Part shown: piece by piece, positions 1-64,000 of the stretch
How the letters are laid out: each line of letters begins with the position of its first letter
Numbering within the stretch: position 1 is the first letter of the stretch
Assembly: GCF_004339745.1 (NCBI RefSeq)
Contig: NZ_SMGP01000001.1
Coordinates: forward strand, 1,798,001-1,862,000
Length of the DNA: 64,000 nucleotides
From: Paraburkholderia sp. BL9I2N2
GTDB lineage: Bacteria; Pseudomonadota; Gammaproteobacteria; Burkholderiales; Burkholderiaceae
Reading direction: 5' to 3'
Program-made: the position numbers and the translations under genes
Notes under the pieces: generated by a model
Databases searched by the model: none
Seen by the model: the letters and a program-made list of their open reading frames with translations, nothing else
What the model was told of the DNA's origin: nothing

Positions 1-835
1 TCGCGCCCGGCAGCCGTGCTTCCACCAGATGCGCGAGCGCCAGATCCATGTTGTCGCCGCCAAGCATCAGATGATTGCCCACGCCAATTCGCGTGAGCTG
101 CGGCTCGCCGTCGCGCAGGCTGACTTCGATCAGCGTGAGGTCGGTGGTGCCGCCGCCGACGTCGCAGATCAGGACGAGCCGCGTGTCCGCGAGCTCGCTT
201 GCCAGCCGCTCGCGATGATGAAACAGCCAGTCGTAGAACGCCGCTTGCGGTTCTTCCAGCAGCTTCACGTTGTGCAGGCCGGCCATGCGGGCGGCTTCCA
301 CGGTGAGCGCTCGCGCGCCTTCGTCGAAAGACGCCGGCACCGTGAGCACCACGTCCTGGCGTTCGAGCGGCGCGTCCGGAAAACGCTGGTTCCAGGCCGC
401 GCGCACGTGCGCCAGATAGCTCGCGCTGGCTTCGACCGGCGAGACTTTGCGGACGTCGTCGGCGGCGCCCCACGGCAGGATCGGCGCGGTGCGATCCACC
501 GACGCATGCGAGAGCCAGCTCTTCGCGCTCGATACCAGCCGGCCAGGCACCTGAGCACCCAGCACACGTGCGAGCCGGCCGATCACGACCGGCTGCGCGT
601 CCGCTTGCGCGGTGGTCTGATTCGCACTGGACCACGGCAATTGCAGATCGCCGGGGTTCAGTTCGCCTTGCGCCGCGTGATAGCGCACCGAGGGCAGAAG
701 CGGCCGCGCGGCCACTTCGCCGGGACTCACCAACTGCTCGATCTCGAAGACGCTGATCGACTGCGACCCCGCCTCCGCATAGGCGAGCACCGTGTTGCTG
801 GTGCCGAGATCGATACCGACGCTATACCGCTTCAT
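1..835 (-). CDS. Hsp70-family protein, partial (C-terminus outside window)
   Basis: The ATG at 835-833 opens a frame that runs off the left edge (about 278 codons visible). It begins with the actin/Hsp70 phosphate-1 signature GIDLGTSN followed by TVLAYAE, and continues as an Hsp70 nucleotide-binding domain, including a phosphate-2-like DVGGGTTD motif (near 150) and EEPQAA (near 255). It starts 5 bp after the stop of the upstream Hsp70-like gene, so it is the third gene of a DUF2760-Hsp70-Hsp70 operon. The family is ATP-dependent; clients of these divergent bacterial Hsp70s are generally unknown. It is not canonical DnaK: no DnaJ or GrpE gene lies nearby. Substrate-binding region cannot be judged because the 3' part is missing. 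Confidence 0.85.
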   Translation of the reverse strand, partial: MKRYSVGIDLGTSNTVLAYAEAGSQSISVFEIEQLVSPGEVAARPLLPSVRYHAAQGELNPGDLQLPWSSANQTTAQADAQPVVIGRLARVLGAQVPGRLVSSAKSWLSHASVDRTAPILPWGAADDVRKVSPVEASASYLAHVRAAWNQRFPDAPLERQDVVLTVPASFDEGARALTVEAARMAGLHNVKLLEEPQAAFYDWLFHHRERLASELADTRLVLICDVGGGTTDLTLIEVSLRDGEPQLTRIGVGNHLMLGGDNMDLALAHLVEARLPGA

Positions 836-840
836 CTCAT

Positions 841-2700
841 TCATGCATTCGCGTTGCCGCGCACGTCGAACTCGACTTTCCAGCGCTCGTCGGTGCCACG
901 CGGCACGGCTTCGAGTTCGAGCGTGCCCGCCTCGGTGACGCACGCATGCAACTTCACCGGCACGACTTCACCGGCAGTGCGGCCGGCGGCGGGCAGCGTC
1001 GCCTGAATCTCTTCGAGTTCCTGCAATTCCTCCGGGCCCCAGAAATCGAGCAGCGTGCCGACCTGATCCTGACGACGCACCGACGACCCGAAGAAACGGA
1101 AGTGCACCGGCTCGCCGACCACCAGCCCGAATTCCTGCGCGGGCAGTTCGGCATCGGTGCCTTCCTCCATCCCGAACGGCGCCACGCACAGCGCCTGGAT
1201 GGGCGGCTCGAGACCGGGCACGGCGGGCATCGCCGATTCGATCGCGATGTAGTACGCGCGTGCCGTGCCGCCGCGAATCCGCACGCCGCGGCCGCGTCGC
1301 ACGTAACCGTAATAGGCCGCGCCGCGCGCCACGGCGAGATCGAGATCGGCGCCTTCGAGCAGCCGTGCCGGCGCCGCGCCTTCCGCGGCGAGCCAGTTGT
1401 TGAGCGTGCTCATGATGCGTTCGACCAGCAGCGGCGACTTGAACACGCCGCCGTTGAACAGCACCGCCGTCGGATGCAGGAAGCTCGCATTCTCCGCAGC
1501 CGCGATGCCGCTCACACCTGCGAGTTCAGCCAGCGCGCCGACTTGACGGCCGAGGAACGCTGCCAGATGCCGTGTGATGCCCGCGTCCTGCGCATACGGC
1601 AGGCCGAGCTGCGTCAGACCGGCACGCGCGCGGCTCACCGGACGCGCGGCGCTGTCCACCTGCGGGAAGAAGCCTTCGAGGATCGTCTGGGTCAATTCGG
1701 CGCGTGTGAGCTCGGTGCGGATCGAGCCGCCGATCAGCTTCGAGCCGCGGCTCGGCACGACGAGCGGCACGGTGTCGGTGGCCGGATCGCTGAGCAGCGT
1801 TTCCTTGGCGGAGCGGCATGCATAGGTGAGCGCGCGCAGTTGCCACGCGTCGGCCTGGGTGCCTTGTGCCGCCAGCTTGCGCGCGACCACGTGTGCGAGC
1901 GCGAGGTCCATGTTGTCGCCGCCGAGCAGAATGTGTTCGCCGACCGCCACGCGATGCAGTTCGAGATTGCCTTCGCGTTCGATCACGGCGATCAGCGAGA
2001 GGTCGGTCGTGCCGCCGCCCACATCCACCACGAGGATGATATCGCCGACCTTGACCTGCTTGCGCCAGTCGCCGCCGCTCTTCTGGATCCAGCTATACAG
2101 CGCCGCTTGCGGTTCTTCCAGCAGCGTCATGCGGCCGAAGCCGGCGGCCTCGGCGGCTTCGGCGGTCAGCTCGCGCGCGGCCGGATCGAACGATGCGGGG
2201 ATCGTCACCGTGATGTCCTGCTCGCTGAACGGCGCATCGGGATGCGCGTGGTCCCAGGCTTCGCGCAAATGCGTCAGATAACGCACCGAGCTTTCGAGCG
2301 GCGAGACGCGCGCGACTTCAGGCGGCGCGTCGTTCGGCAAAATCGCCGCGCGCCGGTCGACGCCTGGATGACACAGCCAGCTCTTCGCGCTCGACACCAG
2401 CCGGATCGGCGTGGCCGCGCCGCGGCTGCGGGCGAATTCACCGACCGCGAATTCGCGCTGGCCGGTCCACGGCAAATAGAGGTCGCCCGAGGCGAGTTCG
2501 TCCGGATGCGGCAGATAGAGGAACGAGGGCAGCAGATCGAGGTTGTCGATCGCGCCGGGACCCGTCAGCTGCGCGATCGGCAGCACGCCTTGCGAGGTCT
2601 TTTCGCCGTCGCTGGCGGTAGTGTCCACGTAGGACAGCGCGCAGTGCGTGGTGCCGAGGTCGATGCCGATGGCGTAGCGTGATTGACGTGCGTCGCTCAT
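841..2700 (-). CDS. Hsp70-family chaperone-like ATPase
   Basis: A 619-residue protein with an N-terminal Hsp70 nucleotide-binding domain: GIDLGTTHCAL near residue 12, VVDVGGGTTDLSLI near 225, and an FNGGVFKSP adenosine-type motif near 415. The C-terminal ~180 residues do not look like the DnaK substrate-binding domain and lid, so the client-binding mode is probably different. The start overlaps the stop of the DUF2760 gene (ATGA at 2700-2697), which indicates translational coupling; a second Hsp70-like gene follows after 5 bp. Cytoplasmic, no signal peptide. The arrangement with DUF2760 is, as far as I know, recurrent in beta-proteobacteria, but its role is undefined. Annotating it as dnaK would be misleading. 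Confidence 0.9.
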   Translation of the reverse strand: MSDARQSRYAIGIDLGTTHCALSYVDTTASDGEKTSQGVLPIAQLTGPGAIDNLDLLPSFLYLPHPDELASGDLYLPWTGQREFAVGEFARSRGAATPIRLVSSAKSWLCHPGVDRRAAILPNDAPPEVARVSPLESSVRYLTHLREAWDHAHPDAPFSEQDITVTIPASFDPAARELTAEAAEAAGFGRMTLLEEPQAALYSWIQKSGGDWRKQVKVGDIILVVDVGGGTTDLSLIAVIEREGNLELHRVAVGEHILLGGDNMDLALAHVVARKLAAQGTQADAWQLRALTYACRSAKETLLSDPATDTVPLVVPSRGSKLIGGSIRTELTRAELTQTILEGFFPQVDSAARPVSRARAGLTQLGLPYAQDAGITRHLAAFLGRQVGALAELAGVSGIAAAENASFLHPTAVLFNGGVFKSPLLVERIMSTLNNWLAAEGAAPARLLEGADLDLAVARGAAYYGYVRRGRGVRIRGGTARAYYIAIESAMPAVPGLEPPIQALCVAPFGMEEGTDAELPAQEFGLVVGEPVHFRFFGSSVRRQDQVGTLLDFWGPEELQELEEIQATLPAAGRTAGEVVPVKLHACVTEAGTLELEAVPRGTDERWKVEFDVRGNANA

Positions 2701-3269
2701 AGCTCCACCTCTGCCGGTGCGATCACTTTCGCGTTATGGCTATCCGCGAGTTTCGGCAGACGCACTTCTTCGACGCGCCAGCCGCGATGGCTGATGCTGC
2801 CGTTAAACGGCGCCTTACCGACGACATTGCCGGTCAGGCGGATCGAAGCGGCGTCGAAACCTTCGGCCAGCGTGACGCGGCTGCCTTCGGCTTCGTCGCG
2901 CACCGGGCGGATCGTGAAGTGCTCGCGCAGCGTCGCGCGGCAACCGTCGTGCACGAGGCGCGCCGCCGCGCCGATGTCGGCGTCGCTGTAGCTCTTGATG
3001 TCTTCCTCGACGAAATCGATGAAGCGCGCGTCGCGTTGCAGCAGGCCGAGCAGTTGCAACGCGGCGTCGGGGCTCGCTTCCTTCAGCACGGGCGCAGGCT
3101 GTGGTGCGGGTGCCGGAGCGGGAGCCGGGGCGGGCGCGGCGCTGGCGGTCACGCCGCCGTCACGCAAACGCAAGACCCCGGCGGCGAATTCGCCATCGCC
3201 GAGAATGCGGAAGAACGTGCCCACGGCCAGGGAAATCCTGCCGAGGAAGGATGGGTTCGAATCGGTCAT
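2697..3269 (-). CDS. DUF2760-family protein
   Basis: A 190-residue protein beginning MTDSNPSFLGRISLAVGTFF. The N-terminal hydrophobic stretch (about 8-20) is short, followed by a low-complexity Ala-Pro linker (about 43-58, repeated AP) and a folded C-terminal part with VNVVGKAPF-like strands and a final hydrophobic/charged motif. This matches the DUF2760 family, which I recognise mainly from its fixed position upstream of atypical Hsp70 genes. A GGAG ribosome site lies a few bases before the ATG. Its stop overlaps the next gene start by 4 bp. It is probably a partner of the two Hsp70-like proteins; function unknown. Confidence 0.75.
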   Translation of the reverse strand: MTDSNPSFLGRISLAVGTFFRILGDGEFAAGVLRLRDGGVTASAAPAPAPAPAPAPQPAPVLKEASPDAALQLLGLLQRDARFIDFVEEDIKSYSDADIGAAARLVHDGCRATLREHFTIRPVRDEAEGSRVTLAEGFDAASIRLTGNVVGKAPFNGSISHRGWRVEEVRLPKLADSHNAKVIAPAEVEL

Positions 3270-3576
3270 AAATGCTCCTGAGGTGCTCTGTTAAAGGACG
3301 AGCTGTCCTGGCTGCGCCGCACGCTATTGGCCGCCAAGCCGCGCAGGGCTTGGGCGGGCCGTCGTCGTGCGAGTTTGCGAAGGCCGGCGGCGTGCGTGCC
3401 GCCGGCATCTGATTTGGCCGGATGCGCGGCGCGGCTTGCGCGCGCAAAACCCGTATTTTGCCTTGTGGCGCGCCCGAAGCGGGCAAAGCCGGCCATTCTA
3501 GCGGGCAATGCGGCGAGATTGGCGGGTTGTCACGGGCGTGTGGCAAGCATTTGCTTGCGGCTCTTTTGCGCGTTGT
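3270..3576. other. Intergenic, 307 bp, no gene
   Basis: GC-rich spacer between the DUF2760 gene start and the end of the LysR gene, both on minus. It must carry the promoter of the DUF2760-Hsp70 operon. I see no clear promoter boxes, small gene or structured RNA. Confidence 0.5.
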
Positions 3577-4473
3577 TCACGCGTTGTGCGGGCCGAATTC
3601 GGCCACGACCTGGTCGATGAACGCGCGCAGTTTCGGCGTGACGCGGCTGGCGGGGAATACCAGATGCATCGGCCGCGCGGTGGCCTCATAGCCGGACAGC
3701 AAGCGCACGAGGCGGCCGGCCGCGAGTTCATCCCTGACCGCCACTTCGGGTGCGAGCATCACGCCGCCGCCGTTGAGCGCGGCGGCCAGCAGCGCCTTCA
3801 CGTCATTGGCCTCGAAGCGGCCGGCAATCGGCACCACGTGCTCGCCCTGAGCGTCGCCGAAACGCCATTCGGTGTCGGCCGGCATGCTCGTATAGAGGAA
3901 GCTCAGACACTCGTCCGCCGTCAGTTCTTGCGGCGTGCGCGGTTCGCCGCGTTCCGCCAGATAGCCGGGCGACGCACAGGCGACCAGGCGGTAAGGCATC
4001 AACGGCCGCGCGATCAGCGACGAATCCGACAGCGCGCCGAGGCGGATCGCAGCCTCGTAACCCTCGTCGATCAGATCGACGAAGCGGTCGGTCAGCGTCA
4101 ACTCGACCCGCACCTGAGGATGTGCTTTCAGATAGCGCGTGATCATCGGCGCGAGACAGCAGGCGCCGAACGTGACAGGCGCGGTAATACGCAAGCGTCC
4201 GCGTGGCGACGCCGACAGTTCCTGGGCCACCGACTCGGCCGCCGCGGCGTCGGCCAGCAGCGCCTTGCAGCGCTCGTAGAAGATCTGGCCGATCTCGGTG
4301 AGGCTCTGGCGGCGCGTGGTGCGGTTCAGCAGACGGGCGCCGACGCGCTCTTCGAGCGTGCTGACATGCTTGCCGGCCATTTGCGACGAGATGCCGAACG
4401 CGAGCGCCGCCGCGGCGAACGAGCCGCTATCCGCCGTTTTGACGAAGATCGCCATGCTGGTCAGCCGATCCAT
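3577..4473 (-). CDS. LysR-family transcriptional regulator
   Basis: A 298-residue LysR regulator. The start chosen is MDRLTSMAIFVKTADSGSFA at 4473, the usual beginning of the family; a 49-residue upstream extension in the same frame has no homology. The winged helix-turn-helix occupies residues 1-60 (SFAAAALAFGISSQMAGKHVSTLEERVGARLLNRTT, in part), followed by the effector-binding periplasmic-binding-protein-like domain to the end. It is divergent from the oxidoreductase gene at 4607 with 133 bp between, the classic arrangement for LysR control of its neighbour, so that gene is the likely target. Effector unknown. Confidence 0.93.
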   Translation of the reverse strand: MDRLTSMAIFVKTADSGSFAAAALAFGISSQMAGKHVSTLEERVGARLLNRTTRRQSLTEIGQIFYERCKALLADAAAAESVAQELSASPRGRLRITAPVTFGACCLAPMITRYLKAHPQVRVELTLTDRFVDLIDEGYEAAIRLGALSDSSLIARPLMPYRLVACASPGYLAERGEPRTPQELTADECLSFLYTSMPADTEWRFGDAQGEHVVPIAGRFEANDVKALLAAALNGGGVMLAPEVAVRDELAAGRLVRLLSGYEATARPMHLVFPASRVTPKLRAFIDQVVAEFGPHNA

Positions 4474-4606
4474 AATTCCCCACTCCTGCTTTCGACAGTC
4501 ATCGAATCGCGGACATTTATTCCGTTGAAGTTTTGAATCATAGTGGTTCTCACCGTCGGGCGGGTGCTCGACGGAGCGATCCTCAGACACGCATGGAGTG
4601 TGAAAC

Positions 4607-5266
4607 ATGAAGATAGGCATTCTCGGCGCGGGCTTTATCGGCCGCGCGATGGCGACTTTGGCGAAGCAGAACGGTCACGAAGTCATGATCAGCAATTCCC
4701 GCGATCCGCGGACGCTGATCAGCACGGCTGCGGCGATAGGGTGCGCGCTCGGTACGGCGCAACAGGCGGCGTCGTTCGGCGAGGTGGTGGTGGTCGCCGT
4801 GCCGTTCGGCAACATCGACGCGCTGCCGGCAGCGGCGCTGGAGGGCAAGATCGTGATCGACACGTGCAATCACTATCCCGAGCGCGACGGCCGGATCGAG
4901 GCGCTCGACAGTCACGCCACGACCACCAGCCAGATGCTTGCCGCCGCCTTGCCTGGCGCTCGTGTGGTGAAAGCCTTCAACGCGATTCTGGCGAGGGATC
5001 TCGAAACCGATGGCTCAGCGCCTCATACGCCGAAGCGCCGCGCGCTGCCATTTGCCGGTGACGACGAGCACGCCAAACGCGTCGTGAGCGGGTTGCTGGA
5101 TCAGTTCGGTTTCGATCCCGTCGACGCCGGCGCGCTGGCGGACAGTTGGCGCTTCGAGCGCGCCAAGCCGGTGTATTGCGTTCCGTTCGACCGCGCCGGC
5201 ATGCTGGAGGGATTGGCCGCGGCACAGCGGGATGTGGAGTTGCCGCATGGATCGTGGCGGCGTTGA
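4607..5266 (+). CDS. NADP oxidoreductase, F420-dependent reductase-like
   Basis: A 219-residue Rossmann-fold protein starting MKIGILGAGFIGRAMATLA, with the GxGxxG dinucleotide motif at residues 7-12 and an SNSRDP loop typical of NADPH binding in the NADPH:F420 oxidoreductase-like (PF03807) family. Central motif VVVVAVPFGN and later VKAFNAI also fit that family. Burkholderiaceae are not known to rely on coenzyme F420 broadly, so the true acceptor is open. Divergent from the LysR gene at 3577-4473, which probably regulates it. Length is normal. Confidence 0.85.
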   Translation: MKIGILGAGFIGRAMATLAKQNGHEVMISNSRDPRTLISTAAAIGCALGTAQQAASFGEVVVVAVPFGNIDALPAAALEGKIVIDTCNHYPERDGRIEALDSHATTTSQMLAAALPGARVVKAFNAILARDLETDGSAPHTPKRRALPFAGDDEHAKRVVSGLLDQFGFDPVDAGALADSWRFERAKPVYCVPFDRAGMLEGLAAAQRDVELPHGSWRR

Positions 5267-5695
5267 TTGCCGTTGTCGCCGATTGCTTTGGAAACTGGAG
5301 CGTCGGTGGGAATCGCGGCGCGCATACCATGGACCGCGTAGCTGTCCTCATGCGCGTCGTCGCTGGCCTTGCGCCCCAGCGTTGTTGGCCGCTGATATCG
5401 CGCGCACTGCAAGAGCCCGTCACGCCGGATCTCGCCCCGCGACCCGAGCCATCTTCAAGCGCGGATAGCGGTGCGGCGCAGAAAGATGGGATCGAAATAC
5501 GCGCGAGGGCAGAGCGCCAGCGCGCCAGTGCCAGGCACGGCAACGCTCCGCTTGTAAGGAGATAGTCAACATTCCTATACTTAACTCGCTTGCCTGGTTT
5601 TTTCCCAGCCGGGAGATGCCGGGAGAGATGCGCAAGCGTGAGTCGCCCACGCTGCACACCAGTGTGCCGATCAAACGCATCGAGCTGGAGCCGGG
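5267..5695. other. Intergenic, 429 bp, no convincing gene
   Basis: Spacer between the F420-reductase-like gene and the histidine kinase gene, both plus strand. Reading frames here are compositional; none has a ribosome site plus recognisable protein. The stretch near 5560-5590 (tatac, ttaactcg) is locally AT-richer and could hold the kinase promoter, but I cannot define boxes. Confidence 0.4.
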
Positions 5696-7150
5696 ATGAC
5701 AGACGAAAGGCGCTCGCCGCGCAAGACCACCGTTACACTCGCTGTCGCGACCGCCGCGTTGGCGGCGGTCATCTTCATCGCCGATACGGCCACGCTGCTC
5801 GACATCGCCGTCGCGACGCTCTATGTGGTCGTCGTGCTGATCGCAGCACGCTTTTGCAAGCCGCGAAGCGTCGTGCTTGTCGGACTCGGCTGCGTGGCGC
5901 TCACGGTCTTGAGCTGGGCGCTCGCGCCGCCCGCCCGCCCGAGCGTGGAGACCCTCATCAACGAGTTCATCAGCATCGTGACGATCGGCGTCGTGACGGC
6001 CCTGGCCTTGCACGCGCAGCAAACGGTATCGACGCTGCGCAATCAGGCGAATCTTCTCGACCTGACGCACGACCCCATCTTCTCGCGCGACATGGACGGC
6101 AAGATCCTCTACTGGAATCGCGGCGCCGAGGAGTTGTATGGATTCAAGGGCGCCGAGGCGCTCGGCGCTGTCGCGCCCACGCTCCTGCAAACAACGTTCG
6201 TCACGCCGCTCGAGCAGATCATGACCAGGCTGCTGCGCGAAGGCCGCTGGGAGGGCGAGCTCATCAACCGCAAGGCGGACGGCACGTCCGTCGTCGTAAC
6301 GAGCCGCTGGTCGCTCCAGCGCGACAATGCCGCACAACCCGCGCTGATCCTGGAAACCAACATCGACATCAGCGAACGCAAGCGGATGGAGGAGGCGCTG
6401 CAGCAGGCACAGTCCGATCTCGCGCGACTGAACCGCGTCCTGGTGGTCGGCGAAATGACCGCGTCGATCGCCCATGAGGTCAATCAGCCGATCGCCGCCG
6501 TCGTCACGAGTGCGAACGCGGGCCTGCGCTGGCTCGATGCCCGGCCGCCGGTGCTCGAGGAAGTCCGGCAGGCGCTCACGCGCATCGAGAAGGACGCCAA
6601 CCGGGCCCGCGAGGTGGTGAGCCGCGTACGCGCGCTCGTCAAGAAGGTACCGCCACGCATCGAGCACTGGGATCTCAACGAAGCTGTCGGCGAAGTCGTG
6701 GCGCTGACGCGCCCCGAATTGCTGCGCAACGGCGTCGGCTTGCGCAACGATCTTTCGGATGACGTCCGCCTCGTCAAGGGTGACCGTGTGCAGTTGCAAC
6801 AGGTGCTGATGAACCTGATCGTCAACGCCATCGAAGCGATGACCGGCGTGCACGGCAGGCCGCGCGAGCTGACGATCAGCACAGCCAGGGCCGACCCGGA
6901 CACCGCCATGGTCGAGGTACGCGACACGGGCACCGGTATCGACCCCGGCCACCTCAACCGCCTGTTCCAGTCGTTCTATACGACGAAGGCCGAGGGCATG
7001 GGCATGGGCCTCGCAATCAGCCGGTCCATCGTCGAGACGCACGGCGGACGGCTCGAAGCCGCGCCGAACGAGCCGCACGGCGCCGTCTTCCGCTTCACGC
7101 TGCCGACCAGGAAGAACGCGCAGGCGAGCACGGAGGTGCTGCGCTCGTAG
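5696..7150 (+). CDS. PAS-domain sensor histidine kinase (FixL/DctB-like)
   Basis: A 484-residue membrane kinase. Hydrophobic segments at about 12-32, 35-51, 57-76 and 88-106 form an N-terminal membrane anchor. A PAS domain follows (about 115-228: DPIFSRDMDGKILYWNRGAEELYGF). The HisKA box has its phosphoacceptor His at residue 260 (SIAHEVNQP), followed by the HATPase domain with the N box around Asn377 (NLIVNAIEA), G1 DTGTGI and G2 GMGMGLAIS. The AHEVNQP type of H box is typical of FixL-like kinases paired with FixJ-like regulators. The nearby receiver protein at 7303-7683 (convergent) is a candidate partner. Ligand unknown. Confidence 0.9.
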   Translation: MTDERRSPRKTTVTLAVATAALAAVIFIADTATLLDIAVATLYVVVVLIAARFCKPRSVVLVGLGCVALTVLSWALAPPARPSVETLINEFISIVTIGVVTALALHAQQTVSTLRNQANLLDLTHDPIFSRDMDGKILYWNRGAEELYGFKGAEALGAVAPTLLQTTFVTPLEQIMTRLLREGRWEGELINRKADGTSVVVTSRWSLQRDNAAQPALILETNIDISERKRMEEALQQAQSDLARLNRVLVVGEMTASIAHEVNQPIAAVVTSANAGLRWLDARPPVLEEVRQALTRIEKDANRAREVVSRVRALVKKVPPRIEHWDLNEAVGEVVALTRPELLRNGVGLRNDLSDDVRLVKGDRVQLQQVLMNLIVNAIEAMTGVHGRPRELTISTARADPDTAMVEVRDTGTGIDPGHLNRLFQSFYTTKAEGMGMGLAISRSIVETHGGRLEAAPNEPHGAVFRFTLPTRKNAQASTEVLRS

Positions 7151-7302
7151 CGAGCGCGGTCTGATCGCAGGGTGAAGCCGGCCATCTCAAGGGGGCACGC
7201 GGCGTAGAGCCACGTCGTCACCAGGCGCCGTCACGAGTCTCGCGAACGCGTCACGTCACGCTCACCGCCCGAGACGCAAGCTACGACGGCGACGGTTTTC
7301 GA

Positions 7303-7683
7303 TCATGGTGTGCCGAGCACACGCGTCAGATGGCGCTCGAGCGTGGCGGCGTCGGGCGGCTTTTCGAGCAGGGCCAAGGCGCCGGTCGCGGCCACCCGGG
7401 CGCGCAGCGCATCGGAGGGAAAGGCTGTCATGAGGAGCGTCGGCGGCGCAGCGCCGAGCGCGAGCAGGTGCTCGAACATCTCAATGCCCGACATGCCGGG
7501 CATGCGCACATCGGAAATCAGGCACCCCGTCCCGGCGGTGCCCGCCGGTGGCATCGACTGCAGGTATGCCTCGGCCGAATCGAAGGTACGCGTCGGCCAC
7601 CCCAGCGAGTGCACCAGGCTTTCGGTGGCGAGGCGGGCAGACTCGTCGTCGTCGACAATCGAAACAAGCCGGAGAGAACCCAT
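7303..7683 (-). CDS. Receiver-only response regulator (FixJ-type REC)
   Basis: A 126-residue protein made of a single receiver domain. Start chosen at MGSLRLVSIVDDDESA (7683); a 44-residue upstream extension looks spurious. Key residues are present: acidic pocket Asp11-Asp13, phosphoacceptor Asp58 (ISDVRMPGMSG), Thr86 (LMTAF) and Lys108 (LLEKPP). There is no C-terminal DNA-binding domain, so it would act by protein contact or as a phosphate sink. It lies convergent to the FixL-like kinase with about 150 bp between. FixJ-family receivers normally continue into a LuxR-type helix-turn-helix; here the frame stops directly after the receiver. Confidence 0.85.
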   Translation of the reverse strand: MGSLRLVSIVDDDESARLATESLVHSLGWPTRTFDSAEAYLQSMPPAGTAGTGCLISDVRMPGMSGIEMFEHLLALGAAPPTLLMTAFPSDALRARVAATGALALLEKPPDAATLERHLTRVLGTP

Positions 7684-8091
7684 GGGGACCGCCTGGTGTG
7701 AGGCGTTCTCGATAGCGAAGAGCGCCAGCGTCCAGGATGAACGCTTCACTGGGAAGCGTAGTGCCAAGACGGCCGGATTCCCATGATACGAACGTATGGA
7801 CCGGCACAGCGGCAACCGTCTTCGGAGTCACCGGACAAGCGCGGTTTCTGCGCCGTTGCTGAGCCGATGGTCTGGCGCTCTGGGGCGGGCAGCACGCAAT
7901 CCGTCGGGGTCTTCGCCAGAATCATGTCTGGTGGTGGGCATTCAAGCGTCACGTACCATCGGATAGCGGACTCTCGCCGCTTAAGCACGCTTCTCGTATC
8001 ATCGCTACACGCCTCGCTATACACGCCGACCGCGCGTCGGCCGCCTTCGAAGCGCCACGGCAATTACCCGAACACCGTCCCCGCCCACCGC
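7684..8091. other. Intergenic, 408 bp, no convincing gene
   Basis: Spacer between the start of the receiver gene and the end of the SulP transporter gene, both on minus. It should hold the promoter of the receiver gene. No protein-like frame, hairpin with a T run, or repeat was recognised. Confidence 0.4.
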
Positions 8092-10320
8092 TCAATAGGC
8101 CGCGCGCAGAGCCTCGGTGGCGAGGGTGAGCCGCGACGCGATGACCTTCACCAGAAAGCGATGAAACTGCTGCGCGGCTGCGGGGTTGTCTTGCTCGAGC
8201 GCAACGAGCGCGGCCAGCGACAGCCTGCGCACGCGCGTCGGCACCTCGGCGAACACGTCCGCGCTGCGCGGCTGCTGCGTGTACACGGCCATTTCGCCGA
8301 CGACCGTGCCCGGGCCGGAAGCGCGCAGCCTCACCGACCGCCCGTTGCCGAGCGGCAGCGAAACCGCGACCCGCCCGCGTTCGATGATGTAGAGTGCGTC
8401 GCCCGGCTCCCCGCGACGAAACAGCGGCTGGCCGGCTAGCAACTCATGCACTTCGAGATAGGTGGACAGGGTGTCCAGCGCGCCGGCCGTGAAATGCCGC
8501 GCGAGCATCGCGTGGAGGTCGGCACCGCGTTTCGGCGCCAGCGCGTTTGAGGCGAGCAGTTGGTCTTCGACCCATTCCAGGCCGGCATCGAGCGTGTCGA
8601 ATTCACGAATCCGCAGATTGAGCGTGCCGGTTTTAGTCAGCAGATCGCGCGAGTGCGGCGGCAGCGCGGTCAAGATCAAGTCTGCGTGGGTCGCCGCGCA
8701 GAGCTGCCGCAGTTTGACGAAGCTGATCGATACCGACGCGTCTATGCCTTGGGTCGACGCGAAGTCGAGCACGACGAATCGGACCGACGCCGGTTCGCGC
8801 GCGGCGAGCCGCTCGCGTATGCGGTGGAGAATCGAGTTGGCCGTGCCGAAGAAGAGAAACCCTTGCAGGCACATTCCGCACACCTGTGCGCCGAGTCCGC
8901 ACAGCGATTCGGTCTCCTCGATGTTGCGCTCGACATTCGATGTCCGGGTGAGCAGGTCGAATTCCATGCGTATGCAACTAACCCGCCCGTAGAGCAGCGT
9001 GAACATCACGCAGGCGGCGACGACGCCCGCGACCACGCCGATGATCACGCCCCACGCCGCGATCGTGCCGAGTATGACGGGCACGAGCAGGTACTCGTAC
9101 CAATTGAGCTTCGCATAGGCGCCGACAAGCCACTGCACGAGGAGGCGCAGCCCCATGAAAAGCTGGAGGCCGACGAGCACCGGCACGGGAAAGAGCGCGA
9201 CGAGACCGGGCGACGCGGCAAGCACGACGAGGCACGCGAGCGACGCGAACACGCCCGCCAGCCGGCTCGTCGCGCCAACGCGCGCGTTGAGCATCGAGCG
9301 ATTGAACGACTGGTAGCCGACCATTCCGCCCAGAAGCCCGCTCGCGAGATTGGCGAGGCCCGCGGCCCGCATCTCGCGATTGAGATCGACTTCCTCGCCG
9401 GTCGCCGCGCCGATTGCCGTCGAATTCATCAGGATCGTGACAGCCGAGACCGACGTGACGATGAGGCTCTCCGGAAGGTGTGCGGCGATCGCCGACCAGT
9501 CGATGCCACCCTGCGCGAGCTGCGCTGTCAGGTGCAGCTCCGGAAACCCCGAGAGCCGCAGCGCCACGCGCGGCAGCAGCAGCCCCATGCCGCGCGCTTC
9601 GTCGATCGAGAGGCCCGCGGCGCGCAGCAGGACGTAGAAGAGGACGATGCCGAAGGCGAGCGTAAGCGGCAGCGCCGCGACGTGCTTCCAGGTGCGCATC
9701 AGGATGGTGGCCAGCACCCCTACGACGAGCGCGGGGAGCCACGCGAGCCAGTGAAGATGCGTCAACAGCACGAGCGTCTGCCATTGCAGGGACTCGCCCG
9801 TCAGCACGCGGAACGCGCCGGCGAGGAGCAGATAGCCCGTGCCGGCGAGGAATCCGCCGAGGACCGGGTAAGGCAGGAACTGCAGCGAGCGGCTGCGCTT
9901 TGACGAACCGATCGCGTAGAGCACGATGCCGGTCACGAGTGAACAGAGCGCGATCGCGATCAGCACGGTCAGCAGGAGGGTCTGCGGGGAGCCGCCGTCC
10001 GCGCGCACGCTGCTCGCGACGCCTGCCGCCACACCCGCGAGAAACGCCGCCGCATTGCTGTCGGGGCCGCCGATGTTCAGTCGCATCGAGCTCGTCAGGG
10101 AAATCACGAGCGCCGTGACGACACAGCTGACGAGCGCGGTGGGCACGCCGAGCATCGCGTAGCGGGCGAGATCGGCGCTGAAGATCATCGTGCCGAGGCT
10201 CATCGCGTAGCACAGCATGACGAGCGCCGATATCGCCCCGGCCGCCAGATCGCCGGGCAGCCCCGCGACGCGCGAGCGTGGCGGGGCGTCGGAGACGGAA
10301 ACGGTCTTGCCCGGCTTCAC
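8092..10320 (-). CDS. SulP-family anion transporter with STAS and cyclic-nucleotide-binding domains
   Basis: A 742-residue protein starting with GTG at 10320. Residues ~20-430 are the SulP/SLC26 membrane core, with many hydrophobic helices and motifs such as GPDSNAAAFLAG and YQSFNRSMLNARVGATSRLAG. A STAS domain follows (about 450-570). The C-terminal domain (about 605-725) is a CAP-type cyclic-nucleotide-binding fold: GEPGDALYIIERGRVAVS, then a phosphate-binding cassette GEMAVYTQQPRSAD that keeps the Glu and Arg contacting cyclic phosphate. Substrate could be sulfate, bicarbonate or a dicarboxylate. It is divergent from an adenylate/guanylate-cyclase-domain gene 251 bp away, suggesting that its activity is tuned by the cyclic nucleotide made by its neighbour. 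Confidence 0.9.
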   Translation of the reverse strand: MKPGKTVSVSDAPPRSRVAGLPGDLAAGAISALVMLCYAMSLGTMIFSADLARYAMLGVPTALVSCVVTALVISLTSSMRLNIGGPDSNAAAFLAGVAAGVASSVRADGGSPQTLLLTVLIAIALCSLVTGIVLYAIGSSKRSRSLQFLPYPVLGGFLAGTGYLLLAGAFRVLTGESLQWQTLVLLTHLHWLAWLPALVVGVLATILMRTWKHVAALPLTLAFGIVLFYVLLRAAGLSIDEARGMGLLLPRVALRLSGFPELHLTAQLAQGGIDWSAIAAHLPESLIVTSVSAVTILMNSTAIGAATGEEVDLNREMRAAGLANLASGLLGGMVGYQSFNRSMLNARVGATSRLAGVFASLACLVVLAASPGLVALFPVPVLVGLQLFMGLRLLVQWLVGAYAKLNWYEYLLVPVILGTIAAWGVIIGVVAGVVAACVMFTLLYGRVSCIRMEFDLLTRTSNVERNIEETESLCGLGAQVCGMCLQGFLFFGTANSILHRIRERLAAREPASVRFVVLDFASTQGIDASVSISFVKLRQLCAATHADLILTALPPHSRDLLTKTGTLNLRIREFDTLDAGLEWVEDQLLASNALAPKRGADLHAMLARHFTAGALDTLSTYLEVHELLAGQPLFRRGEPGDALYIIERGRVAVSLPLGNGRSVRLRASGPGTVVGEMAVYTQQPRSADVFAEVPTRVRRLSLAALVALEQDNPAAAQQFHRFLVKVIASRLTLATEALRAAY

Positions 10321-10571
10321 GTGAATTCCCGGTGGAATGCGGAGGCGCGATAGGGAGCCGTCCAGTATCCGTCCTCGATCGAAAGCGTGTCAAACGCCAT
10401 ACGAGGGCCGTGGCGGACGCCTACACTGGGTATTCATCGGCACGATCCCCGACAGGCTCGGGGCCATTCGCATCGGCAAGCGGCGCGCGCTTTTCGTCTG
10501 CGCTTTGAGCCCATGGGAAGGAGCCGGAAGCGGACCCGGGCGGCAGAGCGGCGCGCGCCGCCCGGCATTGG

Positions 10572-13500
10572 ATGCAGGCGGCGAACATGGATATCCAGCA
10601 ATGGCTGCACGTCCTGGGACTTGAGCAGTACGCGCTAGCGTTCGCGGCAAACGACATCGATCTGTCGCTGCTCGCGCAGCTGACCGATGGCGACCTGAAG
10701 GAGCTCGGGGTGCAGTCGCTCGGCCACCGCAAACGCATCCTCGCTGCCGCCGCGCGGGACTCGGCGACCGCGGCCCAGCCGGTGGCGCGGGTGCCCTTCG
10801 CCGTGGACACCCCCGCGGACGAACGCAGGCAGGTCACGATCCTCTTTGCCGATCTCTGCGGCTTCACGGCGCTGTCGCGCACGCTCGATCCGGAGGAACT
10901 GCGCGCGCTGATCGGCCGCTACACGGCGCTCGTCGACGGCATCGTGCTCGCCTATGGCGGCACGACCGACAGGCACATCGGCGATGCGGTGATGGCGCTG
11001 TTCGGCGCTCCCCGCGCGCACGAGACGGACACGCTGCGCGCGGCCCGCGCGGCGCTCGACATCCATGACGCGTTGACCCAGTTGAGCGCGCAAGCGGGGC
11101 GGACGTTGCAGGCGCATGTCGGCATTGCGAGCGGCGAGGTGGTCGCGGGCGCGCTCGGCTGCGTCGACGCGCGGGACTACACCGTGACCGGCAATCCGGT
11201 GAACCTGGCCGCGCGGCTCCAGACCGCGGCGGCGGCCGGTGAGACCTGGCTCTCCGATGACGTGGCGCGCGCGCTCGGCGATGCCGTTGTCTGCGACGCG
11301 ATCGGTGAGCAGCGGTTCAAGGGCATCGATACGCCGGTGCGGGCATGGCGGCTGCGCGCCATCGCGAGCGAATCGGCGAAGGCGAGTCAGAGCCTTTTCG
11401 TCGGACGCCAGGCGGAGCTCGAACAGTTTCACGGTATCGTCCACGCGTGCGTCGCGAGGCGGGCCGGCCACGTGGTCCTGGTGCGCGGCGAAGCGGGCAT
11501 CGGCAAGACGCGCCTCGTCGACGAGATGCGCCGCTACGCGCAGTCGCAGGGCTTCGCCATCCATCGGGGCCTCGTGCTCGACTTCGGCGTGGGCAAGGGG
11601 CAGGACCCTGTGCACGCGATCGTCGGCAGCCTGCTCGGCCTGCCGGCCGGCGCATCGAGCGACGCGCGCCAGGCCGCCGCCGCGCGTCTCGCCGCTGAGG
11701 GCGTCGTCAAGGCCGAGCAGCTCGCGTTTCTCCACGACCTCCTCGATCTCCCGCTCGCGGGCGAATGGCGAGCCCTGTACGACGCGATGGACCACGGCGC
11801 GCGCAAGCGCGGCAAGCAGGCGCTTGCTGCAAGACTGACCGAGGACGCGTGCAGGCAAGCGGCGACGCTGATCGTCGTCGAGGACCTGCATTGGGCTGAC
11901 CCCGAAGTGCTCGACTATTTCGCGGCCTTCGCCTCGGGCATCGCGAACGGCCCGGGCCTCCTCGTGACGACCTCGCGGGTGGAAGGCGATCCGATCGATG
12001 CGGCGTGGCGTGCGCGCTGCCGGGACACCCCGTTCGCGACGATCGATCTCGGACCGCTGCGAAAGGACGAGGCCCTGAGCCTCGCGGGCAACTTCATCGA
12101 CGCGACGCAGCGTGTCGCGCGCGCCTGCATCGAGCGCGCGGGCGGTAACCCGCTGTTTCTCGAGCAGCTATTGCGCAACGCGGAGGAGGGCGGCGGCAGC
12201 GCCGTGCCCGCCTCGATCCGCAGCCTCGTGCTCGCGCGGATGGACCGCCTCGCGCCACACGACCGCCTGGCCTTCCAGGCGGCCGCCGTGATCGGCCAGC
12301 GTTTCGACATCGCGTTGCTGCGGCGGCTCATCGACGATCCCGGCTACGTCTGCGACGGCCTGCTCGCTAATGCGCTCGTCCTGCCGGAGGGCGAAGACTT
12401 CCTGTTCGCCCATGCGCTGATTCAGGAGAGCGCGTACTCGACGCTGCTGCGCGCGCGCCGGCGCGAGCTGCACCGCTGCGCGGCCGACTGGTTCGCGCAC
12501 GGCGACTCCACGCTGCACGCCCAGCATCTCGACCGCGCCGAGGACGAACAGGCGCCGCGGGCCTATCTGGACGCCGCGGGCGCGCAGCGCACGGCCCACC
12601 TGGTCGAGGCCGCGCTGCGCCTCGCCGAGCGGGGCCTCGAGATCGCGCACACAGATGCGGACCGGCACGCCCTGAGCTGTTGCAAGGGTGAGCTCCAGCG
12701 CGACCTCGGCGACATCGCGGGATCGACCGCTACCTATCGCGCCGCGCTGGCGGTCGCCCCCGACGACGCGAGTCTGTGCCGCTGTCAGCTCGGGCTTGCG
12801 GAAGGCCTGCGCGTGAGCGAAGGTCTCGACGAAGCGCTAGACCTGCTCGCGGCCGCGCAGCGGATCGCGGAGCGCGACGACCGGGTGGCCGAGCTCGCGA
12901 GCCTTCACCATCTGCGCGGCAACATCCTCTTTCCGCTCGGGAAGATCGATGCCTGCAGCGCCGAGCACGAACGCGGGCTCGCCTATGCGCGGCGCCTCGG
13001 CTTGCCGGAGGCGGAGGCCCGCGCTCTCGGCGGCCTCGCCGATGCCGCGTACGCGCAGGGGAGGATGCAGACCGCGTTCCGCCATTTCAGCGATTGCGTG
13101 GCGTTGAGCCGCGAGCACGGGTTCGGCCGCATCGAAGTCGCCAATCGTTCGATGCAGGGCTTCAGCCGCATCTATCTGAACGACGCGCGGCAGGCGTGCG
13201 AAGACGCCGTTGCCGCCGCGCGCGCCGCCGAGCTGATCGGGCAGCCGCGCGCGCAATTGCTGGGCGAGACGCTCGGCGTATTCGCCTGTTACGAGCTAGG
13301 CGATGTGCAGGCTGCGCGGGTTCATCTGGAGCAGGAAATGCGGGTGATCCGGCAGTTGGGCGCGCGCCGATTCGAAGCGCAGAACCTGGAAATGCAGGCA
13401 CGCGTATGGCTGGACGATGGATGCCGCGGCGAAGCGGTGAAAGCGCTTCGCGAGGCGCTCGCGATCTCGCGCGAAGTCGGCACGCAGTTCTGCGGGCCGA

Positions 13501-13880
13501 AGGTCCTGGGCGCTCTTTCCCGCGCGGTCGACGAGAACGACGAGCGTGCGCGGCTGCTGGCGGAAGGCGAGAATCTCCTGCGCCTCGGCGCGGTCGGCCA
13601 CAACCACCTCTGGTTCTACCGCGACGCCATCGAAGCGATGCTGTCGGCCCGCGATCCGGCCGGCGTGCTGCTCTACGTGACGGCATTAGAGGTCTACACG
13701 CGCCGCGAACCGCTGCCCTGGGCCGAGCTGTTCGCGGCGCGCGGCCGCGTGCTCGCGCGCACCCTGCGGGAGCCCGCGAACGAAGCCGTGCGAAGCGAGC
13801 TCGGGCGCGTGCGAACCGAGCTGCTGCAGGCTGGCTTTCGGCACTACGTTGCCGCGGTCGATGCCGCGCTCGCCGCTTGA
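10572..13880 (+). CDS. SAM domain - class III nucleotide cyclase - AAA ATPase - TPR protein
   Basis: A 1102-residue cytoplasmic multidomain protein. An N-terminal SAM domain (about 6-60, MDIQQWLHVLGLEQYA) suggests the real start may be the ATG at 10587. The class III cyclase domain spans about 84-255: metal-binding Asp94 (ILFADLCGF) and Asp138 (HIGDAVMALFG), transition-state Asn210 and Arg214 (GNPVNLAARL), and purine-specifying Asp201 (DYTVTG). The Lys usual in DKFIGD is replaced by Arg134. Then an AAA_16/STAND ATPase with Walker A GEAGIGKT (about 305-312) and a Walker-B-like VVEDLHWAD, and a long helical TPR-like C-terminus. The order recalls mammalian soluble adenylyl cyclase. Divergent from the cNMP-binding SulP transporter. 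Confidence 0.9.
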   Translation: MQAANMDIQQWLHVLGLEQYALAFAANDIDLSLLAQLTDGDLKELGVQSLGHRKRILAAAARDSATAAQPVARVPFAVDTPADERRQVTILFADLCGFTALSRTLDPEELRALIGRYTALVDGIVLAYGGTTDRHIGDAVMALFGAPRAHETDTLRAARAALDIHDALTQLSAQAGRTLQAHVGIASGEVVAGALGCVDARDYTVTGNPVNLAARLQTAAAAGETWLSDDVARALGDAVVCDAIGEQRFKGIDTPVRAWRLRAIASESAKASQSLFVGRQAELEQFHGIVHACVARRAGHVVLVRGEAGIGKTRLVDEMRRYAQSQGFAIHRGLVLDFGVGKGQDPVHAIVGSLLGLPAGASSDARQAAAARLAAEGVVKAEQLAFLHDLLDLPLAGEWRALYDAMDHGARKRGKQALAARLTEDACRQAATLIVVEDLHWADPEVLDYFAAFASGIANGPGLLVTTSRVEGDPIDAAWRARCRDTPFATIDLGPLRKDEALSLAGNFIDATQRVARACIERAGGNPLFLEQLLRNAEEGGGSAVPASIRSLVLARMDRLAPHDRLAFQAAAVIGQRFDIALLRRLIDDPGYVCDGLLANALVLPEGEDFLFAHALIQESAYSTLLRARRRELHRCAADWFAHGDSTLHAQHLDRAEDEQAPRAYLDAAGAQRTAHLVEAALRLAERGLEIAHTDADRHALSCCKGELQRDLGDIAGSTATYRAALAVAPDDASLCRCQLGLAEGLRVSEGLDEALDLLAAAQRIAERDDRVAELASLHHLRGNILFPLGKIDACSAEHERGLAYARRLGLPEAEARALGGLADAAYAQGRMQTAFRHFSDCVALSREHGFGRIEVANRSMQGFSRIYLNDARQACEDAVAAARAAELIGQPRAQLLGETLGVFACYELGDVQAARVHLEQEMRVIRQLGARRFEAQNLEMQARVWLDDGCRGEAVKALREALAISREVGTQFCGPKVLGALSRAVDENDERARLLAEGENLLRLGAVGHNHLWFYRDAIEAMLSARDPAGVLLYVTALEVYTRREPLPWAELFAARGRVLARTLREPANEAVRSELGRVRTELLQAGFRHYVAAVDAALAA

Positions 13881-13888
13881 GGCGAGCG
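13867..13888 (+). terminator. Perfect 8-bp hairpin at the stop of the cyclase gene
   Basis: CGCTCGCC (13867-13874), 6-nt loop, GGCGAGCG (13881-13888), overlapping the TGA at 13878-13880. There is no T run after it, so it is at best a weak or Rho-assisted terminator. Confidence 0.3.
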
Positions 13889-14138
13889 TCACGCCAGCGC
13901 CGCGTGTCTATCCGTCCTGCCGATCGAGGCCGCGCGGTTGCATGTCGGCCGGGGTCGAAGTGAGGCCTGAGCAGATGTCGAACTTCAGGCCTGGCGTTGC
14001 GACCTTGCGAGAAGTGACAGCCACGCTCGGCATCAGCGCAACATATGTCGGCGACCTGGACGGTCAAGACGCGGCCATGTACGTCATTCGCGCGCGGGAC
14101 CATCGGGCATTCGGACGTCGGCTGCGCACCGGCAACGA

Positions 14139-15650
14139 TCACCCGCCGGGACGCATGTTGCGAATCGCCTTGTCGCGCGTTTGCTGCGCATCGACGATCA
14201 AGCGGTATGCGGCGTAATACTTGTAGATGTTGCGTACATACGTCGTGGTTTCGATGCCGATCTTCTCCGCGACTACGATCTCGACGTTATTGAACCACTT
14301 GTCCCGATCCAGTCCACGTGCGGTGGCTTCCGCGCGCATCCTGGCAATATTGGCGGCCCCCGCGTTATAACTCGCGAACGCAAACAATGCACGATTGGTG
14401 TCATCGAAGTGCGCGTCCTGAAAGTAGCGTGTCATCAGCCGATCCATGTATTTGGTGCCCGCATGGATGTTTGATTCGGTTACACCAATGTTTCCGACTG
14501 CCATTTCCTTGCCTGTTCCCGGCATCAACTGCATGACGCCGACCGCGCCGACGTGACTGCGCGCCGACTGGTTCAGCTGCGATTCCTGATAGCCCTGGGC
14601 GGCCAGCATCAGAGGATCGAAGCCATACTGCTTGCCATACTTCTCGAAGAGGGTCAGTGTTTCTTCGAAACGCTTGCGCTCCGCAGCACCTGAAGCATCA
14701 GTGACCTGCTTGATACGCTTCATGAACTGTGCGAGCCGATAGTCGATGACACCCTGCTTTTTGGCGAACTCGTTATAGAAATCGGTCGCCGCAGCCTGCA
14801 ACTGCGGGCTGTTCTTCCTGATCGCCCAACCGACATAGCCTTCGCTGCGTACCACCAGATCCTCCCTGACCTTGATTTTGGGCAGAACCTGGGCCCATAT
14901 CTTTGCTTTCCAGTCGTCGACCACCACGATGCCGAGCATCCCCGCATTTAGCATTTCGAGTATGTCCTCATCTTCGAGTGCGTCGGGCAGCAGCGTGATC
15001 TGCATGACCGGCTTGCCTCCTTTCCTGAACCGGTCGTTGAGCGCGGTCAGACTCTCGTAGTAACTCGTCACCTTGCGTACATACACCTGCTTTCCCGCGA
15101 GGTCGTCCAGCGTGGCGATAGCCGGAGCGCGAGGACCGGTCACGATCAGTTCGCGGACCGGCTTGCGGTCACGCGGCGCAACAAAGTCGACAAGCTTGCG
15201 CCGTTCATCGGTCGCCGTCAGGTTGCCCGCCGAGATATCGCCCAAACCGGCCCGCAGGTTCGTCAGAAGTTTGTCCCGGGTTGTCGGAATCAGAAAGACC
15301 GTGACCGGGCGTTTGCCAAGCCGGCTGGCGTAGCGGGTGTTGACGTAACGTTCGAAGTCTCGTGCGAGTTCAGCGGTCAACCCGCGTTCTCGACCTTTGT
15401 CGGCGAAGTACAGCGTCCGGCTGTACGGCACGAGAAAGCGGATCATGCGGCGCTCGAGCATCGCGTCGAAGTCGCCGGTCCACGGTTTGACCGCGAGGTT
15501 CAACCGGCGGGCCTTCGCGACAGCGGCCGGGGGCGATGATGCGGGTGCGGCAGCGGACGCACTCTGTTCCGGCTCGGCTCGCGCCGGCGACAACGACGAG
15601 AGCACCGAGATCCCAACCAGCAGGGCGGCAAGAAAACGAAGTCCCGTCAT
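14139..15650 (-). CDS. MltF-like membrane-bound lytic transglycosylase
   Basis: A 503-residue exported protein when started at MTGLRFLAALLVGISVLSSLSPARA (15650), a clear signal peptide; an upstream 27-residue extension is discarded. Residues ~50-290 form a SBP_bac_3 (family 3 solute-binding) domain and ~320-480 an SLT lytic transglycosylase domain: GFDPLMLAAQGYQESQLNQSA contains the catalytic Glu, followed by GAVGVMQLMPGTG and the NIHAGTKYMDRL motif. This two-domain order is the MltF architecture; the enzyme cleaves peptidoglycan glycan strands to anhydro-muropeptides in the periplasm. The signal sequence has no obvious lipobox Cys. Monocistronic. Confidence 0.9.
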   Translation of the reverse strand: MTGLRFLAALLVGISVLSSLSPARAEPEQSASAAAPASSPPAAVAKARRLNLAVKPWTGDFDAMLERRMIRFLVPYSRTLYFADKGRERGLTAELARDFERYVNTRYASRLGKRPVTVFLIPTTRDKLLTNLRAGLGDISAGNLTATDERRKLVDFVAPRDRKPVRELIVTGPRAPAIATLDDLAGKQVYVRKVTSYYESLTALNDRFRKGGKPVMQITLLPDALEDEDILEMLNAGMLGIVVVDDWKAKIWAQVLPKIKVREDLVVRSEGYVGWAIRKNSPQLQAAATDFYNEFAKKQGVIDYRLAQFMKRIKQVTDASGAAERKRFEETLTLFEKYGKQYGFDPLMLAAQGYQESQLNQSARSHVGAVGVMQLMPGTGKEMAVGNIGVTESNIHAGTKYMDRLMTRYFQDAHFDDTNRALFAFASYNAGAANIARMRAEATARGLDRDKWFNNVEIVVAEKIGIETTTYVRNIYKYYAAYRLIVDAQQTRDKAIRNMRPGG

Positions 15651-15906
15651 GGCGTACCCTTCCCATGCGAACGATTGCCCGGAAAACGTATGACATTTTG
15701 CGTCGGCGTATTCGCGGTACTGTCGCAGCAAATCGCTACGGAGCTTCGACTGGCGATCGCGGTTGCACGCCCCCTGAGCCCGTGCATCGGATGCGGGGCG
15801 TGACAGCTAAAGGCTGCCACCTATGCCGCATCGCTGCCACGCTATCCGCTCCATTGCGAATCCTGTGGACGGGCGGATCGGTACGGACGAGCCGCCCTGA
15901 GTTGCA

Positions 15907-16482
15907 CTACTTCAGCACACCAGTGCGCCTGGCGATATGCGTGGACATCGCGTCCATCAACGGCGGGTTGAGCGCGTCGTACGGTGGGAGTCCGAGCTCA
16001 GTGAGCCGTGCGCGCACATCGTCCATCTGTTCCGGTTTCGCGCCGCCAGCTTCGATTACCGACGAGACGAAGGCCGCAAAGCGCGGCTCTTCCCAGCCGC
16101 TTTCATCGGAGAGTTCGACGTGAATGAAGTCGAGACCGTAGAACGGATGGTCACGGTTTTCTATCCGGCCATACATGTGCGCTCCGCACGCCTTGCAGGC
16201 ATGACGTTGGATGGCCGCTTTCTCGTCGACGATCTGGAGCTTCTCGGCATGAGCGGTGACCGTGACCTTGTCGCGCGGCACCACGCCTATCATTGCGAAA
16301 GCTGCGCCAGCCGGTTTCCAGCATTTCGTACAGCCGCAAATGTGGTTGTGCGCGACGTTACTCTCTACCCGGACTTCGACTTTGTCGCTCGGGCATTGGC
16401 AGTGGAGCGTGCCGCCGGTGAAGCCGGGGGTGCCCTTCTTGACGCCGGCGTCCACTGACGGGTGTATTGTCAAGGTACTCAT
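15907..16482 (-). CDS. gfa: S-(hydroxymethyl)glutathione synthase (glutathione-dependent formaldehyde-activating enzyme)
   Basis: A 191-residue GFA-family protein. Zinc-binding cysteines lie in GGTLHCQC (near residue 28), [13 protein letters not shown] (near 49-56) and [26 protein letters not shown] (in two parts, near 95-115), the pattern of the Paracoccus Gfa family. It accelerates condensation of formaldehyde with glutathione, feeding the adjacent dehydrogenase. A strong GGAGGTGA ribosome site precedes the ATG. It lies 73 bp downstream of the formaldehyde dehydrogenase gene in the same direction, so they likely form one transcript. Neighbouring Rieske demethylase would be a formaldehyde source. 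Confidence 0.92.
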
Positions 16483-16555
16483 TCTGTCACCTCCAATGTT
16501 TCTGAATGAAAATCGGCGCGATGAAGTTGCACCGAAGACGGCGCACAGTCGTGTC

Positions 16556-17719
<1,164 letters not shown>

Positions 17720-17851
17720 TTAAAACATCTGCCGCAAGCGGTTTTGATCCGGAAGCGGTCAATCCTCGGGAAACTCCTTACATATTAAGAGTACTTAGCA
17801 TCATGCCGGGAAGCGTTGCACGAAGCGAATTGAAGTGCCCTCGCGAGTGTC

Positions 17852-17894
17852 TTTAGAAAAACTAAGCCTCGGCTGTAGTTCAAATCGTTTGATG
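17852..17894 (+). promoter_or_regulatory. Shared 43-bp promoter element, copy 1 (LysR-type box)
   Basis: Contains TTAG-AAAAA-CTAA (17853-17865), a T-N11-A LysR-type dyad, and about 18 bp further AAATCGTTTG (17882-17891). The same layout, without gaps, is on the minus strand at 22732-22690 upstream of the lyase gene: the first 13 bases are identical and AAAT(C/G)GTTTG is conserved at the same spacing. The element ends 66 bp before the Rieske oxygenase start. Likely target of the GcvA-like LysR protein at 22771-23700. Confidence 0.65.
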
Positions 17895-17960
17895 ATCTGC
17901 TGCTGTTGTTCCTATTCTTTGCCCACTGGACGATTGATTGAACACGAAAGGGGGCAGGGA

Positions 17961-18998
17961 ATGTATTTGCGGAACGCGTGGTATGTCGCTGCCTGGAGCG
18001 ACGAGATCGAAGACAAGCCGGTGAGACGAATCATTCTGGAGGAGCCGGTCGTACTCTATCGCGGTTTGGAGCATGCGGTGATCGCGCTTGAAGATGCGTG
18101 CCCGCATCGCAAGCTGCCTCTTTCGATGGGCGAGGTGACGGGCGACAACCTGCGCTGTGGTTATCACGGACTGGAGTTCAGTCCCGACGGCGTTTGCGTG
18201 CATGCGCCAGGTCTTGCCAGGATTCCACCGAAGGCTTGCGTGAGACGCTATCCGGTAGCCGAACGCTACGGATTGGTCTGGATCTGGACGGGCAACCCCG
18301 AGTTGGCTGATCCGGACGAAATACTGACCGTTGCGCACTACGACGATCCGGCGTGGGGCGTCAATCTCGGTCCTGCGATGGACGTGAACTGCGGCTATCA
18401 GTACATGACGGATAACCTGCTCGATCCGTCTCACGTCACGTATGTCCACAAGACTTCGCTGGGTAACTTCGCCACCGCGGATGTACCGGTCAGGATGACG
18501 GTCCTCGACAACGGCGTGCTCGCCTCGCGGTGGATGCTGGATTGCGAACTCGCGCCGTTCTTCCGCCCGTATGTGAGCTTCGCCGGACATGCCGACCGGC
18601 TGCAGCATTATGAAGTGCGCTATCCGTCGCACGCGATTATTCGCGACATCATTGCACCGGCGAATTCAGGTGCGCCGCAGGGGCGGTTGCATCCGGACGT
18701 GTTCCTGCTCGACTCATATAACTTCGTTACGCCGGTGACCGAGCATAGCTGTCGCTACTTCTGGTTTCAGGTGCGCAACTTCCGGCCTGATTGCGCAGCG
18801 ACAGACCGCGCGCTCACCGACGATTTCATCAGCGCATTCAATGAGGATCTGGTCGTGCTGTCCGCGGTCGATGACGGCATGACGAACAAGCGAACGCCTA
18901 ATACGGACATTGAAACCGACGCTGCGCCGCTGCGTTTTCGCCGCATGCTGCAAAAGATGATCGAAGCCGAGCGTGCGCCACAACAGGTCGTTTCGTGA
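17961..18998 (+). CDS. Rieske non-heme iron oxygenase, vanillate O-demethylase oxygenase-like (VanA family)
   Basis: A 345-residue oxygenase starting MYLRNAWYVAAWSDEI, the characteristic VanA-family N-terminus; this ATG has a GGGGCAGGGA ribosome region. Rieske ligands are Cys47, His49, Cys66 and His69 (CPHR ... RCGYH). The mononuclear iron site includes His158 and His163 with bridging Asp155 in DNLLDPSHVTYVH. Partner reductase follows with a 4-bp overlap. Family members demethylate vanillate and other methoxy or N-methyl compounds, releasing formaldehyde, which fits the divergent frmA-gfa genes. The shared promoter with the lyase at 20999-22573 suggests a substrate other than plain vanillate, so I avoid the vanA symbol. 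Confidence 0.88.
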   Translation: MYLRNAWYVAAWSDEIEDKPVRRIILEEPVVLYRGLEHAVIALEDACPHRKLPLSMGEVTGDNLRCGYHGLEFSPDGVCVHAPGLARIPPKACVRRYPVAERYGLVWIWTGNPELADPDEILTVAHYDDPAWGVNLGPAMDVNCGYQYMTDNLLDPSHVTYVHKTSLGNFATADVPVRMTVLDNGVLASRWMLDCELAPFFRPYVSFAGHADRLQHYEVRYPSHAIIRDIIAPANSGAPQGRLHPDVFLLDSYNFVTPVTEHSCRYFWFQVRNFRPDCAATDRALTDDFISAFNEDLVVLSAVDDGMTNKRTPNTDIETDAAPLRFRRMLQKMIEAERAPQQVVS

Positions 18999-19018
18999 CT
19001 TCCCTGGAGATTACTGCG

Positions 19019-19993
19019 ATGAGCGCCGGTACAGATACGATTGAAGTGCGCATCATTGACGTCAGCGCGGCGGCTGACGACATCCGTGTATTCCGGCTTG
19101 CCCGTACAGACGGTGCGGCGTTGCCGGCGTACGCGCCCGGCTCGCATATCGACGTTCATCTTCCGAGTGGACGGGTGCGCCAGTACTCGCTGTGCGGCGC
19201 AGACGCCAGCGCACCGGAGTACCGCATCGCCGTCAAACGCGAACCCGCGTCCCGCGGCGGATCCGCATGGCTGCATAGCGCCGCGCAGGTCGGCACGCGC
19301 ATGCGGATCGGGACGCCGCGCAACGCGTTTGCCTTGAGCGATACGGCAGATCAGCACCTTTTGATTGCCGGCGGAATCGGCGTCACGCCGATTCTCTCGA
19401 TGGCCTACGCGCTCGCGGCATCGCAAAAGCGGTACACGCTCGCCTATTTTGCTCGCAGCGACGCGTCTGTCGTATTCCGTACGGAGTTCGGACGATTACC
19501 TCTTGCGGACCACGCGCATATCCACGTCGGCCTCTCGCCAGCCGCGACTCGCGAGTGTATTGCCGGTCTGCTGTCTGCCGCGTTGCCCAACACGCATCTC
19601 TATGTTTGCGGACCGCTCGCCTTCATGGAGATGACGGTACGCCTTGCCCGCGACATGCTGGGCGAACCGTTCGTGCATCAGGAGTCGTTCGGCCCTGCGG
19701 TGCCGGTTGCCGGCGACGAACGCGAGTTTTCGGTACGGCTCGAAGGCAGGAGCGACGCAATACCCGTCCCGCCAGGCAAGACCGTGCTGGCGTCTCTGCG
19801 CGAGGCGGGATTCGACCTGCCATCGTCGTGCGAAGTGGGCGTGTGCGGGACTTGCATGATGCGCGTTCTCGCGGGCGAGCCCGACCATCGCGACACCTAT
19901 CTGACCGATGACGAACGCGCGGCCGGGACGTGCTTCCTGCCGTGCGTATCGAGGTCGAATTCATCCGTGTTGGTGCTTGACGAGTTGGCGTGA
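19019..19993 (+). CDS. VanB-like ferredoxin/flavin reductase component
   Basis: A 324-residue phthalate-dioxygenase-reductase-type protein: flavin-binding domain (about 1-100, RQYSLCG), NAD-binding domain (GGIGVTPILSMAYAL near 115) and a C-terminal plant-type [2Fe-2S] ferredoxin domain (SSCEVGVCGTCMMRVLAGEPDHRD and a final Cys in FLPCVS). It transfers electrons from NAD(P)H to the Rieske oxygenase. I prefer the ATG at 19019, which has GGAGA about 8 bases upstream; a GTG at 18995 overlapping the oxygenase stop would add 8 residues. The binding-protein gene follows after 46 bp, likely in the same operon. Confidence 0.92.
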   Translation: MSAGTDTIEVRIIDVSAAADDIRVFRLARTDGAALPAYAPGSHIDVHLPSGRVRQYSLCGADASAPEYRIAVKREPASRGGSAWLHSAAQVGTRMRIGTPRNAFALSDTADQHLLIAGGIGVTPILSMAYALAASQKRYTLAYFARSDASVVFRTEFGRLPLADHAHIHVGLSPAATRECIAGLLSAALPNTHLYVCGPLAFMEMTVRLARDMLGEPFVHQESFGPAVPVAGDEREFSVRLEGRSDAIPVPPGKTVLASLREAGFDLPSSCEVGVCGTCMMRVLAGEPDHRDTYLTDDERAAGTCFLPCVSRSNSSVLVLDELA

Positions 19994-20039
19994 GCGGCAC
20001 GGGTATTTGCATTCAAATCCATAGGCAGGGAGACTTCAA

Positions 20040-20900
20040 ATGAACCTCAGTCGTCGGGACGTTGTAAAGGCAGTGGCTTGCGCGGCGTCCGTCATGGCCG
20101 TCGCGTTTTCTTCAACCAGCTACGCGAAGGAGTGGAAGACCGTCACCATTGCCCTCGAGGGCAGCTATGAACCGTGGAATCTGACACGTCCGGACGGCAC
20201 GCTGGATGGGTTCGAACCGGAGCTTGCGAAAAATCTCTGCACGCGTATGCGCGTCCAGTGCAAACTGATCGCGCAAGACTGGGACGGGTTGATTCCCGGG
20301 TTGAACTCCGGCAAATTCGACGTGATCATGGATGCCCTGTCGATCAGTGACGAGCGTAAGAAGGCGATCACCTTTTCAAAGCCATATGCAAATACGCCAG
20401 CCGCTTTTGTCTCGGTCGGGTCGGGCGTGCTGCCGAAGCTGCCGCCAGGCGCCGTACCCATCAAGCTGACCGGCAATCCGGCAGTCGACAGGCCGGCCGT
20501 CGACCTGCTGCGCGTCAGCTTGAAGGGCAAATCGATCGGGATCGTCACGGGGACGGTCTACAGCAAATTCATCAACGAGAACTTCAAGGATATTGCGAGC
20601 ATTCGCGAATACAAGAACGCTCCGGAACACGACATCGATCTGATCGCGGGACGTATCGACGTGGCGTTCGACGACGCATCCTACTATGCGTCCGCCTTGT
20701 CGAAACCCGCCAACGCGACGTTGGGATTCACCGGTCCGAAGATCGGCGGTCCAATCTGGGGGGACGGTGAAGCGCTCGGTTTGCGCAAAGCCGACACGGA
20801 CCTGAAAGCCATGTTCGACCAGGCAATTGCCGCGGCGCTTGCTGACGGGACGGTGCACACGCTCAGTCAGAAGTGGTTCAAAACGGACGTCACGCCCTGA
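20040..20900 (+). CDS. Periplasmic amino-acid-type solute-binding protein (family 3)
   Basis: A 286-residue exported protein with a signal peptide (about 1-29, ending SSTSYA) and the SBP_bac_3 fold: VTIALEGSYEPWNLTRPDG, DGFEPELAKNLC, QDWDGLIPGLNSGKFDVIMDALSISDERKK. It most resembles lysine/arginine/ornithine or opine-binding proteins. It follows the VanB-like gene by 46 bp and ends just before a strong terminator hairpin, so it appears to be the last gene of the Rieske operon. No permease or ATPase gene is adjacent; it must use a transporter encoded elsewhere or act as a receptor. The ligand class points to an amino-acid-like substrate for the whole cluster. Confidence 0.9.
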   Translation: MNLSRRDVVKAVACAASVMAVAFSSTSYAKEWKTVTIALEGSYEPWNLTRPDGTLDGFEPELAKNLCTRMRVQCKLIAQDWDGLIPGLNSGKFDVIMDALSISDERKKAITFSKPYANTPAAFVSVGSGVLPKLPPGAVPIKLTGNPAVDRPAVDLLRVSLKGKSIGIVTGTVYSKFINENFKDIASIREYKNAPEHDIDLIAGRIDVAFDDASYYASALSKPANATLGFTGPKIGGPIWGDGEALGLRKADTDLKAMFDQAIAAALADGTVHTLSQKWFKTDVTP

Positions 20901-20944
20901 AGCTGAATTTATGGTCGAGACGCAGTTTGGCTTGACTGGTTTTT

Positions 20945-20981
20945 AACGAGCCGTCGATATCCCTGGAATCGACGGCTCGTT
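20945..20981 (+). terminator. Intrinsic terminator, perfect 14-bp stem
   Basis: Left arm AACGAGCCGTCGAT (20945-20958), 9-nt loop, right arm ATCGACGGCTCGTT (20968-20981), followed by T-rich TTTG on plus. It lies 45 bp after the binding-protein stop and 18 bp before the convergent lyase stop, so it probably ends the Rieske operon and may serve both directions. Confidence 0.8.
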
Positions 20982-20998
20982 TGCCATCAGTGGAGCAG

Positions 20999-22573
20999 TT
21001 ATTCGTGCAGCGCGCCGGTGATGTTCTCGACGACGCTCAGCAGATCGCCCTGCGTGACCAGTTCGTGAATGTGCACCATGTCCGGGTGGAAGAAGCGATC
21101 GCCCTCCACCTTGGGCACCTTCTGCCTGATCCGGGCGTAGACCGCTGCCGTGGCAGGCGAGGCGTCTGCCGGGTCGAAGAAATCCAGAGCCTGGGTCGCC
21201 ACCATCAGTTCGATCGCGAGCACATGCTGGAGTTTCTGCGACGTCTCGTAAGCCTTGCGCGCGGCAAGATACGCAAAGCTCACGGGGTCTTCCTGATTGC
21301 CGCTCGTCGAGACGCTATCCACGCTCGCAGGATGAGACAGGATACGCATTTCTCCGAGCAGGCCCGCGGCGGTGTACTGAACGATCATGTAGCCGCTATT
21401 CAGACCGGGGCGCGGCGCGAGGAACGCCGGCAGTTCGCTGAAGTGCGGGTTCACCAGCCGGTCGGTCCGGCGTTCGGAGATTTTGGCGAGATTGGTCATC
21501 GCGATGCAGAGGAGGTCGCTCGCGATGCCAACGAACGTGCCATCGAAATTCGCGCCTGAAATGGCGAGGCCGTCGCCCTCGTGGGGATAGATGACGGGGT
21601 TGTCGCCGCAAGAACCGACCTCGTCGAGAATGGCCTCGCGCGCATCATTGATGGCTCGCTTCGAGGCGCCATGGACTTGCGCCATGGCTCGCAGACTGTA
21701 GGTATCCTGCAAGCGGTAATCGACAAAGCGTTCGGTCAATGCGCTGCCGGCGAGAATTCGTCGCAGATTGTCGGCCGCGTTGGACTGGTCCCGGTGTTTC
21801 TTGACCGAGTGATAGCGCGCGTCGAGCGAGCGTGTTGTGCCCTTGAGCGGCTGCAGGGACATGGCAGCGGCAATGTCGGCGACCTTGGACGCTTCCAGCG
21901 CGTTATGCAGCGCGAGCATGCCGATTGCGGTCACCGAGGTCGTGCCGTTGACCAGCGCGAGCCCCTCCTTGCAACGCAGGGTATGAGGTTTCAGGCCGGC
22001 TTTGTGCAGCGCTTCCAGACCGCTCATCCGTTCATCGCCATAAGTCGCCTCGCCTTCGCCGATCAGCACGAGGGCCATGTGCGCTTCGGGTCCGAGGTAG
22101 CCGACCGAGCCGTCACCAGGCGCTACCGGCGTGATGCCGTGATTGAGCAATTCCGCAATCTGCAGCAGTAAGTCGAGCGTGACACCGGAATAGCCTTTTC
22201 CAAGGCTGTTCAGGATCATGAGCTGAGTCGCGCGGACAACCTCGCGCGGCAGCGGGGCGCCCACCGAGACCGCGTGCGAGCGCACGATATTGCGTTGCAG
22301 ATCTTCGGCCTCTTCCGGCCGGATCACGCGGGTGGAGTTGTCGCCGAATCCGGTGGTGACGCCGTAGACGAGGCGATTTTCCTCGAGAAACCGTTCGACC
22401 AGCATGCGCGAGCGCGACACGCGCTCGCAATATTTCTGCGAGAAGCGGACCTTCGCGCCATGCTTTGCGACCGCGATAAATTCCTCGATCGATATGTCGT
22501 CATCGCCGAGCAGCACTTCGCTAATGTGCTTTGGACGAGCCCGCAGGCTATCGTGCCCTGTGTTCATGTTCAT
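20999..22573 (-). CDS. HAL/PAL-superfamily lyase lacking the MIO-forming Ala-Ser-Gly triad
   Basis: A 524-residue protein matching histidine/aromatic ammonia-lyases along its length: VYGVTTGFGDNS near 70, NIVRSHAVSVGAPLPREVVRA, EGLALVNGTTSVTAIG, ISGANFDGTFVGIA, AKISERRTDRL, GLNSGYMIVQYTAAGL and SGNQEDPVS. At the cofactor site, however, HAL has GSVGASGDLAPLAHMAL, whereas this protein has GSVGYLGPEAHMAL (residues 155-168): Ala-Ser-Gly is Tyr-Leu-Gly and three residues are missing. MIO therefore cannot form, so hutH is the wrong name. Ergothionase, which expels trimethylamine from ergothioneine, is a HAL relative described from Burkholderia and of similar size; I consider an ergothionase-like trimethylamine lyase the best hypothesis. 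Promoter shared with the Rieske operon. Confidence 0.85.
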   Translation of the reverse strand: MNMNTGHDSLRARPKHISEVLLGDDDISIEEFIAVAKHGAKVRFSQKYCERVSRSRMLVERFLEENRLVYGVTTGFGDNSTRVIRPEEAEDLQRNIVRSHAVSVGAPLPREVVRATQLMILNSLGKGYSGVTLDLLLQIAELLNHGITPVAPGDGSVGYLGPEAHMALVLIGEGEATYGDERMSGLEALHKAGLKPHTLRCKEGLALVNGTTSVTAIGMLALHNALEASKVADIAAAMSLQPLKGTTRSLDARYHSVKKHRDQSNAADNLRRILAGSALTERFVDYRLQDTYSLRAMAQVHGASKRAINDAREAILDEVGSCGDNPVIYPHEGDGLAISGANFDGTFVGIASDLLCIAMTNLAKISERRTDRLVNPHFSELPAFLAPRPGLNSGYMIVQYTAAGLLGEMRILSHPASVDSVSTSGNQEDPVSFAYLAARKAYETSQKLQHVLAIELMVATQALDFFDPADASPATAAVYARIRQKVPKVEGDRFFHPDMVHIHELVTQGDLLSVVENITGALHE

Positions 22574-22689
22574 GCGTGATCCCTATGATTTGGCCGGTTA
22601 GCTGAAACCATGCGGCAGGCACGCAGCGGCAAACAGCGATGGCTGATGCGCATGGATTCGCTTTCGAGCATAGGGTGGCGCATAGACGC

Positions 22690-22732
22690 CGACAAACCAT
22701 TTAATCTGCGGAGCCTCTATAGTTTTTCTAAA
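22690..22732 (-). promoter_or_regulatory. Shared 43-bp promoter element, copy 2 (LysR-type box)
   Basis: On the minus strand it begins TTTAGAAAAACTA, identical to the copy at 17852, and has AAATGGTTTG at the same spacing (22701-22692). The core TTAG-N5-CTAT is a near-perfect dyad. It lies 116 bp upstream of the lyase start and about 40 bp beyond the stop of the LysR gene, inside the 197-bp gap. Confidence 0.65.
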
Positions 22733-22770
22733 ACACGAGCGGTGCGCCCGGTGTCCGTAATGACGAAGGG

Positions 22771-23700
22771 TCAACCAAATATCGCGTTGATGTCGCGTTG
22801 CGTCTGCGCGGCTTCCTCGGTCAGCCAGTCGAGGAATTGCCGTGCGTCCGGCGCCTCGAGCGCGCCGGGTTGCCACACCAGGTAGTACGGATACGGCATG
22901 GGCAGCGAGATCCTGAAGGGTGCGATCAGCAGTCCCTGCGTCAGGCTATCGGCAGTGAAAAGTCCCTGACCGAGCGACACGCCTCTGCCGCGCAGCGTCG
23001 CATCGACGGCCATGCCCGAAAGCGAGTAGGTCAACGGAGCCAGTGTGTCTGGCACGGGGACGCCGGCTGCGCGCAACCAGTCGCCCCAGGTCGGCGGCGA
23101 CCTCTCGTTCCAGCCCCACTCGACATGGACAAGCGGGTAGTGCAGCAAATCCGCGGGCTGCTCGATCGGCTGGTCCGCCCGCAGCAGTGACGGCGAGCAC
23201 ACCGGTGTCACCCGGTCGGTGAATAGCAGACGGTAGTGGGCTCCGTCCGCGGGCGGCGTTCCGTACGTCATGCGGACATCCCAATTGCTTTCGCCGCGCT
23301 TCGGCTCGCGATCCGTGGCCTCCACGTGGACGCGCACGCCGGGTGATAGCGTGTGCCACTTATCCAGCCGCGACGCAAACCAATGCGTTGCAACCGAAGG
23401 GAACGTACTGAGTGTCAGGTGAGGACCATGCTGCGCCGCTTCCAGGGCCGTGTGCGCGGCATGAAAGCATTCGAAGCCGCGGGCCACGTGCTCGTGGTAG
23501 AGCTGGCCGAGCGCGGTGGGGCGCAGGCCGGTGCTTTCGCGGTCGAACAGCGCGACGCCGAGGAATTCTTCGAGCTGGCGGATCTGTTGACTGACTGCTC
23601 CGGGCGTCACGTGCAGTGATTCGGCGGCGGCGACGACATTCTTGTTGCGAACCACGGCATCGAATGCCTGGAGGGCGCGCAGCGGCGGCAAACGGTTCAT
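22771..23700 (-). CDS. LysR-family regulator, GcvA-like
   Basis: A 309-residue protein starting MNRLPPLRALQAFDAVVRNKN at 23700, the typical GcvA-subfamily N-terminus (a 32-residue upstream extension is discarded). Helix-turn-helix at about 20-45 (VVAAAESLHVTPGAVSQQIRQLEEFLG, in part) and the GcvA-type effector domain with DWDVRMTYG-like and WLTEEA motifs. It sits immediately upstream of the MIO-less lyase gene in the same direction. GcvA-type proteins bind dyads with a T-N11-A core, and such a dyad occurs upstream of both the lyase and the Rieske oxygenase, so it is the likely activator of both. Confidence 0.9.
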   Translation of the reverse strand: MNRLPPLRALQAFDAVVRNKNVVAAAESLHVTPGAVSQQIRQLEEFLGVALFDRESTGLRPTALGQLYHEHVARGFECFHAAHTALEAAQHGPHLTLSTFPSVATHWFASRLDKWHTLSPGVRVHVEATDREPKRGESNWDVRMTYGTPPADGAHYRLLFTDRVTPVCSPSLLRADQPIEQPADLLHYPLVHVEWGWNERSPPTWGDWLRAAGVPVPDTLAPLTYSLSGMAVDATLRGRGVSLGQGLFTADSLTQGLLIAPFRISLPMPYPYYLVWQPGALEAPDARQFLDWLTEEAAQTQRDINAIFG

Positions 23701-24015
23701 CTTCGGGGTTCCGGAACTGGCGGCACGCTGGCCATTCGGAGCGGACGCCAGCGCCCCGATATTATTGTAAAAAGACGGTCCGAAGCTGCTCGCCAAAATA
23801 AGCAGGATGCAGCGTTCGCCGTGTCGCGGCGAGAGGCCGAAGTTGGATCGATAGCGGTGCTTAGGCCATGGCGCGCTTTACGCGAATGTGCGAGGAAGAA
23901 TTCGAGGAGCATCAGGCCGCGCGCTTTGTCCGGCCATGAAGCCGGACAAAGCAGCCCGTTCACGTTCGGCGAACCAGGGCCTCGATTCGCCAGGCGCGGT
24001 CTCCTGAAAGCCGCT
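23701..24015. other. Intergenic, 315 bp, no gene
   Basis: Spacer between the LysR start and the end of the aldolase gene, both minus. It holds the LysR promoter; an AT-rich patch at 23760-23775 (ATTATTGTAAAAA) is a candidate. The 43-bp shared element is absent here. Confidence 0.4.
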
Positions 24016-24912
24016 TCAAACCTTGACGACGGAGGCCTGATAGATCTCGTCGACGGATTTCTCGAGCGTCGTGTTGAATTCACTGTCGCTCATCGATGCC
24101 TTGAGCTCGTTGATCAAAGCCCGTGAGAAGCTGGCGATCATGCCGTGATTCGACGCGAGCCGTTTGCACGCGTCGGCTCGCGTGTAGCCGCCGGAAAGCG
24201 CGACTACCCGTGCGACACGCGGGTGCTCGATCAGCGGACGATAGAAGTCCGCTACGTCCGGTATGGTCAGCTTGAGCATCACTTGACGGCTATCCGGCAA
24301 CGCATCGAGGCCTTTGGTCAGTTCCGCGAGGAGGGTGGCTTCAGCCCCCGGCTTGTCCGGACTCTTGATCGAAATCTCGGGCTCGAGGATCGGCATGAGA
24401 CCGTGCGCGTCGATCTGTGCGGCCAACTCGAACTGTTGCCTGGCAATCGCAGCGATCCCGGCTGGCGAATTCAGGTTGATGACCGAGCGCATCTTGGTGC
24501 CGCAGATACCGAGCTTCGCGGCCCTGGCGAGCAGATCGTCCAGGCCGGGAATCGGCTTCATCAACTGGACACCGTCGGCTTCGGCTTCCAGGCCCTTATC
24601 GACCTTCAGGAACGGCACCACGCCGCGCTCCTCCCACAGGAAGGTCGGAACGGGTTTCCCCTGCGCCTGTCCGTCCATGGTCGCTTCGAACAGGATGGCC
24701 CCGATGATCTTCTCCCCCGTAAAGGCGGGTGCCGTGATGATGCGCACGCGCATCTCGTGTATCAGCTTGAACATCTCGGCGTCATTGCTGTAGGCGCTCT
24801 CCGGAATGCCATAAAGCCGCAATGCGCCAGGGGTCGATCCGCCGCTCTGGTCCAGGGCGGCAAAAAATCCCTGTTTCTCACAAACTTGCGCCAGCATCTT
24901 CTCATCAGCCAC
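24016..24912 (-). CDS. Fructose-bisphosphate aldolase class I
   Basis: A Schiff-base (class I) bacterial fructose-1,6-bisphosphate aldolase of about 298 residues, cleaving fructose-1,6-bisphosphate into triose phosphates. Motifs: CEKQGFFAALDQSGGSTPGALRLYG, ILFEATMD, VPFLKVDKGL, RSVINLNSP and LEPEISIKS followed by VMLKLTIP containing the likely Schiff-base Lys. I favour a GTG start at 24912 (VADEKML) because GGGAG lies about 7 bases upstream; an ATG at 24930 would add six residues (MKRETI) but has no better ribosome site. Monocistronic; not obviously linked to the neighbouring lyase regulon. Confidence 0.9.
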   Translation of the reverse strand: MADEKMLAQVCEKQGFFAALDQSGGSTPGALRLYGIPESAYSNDAEMFKLIHEMRVRIITAPAFTGEKIIGAILFEATMDGQAQGKPVPTFLWEERGVVPFLKVDKGLEAEADGVQLMKPIPGLDDLLARAAKLGICGTKMRSVINLNSPAGIAAIARQQFELAAQIDAHGLMPILEPEISIKSPDKPGAEATLLAELTKGLDALPDSRQVMLKLTIPDVADFYRPLIEHPRVARVVALSGGYTRADACKRLASNHGMIASFSRALINELKASMSDSEFNTTLEKSVDEIYQASVVKV

Positions 24913-24930
24913 GATCGTCTCCCTCTTCAC

Positions 24931-25250
24931 GGTGGAATATCAAACCAGCATTTCTGGTCGCGACACGGTGCGTTCAATACGTTCAGTGTGACGATGTTAA
25001 TGCAAATGTGGGACTCGATGAAAAAACGGTCGCCGGCGTCGGCTATTGAGGCTTGTGTCGTTTTTATTACGCGTGACGCCCAAACACTATTTAACATACA
25101 CTTACATCGCATTTTGCCAGGCTTGCCGTCGCACGCGGTGCGGCTGGGGAGCAGGCCCATGGCCGCTCAATAGCCAGTCTGTCAGACGCCCCTTCGCGCA
25201 CCAAACCGCGTGTTAAACCGATCTCCCGCCATCCTCTCTGGGACACAGAC
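24931..25250. other. Intergenic, 320 bp, no gene; AT-richer
   Basis: Divergent promoter region between the aldolase gene and the RcnB-like gene. 24940-25110 is noticeably less GC-rich than the surroundings (for example TTTTTATTACGCG near 25060 and ACTATTTAACATAC near 25086), consistent with promoters for both genes. No shared motif with the other regulons was seen. Confidence 0.45.
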
Positions 25251-25649
25251 ATGAAGTCGAGAATCATCGCACCGCTTTTGATCGCTTCGTTACTTGGCAC
25301 GTCGGTGGCCGCTTTCGCGCAGCCGCATCACGATGACCACGGCAATGGCCCGTCTTCGCACAACAAGCCAAACCCTGGTCACGGGGCTCCACATGGAAAG
25401 GGTCACGGGCCTGCTCCGCACGACGCGTCGCGCGGAGGTCCCGGTGGTCCCATTCCTCATAACGACTGGCACAAGGGCGAGCGGCTTCCGGCGGAGTACC
25501 GCGATCATAATTACGTCGTCGACGACTGGCACGGGCATGGACTGCAAGCGCCGCCGCGCGGGTATCAGTGGGTGGGCGTGAACGGGGACTACGTACTCGC
25601 TGCCATCGCGACAGGCGTCATCGCCAACGTTCTGCTTTCCGGGCACTAA
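25251..25649 (+). CDS. RcnB-family periplasmic protein, His-rich
   Basis: A 132-residue exported protein with a signal peptide (MKSRIIAPLLIASLLGTSVAAFA, in two parts, cleavage near 23). Residues 25-75 are His/Gly/Pro-rich (HHDDHGNG, HGAPHGKGHGPAPH), and the C-terminal half has the RcnB pattern: GERLPAEYRDHNYVVDDW, LQAPPRGYQWVGVNGDYVLAAIATGVI. RcnB proteins are small periplasmic proteins linked to nickel/cobalt homeostasis in E. coli; in Burkholderiaceae many paralogues exist with unknown roles. The His-rich part suggests metal binding. Confidence 0.85.
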   Translation: MKSRIIAPLLIASLLGTSVAAFAQPHHDDHGNGPSSHNKPNPGHGAPHGKGHGPAPHDASRGGPGGPIPHNDWHKGERLPAEYRDHNYVVDDWHGHGLQAPPRGYQWVGVNGDYVLAAIATGVIANVLLSGH

Positions 25650-25711
25650 GCGGCCGGATCGATATCGATCGATGCTCCGAACCGCTGGACGTTGGTCGTT
25701 CTGCGGATATG

Positions 25712-25744
25712 AGGACCGTGCCCGCCCCTGGCGGCCACGGTCCT
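25712..25744 (+). terminator. Hairpin after the RcnB-like gene
   Basis: AGGACCGTG (25712-25720) pairs with CACGGTCCT (25736-25744), with an inner CCGCC/GGCGG extension. It is 63 bp after the stop. The T tract is weak (TGCTTATG), so termination is plausible but not certain. Confidence 0.4.
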
Positions 25745-25840
25745 GCTTATGTCGCATGTTTTGGTTTGTATGCTGTCTTGACTGTCCGAGCGCGGCCGTT
25801 GCTGTTGAAATGACTTCTTGCTTATCCCAGGGAGCCCGCC

Positions 25841-26425
25841 ATGCGTGAAGCAAAAGCAACCGCCGAACGTCTAGCTGCTTTTTCAGACGGCGTCTTCGCA
25901 GTGATCGTGACCATCATGGTGCTGGAGCTCAAGGCACCGGAGGAGCATTCGTTCTCGGCGCTGTTGCCTCTATGGCCGATCGCCCTCAGCTACGCGGTGA
26001 GCTATCTTTTCGTCGCGATCATCTGGATCAATCACCATCACCTGATGCGGTTCGTCGGTCCGCCGACGCTGGGAATGATATGGGTCAACTTCGTTCATCT
26101 CTTCCTGGTCTCGCTGTTGCCGTTTGCGACCGCGTGGGTAGCAACGACCCAGCTCGCGTCGTCGTCCGTGATGTTTTACGCAGGTCTGTTTATATGTATC
26201 GACGCGGCGTACAACGTTTTCGAACATCAGGTATTGACCCAGGCGGATGCCAGCATGGTGTCCGCGCGTATGCGGCGTACAGCGAGATGCCGATCGCTGA
26301 TCGTCCTTGCGGGGTTCACGTCAGCCATGCTGGTTGCGATCGTCGCCCCGCGCGTCGGCTTCGGTCTGATATGCGTGGCGTTGACGCTGCACTTGCGGCC
26401 GGATCTCTCCGAGTTCAAGCCGTGA
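25841..26425 (+). CDS. TMEM175/DUF1211-family membrane protein
   Basis: A 194-residue membrane protein with about six hydrophobic segments. The diagnostic motif of the TMEM175 (DUF1211) family, FSDGVFAVIVTIMVLEL, lies in the first helix at residues ~11-27, and WINHHHLMRF follows in the second/third helix. Prokaryotic family members form tetrameric potassium-leaning channels. A GGGAG ribosome site precedes the ATG. Converges on the MOSC-reductase gene. Single gene. Confidence 0.88.
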   Translation: MREAKATAERLAAFSDGVFAVIVTIMVLELKAPEEHSFSALLPLWPIALSYAVSYLFVAIIWINHHHLMRFVGPPTLGMIWVNFVHLFLVSLLPFATAWVATTQLASSSVMFYAGLFICIDAAYNVFEHQVLTQADASMVSARMRRTARCRSLIVLAGFTSAMLVAIVAPRVGFGLICVALTLHLRPDLSEFKP

Positions 26426-26450
26426 CCGATCTTCAAGGGCAGCGTTTGTG

Positions 26451-26483
26451 AAAAGGCTGTTCGCCTCGAAAGAGGCGGACAGG
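26451..26483 (-). terminator. Intrinsic terminator of the MOSC-reductase gene
   Basis: On minus, the stem CGCCTC/GAGGCG closes a GAAA-complement tetraloop (26463-26478), extended by CTG/CAG pairs, and is followed by TTTT (26454-26451). It lies directly after the stop at 26491. Confidence 0.55.
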
Positions 26484-26490
26484 TTCGTGC

Positions 26491-28254
26491 TCACAAATCA
26501 ATGACGACGTCACCAGCCGGCTGGGAACAGCAGACCAGCACGTTCCCTTGCGCGGGCATGTCGAGCGGCTCGGGACTATAGTTCACCGTCCCCGAAACCA
26601 GTCCGCTTTCACAGTTGTGACAAACACCGGTTCGACACGACCATCGAACCGGCACGTCACACGCTTCGGCCAACTCCAGAATGTTCGGATACAGCGCCGC
26701 ATTCCAGTGCGCCGCGACGCCGCTGCGGGCAAATGAAACCAGCGGCCCGGTGTCGGCATCCTCGGTCGGCTGGTGCGGCGCGCGCGCCGAAGTGCCGACG
26801 ATGCCCGGTGTCAAAGTCTCACCGCCGCTAAAGATTTCAGCGTGAATCCGCTCCGGCGCGACGCTCAGCGCGGCGAGCACCATTTTCATGTCCGCCATGA
26901 AGCGCGTCGGGCCGCAGAGGTAGAAATCCGCGCCTTGCGGCACGCCTGCCTCGTCGAGCGCCGTCCGCGAGAGGTGGCCGAGCGCATCGAAATTCTCGCC
27001 GATGCGCTCGCTCGCATCCGGCCGGCTGTAGCAGACATAGCTGCGCCCGTGCGTCAGTTTGTGCACCAGAGCGCGGGCTTCGTCCGCGAACGCATGGTGT
27101 TGCCGGTCGCGAGCGCCGTGAAGCCACCACACCTGCCGCGTCGAGCCCGCCGCGGCCAGCGCATGCAGCATGGCAAGAACCGGCGTCACGCCGATTCCCG
27201 CGCTGAGAAGAACAAGCGGACCGTCGCCGGGCTGCAGAACAAAGCTGCCGCGCGGCGCGCTGACATCGAGTGCATCGCCTGCACGGACGTGCGCTTGCAG
27301 GTAGGTTCCCGCTGCCCCATGCGGCTCGACCTTGACGCTGATCCGATAGCGCTCGGTCGATGCTTCGCCCGAAAGCGAGTAGCTGCGAAAGAGTGGCGGG
27401 CCGCCGGCGGGCCGTGGCAGACGCAACACCACGTACTGACCGGGCAGCGCCGTTTGCAGCGGTTGACCGTTCGCGCTTTGCAACGTCAGCGAGAGCACAT
27501 CGGCGCACGCCGGTTCAATCGCCGTCACCGTAAGTGGCCGAAATCCGGGGGCAACCGGATGCGCGGCAGCGGCGGGCGCAAGGCCTGCATTCCCGCTCGC
27601 TGCACCCCTTGTCTGGTCGCGCAACAACGCCTCGAACGACCCACGCCAGCCGGGCGACAGTGCCTCGATGCGCAAGGCCTGCTCCAGCCGATCGCGCGGA
27701 TGATGAGGGGAATACAGGAGCGCATTGATCTCGGTGACGCTCATGCGCTCTGTTGCCTCGCCGACTTTCACGATGTCGTCGCCGGCGCCGACGGCACCCT
27801 CCTGCAGGACGCGCAAATAGAAACCCGGCCGTCCGCTGGATGTCAGCAACGCAGGCATGCGGGGCTCGTTCGTCCGAATGCCGACGCGATAGCAGGTCAC
27901 GCGAGGTTGCGTCACTTCGAACAAGGCCGTGCCGATCCGATAGCGGTCGCCGATGCATACGTCGGAGTCCGGCATGCCTTCGATCGTGAAGTTCTCGCCG
28001 AACTGTCCGTAGACGAAGTCGCTCCGCTTCAGTTGCGCCTGCCAATGGCGATAGGACTCGATCTGGTAGACGAACACGGCTCGCTGCTCGCCGCCGTGCC
28101 CAGCCAGATCACCCTGACCATCGCCGGTCAGATTCAGGCGGCCGGCCCAACAACGCGCGTGCGCCGGCTCCTTCCAGATTCCCGTGTGGACCGTGCGGCC
28201 TTTCCAGTCAATGTCGCGCGGTAGTCCGACATTCACCGAGAGCAATCGAGCCAT
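26491..28254 (-). CDS. MOSC domain fused to a flavin/[2Fe-2S] reductase
   Basis: A 587-residue fusion. Residues ~1-225 are a YiiM-like MOSC domain (DVCIGDRYRIG, VTQPRVTCYRVG with a conserved Cys). Residues ~240-470 are a ferredoxin-NADP-reductase-like FAD/NAD module (FRSYSLSG, LSAGIGVTPVLAMLHALAA, CGPTRFMADM). Residues ~500-587 are a [2Fe-2S] domain (WSCRTGVCHNCESGLVSG and a final VLVCCSQP). YiiM reduces N-hydroxylated bases such as 6-hydroxylaminopurine with a molybdenum centre and needs external electron donors; this fusion would supply them in one chain. Cytoplasmic; single gene. Function is inferred from domains. Confidence 0.88.
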   Translation of the reverse strand: MARLLSVNVGLPRDIDWKGRTVHTGIWKEPAHARCWAGRLNLTGDGQGDLAGHGGEQRAVFVYQIESYRHWQAQLKRSDFVYGQFGENFTIEGMPDSDVCIGDRYRIGTALFEVTQPRVTCYRVGIRTNEPRMPALLTSSGRPGFYLRVLQEGAVGAGDDIVKVGEATERMSVTEINALLYSPHHPRDRLEQALRIEALSPGWRGSFEALLRDQTRGAASGNAGLAPAAAAHPVAPGFRPLTVTAIEPACADVLSLTLQSANGQPLQTALPGQYVVLRLPRPAGGPPLFRSYSLSGEASTERYRISVKVEPHGAAGTYLQAHVRAGDALDVSAPRGSFVLQPGDGPLVLLSAGIGVTPVLAMLHALAAAGSTRQVWWLHGARDRQHHAFADEARALVHKLTHGRSYVCYSRPDASERIGENFDALGHLSRTALDEAGVPQGADFYLCGPTRFMADMKMVLAALSVAPERIHAEIFSGGETLTPGIVGTSARAPHQPTEDADTGPLVSFARSGVAAHWNAALYPNILELAEACDVPVRWSCRTGVCHNCESGLVSGTVNYSPEPLDMPAQGNVLVCCSQPAGDVVIDL

Positions 28255-28333
28255 GCTTCCTCCTGAATCACGAGAGCGCGCCTACAACGTCTGCTCATGG
28301 TCAGCGCACAATCACACGCAATAGCATGCCACG

Positions 28334-29872
28334 TCAATGTGCACTGTCCTGTCTGGCATACGTTGACTCCCACCCGCCGCCGAGCACCTTGCACAACGTG
28401 ATGAGGTTCGCGTCGGCGTCGGCCTTGCTTTGTTCGAGGTTGCTCTGCGCATCGAGCAACTGTTTCTGCACGTTCAGCACGTCGAGAAAATCGACCGCAC
28501 CGGCCTTGTACCGTTGCCGCGCAATCGATAGCGCACGCTGGTTCAGGCTCACGACCGTTTTCAGGCGATCACGCCGCCGCTGTTCCGCGTCATAGACGAC
28601 GAGCGCATCGTCCACCTCGCGCCATGCCTGAAGCACGGTGTGCTTGTAGACAATCGCCGCCTCCTGCTGCTGTGCCTCGCGCAGATGAAGCGTGCCCTTG
28701 AGGCGTCCGCCTTGGAAGATAGGCAGCGTGATCGACGGTCCCACGACAAACTGCCCGGACGCCCAGTCGGCGAGATTCGAGAGCTGCAGGCTCTGGAACC
28801 CGGCGCTGCCGTTCAGCGAGATGCGTGGATAGAAGTCGGCCTTCGCCATGCCGATCGTCGCGGTGGCCGCGTGCAGCTGAGCCTCCGCTTTCCTGATGTC
28901 GGGTCTGCGCTGCACCAGTTCCGACGGCACGCCAATGGGCACCTGATCAGGCAGTGCCGGCACATCGTGCGGCTCGGCGAGCATCTGTCTTAATGCGCCA
29001 GGTTCCTTCGCCAGTAGCACGCCAATCGCATTGATGGTGGTCTCGTTGCGCGATTCGAGCGTCGGGATCAGGCTTTCGATCGACTCCGCCTGGGCCATCG
29101 CGTTGGCTACATCCAGCTCCGTGGTGACGCCTTCATGCACCCGCGTTTGCGTGAGCTTCGTGGCGTCGTGTGCGATCGCCAGGTTCTGTTTCGCGATTTG
29201 CAGCAACGCTTGCGTGTCGCGCAACTGGATGTAGTCGCGGGCGAGTTCGGCGCGGGCGGACAACAGGATCGCGTTGCGGTCCTCGTACGACGCATCGGCG
29301 AGCGCCGAAGCGGCCTCGACACCGCGTCGGGCGCGACCCCAGAAATCGAGCTCCCATGATGCATCGAAGCCGAACTGGTAGAGATCGTAAGCGGGCGAGC
29401 CTTTGGCGCCCGGCAACGGCGCCACGCCTAGCGGCGCGCTGCCCGATGCCGACTGCGGCTGACTTCCCGTCGGGGTGACGCCAAGCAGCGACAGGATGCC
29501 GTTCGGACTTCCGCGCTCGCGGTTATAGGAGGCGGCGCCGGCCAGCGTCGGATATTCTTCGGCACCGGCAATGCGCTGTTCCGCCCGGCTTTGCCGCAGG
29601 CGCGCCGACGCGGCCGCGACATCGAGATTCGCATCGCTCAGCTGGTTCTCCAGCGAGTCCAGCACGGGATCGTTGAAGAGCGTCCACCATTGCGGACTGA
29701 ATTCGGATTCGACCGCTTTGCTCGAAGCCTGCGCGGTCTGGGTGCGGTTGAACACGTCGGGCGTGGCCGTCTGCGGACGTTCGAAGTTCGGGCCGACCAG
29801 GCAGCCCGTGAGCAGGGAGCTCAGCAACAGCGCGAGCGCCGGTGTGCGGAGGGAGGAGTCGCTCGCATTCAT
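28334..29872 (-). CDS. NodT-family outer-membrane efflux lipoprotein (TolC superfamily)
   Basis: A 512-residue outer-membrane factor. The N-terminus is a lipoprotein signal with lipobox LLTGC (Cys about residue 24), followed by LVGPNFERP, the standard start of mature NodT/OprM proteins. Two outer-membrane-efflux repeats follow, with RPDIRKAEAQLHAATA and IGVPSELVQRRPD motifs. Its start overlaps the stop of the adaptor gene by 4 bp (29869-29872), so it is the third gene of an EmrB-EmrA-OMF operon and forms the exit duct of the pump. Confidence 0.93.
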   Translation of the reverse strand: MNASDSSLRTPALALLLSSLLTGCLVGPNFERPQTATPDVFNRTQTAQASSKAVESEFSPQWWTLFNDPVLDSLENQLSDANLDVAAASARLRQSRAEQRIAGAEEYPTLAGAASYNRERGSPNGILSLLGVTPTGSQPQSASGSAPLGVAPLPGAKGSPAYDLYQFGFDASWELDFWGRARRGVEAASALADASYEDRNAILLSARAELARDYIQLRDTQALLQIAKQNLAIAHDATKLTQTRVHEGVTTELDVANAMAQAESIESLIPTLESRNETTINAIGVLLAKEPGALRQMLAEPHDVPALPDQVPIGVPSELVQRRPDIRKAEAQLHAATATIGMAKADFYPRISLNGSAGFQSLQLSNLADWASGQFVVGPSITLPIFQGGRLKGTLHLREAQQQEAAIVYKHTVLQAWREVDDALVVYDAEQRRRDRLKTVVSLNQRALSIARQRYKAGAVDFLDVLNVQKQLLDAQSNLEQSKADADANLITLCKVLGGGWESTYARQDSAH

Positions 29873-30960
29873 TTCGCGTCCGCTCCCGCGATGCGCATAT
29901 CGGCACGCTTGCCGACGGCGACCTCCGTTTCGACGGACAGGCCCACGCTCAAAGCGGACGCGGCCTGTTGTCCGTGGTCGATCGTGATCTTGACCGGCAC
30001 GCGCTGGACGACCTTCGTGAAGTTGCCCGTTGCGTTATCGGGCGCAATAGGCGCGAAGCTCACACCCGTGGCGGGGGCAAGACTATCGACGTGTCCCCGG
30101 ATCACTTCGCCCGGAAAACTGTCGACCTTGATCCGAACAGCGTCGCCGGGCCGCATCCGGGCGAGCTGGTTTTCCTGGAAGTTGGCGACGATATAGGCGT
30201 CCGACAGCGGCACGATCGCGAGCAGCGGCGCGCCGGTCGTCACGAATGCGCCGACCCGTGCCGAACGCCGTCCAACCTTGCCGTCGACGGGCGCGCGGAT
30301 CTCCGTATACGACAGGTTGAGCTTCGCCTGTTCGAGCGCGGCTTCGGCGTGCGCCAGCGCGCCGGCCGCCTTGTCGCGCTGGGTCTTCAGCACGTCGAGG
30401 TTCTGCTCGGTCGCCACGAGTGCGGCCCGGTTGCGAGCCTGCTGCGCGAGTTCCTCGGCCAGCGCGCTCGCGGCGTGCTGCTGCTCCTGCGTCGTGCCCG
30501 CGCCGGTTTCCGACAGATTGCGGTAGCGCGAGGCGTTCGCACGCGCAAACTCGAGCGTCGCGTCATCCGCGCGAAGCGTGGCACGCGCCTGATCGACGAG
30601 CGCGGGCTGCCGCGCAATCTCGGCCTCGTAGTTCGCGACCGATGCCTTCGCTGCCGCCACGTCCGCCTGCGCGCTCATCAACGCGGCGCGGAAGTCGCGG
30701 TCGTCGATGCGTACCAGCAGTTGCCCGGCTTTCACCTGCTGGTTGTCTTCGACGAGCACCTCGGAAAGCTGGCCCGCGACACGCGGCGCGACCAGCGTGA
30801 AATCGGCCGTCACATAGGCGTCATTGGTGGTCTCGCTGGTCGAGCCGGTGAATAGCCAAAGGCAGGCCGCCAGTACAGCGACGCCGAGTATGAGCACATA
30901 CGCGGCAAGACGGATCGTTCTGGGAGGAAATCGGGTAGCGGATGACATAGATAGCGGCAC
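29869..30960 (-). CDS. HlyD/EmrA-family periplasmic adaptor
   Basis: A 363-residue membrane-fusion protein: one N-terminal transmembrane helix (about 18-40, LAAYVLILGVAVLAACLWLF), then VAPRVAGQLSEVLVEDNQQVKAGQLLVRID, an alpha-helical hairpin (about 95-210) and the second half-lipoyl IRAPVDGKVGRRSARVGAFV. It bridges the MFS pump to the outer-membrane factor. Stop of the pump gene and its start are adjacent (30961/30960). Substrates unknown; the family exports hydrophobic drugs, uncouplers and phenolics. Confidence 0.92.
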   Translation of the reverse strand: MPLSMSSATRFPPRTIRLAAYVLILGVAVLAACLWLFTGSTSETTNDAYVTADFTLVAPRVAGQLSEVLVEDNQQVKAGQLLVRIDDRDFRAALMSAQADVAAAKASVANYEAEIARQPALVDQARATLRADDATLEFARANASRYRNLSETGAGTTQEQQHAASALAEELAQQARNRAALVATEQNLDVLKTQRDKAAGALAHAEAALEQAKLNLSYTEIRAPVDGKVGRRSARVGAFVTTGAPLLAIVPLSDAYIVANFQENQLARMRPGDAVRIKVDSFPGEVIRGHVDSLAPATGVSFAPIAPDNATGNFTKVVQRVPVKITIDHGQQAASALSVGLSVETEVAVGKRADMRIAGADAK

Positions 30961-32586
30961 TTAGCGGGAAGAGGGCGGCGTTGTGCTCCAGGGCGGATAA
31001 ACGCGCACGGGTAACACCGGAATAACGAAAAGGAAGGCGACGGCGATACCCGCCATCACGCGATAGAGATCCGCCGATGTCAGCACGACGGCCTGCTCGT
31101 GAATCCGGTGCGCGAGTTCGCCGATGCTGTGAGCCGCATCGATGCTCTGGCTCGTGACCAGCGCGTTGTTGCCCAGGTGGTCCACCAGCATGCTCGAATG
31201 GAAATGCTCGCGTGCCGTACCGAGCCCATCGATGAGACCGGTTGCCGCTGCGCCGGTAAATGTTTTGAGTGTGTTGAACATGGCCGAGGCAAACGGACCT
31301 TCCGTTGGGGGCAGGCCGGTCGTGACGCCCATCAGGATGCCCATGATCACCATGGGCTGAGCAACGATCTCCAGCGACTGAAGCCAGTAAAAGTTCTCGC
31401 GAATCCACTCGGAGGTCATGAAGCTCCCCAGAAAGCACGTGGTGGCGATCAGGCAAAGTCCAATGGCCATGACCCAGCGGTGGTCGACCTGCCGGAGATT
31501 GAGCAGCGCGGCGGTCGCGGGCAGCGCAATCAGTAGCGGAATGGCGACGAGCAACGACAGCGGCGCGGTTTGCAGCGGCCGGTAGCCGTGAATCTGCGCG
31601 AGATACTGGCCGGGTATGGCGGCGACGCCCACCAGCAGGATCACTGCGCCGACCAGTGTGAGAAGCCCGTGCGCGAAGTTCCGGCGGGCAAGCAGTTGCA
31701 GTTTGAAAAACGGCAGCGGATGAAACCACTCGTTGACAAGGAATGCCACGAACAACAGCGTCCCGCCGCAAAACATCGTGGAGATAAACGTCGAATTCAG
31801 CCAGTCAAGCCGATCGCCCTGCAGCAGGCCGATGACGAGCATGGCGATGGCGGGATAGCCGAGCAGGAATCCGGTCCAGTTGAATGAACGGAACCGTTCG
31901 AGTCTGGTTGGATCGGCTGGAAGCCCCTTGTAGATCGCCACGCAGCTCACGAGGCCAAGCGGCACGATTTGCCAGAAGGCCATTTGCCAGCCGACATATT
32001 CGGTCCACAACGCGGCGAGCGGCGTGCCGAGCGCCGGTCCGAAGGTCGCGGTGAGTGCGTAGCCCGCGAGTCCATATAACTTGACCCTCGGGGGCAGGTA
32101 ACGCAGCGCGACGATGATCAGCATCGGCGGCAGACATCCGCCTGCGACGCCCTGCAGCGCACGCAACACATAGAGCGCCAGCAGGTTCGGCGCGAAGGGA
32201 CACAGAAATCCAAGCAACATCACGGCCAGCACCGCGCCGATCGTGAATCGCTTCAGCGTGAAAGTCACGCCGAACCACGGCGCGAATACCATCGTGGCCA
32301 CGTTCGTCGCCTCGAAGAGCGCGGTCAGCCAGGTTCCATCGTCTCGTCCGATCGAGAACGCGCCGCGGATATCAGCGAGCGCCACCGCGGTGACCTGTTC
32401 GTTCAGTATGGCCAGCAGCGACGCCAGCAGCATTCCGATCAGGCCGATAGCGAGGCGCAAGGGCAACTCGGCTTCGGTGGGCGCCCGCTGCACAGGAGTC
32501 CCTGTCTGGGGCACAGAGACCGGCGTCGACGATGGCGCGAGCTTCGCATCTCCTGTTCCAGTTATCGATGGGTTGGCGGTGTTCAT
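30961..32586 (-). CDS. DHA2-family MFS drug exporter (EmrB-like)
   Basis: A 541-residue MFS protein with about 14 transmembrane helices after a ~45-residue cytoplasmic leader. Motifs: LNEQVTAVALADIRGAF in helix 1, DGTWLTALFEATNVATM, RALQGVAGGCLPPMLI (motif C-like region). First gene of the efflux operon. Its promoter region (32678-32856) is a diverged duplicate of the one in front of the ABM-like gene at 33005-33679, suggesting common control by the LysR protein at 34162. Confidence 0.93.
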   Translation of the reverse strand: MNTANPSITGTGDAKLAPSSTPVSVPQTGTPVQRAPTEAELPLRLAIGLIGMLLASLLAILNEQVTAVALADIRGAFSIGRDDGTWLTALFEATNVATMVFAPWFGVTFTLKRFTIGAVLAVMLLGFLCPFAPNLLALYVLRALQGVAGGCLPPMLIIVALRYLPPRVKLYGLAGYALTATFGPALGTPLAALWTEYVGWQMAFWQIVPLGLVSCVAIYKGLPADPTRLERFRSFNWTGFLLGYPAIAMLVIGLLQGDRLDWLNSTFISTMFCGGTLLFVAFLVNEWFHPLPFFKLQLLARRNFAHGLLTLVGAVILLVGVAAIPGQYLAQIHGYRPLQTAPLSLLVAIPLLIALPATAALLNLRQVDHRWVMAIGLCLIATTCFLGSFMTSEWIRENFYWLQSLEIVAQPMVIMGILMGVTTGLPPTEGPFASAMFNTLKTFTGAAATGLIDGLGTAREHFHSSMLVDHLGNNALVTSQSIDAAHSIGELAHRIHEQAVVLTSADLYRVMAGIAVAFLFVIPVLPVRVYPPWSTTPPSSR

Positions 32587-33004
32587 AGGGGTCCGGCTAC
32601 CAGTGTTTAATGGGGCATTCCGTCGGAAAATCTTCCTGCCATGCCCGGTGTTCGCGAAGATCCAGCCGGCTCGCTACCGTGTTGCCGCCGCGCGATGGGT
32701 TTATGAATTCTAGGAGGCGGCCCGACTTTCTTAAAGCTGACACATGTTGCGTATCTGGCCATTTCGTGCGCGAATCTGGCCAATGTCATTGTCGCTCCCG
32801 GGACAAGGTGCGAACCGCCGGCAATGAATCTTTTCCATTCGGTCAACAGAACAAATTTCACGGACACGGGGCGGCGAGAGCAGCCATCTTTTTGTAGCGG
32901 CCGAGGGTAACCGTAGATGAATCGCGCGAATGCGGAAGCGGCATACCATTGCGCCACTGGCCGCCGCCTCGTTTCAGAAATGCCGAATTCGCGCGGCGTC
33001 CGGC
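32587..33004. promoter_or_regulatory. Promoter region of the efflux operon with duplicated block, copy A (32678-32856)
   Basis: No gene in this 418-bp gap. The segment 32678-32856 aligns collinearly with 33754-33937 upstream of the ABM-like gene: shared CGCGATGGG, a CTTTCTTAAAGC/CTTCTTGAAGC dyad, GCGTATctGGCCAtt, GCGCGAATCTGGCCA (32768-32782) and TTTTCC-ATTCGG-tcAACA. The central part is dyad-like (GGCCAtTTCG ... CGAAtcTGGCC), as expected for a LysR-type operator. The key 15-mer is 182 bp upstream of the pump start. Confidence 0.6.
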
Positions 33005-33679
33005 TTACGCCTTGGGCTGCGCTTCGGCGAAGTATTGAGGCGCCTCGCGGCGATCGAACATTCCGTACTCCCGGACAACGCGGATGTGCCGCAGGCGCAC
33101 GAACTTCGGCAGCGTCGTATTGCGCTCGAAGGCTTCAGCGGCCGCGAGGTCTTCCCACGTTGCCACCGCGATGACGTCGCCGGGTGTCATCAGCGCGTCG
33201 AATGCGTCCCAGGCGACGAGACCGGGCGCCTTCGTATCGAGTCCCAGCGATTGCGCAACCGCGTCCGCGCGCACCAGCTTGACCCAATCCGGTGCGTACG
33301 TGGCATCGAGTAGCGTTATCGCCTTGCCTGCTCCCGTTTCGGTGGTGTCGAGGCGTTGCTCGATCAACGTCTGCCCGGCAGGTACGCACGTATCCGCGAC
33401 GGTCTGGCCAATGCGCAAGCGGTAGTTGGCAAAAACGCGATCGCGCGCCGCCTGCTGCACCTTGTGATGGTTCGTCGTCACTCGCCAGCGTATCAGCGAC
33501 TTCTCATCGCGCCAGCTCGATAGCGAAAGCAGCCATCCCTCGCGTGTCAGACTTGCGTAGCGGGTATTGTCGACGAAACCATCGATCGCTTCGAGCTCCG
33601 GGCGCAGCATCTTGGCCATGCCGAGATAGGCGTCGAATTGTTCGGATAGCGGATTGACTTCGAGCATTGCAGAAAACAT
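33005..33679 (-). CDS. Tandem ABM-like (dimeric alpha-beta barrel) protein
   Basis: A 224-residue protein with two ferredoxin-like halves. The first (1-100) starts MFSAMLEVNPLSEQFDAYLG and contains GFVDNTRYASLTREGWLLSLSSWRDE, the pattern of antibiotic-biosynthesis-monooxygenase domains; the second (about 105-215) ends AVATWEDLAAAEAFE and HIRVVREYGMFDRREAP. ABM proteins oxidise or protect against small aromatics and quinones; no cofactor site is diagnostic. It lies between the efflux operon and the LysR gene, with a promoter copied from the efflux operon, so it is likely part of the same stress or detoxification response. Confidence 0.75.
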   Translation of the reverse strand: MFSAMLEVNPLSEQFDAYLGMAKMLRPELEAIDGFVDNTRYASLTREGWLLSLSSWRDEKSLIRWRVTTNHHKVQQAARDRVFANYRLRIGQTVADTCVPAGQTLIEQRLDTTETGAGKAITLLDATYAPDWVKLVRADAVAQSLGLDTKAPGLVAWDAFDALMTPGDVIAVATWEDLAAAEAFERNTTLPKFVRLRHIRVVREYGMFDRREAPQYFAEAQPKA

Positions 33680-34161
33680 GGATTCCTTCGTCTGGTTGAG
33701 GATGCCTGGTCATGTGGCGGGACAGGTAACCGCAGCGATGCAGTCGGTTCATCACCATGTGACCGTCGCGCGATGGGTCATTTGATTGTCGGAGATGGAG
33801 AGGGCTTCTTGAAGCCTCATCAGGCCGCGTATTGGGCCATTCCATGCGCGAATTTTGCCAGGCTGGCTCATCACGGATCACAGAGGCGAAGCGCCGATCC
33901 GGAAACGGTCATTTTCCGTTTGGCTAACAAACAAAATCCCACTGAGATGGGATATCGCGAAGGCCACTTCCTTTGCTCGTTGAAAGAGCGCGAAATCGGC
34001 CATTCGTGGTCTTCTTCGAGTCAGCCGCGGAAAGAGAGCGTCACCATGCAGGACATGACGCTTACTATTGCCGCATCTTCCTGGCGCCTGATGACGCCGC
34101 GTCCCCGTGAGGAGGGCGTGATCTATTGGCAGGCTGAAAACACATTCAAGTTGGAATCAAG
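33680..34161. promoter_or_regulatory. Divergent promoter region ABM/LysR with duplicated block, copy B (33754-33937)
   Basis: A 482-bp gap with no convincing gene. Block 33754-33937 matches 32678-32856 over its length. The core 15-mer is GCGCGAATTTTGCCA at 33846-33860 (167 bp before the ABM start), and a third core copy GCGCGAAATCGGCCA lies at 33988-34002, 160 bp upstream of the LysR start. The three cores sit at similar distances from three starts, which suggests one regulator controlling all, including itself. Confidence 0.6.
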
Positions 34162-35118
34162 ATGGACAGATTACGTGAGATGGAGGTTTTCGTAGCCATC
34201 GTCGACCGAGGCAGTTTTACCAGCGCGTCGGAGAAACTCGGAATGTCGGCGCCTGCGGTCTCGCGGGCGCTCAACTCGCTCGAAGCCCGCTTGGGCGCGC
34301 AACTGCTGGCGCGAACAACCCGTTCAGTCCGACCGACAGAGGCAGGCATGTCGTACCTCGATGCCTGCCGCAAGGTGTTGGATGCCGTCACGGACGCAGA
34401 AGCCGATGTCGCGGCTTGCCAGGACAACCCGGTAGGCACACTGACCATTTCTGCTCCGGTGCTGTTTGGCCAGCGATTCATCGCTCCGCTAATCGATGCG
34501 TATGCCCAGCGTTATCCGGACGTCAGCATCAACGCGGTGTATGTCGATCGCACCACGCGACTTCTGGAGGAGGGCGTGGATATTGCCATCCGGATAGGCC
34601 ATCTGGGGGATTCTTCGATATATGCCATTCCGTTGGGTTTTGTACGGCGTCGAACCTATGCGGCCCCGGCTTATCTAGTGGCGCATGGAGAACCCATTCA
34701 TCCCAGGGAGCTTGCCGATCATCACTGCGTGTCCCTCACGGGAGTGACGAATCCTCTCGAATGGACGTTTTATGAAAACGGCTTGAGGCTGTCGGTCCGC
34801 GTTCAGCCACGAATGATCGTCAACCTGGCGCCGGCGGCCGTTATGGCAGCCGTCGACCGCGTGGGAATAACGCAATTGTTTTCCTACCAGGGGGCGTCCG
34901 AGGTACTCAATGGAACGTTGCTGCCAATCTTGACGGCATTCGAGCCCGAGTCGACGCCGGTCAACTTGCTGCATGTGGAGCGGCGGGGCGCAAGCGGTAA
35001 GATTCGAGCCTTCGTGGAGTTCGTCACCGAGACGTTGCGCAGAAACGTGCATCTTCAACACATGGAAACCGCGGTGACGATGAATGGGACCTCTGGAATC
35101 TTGAGTCCGGTCAAATAG
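34162..35118 (+). CDS. LysR-family transcriptional regulator
   Basis: A 318-residue regulator starting MDRLREMEVFVAIVDRGSFTSASEKLGMSAP (in part), with the HTH at 15-45 and DARLGAQLLARTTRSVRPTEAG-like region after it (SLEARLGAQLLARTT). The effector domain runs to about 300. It is divergent from the ABM-like gene and the efflux operon beyond it. The core sequence repeated at 32768, 33846 and 33988 is the probable binding site. Effector likely a substrate of the pump; unknown. Confidence 0.92.
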   Translation: MDRLREMEVFVAIVDRGSFTSASEKLGMSAPAVSRALNSLEARLGAQLLARTTRSVRPTEAGMSYLDACRKVLDAVTDAEADVAACQDNPVGTLTISAPVLFGQRFIAPLIDAYAQRYPDVSINAVYVDRTTRLLEEGVDIAIRIGHLGDSSIYAIPLGFVRRRTYAAPAYLVAHGEPIHPRELADHHCVSLTGVTNPLEWTFYENGLRLSVRVQPRMIVNLAPAAVMAAVDRVGITQLFSYQGASEVLNGTLLPILTAFEPESTPVNLLHVERRGASGKIRAFVEFVTETLRRNVHLQHMETAVTMNGTSGILSPVK

Positions 35119-35178
35119 GGCATGCTGATGGGGCAAGTCGGATCGTGCCGGCTAGTCCACACGGCGAATTCTTTAAGC

Positions 35179-35715
35179 TCAAGCCGAACCGGCCGGCGCG
35201 ACTGCAAGACGAAGTTCCCGATAGGCGGTCACCAGCGCATCGAGGCTGAATGTCCGGTTCAGACCGCTCGGATTGGGCAGCACCCATGCGCGAGCGCCGC
35301 CGAATGTGGCCGGTTGGAGTCCCCACTGAATGTCGCGGCTGCCCGACATTGCGCTGAGCGCCATCTTTCCGAGGAAGGCGACGCATCGCGGCGCATATCC
35401 TTCAATCTTCCGTTCGAACTCCGTCGCGGCCGCTTTGAATTCCCACTGCGATAGCTGATCCGCTCGTGCGGTCGGACGCGAGACCACCGTGGTGAGACCA
35501 CAACCATACTGCAGGAGCGTGTGGTCGTCTTCGGGACCAAGCTGTTCGGGAGTAAAACCCGCCAGATGAACGGTCCGCCAGAACCGGTTGCCTCTGCCGG
35601 CAAAGTGGCGGCCGCTCGACGCCGCGCGGACGCCCGGATTGATGCCGCAAAATACAACGGATAAACCCGGCTCAAGCAGATCAGGAAGAGATTGAAGTGA
35701 ATCGGAGCGAGTCAC
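35179..35715 (-). CDS. mug: G/U mismatch-specific DNA glycosylase
   Basis: A 178-residue uracil-DNA-glycosylase-superfamily protein. Diagnostic Mug/TDG motifs: GINPGVRAASSGRHFAGRGNRFWR (in two parts; motif 1 with catalytic Asn in GINPG) near residue 24, and VLPNPSGLNRTFS near 145 (motif 2). It removes uracil or 3,N4-ethenocytosine opposite guanine. The start is GTG at 35715; no closer ATG exists before the conserved core. It converges on the LysR gene with 60 bp between. Independent housekeeping gene. Confidence 0.92.
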   Translation of the reverse strand: MTRSDSLQSLPDLLEPGLSVVFCGINPGVRAASSGRHFAGRGNRFWRTVHLAGFTPEQLGPEDDHTLLQYGCGLTTVVSRPTARADQLSQWEFKAAATEFERKIEGYAPRCVAFLGKMALSAMSGSRDIQWGLQPATFGGARAWVLPNPSGLNRTFSLDALVTAYRELRLAVAPAGSA

Positions 35716-35896
35716 GGATGGGTGTAGGCCTATTCAAGATGTACATTCGAGGCGCCGAGTGGCAACAACAGGCTACCTCGACGACACCACGAGCGCAGTT
35801 TGAACCACGCCGCCACGACGGACAAGCGGCAAGAGCGTCGATTTCAGGTCAAATGTGTTCCGATTCTTGCCAGCCCAACCTGGGTAGACCCGAGAG

Positions 35897-36925
35897 CTAA
35901 TCGACAGTTTCCAGTTCTGCTGTTTCGACTTGCTCCTCGACCTCGCCAGATGCCCACTGCTGCTTGCCTACCGTGCCGCGGAATCGTTGGCGATACTGTC
36001 TGGGCGTAACGTTGAGCCGTCGGAAGAAAGTGGTTCGCATATGCGTGGCGCTATGAAAGCCACAATTGAACGCCACGGTCTTCAGAGGCGCATCGGTCTC
36101 CTCAAGCAGCTTCCTCGCGGTGTCCACGCGAACCTGCTCGACAAACGCGGACGGCGTCACCTTGGCATACTTCGCGAATAGCCTCGAGAACGTACGGCGG
36201 CTGACTGAAACAGCGCTGGCAAGCTGTTCGATCGATAACGCATCGGTAATGTGCTCGGTCACGTACCGGAGCACCTTGCCGACGATCGGATCCTGGTCCT
36301 TCCGTACTCCGACGTAAGGACTGTATTGAGACTGTCCGCCTTCTCGCTGGATGTAGACCACCAGGCGTTTCGCAACCCGCACCGCCAGTTCGTGCCCCCA
36401 GTCTTCCGCGACCAGCGAAAGACACAGGTCTATGCCCGCCGTCACGCCGGCAGAGGTAAAAAGGCGTCCGTCGCGGATGAAGATCCGGTCTGGCTGCACG
36501 CGTGCCTGAGGGAACTCGTCAGCGAGGCGATCCGCGTCTGCCCAGTGGGTCGTCACGTCCTTGCCGTCGAGCAGCCCGGCGTGCGCGAGCACGAATGCAC
36601 CGTTGCAAACGGAACCGAAGCGGGTTGCGCCGCGCGCCTGATCTTGCAACCAATTCAGAAACTCGGGCCGCGGCTCGGCATTGGGCAACCGCGGTCCGCC
36701 TGCGACCAGCAGCAAGTCGAATGGCGTGTCGAAGTCCGCATAGCTATAGGGAATCGCGAGTTGCATCCCGTTCGAGCACGACACGGTGCCGGCCTCGTTA
36801 CCCAGCAGAAACACCTCATACTTCTGGTGTTCAGGGAGAAATGTGTTGGCTTCCGCGAATACGTCCAGAGGGCCCGCAACATCCAGCGCCTGCACATCAT
36901 CGAATACAACAATGGCGACTTTCAT
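35897..36925 (-). CDS. GlxA-like regulator: DJ-1/PfpI domain plus AraC-type DNA-binding domain
   Basis: A 342-residue protein. Residues 1-190 form a DJ-1/PfpI (class I amidotransferase-like) domain: MKVAIVVFDDVQALDVAGPLDVF, LLVAGGP, and the nucleophile elbow GSVCNGAFVLAHAGLLDG with a Cys. Residues ~220-320 are two AraC helix-turn-helix units (LSIEQLASAVSVSRRTFSRLFAK; TARKLLEETDAPLKTVAFNCGF). Family members include activators of amine, carnitine and betaine catabolism (for example GbdR/CdhR in Pseudomonas); the target here is unknown. No gene close by is an obvious target: the next gene, divergent, is the 2-oxoglutarate dehydrogenase E1 515 bp away. Confidence 0.92.
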   Translation of the reverse strand: MKVAIVVFDDVQALDVAGPLDVFAEANTFLPEHQKYEVFLLGNEAGTVSCSNGMQLAIPYSYADFDTPFDLLLVAGGPRLPNAEPRPEFLNWLQDQARGATRFGSVCNGAFVLAHAGLLDGKDVTTHWADADRLADEFPQARVQPDRIFIRDGRLFTSAGVTAGIDLCLSLVAEDWGHELAVRVAKRLVVYIQREGGQSQYSPYVGVRKDQDPIVGKVLRYVTEHITDALSIEQLASAVSVSRRTFSRLFAKYAKVTPSAFVEQVRVDTARKLLEETDAPLKTVAFNCGFHSATHMRTTFFRRLNVTPRQYRQRFRGTVGKQQWASGEVEEQVETAELETVD

Positions 36926-37440
36926 GTCGTGACCCTCGTTCCTCGTTGCCGGACTTCATGTCCGCTGGACCCACTATAAGAGCGAAGCGCCACGGGATAA
37001 ATGCGTCGCGCCGAAAATCACTTATTACACGAAGTGCGGGTATGCAAGCCGGGAAATACTGGTAAAGCGGCACGCAGACCCGTTCGTTGGCCGTCGCAAG
37101 GGCGGAGTCAGGAGAGCGCGGTTCATTGCGGCGCCCCTCATGACCCTGTTCGCAGCCGACGCGCGGGGCAACACGGGCTACGTGGCCCAAATCTCACCTC
37201 TATTGGCCCGCGGCGGCGCCAACGATGCGCACGGTTGCCGTACCGACTACCTATGCTTTATCTCATCAATGCGGCTGGGATCTTAAAGCTCGGGCGCACC
37301 AGAGAATCTGTCGTCGGCGAAATGGTCGTCCGTCCTTAGCCCCTGGTTGCACGCCGGACTGGCCACGATGAGGCTACAGCCGCCTCAACCCATGTCACGG
37401 TCGAAGTTCAGACCGGACGCGAATCGAGGACAGATTCATC
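36926..37440. other. Intergenic, 515 bp, no gene
   Basis: Divergent promoter region between the GlxA-like gene and the E1 gene. It contains an AT-richer patch around 37250-37290 (TATGCTTTATCTCATCAATG) that may be part of the E1 promoter. Short frames here have no protein-like features. I see no riboswitch-like or tRNA-like structure. Confidence 0.4.
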
Positions 37441-40272
37441 ATGCTGATGGAAAAAATTCAAAGCTCTTTCCTGTTCGGGGGAAACGCCCCCTATGTCGAG
37501 GAGCAGTACGAACTCTACCTGGCTGACCCGGCATCGGTCGCGGATGAGTGGCGCGCGTATTTCGATGCGTTGCGCGAAACCCCCGCCATCGACGGCAGCG
37601 ACCGCGATGACGAACAGCATGCGCCTGTCGTTTCCACCTTCGTCGAGCTGGGCAAGCGCTCGCGCGCCACGGAGACGACGCTCGATGACGGACTCGCAAT
37701 CGCCAGAAAGCAGGTGGCGGTGCAGTCGTTGATTGCCGCGTTCCGCATGGTCGGCACGCGCAAGGCGAAACTCGACCCGCTGCTGTGGACTCCGCCGCAG
37801 GCCTCCGTCGAACTCACGCCGGCGTTCTACGGCTTGTCGGCGGCAGACATGTCCACGCGATTCAGCACGGCCGACACGTTTCTTTTCGACGAAGACGCAA
37901 CGCTGCGCGAGATCGTCGCGGCGCTCGAACAGACCTATTGCGGCACACTCGGCGCCGAATTCATGCACCTGAGCGATGCCGGCGAGCGGCGTTGGTGGCA
38001 AATGCAACTCGAGTCGACACGCGCGAGGCCTTCGTTTTCGGTAGCGGAGAAAAAACGGTTCCTCGAACGCCTGACGGCTGCTGAAGGACTGGAGAAGTAC
38101 CTGCACACGCGCTATGTCGGGCAAAAACGCTTCTCGCTGGAAGGCGGCGAATCGTTGATCGTGTTGCTGGACGAACTGGTTCGCTATGGCGCATCGAAGA
38201 AGGTCGGCACGGTGGTGATGGGCATGGCGCATCGCGGGCGTCTGAATGTGCTGGTGAACATTGTCGGCAAGCCTTTGCGCGCGCTCTTCGACGAGTTCGA
38301 GGGCAAGAGCGGCGACCCTCTGCCGGCCGGCGACGTCAAGTACCACAAGGGCTATAGCGGTGTCACGCAGACGGCCGACGGGCCTGTCGATGTCGTGCTT
38401 GCATTCAATCCCTCGCACCTGGAAATCGTCAACCCGGTCGTGCAAGGCATGGCGCGCGCCAAAGGCGAGACCTCGGGCACGGGCGACGGAAGCGACGTGT
38501 TGCCCGTCGAGATTCACGGTGACGCGGCGATGTCCGGGCAAGGCGTCGTGATGGAGACGTTGAGCCTGACGTACACCCGAGGACACGGCACGGGCGGAAC
38601 GGTCCACGTGGTCGTCAACAATCAGATCGGCTTTACGACTTCGGATCCGCGCGATACACGCTCGTCGTTCTACTGCACGGACATCGCGAAGATGATCGAG
38701 GCGCCGGTTTTGCACGTCAACGCCGACGACCCGGAAGCGGTGGCCATGGCGGTGCGCCTCGCGCTCGACTATCGCACGGCGTTCAGGCGCAGCGTGGTGA
38801 TCGATCTTGTCTGTTTCCGCAAGCACGGGCATCAGGAGCAGGACACGCCCGCCATCACGCAGCCGCTCATGTACCGCGCGATTACCAGCCACCCTGGCGT
38901 GAGGACCGTGTACGCGCAACAGTTGATCAAGGAAGGCGTAGTGACGCCGGAGCAGGTCAAGGACACCCTCGATGCACATCGAGGCAGTCTCGAACACGCG
39001 CGAAAAGCCGAAGCGCCCGGCGTATCTGTACAGCCAGACGAAATACCCACATGGCCGAAGTTTCTCGAGGACTATGCCGGCCCGGTCCAGTATGGTCCTC
39101 CGTTGCCCGCGCAGGTGCGCGCGTTGGCGCAGCAGATCTCGACCATCCCGGACGGATATGAAATCCATCCGCTGGTCGGCAAGATGATCGCCGCGCGCCG
39201 CGAGATGGCCGCGGGGAGAAAACCGGTCGATTGGGGCATGGGCGAGCACCTGGCGTTCGCTTCGTTGCTCGGCGCCGGGATCGATGTCCGCTTGAGCGGG
39301 CAGGACAGCGCGAGGGGCACGTTCAATCACCGCCACGCCGTTGTGCACAATCAGACACGCACGAGCAGGACGGAGGGCGTGTACATCCCGCTCGATCATA
39401 TCGACGGCGCAAGCGGCCGATTTACGGTGACGAACTCCATTCTGTCGGAGGCGGCCGTGCTGGCCTTCGAGTATGGCTACTCGACGGTCAACCGCAATGC
39501 GCTCGTCGTGTGGGAGGCGCAGTTCGGGGACTTCGCGAATGGTGCGCAGGTTGTGATCGATCAGTTCATCGCAGCGGGCGCCGCAAAGTGGGGGCAACTC
39601 AGCGGCTTGACCCTGTTCCTGCCGCACGGGCAGGACGGGCAGGGACCGGAACACGCGTCGGCGAGACTCGAGCGATATCTGCAGCTTTGCGCGCAGGACA
39701 ACATGCGGGTCACCCAACCGACCACGCCCGCGCAACTGTTCCATTTGCTGCGGATGCAAGCGGCTGTATTCGATCGCCGGCCGCTCGTCGTGATGACGCC
39801 CAAGTCGCTGTTGCGTCATCCGGAAGCGGTCAGCACGCTCGACGAGCTGGCCACGGGTGCGTTCCGCGAGATCCTGGTGGACACGCAGGTCGAGTCGTCG
39901 CGGGTGTCGAATGTGGAGCGCGTCATCGTGTCTTCGGGCAAGGTCTACTTCGACCTGCTCGAACAGCGCCGCACGTCGGGTGTTGACGATACGCCGCTCA
40001 TCCGCGTCGAACAGCTGTATCCGTTTCCGTCCAGGCAACTCGCCGCGGAGTTTGCGCGCTATCCGAATCTGAAGACCGTGGTCTGGTGTCAGGAGGAGTC
40101 GCGCAACCAGGGGGCATGGAGCTTCGTCGAACCGCAGTTGCGTGAGATCCTGCCTTCGGCCGCGCAATTGCAGTATGCGGGGCCGGCGGCTTCCGCGTCG
40201 ACCGCGCCCGGTTATCACGCGGTACATGCGGCGAGACAGGCTGCGCTTATCTCAAGTGCGTTCGCGCAATAA
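37441..40272 (+). CDS. sucA: 2-oxoglutarate dehydrogenase E1 component (stand-alone copy)
   Basis: A 943-residue thiamine-diphosphate enzyme of full E1o length. Starts MLMEKIQSSFLFGGNAPYVEEQYELYLADP, with the N-terminal E1 domain, the MGMAHRGRLNVLVNIVGKP motif, ThDP motif GDAAMSGQGVVMETLSL (GD to N...), NNQIGFTT and the pyrimidine-binding domain with NSILSEAAVLAFEYGYS. It decarboxylates 2-oxoglutarate and passes the succinyl group to E2. Neither sucB nor lpd is adjacent, unlike the normal operon, so it is probably a second copy or works with E2/E3 encoded elsewhere. Start could be the second Met (37447). Downstream is an acetolactate-synthase-like gene. Confidence 0.9.
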   Translation: MLMEKIQSSFLFGGNAPYVEEQYELYLADPASVADEWRAYFDALRETPAIDGSDRDDEQHAPVVSTFVELGKRSRATETTLDDGLAIARKQVAVQSLIAAFRMVGTRKAKLDPLLWTPPQASVELTPAFYGLSAADMSTRFSTADTFLFDEDATLREIVAALEQTYCGTLGAEFMHLSDAGERRWWQMQLESTRARPSFSVAEKKRFLERLTAAEGLEKYLHTRYVGQKRFSLEGGESLIVLLDELVRYGASKKVGTVVMGMAHRGRLNVLVNIVGKPLRALFDEFEGKSGDPLPAGDVKYHKGYSGVTQTADGPVDVVLAFNPSHLEIVNPVVQGMARAKGETSGTGDGSDVLPVEIHGDAAMSGQGVVMETLSLTYTRGHGTGGTVHVVVNNQIGFTTSDPRDTRSSFYCTDIAKMIEAPVLHVNADDPEAVAMAVRLALDYRTAFRRSVVIDLVCFRKHGHQEQDTPAITQPLMYRAITSHPGVRTVYAQQLIKEGVVTPEQVKDTLDAHRGSLEHARKAEAPGVSVQPDEIPTWPKFLEDYAGPVQYGPPLPAQVRALAQQISTIPDGYEIHPLVGKMIAARREMAAGRKPVDWGMGEHLAFASLLGAGIDVRLSGQDSARGTFNHRHAVVHNQTRTSRTEGVYIPLDHIDGASGRFTVTNSILSEAAVLAFEYGYSTVNRNALVVWEAQFGDFANGAQVVIDQFIAAGAAKWGQLSGLTLFLPHGQDGQGPEHASARLERYLQLCAQDNMRVTQPTTPAQLFHLLRMQAAVFDRRPLVVMTPKSLLRHPEAVSTLDELATGAFREILVDTQVESSRVSNVERVIVSSGKVYFDLLEQRRTSGVDDTPLIRVEQLYPFPSRQLAAEFARYPNLKTVVWCQEESRNQGAWSFVEPQLREILPSAAQLQYAGPAASASTAPGYHAVHAARQAALISSAFAQ

Positions 40273-40670
40273 TGGCTTGTGCATCTCGCGGTGATACCGC
40301 GCGCGGACCTTCAGTCGCTCGGGACGTGGATAAGCGGCCCGAGCGGCGACCGTTCGCATGCTACCGAAAATGATCTGCGAACGGCGTGTCATCGCAATGG
40401 CTCAAATGCGATCTATCTTGGCCCATATACAAGCGCTTTTATGCGTGTGCGCAGCCTCAATCATTGTCAGAATAAATAAAACCGTTTCTCACGATTCTTC
40501 CAGACGCACATCAAAAAAGTGCTGGATGGGCTGCGCTTCGTACGGAGAACCCGTTGGAGCAATCGCCCATGAGCTGGTAAGGAACATACGCTGTTCTCGA
40601 GTTGGAAGAGAAATCGTCCTTAGATTTTGGCCGCTGATGTTGTCAGCGTCCGTTTCCATGCGAGTCAGCC
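40273..40670. other. Intergenic, 398 bp, no convincing gene
   Basis: Gap between the E1 gene and the acetolactate-synthase-like gene, same strand. The stretch 40460-40500 (TTGTCAGAATAAATAAAACCG) is AT-rich for this replicon and may hold the promoter of the downstream gene, which argues against simple cotranscription. No protein-like frame seen. Confidence 0.4.
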
Positions 40671-42536
40671 ATGACCCAAAACCCAAACGCTGCTTTAAAC
40701 GCTCTCCTGAAACCGCCGGCTGCCGGCGAATCGATGTCGGGTGCCGACATCATCCTGCGCGTGCTCAGCGAACAGGGTGTCGATACCGTATTCGGCTATA
40801 GCGGCGGCGCAATTTTGCCGACGTACGATGCCGTCTTTCGTTTCAACGAAATGCACGCGCGAACTCCCGAGCGCCAGATCAAACTCGTCGTACCCGCCAA
40901 TGAACAGGCCGCCGGCTTCATGGCCGCGGGTTATGCGCGCGCGAGCGGCAAGGTCGGCGTATTCATGGTGACGTCAGGCCCTGGGGCGACGAACGCGGTG
41001 ACGCCGATCGCCGACTGCAACGGCGATTCGATCCCTGTCGTCCTCATATGCGGACAGGTGCCTCGTGCCATGATCGGCACCGATGCTTTCCAGGAAGCGC
41101 CCGTTTTCAACATCATGTCGGCGTGCGCAAAGCAGGTGTTTCTGGTGACCGACCCGGCAAAGCTGGAGCAGACGCTGCGGACCGCATTCGAAGTCGCTCG
41201 CACCGGCCGTCCAGGCCCGGTTGTCGTGGATGTGCCCAAGGACATCCAGAACTGGAGCGGCGTCTATCACGGGCACGGTACGCTGGAGTTTCGAGGCTAC
41301 TCTGACCGTCTTCGCATGGTGGCAAAAGGCGCTCGCCTCGAAGAGGACAAGCGCACCGAATTCTTCGATCTGCTGGCGCGCAGCAAACGACCGTTGCTGT
41401 ATGCCGGCGGCGGCATTATCACGGCCGGCGCAACGGCAGAGTTGCGCCAGTTTGCACAGCGCTTCGGGATCCCCGTGGTGACCACATTGATGGGTCTCGG
41501 CGCGATATCCGTGAAACACGAACTGGGGCTCGGCATGCTGGGCATGCACGGCGCGGCCTGTGCGAACTACGCGGTGGAAGATTGTGACTTCCTGATCGCG
41601 GTGGGCGCCCGATTCGATGACCGGGTTGCCGGTGGCCGCCCCGACGCATTCGCACCCAGAGCGCGGTATGTTGCGCACATCGACATCGACGAGGCGGAAA
41701 TCAACAAGGTGAAACGGGCGAACTGGACGCACGTAGGCGACGCGAAGGATACCTTGCTGTCACTGATGAAGCATGGTCCAGTCGAGCAACCGCCATTGGA
41801 CTGGCTGGACCGAATCAAGGAACTGAAACGGGTCTACGGTATGAACTACGACCGCAATAGCCCGGCAATTCAGCCACAGTTCGTAGTCGAAAAGCTCAGT
41901 GAAATTACCGGCGGGCGAGCCATCGTCACCACAGGCGTCGGTCAGCATCAGATGTGGGCTGCGCAATTTTTCGACTTCGTCGAACCGCGCAGCTTCCTGA
42001 CTTCGGGCAGTATGGGGACCATGGGTTTCGGGCTGCCCGCGGCGATCGGCGCTCAACTGGCGCGACCGGATGCGCTTGTCATCGACATCGATGGTGACGG
42101 CAGCATCCGCATGAATATTGGCGACCTGGAGACGGCAACCACCTACGGCGTGCCTGTCAAAGTACTGCTGCTCAACAATCTTGGTGACGGGATGATCCGG
42201 CAATGGCAGCGTCTCTTTTACGAGGGGCGCTTGTGCGTGAGCGACAAGTCGCTTCATCGCAAGGATTTCGTCATGGCAGCTCGGGCCGACGGGTTTGAGT
42301 TTGCCAGTCGCGTTGACGCAATCAGCGAACTCGAAGGCCAACTCAGGGCCTTCATAGAATTCGACGGACCGGCTTTCCTCGAAGTGATGGTCGACGAGAA
42401 TGCCGATGTCTTTCCGATGGTCGGACCAGGGCAAAGCTACGCGAATATGATCACCGGGCCGTTCATTCCGTCCCGGGTCGAGTCGGAAACCAGAGGGAAG
42501 GGCACGGAGCGTCAAGCGGCTGCGGATATGTTCTAA
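40671..42536 (+). CDS. Acetolactate synthase large subunit-like ThDP enzyme
   Basis: A 621-residue enzyme of the acetohydroxyacid synthase family: catalytic Glu in VPANEQAAGFMAAGYARASGK, TSGPGATNAVTPIADC, GQVPRAMIGTDAFQEAP, FAD/central domain and the ThDP motif DIDGDGSIRMN ... NNLGDGMIRQWQ. The sequence fits acetolactate synthase better than glyoxylate carboligase, which lacks the catalytic Glu. Normally an ilvN small subunit follows; none is here, so it is either a catabolic paralogue or uses a small subunit encoded elsewhere. About 45 extra residues at each end compared with the core are low-complexity. Confidence 0.88.
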   Translation: MTQNPNAALNALLKPPAAGESMSGADIILRVLSEQGVDTVFGYSGGAILPTYDAVFRFNEMHARTPERQIKLVVPANEQAAGFMAAGYARASGKVGVFMVTSGPGATNAVTPIADCNGDSIPVVLICGQVPRAMIGTDAFQEAPVFNIMSACAKQVFLVTDPAKLEQTLRTAFEVARTGRPGPVVVDVPKDIQNWSGVYHGHGTLEFRGYSDRLRMVAKGARLEEDKRTEFFDLLARSKRPLLYAGGGIITAGATAELRQFAQRFGIPVVTTLMGLGAISVKHELGLGMLGMHGAACANYAVEDCDFLIAVGARFDDRVAGGRPDAFAPRARYVAHIDIDEAEINKVKRANWTHVGDAKDTLLSLMKHGPVEQPPLDWLDRIKELKRVYGMNYDRNSPAIQPQFVVEKLSEITGGRAIVTTGVGQHQMWAAQFFDFVEPRSFLTSGSMGTMGFGLPAAIGAQLARPDALVIDIDGDGSIRMNIGDLETATTYGVPVKVLLLNNLGDGMIRQWQRLFYEGRLCVSDKSLHRKDFVMAARADGFEFASRVDAISELEGQLRAFIEFDGPAFLEVMVDENADVFPMVGPGQSYANMITGPFIPSRVESETRGKGTERQAAADMF

Positions 42537-42620
42537 GCAACTTCGTGTTGATTCACGCGCTTCTTACGCGTACGCCTTTGACAGCGTGACAATGCCGATG
42601 GCTGCGCTATACTTGCGGCG

Positions 42621-42986
42621 ATGAAAATCCTGCGGACACTTCTCGTCTTGCTGCTGTGTGTGATGCTGCCCCTCAGTGGGCTGGCAGCAAGCGGCACGAC
42701 TGGAGCGTGTCCCATGGAATCCGCCATGACCGGCGACACCGCCGCCATGTCGGCTGATATGCCCGGCTGCGATTCGGCAAGCCCCATGTCCAGTGAACAC
42801 GCCAAGTCGAAGATATCGCTGTGCAAGGTGAGCGCCCAGTGTCAGATGGGCAGCCTCTATCACCCCGTTTCTTCTCCCACCGTGACTCGACCCGCCGGGT
42901 CGTTTGTTCCCGTCAGCTTCCACTACGCACAGTCGCTCTCCATCCGCGAGCCGGATGGCCTCTGGCGTCCACCGCAGTCCCTCTAA
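42621..42986 (+). CDS. Small exported Cys/Met-rich protein at the head of the copper-efflux cluster
   Basis: A 121-residue protein with a signal peptide (MKILRTLLVLLLCVMLPLSG, cleavage near 22 at GLAAS). The mature part has clustered Met and Cys residues (Cys30, Cys50, Cys68, Cys74; SAMTGDTAAMSADMPGC), suggesting soft-metal binding. No family name can be given with confidence. It lies 112 bp upstream of the CusC-like gene and in the same direction, so a role in periplasmic copper or silver handling is inferred from context. Confidence 0.65.
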   Translation: MKILRTLLVLLLCVMLPLSGLAASGTTGACPMESAMTGDTAAMSADMPGCDSASPMSSEHAKSKISLCKVSAQCQMGSLYHPVSSPTVTRPAGSFVPVSFHYAQSLSIREPDGLWRPPQSL

Positions 42987-43098
42987 CTCCATCGTTCTGG
43001 TTCGCCGCTTTTACGCGGTGATGTCGTCCCGTTTCGGGATGTGAGTGCGTGTGTCCGCTCGCGCGGCTACACACGGCTCGACCATTCGAGGTTAGACC

Positions 43099-44400
43099 AT
43101 GCTTTCCATCATCGGCACGCCGGCATCCCGGCGCGCCTGGGCTAGCTCGTGCGCCGTCTTCCTTGCGTTCGGCCTGCTGGCTGGCCGCGCGGCGCATGCC
43201 CAAGACGCGGGCTTGACGCTCGACGAGGCACTTCAAATAGCCACTAGTCGCTCGTCCTCGATCCAGGCTGCGCAAGCCTCGGTTCGGGGAAGTTCGGACG
43301 TGGTTGTCAAAGCCGGGCAATTGCCCAATCCCACGTTGAATCTGAGTGTCCAGGACCTGCCTGTCAATGGACCCAATGCCTTCACGATCGGCCAGGACAA
43401 TTTCACGATGCGTGGCATCGGCATCCAGCAGGAGTGGGTTTCTCCCGCAAAGCGCCGGCTGCAAACAACGCTGGCCGATCGTGCCGTGGAGCGCGACAAA
43501 TCGACGTACCTCGAAAAGGTCGCGGAGGTTCGTCAGCAAGTGGCGATGGCCTGGCTCAATGCCATCTACGCAAAGAAGGCCGTCGCGCTGAGTCAGGCGC
43601 TGGTCGACCATCTGAGCCAGGAGCTCGCCGCAAAACAGGCGTCGTACCGTGGCGCAAAAGGGGCGGCGATCGATGTCGCCCAGGCGAGCCTGACGCTTGG
43701 CAATGCGCGTGATGAACTGATCAGCGCCCAGCAGGACGAGAGGACCGCGTTGATCACGCTGTCGCGCTGGACGGGAGCGGGCAATGTGCTCGAAGTGGGC
43801 GGCACGCCGCCGGCACTCCAGTCACACGTATCGGGTTTGAGCGTCGAGCAGCTTGCTCAGGTTCAGCCTTCGTTGATCGCGGCCCGCGCAGCCATTTCGC
43901 TGGCCGATGCCGACACGGACGTTACCCGAAGCAACCGAAGCCCGAACTGGACCTGGGGGCTGACCTACTTCAAGAGCGGTGGCAAGTTCCCGGACTATGT
44001 GTCGGTCGGTGTTTCCATCCCTTTGCCGATCCATCGCGGGAACGTCGAAGACCGCGACGTCGAGCAAAAGTCCGAAATGGGCACGCAGGCGCGGCTCGTT
44101 TATGAAGACACCGAGCGGCAGGTGGTCGCGGATATCCAGAGTCTGACGGCAAAGCTCGCCAGTGGGCGGGGGCGTCTGGCCAACGCCAGACAAACCGTTC
44201 TTCCCGCGGCCGAACAAAAAGTGCAACTGGCCAATGCCGCGTACCGGTCGGGTACCGGCACGCTCTCCGATGCGTTGGACGCGAGACACACACAGCTCGA
44301 AGCGGACCTTCAGGTGTTGAACCTTGAACGGGACGTTTCCCTCGTCTGGGCGCAGCTCGAATACCAGGTTTTGCCGCCCGACCTGACCTCCGCCCAGTAA
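43099..44400 (+). CDS. cusC: CusC/CzcC-type outer-membrane efflux protein
   Basis: A 433-residue TolC-superfamily protein with a signal peptide ending near residue 34 (AGRAAHAQD). It contains LTLDEALQIATSRSSSIQAAQASVRG and the two coiled-coil hairpins of outer-membrane factors; PNPTLNLSVQDLP and QEWVSPAKRRLQTTLADRAVE are typical of the heavy-metal group. First of a tightly packed CusCBA-F operon (10 bp before the adaptor). It forms the outer-membrane channel of the pump. Confidence 0.9.
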   Translation: MLSIIGTPASRRAWASSCAVFLAFGLLAGRAAHAQDAGLTLDEALQIATSRSSSIQAAQASVRGSSDVVVKAGQLPNPTLNLSVQDLPVNGPNAFTIGQDNFTMRGIGIQQEWVSPAKRRLQTTLADRAVERDKSTYLEKVAEVRQQVAMAWLNAIYAKKAVALSQALVDHLSQELAAKQASYRGAKGAAIDVAQASLTLGNARDELISAQQDERTALITLSRWTGAGNVLEVGGTPPALQSHVSGLSVEQLAQVQPSLIAARAAISLADADTDVTRSNRSPNWTWGLTYFKSGGKFPDYVSVGVSIPLPIHRGNVEDRDVEQKSEMGTQARLVYEDTERQVVADIQSLTAKLASGRGRLANARQTVLPAAEQKVQLANAAYRSGTGTLSDALDARHTQLEADLQVLNLERDVSLVWAQLEYQVLPPDLTSAQ

Positions 44401-44410
44401 AGAGAAAAAC

Positions 44411-45967
44411 ATGAACCAGAAACTGATCGTTCGCGCCGTGGCGGCAGTGTTCACTGCCGCTGCGCTTGTAGGCGCCGGCTATGTGACCGGCAGTCATCGT
44501 GCCGCAACAAGTACGCCCACGGCGTCAGCCACAGCCGCGACTCCATCCGCAGCCGGAGACAAGATCGACCCGAAAACTGGCCGCAACGTGCTCTATTGGC
44601 ACGATCCGATGGTGCCGAACCAGCACTTCGACAAGCCCGGCAAATCACCCTTCATGAACATGGAGCTTCAGCCCGTCTTCGCGGACGAAGGGAGTTCCAG
44701 CGGTATCAAGGTCGACTCGACGCTGCAACAGAATCTCGGCATCCGATACGCGACGGTGGTCCGGCAGGACGCCTCTGAAAGTTTCGATGCGATCGGAACC
44801 ACCCAGTTCGATGAGTCGATGGCCGATGTCATCCAGTCGCGGGTGACGGGTTATATCGATCACCTGTACGCGAGCGCGCCGATGCAACGTGTCGCGAAGG
44901 GGGTGCCGATTGCGTCGCTCTTCGTGCCCGACTGGTTGGCGCCTCAGGAAGAGTATCTGGCGCTCAAACGCGGGGGCATGGATGCCGGACTGCTTGCCGC
45001 CGCACGTGCACGCATGCGGGCGCTGTCGATTCCGGACGGGCTGATTGCCAGCCTCGAGCGAACCGGAAAAGCGCAGACCCATGTCACGCTATTCGCCCAG
45101 CAAGCCGGCGTGCTGACGGAACTGAATGTTCGCGATGGTGCGATGGTGTCGCCTGGACAAACGCTCGCCAAGATCGCGGGGCTGTCGAAGCTGTGGCTGA
45201 TCGTTGAGATACCCGAGTCGCTCGCATTGCAGGTGCGGCCCGGCATGATGGTCGACGCGACGTTCGCCGGCGACGCTTCGCAACACTTTAGCGGCCACAT
45301 CCGTGAAATCCTGCCGGGCATCAGTCCGGACAGCCGGACGCTGCAGGCGCGCCTCGAAATCGACAACGCAGGACTGAAGCTGACCCCCGGGATGCTGATG
45401 CGCGCACGGGTCAGTGGAGCGAAACCGGTCTCGCGGCTGCTTGTGCCGTCCGAAGCGGTCATCACGACCGGCAAGCGCTCGATCGTCATTGTCAGGAATA
45501 GCGATGGCCGGTTGCAGCCTGTCCAGGTTGTGATCGGCCACGATAGCGGCGACGGCACCGAGGTCACGAGCGGGCTGACCGAAGGCCAACAGGTCGTCGC
45601 GTCGGGCCAGTTCCTGATCGACTCCGAAGCAAGCCTGAGGTCCGTGCTGCCGAAACTCGAAGGAAGCGCGGCACCGGCGGCGTCGGCCTCGACTTCCGCT
45701 CCTGCTCCTGCTCCTGCCTCCGCGCCCGCTGCCGCGCAAACCTACGAAACGACCGGCAGGGTCGAAAAAGTCACCAGCAGCGACATCACGTTCTCACATC
45801 AACCCGTGCCGGCGCTAGGCTGGGGTGCGATGACCATGACCTTCGGCAAGCCGTCTCCGACGGCCTTTCCGGACGTCAAGGTCGGCGAGTCCGTGCATTT
45901 CGTTTTCAAGCCGTCCGACGACGGCTACCAGTTGACGCAGGTCGAACCGGCCGGAGGCGCGAAATGA
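44411..45967 (+). CDS. cusB: CusB-type periplasmic adaptor with heavy-metal-binding and C-terminal CusF-like domains
   Basis: A 518-residue adaptor. One N-terminal transmembrane helix (about 8-26), then a YHS-like heavy-metal-binding domain ([31 protein letters not shown]), the membrane-fusion core ([45 protein letters not shown]), an Ala-Pro linker (about 418-440) and a C-terminal CusF-like OB domain (about 445-515) with the copper site H-x7-W-x2-M-x-M ([15 protein letters not shown]). It collects Cu(I)/Ag(I) and hands it to the pump. It overlaps CusA by 4 bp. Confidence 0.93.
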
Positions 45968-48900
45968 TTGCACGCGTCATTCGCTGGTCGATTTACAACC
46001 GGTTCCTCGTGCTGCTCGCGACAGTGCTCGTCACCGCATGGGGCGTTTATTCGCTGACTCAAACGCCGGTCGACGCACTGCCGGATCTGTCCGACACGCA
46101 GGTCATCATCAAGGCATCGTATCCCGGCAAGGCGCCGCAAGTCGTCGAAGACCAGGTGACGTATCCGCTCACGACGACCCTGCTGGGGGTGCCGGGCGCC
46201 ACCACCATCCGCGCCTATTCGTCGTTCGGGGACGCGTTCGTCTACGTGCTATTCGATGACAGGACGGACCCGTATTGGGCCCGCTCGCGCGTGCTCGAAT
46301 ACCTCAATCAGGTGCAGAGCCGTTTGCCGCAGGGCGCGACTGTCTCACTCGGGCCCGATGCCACGGGCGTTGGCTGGGTCTACGAATACGCACTGGTCGA
46401 CCGCACGGGCAAACACGACCTTGGCCAGCTTCGCGCCTTGAACGACTGGTTTCTGAAGTTCGAGTTGAAATCGGTACCGGACGTTTCGGAGGTCGCCAGC
46501 ATCGGCGGCATGGTGCGGCAATACCAGGTCGTTCTGGATCCGGACAAGCTGCGCGCCTACGGCATCACGCAGGCTAGCGTCGCGGATGCCATCGGCAAGG
46601 CGAACCAGGAATCCGGTGGTTCCGTGGTCGAACTGGCCGAGTCCGAGTACATGGTCAGATCGTCGGGATATCTGCGCTCGCTCGACGATTTCCGCCACAT
46701 CGTGCTGCGCACGAACAGCACTGGAACTCCCGTCTTGCTTGGCGACGTCGCACGCATTCAGATCGGACCTGAAATGCGCCGCGGCATTGCCGAACTGAAC
46801 GGTGAAGGCGAAGTGGCCGGCGGTGTGATCGTGATGCGCTCAGGCAAGAATGCGCTGACGACCATCGACGCGGTCAAGGCCAGGCTCGCCGGCCTGAAGC
46901 AGTCTCTGCCGCCGGGCGTCGAGATCGTGACGACCTATGACCGCTCGCAGCTCATCGAGCGCGCGGTCGACAACCTCAGGGACAAGCTCATCGAGGAGTT
47001 CATCATCGTCGGCCTGGTCTGCGCGGTGTTCCTGTTCCACCTGCGTAGCGCGTTCGTTGCGATCCTGTCGCTGCCGCTCGGCGTGTTGACCGCGTTTATC
47101 GTGATGCGCTACCAGGGCGTCAACGCGAACCTGATGTCATTGGGCGGCATTGCGATCGCGATTGGCGCGATGATCGACGCAGCGATCGTGATGATCGAGA
47201 ACGCCCACAAACATCTCGAGGCGTACGACCACACGCACCCCGATACGCCGATCACGACTGCCCGGCGGTGGGAGTTGATCGCACAGTCGGCCGCCGAAGT
47301 CGGCCCGGCGCTGTTCTTTTCGCTGCTGATCATCACGCTGTCGTTCATTCCGGTGTTCTCGCTCGAAGGCCAGGAAGGGAAGCTGTTTGCGCCGTTGGCG
47401 TTCACAAAGACCTACACCATTGCCGCTGCCGCCGGCTTGTCCGTCACGCTCGTGCCCGTGCTGATGGGCTATCTGATCCGTGGCCGGATTCCGCATGAGA
47501 ACGCCAATCCGATCAACCGTGTGTTGATCCGGCTTTATCGTCCCGTGCTCGAAGCGACGTTGCGCCGGCCGTGGATCGCGATCGGGCTGGCAGTGCTGGC
47601 GCTTGCCATCACGTTGATTCCCGTGTCGCGGCTCGGCGGCGAATTCATGCCGCCGCTCGACGAAGGGGATCTGCTTTACATGCCGACCGCGTTGCCCGGC
47701 ATCTCCGCGGACAAAGCCGCCGAGCTTCTCCAGCAGACGGATCGCCTCATCAAGACGGTTCCCGAAGTGAAAAGCGTATTCGGCAAATCGGGACGCGCCG
47801 ACACGGCGACCGATCCCGCGCCGTTCGAGATGTTCGAGACCACTATCCAGTTCAAGCCGCGCAGCGAATGGCGGCCTGGGATGACACCCGAGAAGCTGGT
47901 GGATGAACTCGACGCGCGGGTGAAGATTCCGGGGCTGTCGAATGTTTGGGTGCCGCCGATTCGCAATCGCCTGGACATGCTGTCGACCGGGATCAAGACG
48001 CCCGTCGGAGTGAAAATCTCCGGCGCGGACCTGGGGCAGATCGACAAGATCGCCACGCAGGTCGAGTCCGACCTGAAGAACGTGCCGGGCGTCACGTCGG
48101 CGTTGGCCGAACGCCTGAACGGCGGTCATTACATCGACGTCGATATCGACCGGCTCGCGGCCGCCCGCTATGGACTGTCCGTGACGGACATCCAGTCCAT
48201 CGTGTCGACTGCGGTGGGCGGCGATAACGTCGGCGAGGTGATCGCGGGCCGTGAACGCTTTCCGATCAACATCCGCTATCCGCGGGAGATCAGGGACTCA
48301 GTCGAAAACCTGCGCCAGTTGCCGGTCGTCACGGATCGCGGCGCGCAGATCACGCTGGGCGATGTGGCGACGATCAGGATTTCGGATGGACCGCCAATGA
48401 TCCGTAGCGAGAACGCCCGGCTATCAGGCTACGTCTACGTCGACATTCGCGATACGGATTTGCAATCGGCGGTGAAAGCGATGCAGGTCGCGGTTGCGCG
48501 GCATGTTGTCCTGCCGCCCGGCTATTCGATCGCCTGGTCGGGTCAGTTCGAGTATCTGGAGCGGGCGGCCGCGAAGCTGCGAACGGTGATTCCGGTAACG
48601 CTCGCGGTCATTTTTGTACTGCTGTTCCTGACGTTCAACTCGGCGGCCGATGCCTTGTTGCTGATGTCGACGGTGCCATTTGCGCTGGTCGGCGGGTTCT
48701 GGTTGATCTGGCTTCTCGGGCACGCGGTGTCCGTTGCGACGGCGGTGGGATTCATCGCGTTGTCGGGCGTGGCGGCTGAATTCGGTGTCGTGATGCTGCT
48801 TTACCTGAAGGGCGCGCTTAACCATCGCCTCGACGCGGGCGAGCCCTTTACCGAGGCGACCCTGGTCGACGCCATCCGCGAAGGCGCGGTATTGCGTGTG

Positions 48901-49182
48901 CGGCCCAAGGCGATGACGGTCGCGGTTGTCCTGGCGGGCCTCATTCCGATCATGCTGGGCCACGGCTCCGGCTCCGAAGTCATGCAGCGCATCGCCGCGC
49001 CGATGGTTGGCGGCATGGTGACCGCGCCGCTCCTGTCCATGCTCATCATTCCCGCCGCCTGGCTGTTGCTGCAACGCCGCCGCGTTGCGCGCATGAAAGC
49101 CACCACGCAAGAAGCGCTGCAATCCCACGTAGCACCCACTGGCACGCTTGTGCCGCAAACTCACTCTGGAGAAAACCAATGA
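45964..49182 (+). CDS. cusA: CusA-type Cu(I)/Ag(I) RND pump
   Basis: A 1072-residue heavy-metal RND transporter with 12 transmembrane helices. The methionines that line the metal path in E. coli CusA are all present and at the same numbers: Met573 (LYMPTALPG), Met623 (FEMFETT) and Met672 (LDMLSTG). This places it in the monovalent copper/silver branch, not the CzcA zinc/cobalt branch. Proton-relay residues lie in [19 protein letters not shown]. Overlaps the adaptor (ATGA) and the CusF gene (49179-49182). It exports metal from periplasm and cytoplasm through CusBC. Confidence 0.95.
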
Positions 49183-49532
49183 AGAAGTTGATCACTTTGA
49201 CGGCTGCGTTCTGCACCGGTCTTACGCTCGCCGGCGCGGCGATAGCGGCGGACGACATGGCCGGCATGAAAATGGCCAACGGCGCGATGGATGCCGGGAC
49301 ACCGAACAACGCAGCGCTCACCGATGCCGTCATCAAAAAGGTGGATCCGTCCACCGGCATGGTGACGCTTCAGCACGGCGAGCTGAAGAACATCGGCATG
49401 TCGGCGATGACCATGGCGTACAAGGCCAAGGATGCGGCGATGGTCAAACAGGCCAAGGCGGGCGAGAAGGTCAAGGTTCGCGTTGAAAACGTAGATGGCA
49501 CGCTGACCATCGTGAAGCTTATGAAACAGTAA
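49179..49532 (+). CDS. cusF: CusF-like periplasmic copper chaperone with Trp-to-Met variant site
   Basis: A 117-residue exported protein with a signal peptide (cleavage near 23, AAIAADD) and a CusF OB fold. E. coli CusF binds copper through His36, Met47, Met49 and a cation-pi Trp44. Here the spacing is exact (His66, then 8 residues to position 74, Met77, Met79), but position 74 is Met instead of Trp (NIGMSAMTM). The adaptor's fused CusF domain keeps the Trp. The change should give three Met plus one His, a tighter site, as shown for the engineered W44M variant. Last gene of the operon. Confidence 0.88.
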
Positions 49533-49641
49533 CGGTTCGCGGTCGCACAGCGATGCGTCGGTGCCTTGTCCTATCGCAAACGCATTGCTGTGTCAGTGCC
49601 GACGCTGGGCCGTTGGCTGATGGAGGAGGGCCATGAGGAAG

Positions 49642-49773
49642 TCATGGCGTGTCTCCAGGTTTGCCGCGCACGAGCGACTCCGGATGGCGCTCCAGATAGT
49701 CGGCCAACGCGTTCAGCGATTGCAGCGTGCGGGTCAATTCCTGCAGCGCCTGGTGCACGTGTGGTGAGTCAAG
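49642..49773 (-). pseudogene. Remnant of a PqiB/MCE-family C-terminus
   Basis: On minus the final 43 residues of the frame read LDSPHVHQALQELTRTLQSL then ADYLERHPESLVRGK and a short tail. This is the recognisable C-terminus of paraquat-inducible-protein-B/MCE proteins (aLxELtxtLrSlrxLADYLErHPEsLirGK). Nothing upstream in the frame resembles the MCE domain, so this is a tail fragment left by a deletion. Confidence 0.6.
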
Positions 49774-50108
49774 CGCGAAACCGCTGGCTGGCAAGCGACG
49801 CGCTCGCCTGGCGCAAGCTCGCAATGGCCGCGCGCAAGGGCGAGTGGCGGCGGACCATTCCGGCCTTGTATGCGTGGATGGACAGAGGAGGCGACTTCGG
49901 TCGTCCCGCGCGCTTCGAGAACATCGATGCGACCGGCGATCAGGATGCCGCGAGTTTGATCGCCGCGGTCGAATCGAACTATGCGGGCGACGATGCGCGG
50001 CGTCGTCCTCGATGGAAAGAGATCGGCGCGGTTCTACGCCGGAGTGCAAATCGGGCGAGGACGAAGCGCAAGGACGAGACCTTGCCAGGACCGCTGAACC
50101 GTTATTAG
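49760..50108 (+). pseudogene. Remnant of a C-terminal domain, possibly BatD-like
   Basis: On plus, from about 49760, the frame reads SQARNRWLASDALAWRKLAM, then a segment with IPALYAWMDRGG, and ends LPGPLNRY. It looks like a coding tail (no stop, non-random residues) and recalls the C-terminal region of BatD oxygen-tolerance proteins, but I am not sure. It abuts the PqiB-like tail at about 49765, in the opposite orientation, so two truncated genes meet head to head. Confidence 0.4.
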
Positions 50109-50365
50109 GATTTGCCGAACGCGCACCCTCGACTCCGAACCGCCAGCGCCTATGGGTCACGACGCAGAACGAAAGATGGCATCGACTGCCCGCGTCCTTT
50201 CCTCCGTTGTAGACCTGCTATATCAAATGGTTGCAGTGGCGGCGCGACGGCCTTATGTCGAGGATTGCCGAGAAACTGGGCTTGAAGGAAGTTTTATCGA
50301 CGGACGAGGAAGCGGGCAGCGAGTCAGCCTCGTCCGGTTCGCGAAGCCGCGTGCGTGCTGAAAGC
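50109..50365. other. Intergenic, 257 bp after the remnants
   Basis: No gene recognised between the plus-strand remnant and the end of the lyase gene. Together with 49533-49641 and the two tails it forms an 833-bp stretch lacking any intact gene. Confidence 0.4.
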
Positions 50366-51319
50366 CTAACGTTTCTCCCGCACCACGTAGTTCGCCGCGC
50401 TCGACCCGTATTTGCGCTCGATATCCTCGGGTAGCAGAAATTCCGTTTCGAGTTTGTCGATCATCGGATAGCCCATCAGGTCGGTAATATCGTCGATGCC
50501 CACCAGCAGATCGGGCCGGTCGTGCACCGTGCCGTTCTGCGCGCCGTCGCGAAACAGTTCGAGCGCGCGCATCATGCCCATGATCGCGGCCGCCGGCAAC
50601 ATCCGCGCGACGGTGACGCGTTTTACGCCGAGCTCCTGCAAACGGCGCACGGGGATCAGCGGCGTGGTGGGCCGCGAGCGAATGCCGAAGCCCATGTTGA
50701 TGCTGACGGGCGCGTTGACGCCGTCGACGAATTTTTTGATCTGCTCTTCCGATGCGATCGCGTCGGGATAGACCATGTCCGCGCCGGCGGCCACATACAG
50801 TTTCGCGCGTTCGATCGCGGCATCGATACCTTCGACAGCGATCGCATCCGTGCGCGCATTGATCACAAAGCCGGAATCGGATTTCGCCTTCACCGCGGCT
50901 TCGATCTTCTTGGCCATTTCCCGCGCGTCGATCACTTCCTTGCCGCGCATGTGGCCGCAACGCTTCGGGCTGACCTGATCCTCGATATTCACGCCGACCA
51001 CGCCGGCTTCCTCGAACAACTGCACGGTGTGATACACCGACACCGGATTGCCATAGCCGGTGTCCGCATCGGCCATCAGCGGCAGCGAGACGGAACGCGC
51101 CAGCCAGTGGCATGCATCGACATTTTCCGTGAGCGTCATGATGCCGATGTCCGGCTGGCTCAGGCGCGAGTTGGCCAGCCCCGCGCCGGTCGTCGAGGCC
51201 GCCTTGAAACCCATCTTCTCGATCACTCTCGCGCTGTAGCCGTCGTAGACGCCCGGTGAAATGATGATTTCGCCGGAATTCAGAAGCGCTCGCATCTGCT
51301 GGATTTTCGTGCTGCCCAT
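50366..51319 (-). CDS. Isocitrate lyase/PEP mutase-family C-C lyase, copy 1
   Basis: A 317-residue (alpha/beta)8-barrel enzyme. Metal site DADTGYG (Asp84, Asp86), EDQV (near 113) and the mobile loop KRCGH with the catalytic Cys121 followed by MRGK. The Cys marks lyases such as methylisocitrate lyase, 2,3-dimethylmalate lyase or oxaloacetate hydrolase, as opposed to PEP mutase, which lacks it. Last gene of a four-gene minus-strand operon (HD protein, lyase 2, LigI-like hydrolase, this gene; gaps 48, 1 and 39 bp). Substrate is a 2-hydroxy-dicarboxylate or similar, unknown. Confidence 0.88.
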   Translation of the reverse strand: MGSTKIQQMRALLNSGEIIISPGVYDGYSARVIEKMGFKAASTTGAGLANSRLSQPDIGIMTLTENVDACHWLARSVSLPLMADADTGYGNPVSVYHTVQLFEEAGVVGVNIEDQVSPKRCGHMRGKEVIDAREMAKKIEAAVKAKSDSGFVINARTDAIAVEGIDAAIERAKLYVAAGADMVYPDAIASEEQIKKFVDGVNAPVSINMGFGIRSRPTTPLIPVRRLQELGVKRVTVARMLPAAAIMGMMRALELFRDGAQNGTVHDRPDLLVGIDDITDLMGYPMIDKLETEFLLPEDIERKYGSSAANYVVREKR

Positions 51320-51358
51320 ATGCCACTCTCCACGTTTGGAAAACGCGCGGCTATACGG

Positions 51359-52249
51359 CTATTCGAAGCCGTATAGCCGCGCGGGATTGATGCCGAGAAT
51401 CATGTCGCGGATGCCGCCCTCGGGCGCCCACTCGCCGACGAGGCCGAGCAGCACGCCCATGTTGGGCATCACGCCGTGATAGGACGAGTGCGGCCAGTCG
51501 CTGCCCCACACCAGCCGGTCAGGCCGCGCTGCCACGAGTGCTTTGGCGAACGGCTGCACGGCGGCATAGGGGGAAATGTCGTTGCCGAGGCGAAACGGCG
51601 CGGATAGTTTGACCCAGCACTGGCCGCTTTCCATGAGCGTCAGCAGCGCTTTGAAACCCGGCTGATCGAGGCCGTCCTGAACGACGATGCGCGCGAAATG
51701 ATCGAGCACGACAGGCACCGGCAAACGCGCGAGGCGAGGGCCGATCTCCGGGAGGTCACGCGCATCGAGATGCAATTGCACGTGCCAGCCGAACGGCGCC
51801 ACGCGCCTTGCCATTGCGTCCAGATCGTCGAGACCCGAGCGCGTATGCAGACGCACGCCGCGGAATCCGGCAGCGTCGAGACGCCGCAACTCCGCGTCGC
51901 TCACGTCCGGTTTCAATTGCGCAATGCCGCGCCATGCGCCGGACGATGTGTTGAGCACGTCGAGTGTGATCCGATTGTCGTCATAGACAGTCGGCTGGAC
52001 GATCACCGCGCGCGTGACGCCGAGCTTCGCGAGCAGTGCGCGATATTCGTCGAGGCCGACCGGCGCGGGCGTATAGCGCCGCTTATCGCGGTACGGATAC
52101 CGTTCAGGCGGCCCGTAGATGTGCGCATGACAATCGCATGCGCCCGGCGGCAAGACGAACGGTAGCGCAACCGGCGAGGCATCCGGCGATTGGCAGACCG
52201 GCGGTTCATCCGTTAAAGTATGTCGACGATCTTTTGCCGAATCGGTCAT
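51359..52249 (-). CDS. Amidohydrolase-2 family hydrolase, 2-pyrone-4,6-dicarboxylate lactonase-like
   Basis: A 296-residue TIM-barrel protein. Family motifs: GACDCHAHIYGPPERYPY (metal His pair) near residue 37, YTPAPVGLDEYRALLAKLGV, QLHLDARDL, VLDHFAR near 180 and RLVWGSDWPHSSY near 255 with the catalytic Asp. This is the LigI/PDC-lactonase pattern, enzymes that open lactones of polycarboxylates. Between two C-C lyases in an operon, it likely opens a lactone whose product is then cleaved. Overlaps neighbours closely (1 bp from lyase 2). Confidence 0.88.
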   Translation of the reverse strand: MTDSAKDRRHTLTDEPPVCQSPDASPVALPFVLPPGACDCHAHIYGPPERYPYRDKRRYTPAPVGLDEYRALLAKLGVTRAVIVQPTVYDDNRITLDVLNTSSGAWRGIAQLKPDVSDAELRRLDAAGFRGVRLHTRSGLDDLDAMARRVAPFGWHVQLHLDARDLPEIGPRLARLPVPVVLDHFARIVVQDGLDQPGFKALLTLMESGQCWVKLSAPFRLGNDISPYAAVQPFAKALVAARPDRLVWGSDWPHSSYHGVMPNMGVLLGLVGEWAPEGGIRDMILGINPARLYGFE

Positions 52250-52250
52250 A

Positions 52251-53213
52251 TCAAAGCTCCGCGCCAGGGTTGGTGGTCACGGCCGTTTTTTCGTACGCGG
52301 CATGCTCGTATTTCTGCTGATATTGTTCCGGTGTCAGATAGCGCTGTTCGATGCGTTCAAGCTCCGCGATCCCGACCAGATCGTTGAGTTCCTCGAACGA
52401 CACGACGAGGTCGGGGCGCTCGATCACATCACCGCTTTCCACCGACTCCTTCAGCGTAGCAATCGCGTTCTTCATGCCCTGAATGGCCGCCGCCGTCAGC
52501 AAGCGCGGATAGACCACCACGGCCACGCCCAACTCCTGCAATCGCCGCGCCGAAATCAACGGCGTGGTGGAGCGCTGGCGAATGCCGAATCCCATGTTGA
52601 CGCAAACCGGCTTGGAGACATTCTTGACGACCGTCGTAATATGATCCGTGGCCAGCAGCGCGTCGGCGAACAGTAGGTCCGCGCCGGCTTCGGCGTACAT
52701 ATTCAACCGCTTGATGACTTCGTCGATGCCATGCGTGGCGAGCGAGTCGGTCCGCGACATGATGAGGAGCTCCGGATCGAGCCGCGCTTCCGCAGCGGCG
52801 CGGATTTTTTCCGCGCCTTCCTCGGCGGAGATCACCTGCTTGCCTTTCATATGGCCGCAGCGTTTCGGCCAGACCTGATCTTCGATCATCACGCCGGCGA
52901 GGCCCGCGCCGTCGAATGCGCGAACCGTGAAATGCACGTTGACCGCGTTGCCGTAGCCCGTGTCGGCGTCGGCAATCAGCGGCTGCTCGTAACAGGAGGC
53001 GAGCGCGCGCGTGACGCGCAGGTTTTCCTCGAGTCCCATGATGCCCTGATCGGCCCAGCCAAGACTGGCTTCACTCACGCCGGCGCCGGTCACAAAGCCC
53101 GCGGCGAATCCGGATGCGCCGAGCAGTCTCGTGCTGTAACCATCGAACACGCCCGGCATCACCAGGATTTCAGGGGCGGCAATCAATTCACGCAGCTTGC
53201 TTCTCTTGCTCAT
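52251..53213 (-). CDS. Isocitrate lyase/PEP mutase-family C-C lyase, copy 2
   Basis: A 320-residue paralogue of the lyase at 50366-51319. It has MPGVFDGYSTRLL, DADTGYG, EDQVWPKRCGHMKGK with catalytic Cys119, SRTDSLATHGIDEVI and MGFGIRQRSTTPLISARRLQELG. The two copies share most active-site motifs but differ in the lid and C-terminus (this one ends EQRYLTPEQYQQKYEHAAYE), so they probably act on different intermediates or enantiomers. Second gene of the HD-lyase-hydrolase-lyase operon. Confidence 0.88.
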   Translation of the reverse strand: MSKRSKLRELIAAPEILVMPGVFDGYSTRLLGASGFAAGFVTGAGVSEASLGWADQGIMGLEENLRVTRALASCYEQPLIADADTGYGNAVNVHFTVRAFDGAGLAGVMIEDQVWPKRCGHMKGKQVISAEEGAEKIRAAAEARLDPELLIMSRTDSLATHGIDEVIKRLNMYAEAGADLLFADALLATDHITTVVKNVSKPVCVNMGFGIRQRSTTPLISARRLQELGVAVVVYPRLLTAAAIQGMKNAIATLKESVESGDVIERPDLVVSFEELNDLVGIAELERIEQRYLTPEQYQQKYEHAAYEKTAVTTNPGAEL

Positions 53214-53261
53214 CGTTTCCTCCAGGCAATACGAACCGGCAATGGCTGCTCACGCTGCGCG

Positions 53262-53825
53262 TCACTTCGTAATGAAAAGCTCTTTGCGCCAGCGGTCCTT
53301 GTGAATGCCGATCACGTCTATCTGATCGACGTAGTACAGAATCTTGCCTTCGAGCGTGGCGGGGAATTTCGGCGCCTGAGGCGAATGCGTCAGCAGCACG
53401 TGCACGATTTCATCGGGAATGCCGTTGCGCAAGGCCAGATGCGCGGCCCAGAAGGCGTGCGGATACTGTTTGCCGATATCGGTGGCGACGACCTTGCCTT
53501 CCGCGTCTGGTGCGAATTCGACCACTTTGCTCGCGTCCTGCAACACGGCCGCCGCGATCAGATAATCGCGATTCACCTTGATGCCGTGGTGGCGTTCGAA
53601 CAGATCGGCGACCGACATCGCCATCTCCAGCACACACTGGTTATGGGGCAGAGTGGGATAAGGAATTTCAGTCGATGTCGGAACCTCCGCGATCCGCTTC
53701 CAGGGGCTCATCTCCCACAGCGTCTCCCATGTGGCAATGACGGCCTTGCGCAGCGTCGCGTCGCTAATGTCGGCGACCTGGGGAAACATCGCCACGACAT
53801 CGATCGGTTCTTTCGATTGACTCAT
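53262..53825 (-). CDS. HD-domain-like protein with degenerate HD dyad
   Basis: A 187-residue protein starting MSQSKEPIDVVAMFPQVADI at 53825, chosen because GGAG lies 7 bases upstream; further upstream Met codons exist in frame. The fold is HD phosphohydrolase-like: His61 (PHNQCVLEMA), then LIAAAVLQDASK, where the usual His-Asp dyad is Gln96-Asp97, and a final ILYYVDQID with the last Asp. The first His of the dyad is lost, so hydrolysis may be absent or the metal site altered. Leading gene of the catabolic operon; its role there is unknown. Confidence 0.8.
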   Translation of the reverse strand: MSQSKEPIDVVAMFPQVADISDATLRKAVIATWETLWEMSPWKRIAEVPTSTEIPYPTLPHNQCVLEMAMSVADLFERHHGIKVNRDYLIAAAVLQDASKVVEFAPDAEGKVVATDIGKQYPHAFWAAHLALRNGIPDEIVHVLLTHSPQAPKFPATLEGKILYYVDQIDVIGIHKDRWRKELFITK

Positions 53826-54222
53826 TGTGTGCTCCATTGCGTCCTCTTCTGTTTGACACATATCTGCCCTACGATACGGCGCCTCGGCTTGCTCGAGCAG
53901 GAACCGTGCTATCGGAATTGCCTCGCGCCGCGCAGCAGCATGCGTGACCGATGCACTGGGTGAACGCGAGGTCGGTCGCGGCATGATTGACCGGGCGTCG
54001 CGAGAGACGCTGCAGTTCTTGCCGGCGCGATGAAGTGACTGTCACGCAATGCCGATGTAAGGCTGTGGCGCGCGTGACGTGCGAGGGGTCTCCGTTTAGT
54101 GGTTCGCCGTCTTGCGTCTGAGGCGGCTGCGTTGTGTTGCAACCAATATAGAGCAAGCGCCCGCAACGCGGAAATACCAAAACGATGACACGGACATAGC
54201 CCAATCCTATGGTTCGCTCACG
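53826..54222. other. Intergenic, 397 bp, no gene
   Basis: Upstream region of the HD-lyase operon; the LysR gene (same strand) ends at 54223. It should hold the operon promoter. I see CATAG-N7-CTATG at 54195-54211, related to but not spaced like the palindrome at 55178. No gene. Confidence 0.4.
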
Positions 54223-55155
54223 CTACTGCGGCAGCGAGAGACCATATTGATCGTGCTGCTCGATAAGCTTTGTAAACAGTGCTTTGATCGCCAGCTCCAC
54301 AATGCGGATGCCGTGTGTGACCGGGCGATGAACCGCGGTCGCGAGCACGAGCCGCGTGTGCAATTGCGGCCTCGCGAGCGCCCGCGCGTGCAGCGTGGCC
54401 GCAGCCAGTTCGCCGAGCACGGCGGGTTTCGCGAGTACCGTGCAGCCGAGGCCGGCGACCACCATTTCCTTGAGCAGTTCGAGCGTGTCGACTTCGTACT
54501 GCACGTCGAGCGTCACGCCTTCCTTGCCGGCCGCGTATTCGAGCGTGCGGCGCAGACCGTGGTTGCGCGTCGGCAAAACCAGCGGTATTTGCGCAACGCC
54601 CGCGAGCGTCGTCTCGTCAGGTATCGCGAAGTTCGTGGCGGCGGCCGGCGTGACGAGGAACAACTCCGCGGCCGCCAAAGGATCGACCGCGACGGTGGAC
54701 GAACGGCGGGCGTCGTGCAGAATCGCCATGTCGAGGCGGCCGTCGATCAGCCACTCGTGCACATAGCCGCTATAGCCCGATACCACGTTCACCTGCAGAT
54801 TGGGATGTGTCTCGCGCAAACCGGCGATCAAGCGCATGCCGATCAGATTGCACACGGTCGGCGTCAAGCCGACGGTAACGAGTCCATGCGGCGAGTCGCG
54901 TTCCGACTGGAGATCCGCTGGAATCGCAGCCAACTGGCGCACGAGCGGACTCGCGCGTTCGATCAGTGCGAGGCCTTCCGGCGTCAGCGAAATGCCGCGG
55001 CCGTGGCGGTAGAGTAGACGCAGGCCGCATTCCTCTTCGAGCTTCTGGATCTGCCGGCCCAACGCAGGTTGCGCGATGCCCAGCACAGTGGCGGCTTTCG
55101 AAAAACTGCCGAATGCGGACACCTGCATCAGCAATTCGAGTCGTCTCAGATCCAT
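54223..55155 (-). CDS. LysR-family transcriptional regulator
   Basis: A 310-residue regulator starting MDLRRLELLMQVSAFGSFSKAATVLGIAQPALGRQI (in part) at 55155; a 62-residue upstream extension is rejected. HTH in 1-60, effector domain to the end. It is divergent from the dehydrogenase-like gene at 55323 with 167 bp between, and a perfect 17-bp palindrome lies 23 bp from its own start, so autoregulation plus control of the divergent gene is likely. Probably the main regulator of the island; the second LysR at 61126 is a competitor. Confidence 0.92.
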   Translation of the reverse strand: MDLRRLELLMQVSAFGSFSKAATVLGIAQPALGRQIQKLEEECGLRLLYRHGRGISLTPEGLALIERASPLVRQLAAIPADLQSERDSPHGLVTVGLTPTVCNLIGMRLIAGLRETHPNLQVNVVSGYSGYVHEWLIDGRLDMAILHDARRSSTVAVDPLAAAELFLVTPAAATNFAIPDETTLAGVAQIPLVLPTRNHGLRRTLEYAAGKEGVTLDVQYEVDTLELLKEMVVAGLGCTVLAKPAVLGELAAATLHARALARPQLHTRLVLATAVHRPVTHGIRIVELAIKALFTKLIEQHDQYGLSLPQ

Positions 55156-55177
55156 TCTGACGCTCCTGCTTTTTTGC

Positions 55178-55194
55178 GGCATAGCTGCTATGCC
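55178..55194. promoter_or_regulatory. 17-bp palindromic operator, copy 1
   Basis: GGCATAG-CTG-CTATGCC, perfect 7-bp inverted repeat. Read toward the dehydrogenase-like gene it differs at a single base from the site at 60943-60927 read toward the ThDP enzyme gene. Flanks also agree (GAT...CCGATTG). 128 bp upstream of the 55323 start, 23 bp upstream of the LysR start. Confidence 0.7.
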
Positions 55195-55322
55195 CGATAA
55201 ACCGATTGTGAGGCGCGCACAAAGTTTTTGATAATAGTGCTCTACCCGGGCATCCGGCGGCATTGCCCGCGAGCATGTCGCAGTGCACTGCCGTGTCAGG
55301 AACACACAGAAGGAGTCGCACG

Positions 55323-56353
55323 ATGAGTTCAAGCAAATCATCCCCCATTCCCGCGACGTTGATACCGGGCGACGGCATCGGCCCGGAAATCACCGCTGCC
55401 ACAGTCAAGGTACTCGACGCATTAGGCGCGCCCTTTGCGTGGGACATTCAGCACGCGGGCATAGCCGGAATCGAACGTGGCGGCGAACCATTGCCGGAGA
55501 CGACGCTCGACAGCATTCGCCGCACGAGGCTCGCGTTGAAAGGGCCGTTGACCACACCCGTAGGCGGAGGATTTCGCTCCGTCAATGTGCGGCTGCGCGA
55601 GGCGTTTTCGCTCTACGCCAATCTCCGGCCGGTGCGCACCATCGTGCCCGGGCGCTATGACATATCGATATCGTGCTGGTGCGCGAGAACATCGGGGGGC
55701 TTTATGTGGCGCACGAACATTACATTCCGATAGGTGACGATCCGCATGGCGTCGCCGTTCTGACGGGAATGAACACGCGCGAAGGTTGCCGGCGCATCGC
55801 GCAATACGCGTTCGATTACGCGGTCGAGCATGGACGCAAAAAAATCACCGTCGTTCACAAGGCGAATGTGCTGAAGGCGCTGACCGGTCTTTTCCTCGAG
55901 ACGGCGCGAGAGGTTGCGCGCGACTACGAGGGCAGGGTGGCCGTCGACGATCGCATCGTCGACGCCTGTGCGATGCAGCTCGTGTTGAATCCGTGGCAGT
56001 TCGACATGCTGCTGTGCACGAATCTGTTCGGCGATATTCTCTCGGACGAACTCGCGGGACTGGTCGGCGGACTCGGCCTCGCGCCCGGCGCGAATATCGG
56101 CGCCGACGCCGCCATTTTCGAAGCCGTGCACGGCTCGGCGCCGGATATCGCCGGGCGCGGCATTGCCAATCCTGTCTCGCAGATGCTGGCCGCGGGCCTG
56201 ATGCTCGAACACGTCGGCGCGGGCAATCTTGCGCAGCGCCTCAATCAGGCGATCAGACAGACGCTCAACGACGACAACGTGCGCACGCCCGATCTGGGCG
56301 GGCATGCATCGACGGCGGTATTTACGGACGCACTGATCGCGCGGCTCGGTTGA
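55323..56353 (+). pseudogene. Isocitrate/isopropylmalate-dehydrogenase-like gene, frameshifted
   Basis: The N-terminal part (55323 to about 55665) reads PATLIPGDGIGPEITAATVKVLDALG, GPLTTPVGGGFRSVNVRLRE and LRPVRTIVPGRYD. The C-terminal part in the -1 frame (about 55665-56353) reads IDIVLVRENIGGLYVAHEHY, VVHKANVLKALTGLFLE, NLFGDILSDELAGL and EAVHGSAPDIAGRG. The join at 55660-55670 lacks one base; inserting one after the GRYD codons restores DDIDIVLVREN. All catalytic motifs of NAD-dependent decarboxylating dehydrogenases are present, so it is either a recent pseudogene or a sequencing error. A strong AAGGAG ribosome site precedes the ATG. Substrate unknown. Confidence 0.85.
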
Positions 56354-56434
56354 GCGGGGCCGCGAGGATATCGCTGCCGCTTCCATTGCGACGGGCGTTG
56401 CCGCCCGGCGCAGGAACCGGCGGCGATCGGCGCG

Positions 56435-57805
56435 TCAATGCTTCACTTCGAGATCTTCCAGACTGATGTTGGTCGTATCCACGGCGACGATCGCGGCAAC
56501 GAGCGCACAGGCAAACCACGCCGCGGCGCCGATGCCGATCAACCAGCTATGCCCCGCACCGATCCCCAGCAGGAACGACGCGACGAGCGGCGCGAAAAAA
56601 CCGCCCAACCGGCTGAGCGCGAAGCTGATGCCGGCACCGCGCGCCCGGATGCCCGTCGGATAGATTTCAGCCTCATACGTATGCAGCAACGGGCCGTTGA
56701 TGAAAATCATGGCCTCGGTGAGAAAGCCGAACAGCACGATCATGTAGGTCGAGTCGGCCAGCAGAAAACACAGGCCGAAGATCATATTCAGCACATACGC
56801 GAACGCCATGCCCCATTTGCGCTGGATCTTGTCCGTAATGTAGACGGAGACCAGACAGCCGACCGGGTACGCGATCTGGATGACGGCGGTGTAGGTCAGC
56901 GCGTGCACGATCGAATAGCCGCGCGAGTAAAGGAAGAACGGCACGAACGTGGCAAAGCCGTATGCACCGAATCCCTGCAGCAGTTCGATTCCCCACGCAC
57001 TCATGGTTCTGCGGAGATAGGCGCGCGACAGCAGCAGGCTGATCGGCGATACGCCGCTCTCGATTTCGTATTCCGTTTTCGGCGGGGGCGGCAGCATCAC
57101 GAGGTTCTTTTCGCGCATGACGCGGCGCTCGATTTTATCCATCACGTCGTCGGCTTCGTTGCGCCGGCCCATGCGTTCCAGCCAGCGCGGCGACTCGGGC
57201 AAGCCCACGCGCAGCAGAAGCGATGAAAAGCCGCCGAGCGCCGCGAGCAGCAATGCGATGCGAAATCCTGGTAGCGGCAAGTCATTCAGCGGCACGAGCA
57301 GCATCGAGGCGAAACCGCCCACCGTGCCGCCGAGAAAGCCAATCGTCAGCGCGAAGCTCGACATTTTGCCGCGCGCTCGCGCGGGCGACAGTTCCTGCAC
57401 GTAGGTCGTCGACAACGGCAATTCCGCGCCGGTGCCGATGCCCGCAATAAACAGCGCGATCAGCAATACCGTGGCATTCGGTGAGAACGCGGCGAGCAGC
57501 GCGCCGGTCGCGAGAATGCAGAGGTCGAGCGTGAAAGCGCCGCGCCGGCCGATCTTGTCGGCCACCGTGCTCAAGCCGACCGCGCCCACGAACGTGCCGA
57601 AAAAAAGCGCCAGCGGCAATTCGGTGGCGAGATGCGGTTGCCCGAGGTAAGCGAAGAAATGCGCGGAAATGGGCCCAACTGAAAATAGCATGTACGAATC
57701 CCAGAACGTGCCAAGCGAAATCAGCAGAATCGATAAGCGCAGGTAGTTCGATTCGGGAAGGCGCTCGATTCGCGCGGCGATGGGAATGCGCAGGTTGGTT
57801 GTCAT
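56435..57805 (-). CDS. MFS transporter (sugar/organic-acid type)
   Basis: A 456-residue permease with 12 predicted helices, starting MTTNLRIPIAARIERLPESN at 57805; a 39-residue upstream extension is rejected. Motifs: GTFWDSYMLFSVGPIS in helix 1, VADKIGRRGAF loop 2-3, LFIAGIGTGAELPLSTTYVQEL helix 4, PESPRWLERMGRRNEAD after helix 6. Similar to SP/AAHS-type carriers of aromatic or organic acids. It lies downstream of the porin gene in the same direction, so porin and permease may be a joint uptake route for the island's substrate. Confidence 0.9.
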   Translation of the reverse strand: MTTNLRIPIAARIERLPESNYLRLSILLISLGTFWDSYMLFSVGPISAHFFAYLGQPHLATELPLALFFGTFVGAVGLSTVADKIGRRGAFTLDLCILATGALLAAFSPNATVLLIALFIAGIGTGAELPLSTTYVQELSPARARGKMSSFALTIGFLGGTVGGFASMLLVPLNDLPLPGFRIALLLAALGGFSSLLLRVGLPESPRWLERMGRRNEADDVMDKIERRVMREKNLVMLPPPPKTEYEIESGVSPISLLLSRAYLRRTMSAWGIELLQGFGAYGFATFVPFFLYSRGYSIVHALTYTAVIQIAYPVGCLVSVYITDKIQRKWGMAFAYVLNMIFGLCFLLADSTYMIVLFGFLTEAMIFINGPLLHTYEAEIYPTGIRARGAGISFALSRLGGFFAPLVASFLLGIGAGHSWLIGIGAAAWFACALVAAIVAVDTTNISLEDLEVKH

Positions 57806-57921
57806 GGTGCATCCTTGTGTCCGTTGGGACTGCGCACGTTCATTGCGCGCGGGCGTCACGCGCAAACGTGGGAGAAAGCGGCTGGTGTCGGCGGCTCGGA
57901 TCGCGTGCGGAGTGAGTTTCA

Positions 57922-59100
57922 TCAGAACTTGTGGCGAAAGCCGAGCGACACGACGGTCTGGTTATTGCTGTTCGACGCGGTGACCTGATTGATCGCCGCG
58001 ACCGCCGGCTTGCCGGTCGAGTCTACCCCTGAGGCGTGTTGATAAACGCCGACCAGATACAAATCGGTTCGCTTCGAAAGAAAGTAGTCCACGCCGAGCG
58101 TGCCCTGGTGGTACTGGGCCGCATCTGCACCGTTCACCGAACTGCCGCGCGTGTAGTCGTATTCGAGCCCGACCAGCAGACTGGCCAGCACCTGGTACTT
58201 GAAACTGAGTTCGACGTTATTGAATGTCACTTCACCGCCGAGGTGGCGTGGATTCGGGCCGCTTTGCGCGGTATTGCCGAGTCCCATGAATTTGGTGTTC
58301 GAATAGGTCGCGCCGAGCGTGGCGGCGCCGATCGTGTAATTGCCGCCGGCGCCGATCACCTGATAGGTATTCGCCGACGCGTAGCCGCTGTACACAGGGC
58401 TCGTGATCGAATTGGCCGCTGGCGTGGCCGTGCCCGTCGTGCTGTTGCCGAAGAAACTGACGTTCGGATTTCGCACGTTGAGATACGCGGCGCCGAGCGC
58501 GAGCGGTCCGTTCGTATAGCCGGCGCCGAGCGACCACACCTGATTCTGCGTGACGTTGCCCGCCACGCCGCCCAGACTGTACAGACCGCCGAACGTGATG
58601 CCGTCGTAGTTCGCGCTCGCGTATTTGACCGAGTTGTTGGTGCGTTGGCTATTGTCGAAGTTATCGAGGTCGCCGGGGTGCGAACCGATCGTGCCGCCCC
58701 ACTGATCGCCCACCGTCAGCGGTCCGATATAGTCGACCACCGAATCATATTGACGTCCCAGCGTGACGGAGCCGAAGCGCGTGGACGTCAACCCGACGTA
58801 GGCCTGCCGGCCGAACATCAGGCCGCCCTGGCCCAGTTTGCCGGTGCCGAGATCGAAGCCGTTCTCCAACCTGAAGATGGCGCTCAGGCCGCCGCCGAGA
58901 TCTTCCGAGCCACGAAACCCCCAACGGCTGCCACCCTGCGCGGCCGTGGTCAGGTTGTACAGGTGCTTGCCTCCTGCGTTGCTGTTGTATTCGGGCCCTT
59001 CGTCGATCATTCCGTACAGCGTGAGGCTCGACTGGGCGAAAGCGGATGGCGCGGTTGCGGCAATGATTGCCAGCAGTCCCGCCGTGGACATCATCTTCAT
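57922..59100 (-). CDS. Gram-negative trimeric porin (Porin_4 type)
   Basis: A 392-residue outer-membrane porin starting MKMMSTAGLLAIIAATAPSAFAQ at 59100 with a signal peptide cut after AFA. Typical sequence: SSLTLYGMIDEGPEYNSNAGG, GSRWGFRGSEDLGGGLSAIFRLENGFD (in two parts), LFGRQAYVGLTSTRFGSVTLGRQYD, and terminal Phe in SLGFRHKF for outer-membrane insertion. Burkholderia genomes carry many such porins near transport and catabolic genes. 43 bp from the ThDP-enzyme gene stop, same strand, so likely cotranscribed (ThDP enzyme, porin, MFS). Confidence 0.94.
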   Translation of the reverse strand: MKMMSTAGLLAIIAATAPSAFAQSSLTLYGMIDEGPEYNSNAGGKHLYNLTTAAQGGSRWGFRGSEDLGGGLSAIFRLENGFDLGTGKLGQGGLMFGRQAYVGLTSTRFGSVTLGRQYDSVVDYIGPLTVGDQWGGTIGSHPGDLDNFDNSQRTNNSVKYASANYDGITFGGLYSLGGVAGNVTQNQVWSLGAGYTNGPLALGAAYLNVRNPNVSFFGNSTTGTATPAANSITSPVYSGYASANTYQVIGAGGNYTIGAATLGATYSNTKFMGLGNTAQSGPNPRHLGGEVTFNNVELSFKYQVLASLLVGLEYDYTRGSSVNGADAAQYHQGTLGVDYFLSKRTDLYLVGVYQHASGVDSTGKPAVAAINQVTASNSNNQTVVSLGFRHKF

Positions 59101-59143
59101 GTTGTCTCCTTGCGTGTCTCTAGTTGTAGGGTGATAACCGCAA

Positions 59144-60844
59144 TCAGGGCTCCTGGTTGAGCGCCATCGACGGCACGCTCGAAAGTGGCTGAACGGATTC
59201 GATGCTCGACATGACTTCGATGAAATAGGGCCGCTGTGCCGCGAGGCCGCGTTGGACGGCTGCGTCGATTTCGTCTGAAGCCGTGACGCGCTCGGCGTCG
59301 ATGCCGAACGCGCCGGCAATCAGGGTGAAATCCGGATTGGTCAGCGTGGTGCCGATATGCCGTCCCGGATAGGTGCGATCCTGGTGAACGCGGATCGATC
59401 CGTAGCAGCTGTTGTTGGAGAGAATGAAGAGGATCGGCAAGCGGCGCGCCACTGCGGCAATCATCTCGTTGCCGGTCATGGCAAAGCCGCCGTCGCCGAC
59501 GAGGCAGATCGTTTTCTGCGCCGGCAAGCGTAGCTGCGTCGCAATGGCGGCCGGCGTGCCGTAACCCATTGCGCCGGACAGCGGTGACATCAGGCGTTGC
59601 GGATAGCGAAAAGGAAAATGGCGGTACACGGGCGCGGCGAACGTGCCGGCATCGACGCAGATCACGGCATCCACGGGGGCATGCTCCGCCAGTGAGCGAA
59701 CGACGTCGACGAATCGCACGCCAGCGCCAGTGTCGCCGTTGCTGTCGCCAGGTTCGACGGTGCGGTGCGGCCATTCGGCGATGCGCGTGGCGATGCCTCG
59801 CAAGCGCATAGACCATCGTTGCGAACGCGCTGGTGAACGATGCACACCAACGAGCGCATCGGCAAGCGCCACGGGATCGCACACGACACCGATATCCGGC
59901 GCCACATGCAGGCCGACGGCGTGGCCGTCCGCGTGGCAATGCACGAATGTCTGCGCCGCGCGCGGCGGCTTCGGGAAGCGATAACCCTGTGTCGTGATAT
60001 CGCCGAGCCGCGTGCCGAGTGCGAGCACGAAGTCGCTCGACTCGAAGGCTTCGATCTGCTCCGCCGGATTGGCCAATCCCAGGTCGCCCGCATACAGCGG
60101 ATGCCGGTTGGGGAAAATGTCCTGGCGTCGAAACGACACCGCGACGGGAACGTCGTACGTTTGCGCGAACCTCAGCAGCGACTCGCGCCCGCGCGGCGCC
60201 TCGAACGCGCCGCCGGCGATGATGAGCGGCCGCTGCGCCTGTTCGAGCAGACGGGCGATACGTTCGAGCGTTGCGTCGGAGGGGATTGTCGCTACGGCAG
60301 GCGGCACCTGCCATGCATCCGACTCGACCTGCTGCTGTTGAATATCTTCGGGTACGACCAGCACGACGGCGCCGGGCGTGTCGGCCATTGCAATACGCAG
60401 CGCCTTGAACGCGGCGGTCGCCAACTGTTCCGGCGCCGTGACTTCCACGACCCATTTGGCGATCGACCCGTACATCCTTTGATAGTCGATCTCCTGAAAT
60501 GCTTCCTTGCGCAAATCCGCTTTGGGGATCTGTCCGACGATCAACAGCAGAGGAATGCCGTCCTGTTGCGCGGTATGCAAAGCAATCGACGCGTTGCTCG
60601 CGCCGGGTCCACGGCTGACCATGACGACACCGGGACGGCGCGTCAGGCGTCCGTCCGCGCATGCCATGAAACCGGCGCCCGCTTCGTGGCGGCATGTCAC
60701 CACGTCGATCTGCGGAAAGTCCGCGAGCGCATCGAGAATCCCCAGATAACTTTCACCGGGCACCAGAAAAACGCGATCGATTCCGTTTGCGGCGAGCACG
60801 GAAAGCAGGGCGTGGGATGAAGTCGTTGCGGTTGCAGGATTCAT
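59144..60844 (-). CDS. Thiamine-diphosphate-dependent enzyme, acetolactate-synthase family
   Basis: A 566-residue ThDP enzyme starting MNPATATTSSHALLSVLAANGIDRV (in part) at 60844; the 92-residue upstream extension is rejected. Catalytic Glu54 in CRHEAGAGFMACADG, SRGPGASNASIALHTAQQD, IVGQIPKADLRKEAFQE, and the ThDP motif GDGGFAMTGNEM ... NNSCYGSIRVHQ. It could be a decarboxylase, synthase or carboligase on a 2-oxoacid; the active-site loop does not decide. It is divergent from a LysR gene and carries the 17-bp palindrome 82 bp upstream, shared with the dehydrogenase-like gene. Starts an operon with porin and MFS. Confidence 0.9.
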   Translation of the reverse strand: MNPATATTSSHALLSVLAANGIDRVFLVPGESYLGILDALADFPQIDVVTCRHEAGAGFMACADGRLTRRPGVVMVSRGPGASNASIALHTAQQDGIPLLLIVGQIPKADLRKEAFQEIDYQRMYGSIAKWVVEVTAPEQLATAAFKALRIAMADTPGAVVLVVPEDIQQQQVESDAWQVPPAVATIPSDATLERIARLLEQAQRPLIIAGGAFEAPRGRESLLRFAQTYDVPVAVSFRRQDIFPNRHPLYAGDLGLANPAEQIEAFESSDFVLALGTRLGDITTQGYRFPKPPRAAQTFVHCHADGHAVGLHVAPDIGVVCDPVALADALVGVHRSPARSQRWSMRLRGIATRIAEWPHRTVEPGDSNGDTGAGVRFVDVVRSLAEHAPVDAVICVDAGTFAAPVYRHFPFRYPQRLMSPLSGAMGYGTPAAIATQLRLPAQKTICLVGDGGFAMTGNEMIAAVARRLPILFILSNNSCYGSIRVHQDRTYPGRHIGTTLTNPDFTLIAGAFGIDAERVTASDEIDAAVQRGLAAQRPYFIEVMSSIESVQPLSSVPSMALNQEP

Positions 60845-60926
60845 GAGCCGTAAATAGAAGTGGGCGAAAGGGGAGTCGACGGGTCCATTGTTGTTTTGAT
60901 CGCCGTGCAGCATCAATCGGATCGCC

Positions 60927-60943
60927 GGCATATCAGCTATGCC
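60927..60943. promoter_or_regulatory. 17-bp palindromic operator, copy 2
   Basis: GGCATATCAGCTATGCC on plus; the full inverted repeat is CGGCATA-N5-TATGCCG (60926-60944). On minus, reading toward the ThDP gene, it is GGCATAGCTGATATGCC, one base different from copy 1. A half-site GGCATA is also at 61088-61093 near the LysR start. Confidence 0.7.
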
Positions 60944-61125
60944 GCTATCGATGCTTTCTCTCTCGCGAAGAACGGTCTGCATTTCCTGTCGGGCGCCAGC
61001 GTGTCGGCGCGCTTGTGTGATGCCAATTGAAAGACTGTAGAAGAAGTGCGGTTTGCGTGGAAATACCAATTGAATGAGTCCATCATAGGCATAACCTCTG
61101 ACCGTTAAACTCAGGATCACGAATC

Positions 61126-62136
61126 ATGGATACCCGTCAGCTTCGGTACTTCGTTGCGATCGTCGATTGCGGCAGCATGGGCAAGGCCGCCGAGAAGCTG
61201 TATGTCGCGCAGCCTTCGCTGAGCCAGCAGATGAGCCGCCTCGAGGAGGAACTCGAAACGAAGCTGTTGATCAGAAGCCGGCAAGGCGTGGCGCCGACCG
61301 CCGCGGGCCAGTCGCTCTATCGTCATAGCCGGCTGGTATTGCGGCAAATGGAAGAACTCAAGCAGGAAGTGCGGGAAGGCGGAAATGCCGAGAGCGGTAC
61401 CGTCGCCGTGGGTTTTCCGACCACCATGGCGTCGATTCTCGCCATGCCGCTATTCGCGCGCATTCAGGAGCGCTTTCCTCGCATCCGTTTGCAGTTCTTT
61501 GAAAGCATGAGTGGCTTTATCAGCGAACTACTCGCGAACGAACGCATCGATCTGGCCATTCTGTTTCGCGATGCGGACACGCTGGGCGTGACCGCGCTGC
61601 CGGTTCTCGAAGAACAGCTGTACGTATTCGGCGAGCCGGGCGGAACAGTGGGTGCGCTTGCACAAACCTGCACCCTCGCGCAACTCAGCGGCGTGAAACT
61701 CGTGGCGCCCGGCATCTCGAACGGTTTGCGCCTGTTGCTCGAACGGGTGTTCGCGCGCGAGAACGTCGAGCTGAATATCGTCGCCGATATCGACTCGCTT
61801 CCCACGCTCATCTCCGTTGCACAATCGGGCGCGGCGTGCACGATCCTGCCGGTGTCGGCATTGGCGCAACGCGATCCGGCAAGGCGCCCACGAGTGCGCA
61901 GGATCGTCGACCCGGCGTTGAAGCGCCCGGCGAGCGTCTGCTGGTCCAGCGCGACGCCGATGAACTCCGCGACTTCCGTGGTGTGTCAGACCATCGTCGA
62001 TCTGATTCACGAACTGTCCGCGCAGGGCGAGTGGTCCGGCATCACGCTGCTCGACCCCGCCATGAATCATGCACGCGTCACCTCGCATCGCAGCGAAGAG
62101 GCGAATGTGTTTCGCCGGTTCGCTCATATGCGGTGA
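61126..62136 (+). CDS. LysR-family regulator, Nac-like
   Basis: A 336-residue regulator starting MDTRQLRYFVAIVDCGSMGKAAEKLYVAQP (in two parts), with the HTH at 17-40 and EEELETKLLIRSRQGVAPTAAG. The N-terminal region resembles nitrogen-assimilation-control-type LysR proteins. Effector domain about 90-295, followed by a ~35-residue tail not typical of the family. Divergent from the ThDP-enzyme operon with 281 bp between, which contains the 17-bp palindrome; it probably shares targets with the LysR at 54223. Confidence 0.92.
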   Translation: MDTRQLRYFVAIVDCGSMGKAAEKLYVAQPSLSQQMSRLEEELETKLLIRSRQGVAPTAAGQSLYRHSRLVLRQMEELKQEVREGGNAESGTVAVGFPTTMASILAMPLFARIQERFPRIRLQFFESMSGFISELLANERIDLAILFRDADTLGVTALPVLEEQLYVFGEPGGTVGALAQTCTLAQLSGVKLVAPGISNGLRLLLERVFARENVELNIVADIDSLPTLISVAQSGAACTILPVSALAQRDPARRPRVRRIVDPALKRPASVCWSSATPMNSATSVVCQTIVDLIHELSAQGEWSGITLLDPAMNHARVTSHRSEEANVFRRFAHMR

Positions 62137-62193
62137 GCGCCTCGCGCGACGGCCTTCCATGAAGCCGCGCGTGCAAACTCCTATCGCTCGTCT

Positions 62194-63588
62194 TCAGGAC
62201 GCCGGCGACTTCGCGTGCTTATGATCCGCGCTCAAGTCCACGCCCGCGAGAATTTCCCGCTCGACATCTTCGAGCGTTTTGCGGCGCGTTTCCGGACCGA
62301 CCGCGAGCACCAGCAGGCACAACAGCAGCAGCACGCTTGCCAGCATCACGAACACGGCGAACGAGCCAAAGCCATTCAGCACGAACAACACGAAATACGG
62401 CATGATCGCGGCCGACACTCGTCCAACTGCGGTGGACGCGCCAAAGCCCGTGCCACGGATATCGGTCGGAAAGAGTTCGGGCAGGTAGACTGCGAGCACC
62501 GTATTCGCGGTGATCTGCACGAATAGCACTTCGAGAAAGCCGGTGGTGACGAGCAGCCAGGCGGGCGCATCGAGTGCGAACGCATAGCCGATGCCGACGG
62601 CGGCCGCCAGAAACGACGCCGTCGCCACCACGGTCCGGCGCCCCAGCCGGTCGACGAGAAAAATCGGAATCAGCATGCCGATCGGCGCGCCCATTGCCAT
62701 CACCGCGGAGTAGGTGAGCGAGTGCACGATCGACTGGCCACGATGCAGCAGCAGCGTCGGCACCCAGCCGATGAAACCGTACTGGCTCGCGAGGATCAGC
62801 GACACGATCGCAAAACAGAACAGCGTGCGCCCGAGCCGATGGCGGCCGAACAGCGCGGTCCACGGCAACTCATTGCGCTCCGGCAGGAAGCTCGCCGGCG
62901 CGACGCGCGGCGCGTGCGCGTCGCCGGTATTTTCGAGCCACAGGGCGTCGAGCACCTCATGCATTTCCGCGGTGCGGCCCTGACGTTCGAGCCAGCGCGG
63001 CGATTCCGGCAGCGCCCGGCGCAGATACCAGACGATCAGTGCCGGCACCGCGCCCACCACGAACATTGCGCGCCAGCCGACAGCCGGCAGAAACCATGCG
63101 CCGACGAATGCCGACAGCGGCTGCGCGCAATTCACCAGCAGCCCGAGCGTCACGCCCCAGCGTCCGCGGCAATGCGCGGGCGTCATCTCAGCCATGATCG
63201 CGTAGCCCACCACCAACTCGCCGCCCAGTCCGATCCCGGCGATGAAGCGCAAGATCACGACCAGCGTGAACGAGGGCGCCGCCGCGGTCGCGAGCGTCGC
63301 GAGGCTGAACAGCAGCAGATTGAACTGGTAGAGCGATTTGCGTCCGAAGCGATCGGCGAGCGTGCCGCTCATGACCGAACCGATCGCGAGCCCGAAGAAG
63401 GTGGCGAAGATGAATTGCGCGACGCCGCCGGTGCCGGTGAAGTTCGTGTGCACCATCGAAGCCACCACGCCCGATTGCATGAACAACTCGAACGCATCGA
63501 TCAGCATGCCCGCGCCGAGCAGCCAGAACATCCGGCGGTGCGCCGCGCCGACAGGCATCCGTTCGATAGTTGCCTCTGCGATCGACAT
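62194..63588 (-). CDS. MFS transporter (organic-acid type)
   Basis: A 464-residue permease with 12 helices. Motifs: GMLIDAFELFMQSGVV in helix 1, LADRFGRKSLYQF loop, RFIAGIGLGGELVVGYAIMAEM helix 4, LPESPRWLERQGR after helix 6, and LPELFPTDIRGTGFG helix 10. Resembles SP/AAHS carriers of carboxylates. It follows the TauD-family dioxygenase by 58 bp in the same direction, so the two are a likely operon: uptake then oxidation of the same or a related substrate. Confidence 0.92.
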   Translation of the reverse strand: MSIAEATIERMPVGAAHRRMFWLLGAGMLIDAFELFMQSGVVASMVHTNFTGTGGVAQFIFATFFGLAIGSVMSGTLADRFGRKSLYQFNLLLFSLATLATAAAPSFTLVVILRFIAGIGLGGELVVGYAIMAEMTPAHCRGRWGVTLGLLVNCAQPLSAFVGAWFLPAVGWRAMFVVGAVPALIVWYLRRALPESPRWLERQGRTAEMHEVLDALWLENTGDAHAPRVAPASFLPERNELPWTALFGRHRLGRTLFCFAIVSLILASQYGFIGWVPTLLLHRGQSIVHSLTYSAVMAMGAPIGMLIPIFLVDRLGRRTVVATASFLAAAVGIGYAFALDAPAWLLVTTGFLEVLFVQITANTVLAVYLPELFPTDIRGTGFGASTAVGRVSAAIMPYFVLFVLNGFGSFAVFVMLASVLLLLCLLVLAVGPETRRKTLEDVEREILAGVDLSADHKHAKSPAS

Positions 63589-63646
63589 GGTGTCTTCCTC
63601 CAGAATTACGCGTCTCGTTCCCGAGTGTTTGAGGCTCCTCGCGGAT

Positions 63647-64000
63647 CTACACCGGCCGGGTGCCGCGCAACTGGACGCGATGCATCAGGCGCCGCTGGCC
63701 GGGATAATCGTCGAGCGCGAGATGCTGGCAACAGCGGTTGTCCCAGAACGCAATCGAACCGGGAGCCCAGCGGAAGCGGCAGGTGAATTCGGGTCGCGTC
63801 GAGTGTTCGAACAGGAAGCGCAGCAACGGTGCGCTTTCGGCCACCGTCATATCCTCAAAACGTTCCGTATGCAGCGAATTGACGAACAGCGCTTTCTTGC
63901 CGGTCTCGGGGTGCGTCCTGATGACCGGATGCACCGCTGACAGCGTCGTATGGCTGCCGTAACCCTGGCCCTGCGCGAGTACGTCTTCGGCTTCGAGCGA
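63647..64000 (-). CDS. TauD/TfdA-family 2-oxoglutarate-dependent dioxygenase, partial (N-terminus outside window)
   Basis: The frame runs off the right edge; about 117 C-terminal residues are visible. It reads GQGYGSHTTLSAVHPVIRTH then PETGKKALFVNSLHTERFEDM, RFRWAPGSIAFWDNRCCQHLALDDYP and GQRRLMHRVQLRGTRP. The C-terminal iron-binding His and the 2-oxoglutarate Arg lie in RRLMHRV. The family oxidises taurine, 2,4-D, sulfonates and related acids. Upstream of an MFS permease. An internal Met at 63934 is not the start because the frame continues beyond it with family motifs. Confidence 0.9.
   Translation of the reverse strand, partial: SLEAEDVLAQGQGYGSHTTLSAVHPVIRTHPETGKKALFVNSLHTERFEDMTVAESAPLLRFLFEHSTRPEFTCRFRWAPGSIAFWDNRCCQHLALDDYPGQRRLMHRVQLRGTRPV

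Follow-up and report, generated by a model that had tools for sequence, protein, structure and literature searches.

A VanA/VanB-type operon and a lyase of the histidine ammonia-lyase (HAL) fold were found to be preceded by one shared T-N11-A element in Paraburkholderia sp. BL9I2N2. Read from the sequence, there is about an even chance that they form a LysR-switched regulon in which the lyase, lacking the cofactor MIO, cleaves trimethylamine from a histidine-like amino-acid betaine. The analysis covered a stretch of 64,000 nucleotides (hereafter the window) and was extended to related genomes.

The gene content of the cluster was examined first by domain and family models, and the identities given in the original prediction hold. 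The oxygenase (17961..18998, plus strand) carries PF00355 and PF19112, and its nearest solved relative by sequence is the dicamba O-demethylase DdmC; its Rieske and VanA_C domains, together with a partner reductase, place it among the VanA-type demethylases. The VanB-like reductase (FAD, NAD, 2Fe-2S; 18995..19993, plus) overlaps vanA by 4 bp and is followed by a family-3 solute-binding protein (20040..20900, plus), which among solved proteins is closest in sequence to octopine- and nopaline-binding proteins (210 bits, vs 116 to the histidine-binding protein). The HAL-fold lyase is encoded on the minus strand (20999..22573), as is a GcvA-like LysR protein (22771..23700), which starts at MNRLPPLRALQ in an open frame whose longest version begins at 23796. 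This LysR gene adjoins the lyase here as well as in the seven type-A loci compared, and its product is the presumed activator of both promoters. On the other side of vanA, and divergent from it across the element, lies frmA (S-(hydroxymethyl)glutathione dehydrogenase; 16556..17674, minus; 729.5 bits, cut-off 543.95), with gfa beside it (glutathione-dependent formaldehyde-activating enzyme; 15907..16482, minus; TIGR02820, 316.5 bits, cut-off 234.55). Such formaldehyde genes accompany the pair in the window, in its nearest kin and in three pseudomonads.

The element is present in two copies, one on each strand: element 1 (17852..17894, plus) ends 66 bp before vanA and element 2 (22690..22732, minus) 116 bp before the lyase start. 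Both open with the identical 13-mer TTTAGAAAAACTA, at 17852-17864 (plus) and 22732-22720 (minus), which forms a LysR-type T-N11-A box (TTTAG-N5-CTAA). This dyad thus precedes both targets in the window, one of which adjoins the regulator gene. In both copies AAAT(C/G)GTTTG follows 17 bp past the box: as AAATCGTTTG at 17882-17891 in element 1 and as AAATGGTTTG at 22702-22693 in element 2. Putative promoters were read by eye. In element 1 a -35-like TTGATG (17889-17894) overlaps the end of the second half and a -10-like TATTCT lies at 17913-17918; in element 2 the second half runs into a -35-like TTGTCG (22695-22690), which is followed by a 17-bp spacer and a -10-like TATGCT (22672-22667). The arrangement has in common with GcvA-type LysR regulons a regulator that resembles GcvA, though at 236.8 bits it falls short of the 288 cut-off, and a T-N11-A box close to the -35 region; the target genes are different.

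In an ungapped alignment the two elements share 28 of their 43 positions, and only 9 of 2,000,000 random pairs of 43-mers from the window had at least 27 identities. Allowing up to two mismatches, the window scan gave one extra site for the box, at 55096 (expected 0.07). The exact 13-mer occurs at two sites in the whole genome (9.97 Mb), both in this cluster, where base composition predicts about 0.02. The box, spacing and distances are therefore as originally described, and a chance match is as unlikely as was then supposed. With up to one mismatch the genome contains six sites (two of them exact) compared to eight for a reversed control, so that the loose sites are background. One of these (G000:C3) lies near an SDR gene and has no visible link to the cluster; the other three were compared with the cluster's own genes.

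The distribution of the element was then analyzed in 144 Paraburkholderia genomes. With at most one mismatch there are 22 sites (reversed control: 1), of which 18 precede the lyase, 3 precede vanA and 1 lies elsewhere (genome G1148, one mismatch, no cluster gene matching there). The search pattern was built from the two elements of the window and from loci already seen, so recall is partly by construction; specificity is unaffected. The element is accordingly not widespread before unrelated genes, 21 of the 22 sites preceding lyase or vanA. It is found before all 18 lyase copies detected at E 1e-150. The vanA copy is kept at up to one mismatch in 3 of 8 genomes and is decayed, with two or more mismatches, in the other 5. 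P. oxyphila has such a decayed vanA copy, and P. sediminicola LMG 24238 also carries the cluster. The lyase is thus the main owner of the element, the vanA copy being less kept. The proposal that it ties the two loci together stands in so far as one element precedes both genes; it has to be qualified in that the element is primarily the lyase's, 10 of the 18 lyase copies having no adjoining vanA ortholog.

In a set of 33 upstream stretches the box showed no mismatch in 20, one in 6, two in 6 and three in 1. When the upstream stretch of a one-mismatch box was shuffled, 3-8% of the shuffles gave an equal match. Of the six two-mismatch stretches, five belong to vanA, and for three of these five the scan picked another place than the site seen earlier; the sixth is G013, where an exact box is present outside the stretch first searched. 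The three-mismatch stretch is a Mycobacterium locus (L013) that has the lyase without the box. At the pseudomonad loci the box precedes vanA with 0-1 mismatch in 6 of 6 cases; the far half of the element, AAATNGTTTG, was not seen at these sites.

Co-occurrence of the genes themselves agrees with what had been predicted. The vanA ortholog (E 1e-150) is present in 8 of the 144 Paraburkholderia genomes, always with this lyase about 2 kb away and the two genes facing each other, and never without it. In a family sample of 398 genomes, vanA orthologs (at least 78%) and type-A lyases (at least 82%) occur in the same 6 genomes. More distant VanAs (54-59%) are found in 17 of the 398 without this lyase, which makes it unlikely that VanA demethylates released trimethylamine. 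Conversely, vanA was not seen in the examined stretches of four lyase loci (L007, L008, L009 and L155). Both observations count against the proposed regulon. In the family that contains Pseudomonas (that of G459) the lyase is present in 6 of 298 genomes; five of these, and also locus L006, have the order LysR / vanA-vanB-SBP-ABC-ABC-ATPase-lyase, and in three pseudomonad operons frmA directly follows the lyase. In the matrix the VanAs of these operons stand nearer to VanA2 proteins (55-67%) than to the window VanA (52-53%), and a FastTree tree places them within VanA2; this suggests two separate origins of the VanA-lyase pairing.

The surroundings of relatives of the window VanA were examined in 11 of the 99 records found. 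An aminotransferase is present in 9 (HisC by name in 5), an FAD oxidase in 9 and Hut genes in 4. The window oxygenase has the Rieske and VanA_C domains of the VanA/DdmC/NdmA-type O- and N-demethylases, with sequence matches to DdmC and NdmA; it differs from them in that its subfamily is found with histidine-type genes and the MIO-free lyase. Demethylation of vanillate or of a plain aromatic compound is not favoured, given these frequent neighbours and the absence of any window-type VanA ortholog without the lyase in the 144 genomes.

The lyase has its best fold match in P. putida HAL (TM 0.89), and even passes the histidine ammonia-lyase model TIGR01225 (546.9 bits, cut-off 539.15). Eight active-site residues outside the triad are kept (Y53, H83, N195, Q277, Y280, R283, F329 and E414, in P. 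putida HAL numbering). HutH, by comparison, has the Ala-Ser-Gly triad that makes MIO and a His at 330; in the window lyase exactly three alignment columns are missing (GSVGY---LGPEAH) and residue 330, next to F329, is Asp. The lyase is therefore without MIO, as had been claimed, and identification as a plain HutH is rejected. Triad loss and Asp330 are common to the 120 homologues listed, a unity that is partly due to selection since these are the best matches to a MIO-free query; MIO-bearing rows have His at 330 in 61 of 62 cases and Tyr in one. Asn195 and Tyr280 vary among the 120, while Glu414 and His83, the residues that hold the imidazole in HAL, are kept. The other MIO-free lyase of the same genome (38%) has as neighbours ABC genes and a HutC repressor above the TIGR02018 cut-off. 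A second MIO-free lyase in Pseudomonas (L006) lies between genes for a GbcA-like oxygenase and a reductase, which recalls the glycine-betaine monooxygenase GbcA/GbcB; this GbcA-like protein is below its own cut-off (581 vs 670 bits), and the window has none.

From these elements a pathway can be proposed. The GcvA-like LysR would turn on the VanA/VanB operon and the lyase through the shared T-N11-A element. The opine-type binding protein, with an ABC transporter, would import an Nalpha-substituted amino acid, for which a hercynine-like compound is the best guess: the binding protein favours an N-substituted substrate, and the kept HAL pocket, with the Hut and aminotransferase genes found near VanA relatives, favours a histidine-type one. 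The lyase would expel trimethylamine without MIO, a quaternary nitrogen being a good enough leaving group, and leave a urocanate-like acrylate; this step is predicted by likeness to ergothionase, a different lineage. VanA/VanB would remove one N-methyl, from the ring or the alpha nitrogen and in either order, as formaldehyde, which FrmA and Gfa would dispose of. If the product is urocanate, it is awkward that three of the 15 genomes carrying both genes, namely G213, G1083 and G1103, have no urocanase-type hydratase at E 1e-100. A broader version of this proposal is possible, though we lean somewhat against it: the MIO-free lineage as a whole would be hercynine trimethylamine lyases, forming with Rieske N-demethylases an undescribed regulon for hercynine-type betaines. 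The lineage occurs in Pseudomonadota, Bacillota, Actinomycetota and Myxococcota, and on that broader reading it would be misnamed histidine ammonia-lyase.

Other explanations were weighed against this proposal. It is unlikely that the lyase is simply an ergothionase and that the cluster degrades ergothioneine itself. PMC13405746 describes ergothionase as lacking MIO and reports the enzyme from a Burkholderia; the T. denticola ergothionase (6s7j) shares with the window lyase the HAL fold without the triad, an acid at 330 (which 119 of the 120 listed members of the ergothionase family have) and Tyr53, His83, Gln277, Arg283, Phe329 and Glu414. However, it has lost one residue of the triad instead of three, has Leu280 and Ser195 in place of Tyr280 and Asn195, and is only 30% identical to the window lyase, which falls in a separate clade (22 rows, support 100/99). 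The ergothionase lineage is recognized by -EG or -EA at the triad and F-E at 329-330, a combination that the window lyase does not have, and Burkholderia arboris has a protein of ergothionase-like lineage (L194). Thiourocanate hydratase exceeds the NF058530 cut-off in none of the 15 genomes with the pair, which makes ergothioneine less likely as the substrate. The window lyase thus probably represents another lineage of amino-acid-betaine lyases. The MIO losses may still have one common origin, which is compatible with the tree, where the ergothionase branches are long.

We regard as similarly improbable a ring-N-methylated histidine as substrate, from which VanA would yield histidine and formaldehyde, the lyase acting on a by-product or side branch. 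The aminotransferase, FAD oxidase and Hut genes near VanA relatives would fit, as would DUF2817 or aspartoacylase-like proteins (7 of the 11 records) and, in one record, a MIO-bearing HutH. Elimination of a free amine should, however, need MIO, so that the presence of a MIO-free lyase within one operon with VanA would go unexplained. Hypaphorine (tryptophan betaine) or some other betaine of an aromatic amino acid is a still weaker candidate: VanA-type enzymes act on many aromatic substrates and the three genomes without urocanase-type hydratase would be accounted for, but the 120 listed homologues retain the imidazole-holding Glu414 and His83. Least probable, and by our estimate very much so, are two unrelated neighbouring pathways that have a generic GcvA-type LysR box in common. 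A similar box does precede a VanA2 gene at L097 that has a LysR of its own, and lyase and VanA are each found elsewhere without the other; this is opposed by the single-operon order in pseudomonads, there with a VanA of another branch, and by the constant presence of the lyase beside the vanA ortholog (E 1e-150) in the 144 genomes.

No published account of this cluster was found in a literature search, among the titles and abstract openings of the matches listed. With an element, a LysR gene and a small operon, the regulon proposed here is directly testable. If it is true, a clade that a curated model allows to be named histidine ammonia-lyase would have another reaction without the textbook cofactor, and many annotations would be corrected. 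Soil bacteria would possess a pathway devoted to histidine betaines, which fungi and actinobacteria produce, and one more source of trimethylamine in bacteria would be known.

The original prediction placed a shared promoter element before vanA (17961..18998, plus strand) and the lyase (20999..22573, minus strand), and both positions were borne out: TTTAGAAAAACTA is found exactly at 17852 (plus) and 22732 (minus), its only exact copies in the 9.97-Mb genome, where about 0.02 are expected from base composition. The two 43-bp stretches are identical at 28 of 43 positions. Their box is a LysR-type T-N11-A dyad; 17 bp separate it from AAAT(C/G)GTTTG. Read by eye, the latter merges into a -35-like hexamer, and a spacing of 17-18 bp leads on to a -10-like one. 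Searching 144 Paraburkholderia genomes for TTTAG-N5-CTA-N17-AAATNGTTTG with at most one mismatch, we observed 22 sites in 18 genomes versus 1 for the reversed control: 18 before a lyase relative, 3 before vanA (the window, G1077 and G364) and 1 elsewhere. Thus 21 of the 22 sites precede a lyase or vanA, not the wide range of unrelated genes that would have spoken against the prediction. At E 1e-150 the lyase is present as 18 copies in 17 of these 144 genomes, so that all 18 copies bear the element; this recall is partly by construction, since known sites served to define the pattern. The claim is weaker for the vanA copy, which has two or more mismatches (e.g. TTTAGAAAAATTGAG) in 5 of the 8 Paraburkholderia genomes containing a vanA ortholog. 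The element is therefore foremost that of the lyase, for which it is very likely a real promoter element.

The vanA-lyase linkage, like the conservation of the element, rests on computed comparisons. In all 8 of the 144 genomes with a vanA ortholog (E 1e-150), the closer, type-A lyase lies about 2 kb from it and faces it. The expected co-occurrence was also recovered in a 398-genome family sample, where lyases at 82% or more and vanA orthologs at 78% or more share the same six genomes. In this sample a different branch, VanA2, accounts for 21 further vanA-like places (54-59%); 17 genomes have VanA2 without VanA1, the window's type, and the lyase is absent from all 17. Divergent from vanA across the element are frmA-gfa (window, L001, G1077) or an ABC transporter (L002, L003, L004, L011, L098, L097). 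At L097:658-17998 (genome G362), the VanA1-lyase module has as its neighbour a VanA2 module that includes DUF2817 and a LysR of its own; ABC genes, S-formylglutathione hydrolase and frmA come next. Elsewhere in the window we noted by eye, both on the minus strand, an open frame resembling a VanB-like reductase to which a MOSC-type N-terminal part has been fused (26491-28254) and a lookalike of a three-part efflux system with outer-membrane factor, HlyD-like adaptor and MFS pump (28334-32586).

Among pseudomonads (the family of G459) the lyase was found in 6 of 298 genomes. In five of the six, as in the Pseudomonas locus L006, a LysR gene diverges from the operon vanA-vanB-SBP-ABC-ABC-ATPase-lyase; frmA follows the lyase in L147, L151 and L153, and a glyoxalase-family gene ends the operon in all loci but L152. 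The box precedes vanA at 0-1 mismatch in 6/6 operon loci and, exactly, the lyase in L007, L008, L009 and L155, where no vanA was present in the stretches examined around the lyase; AAATNGTTTG was not seen at the box sites of either group. In an identity matrix that took in L147, L152 and L154 and left out L006 and the other pseudomonad loci, the VanA1 of the window shares 52-53% identity with these VanAs, and VanA2 proteins from other contexts share 55-67%. A FastTree tree, shown without support values, places all pseudomonad-locus VanAs within VanA2; two VanA branches have therefore probably been joined to the same lyase. Four kb from its vanA-lyase operon, L006 (16384-21159) carries a GbcA-like Rieske oxygenase that at 581 bits stays under its cut-off, a second MIO-free lyase and a VanB-like reductase.

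The window's lyase scores 546.9 against the NCBIfam hutH equivalog (cut-off 539.15), and its alignment to HALs shows it to lack precisely the three Ala-Ser-Gly columns that form MIO. It keeps Y53, H83, N195, Q277, Y280, R283, F329 and E414 (P. putida numbering). The best 120 of 7,998 matches to the MIO-free query all lack the triad and have F329-D330; H83, R283 and E414 are invariant, N195 and Y280 variable. MIO-bearing rows of the compared loci, near-copies included, have His (61/62) or Tyr (1/62) at 330. The window's clade (22 tree rows, support 100/99) spans, by record names, Pseudomonadota, Bacillota, Actinomycetota and Myxococcota. The tree sets it apart from another MIO-free clade (3 rows, 100/100) and from two long-branched ergothionase-like rows (83/73); MIO loss may have a single common origin. 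The best match of an AlphaFold2 model of the lyase (mean pLDDT 89.6, from a 24-row alignment) is P. putida HAL (TM 0.89); ergothionase ranks 13th. The genome's own second MIO-free lyase (L131:6064-12080, contig G000:C4; 38% to the window's, GSVGY---LSHMAH) is part of an SBP-ABC-lyase-HutC unit, the true hut locus (L132) lying elsewhere. In Sciscionella (L010:8266-11530), a lyase bearing a different triad remnant (T-G) stands immediately before the MIO-free clade-A lyase.

According to PMC13405746, ergothionase is without MIO and converts ergothioneine to trimethylamine and thiourocanic acid. The T. denticola enzyme and its listed relatives have lost the triad differently, mostly leaving -EG or -EA, whereas the window's lyase lacks three columns; an acid occupies 330 in 119 of the 120 relatives listed, and the 120 homologues listed for the window's lyase have Asp330. 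Ergothionase-lineage lyases adjoin hutI-hutH-hutG-hutU in Paracoccus saliphilus (L195:2537-9590) and are found close to a gene with a DMSP lyase annotation on Sinorhizobium meliloti pSymA (L196:7866-12849).

Of the methylated amino-acid betaines put forward by the original prediction, a histidine-type betaine is favoured, because the HAL pocket is kept, because of the genes near VanA2, and because the second lyases lie beside ABC genes and HutC in the own genome and beside a GbcA-like oxygenase in L006. In 11 VanA2 neighbourhoods examined of 99 found, we observed an aminotransferase in 9, an FAD oxidase in 9, a DUF2817 or aspartoacylase-like protein in 7, Hut genes in 4 and frmA in 3. The window's binding protein also argues for such a substrate, since those nearest to it are the binding proteins for octopine and nopaline, both N-substituted amino acids. 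Ergothioneine itself, also among the candidates, is disfavoured because none of the 15 genomes with the vanA-lyase pair has a thiourocanate hydratase over cut-off. Plain urocanate as product is disfavoured because a urocanase-type hydratase is missing, at E 1e-100, from 3 of these 15; the own genome has hutH, hutU, hutC and hutF over cut-off.

Our literature search, with most subscription journals outside its coverage, listed no paper on this lyase-demethylase cluster. Every part of the system belongs to a known kind; the element appears to be new, as do the MIO-free lyase lineage distinct from ergothionase and the recurrent association of this lyase with a Rieske demethylase. For the histidine-type betaine, uptake would be under LysR control, the lyase would expel trimethylamine without MIO, and VanA/VanB would N-demethylate, possibly in this order, handing formaldehyde to FrmA and Gfa for disposal; we give this whole scheme about an even chance.
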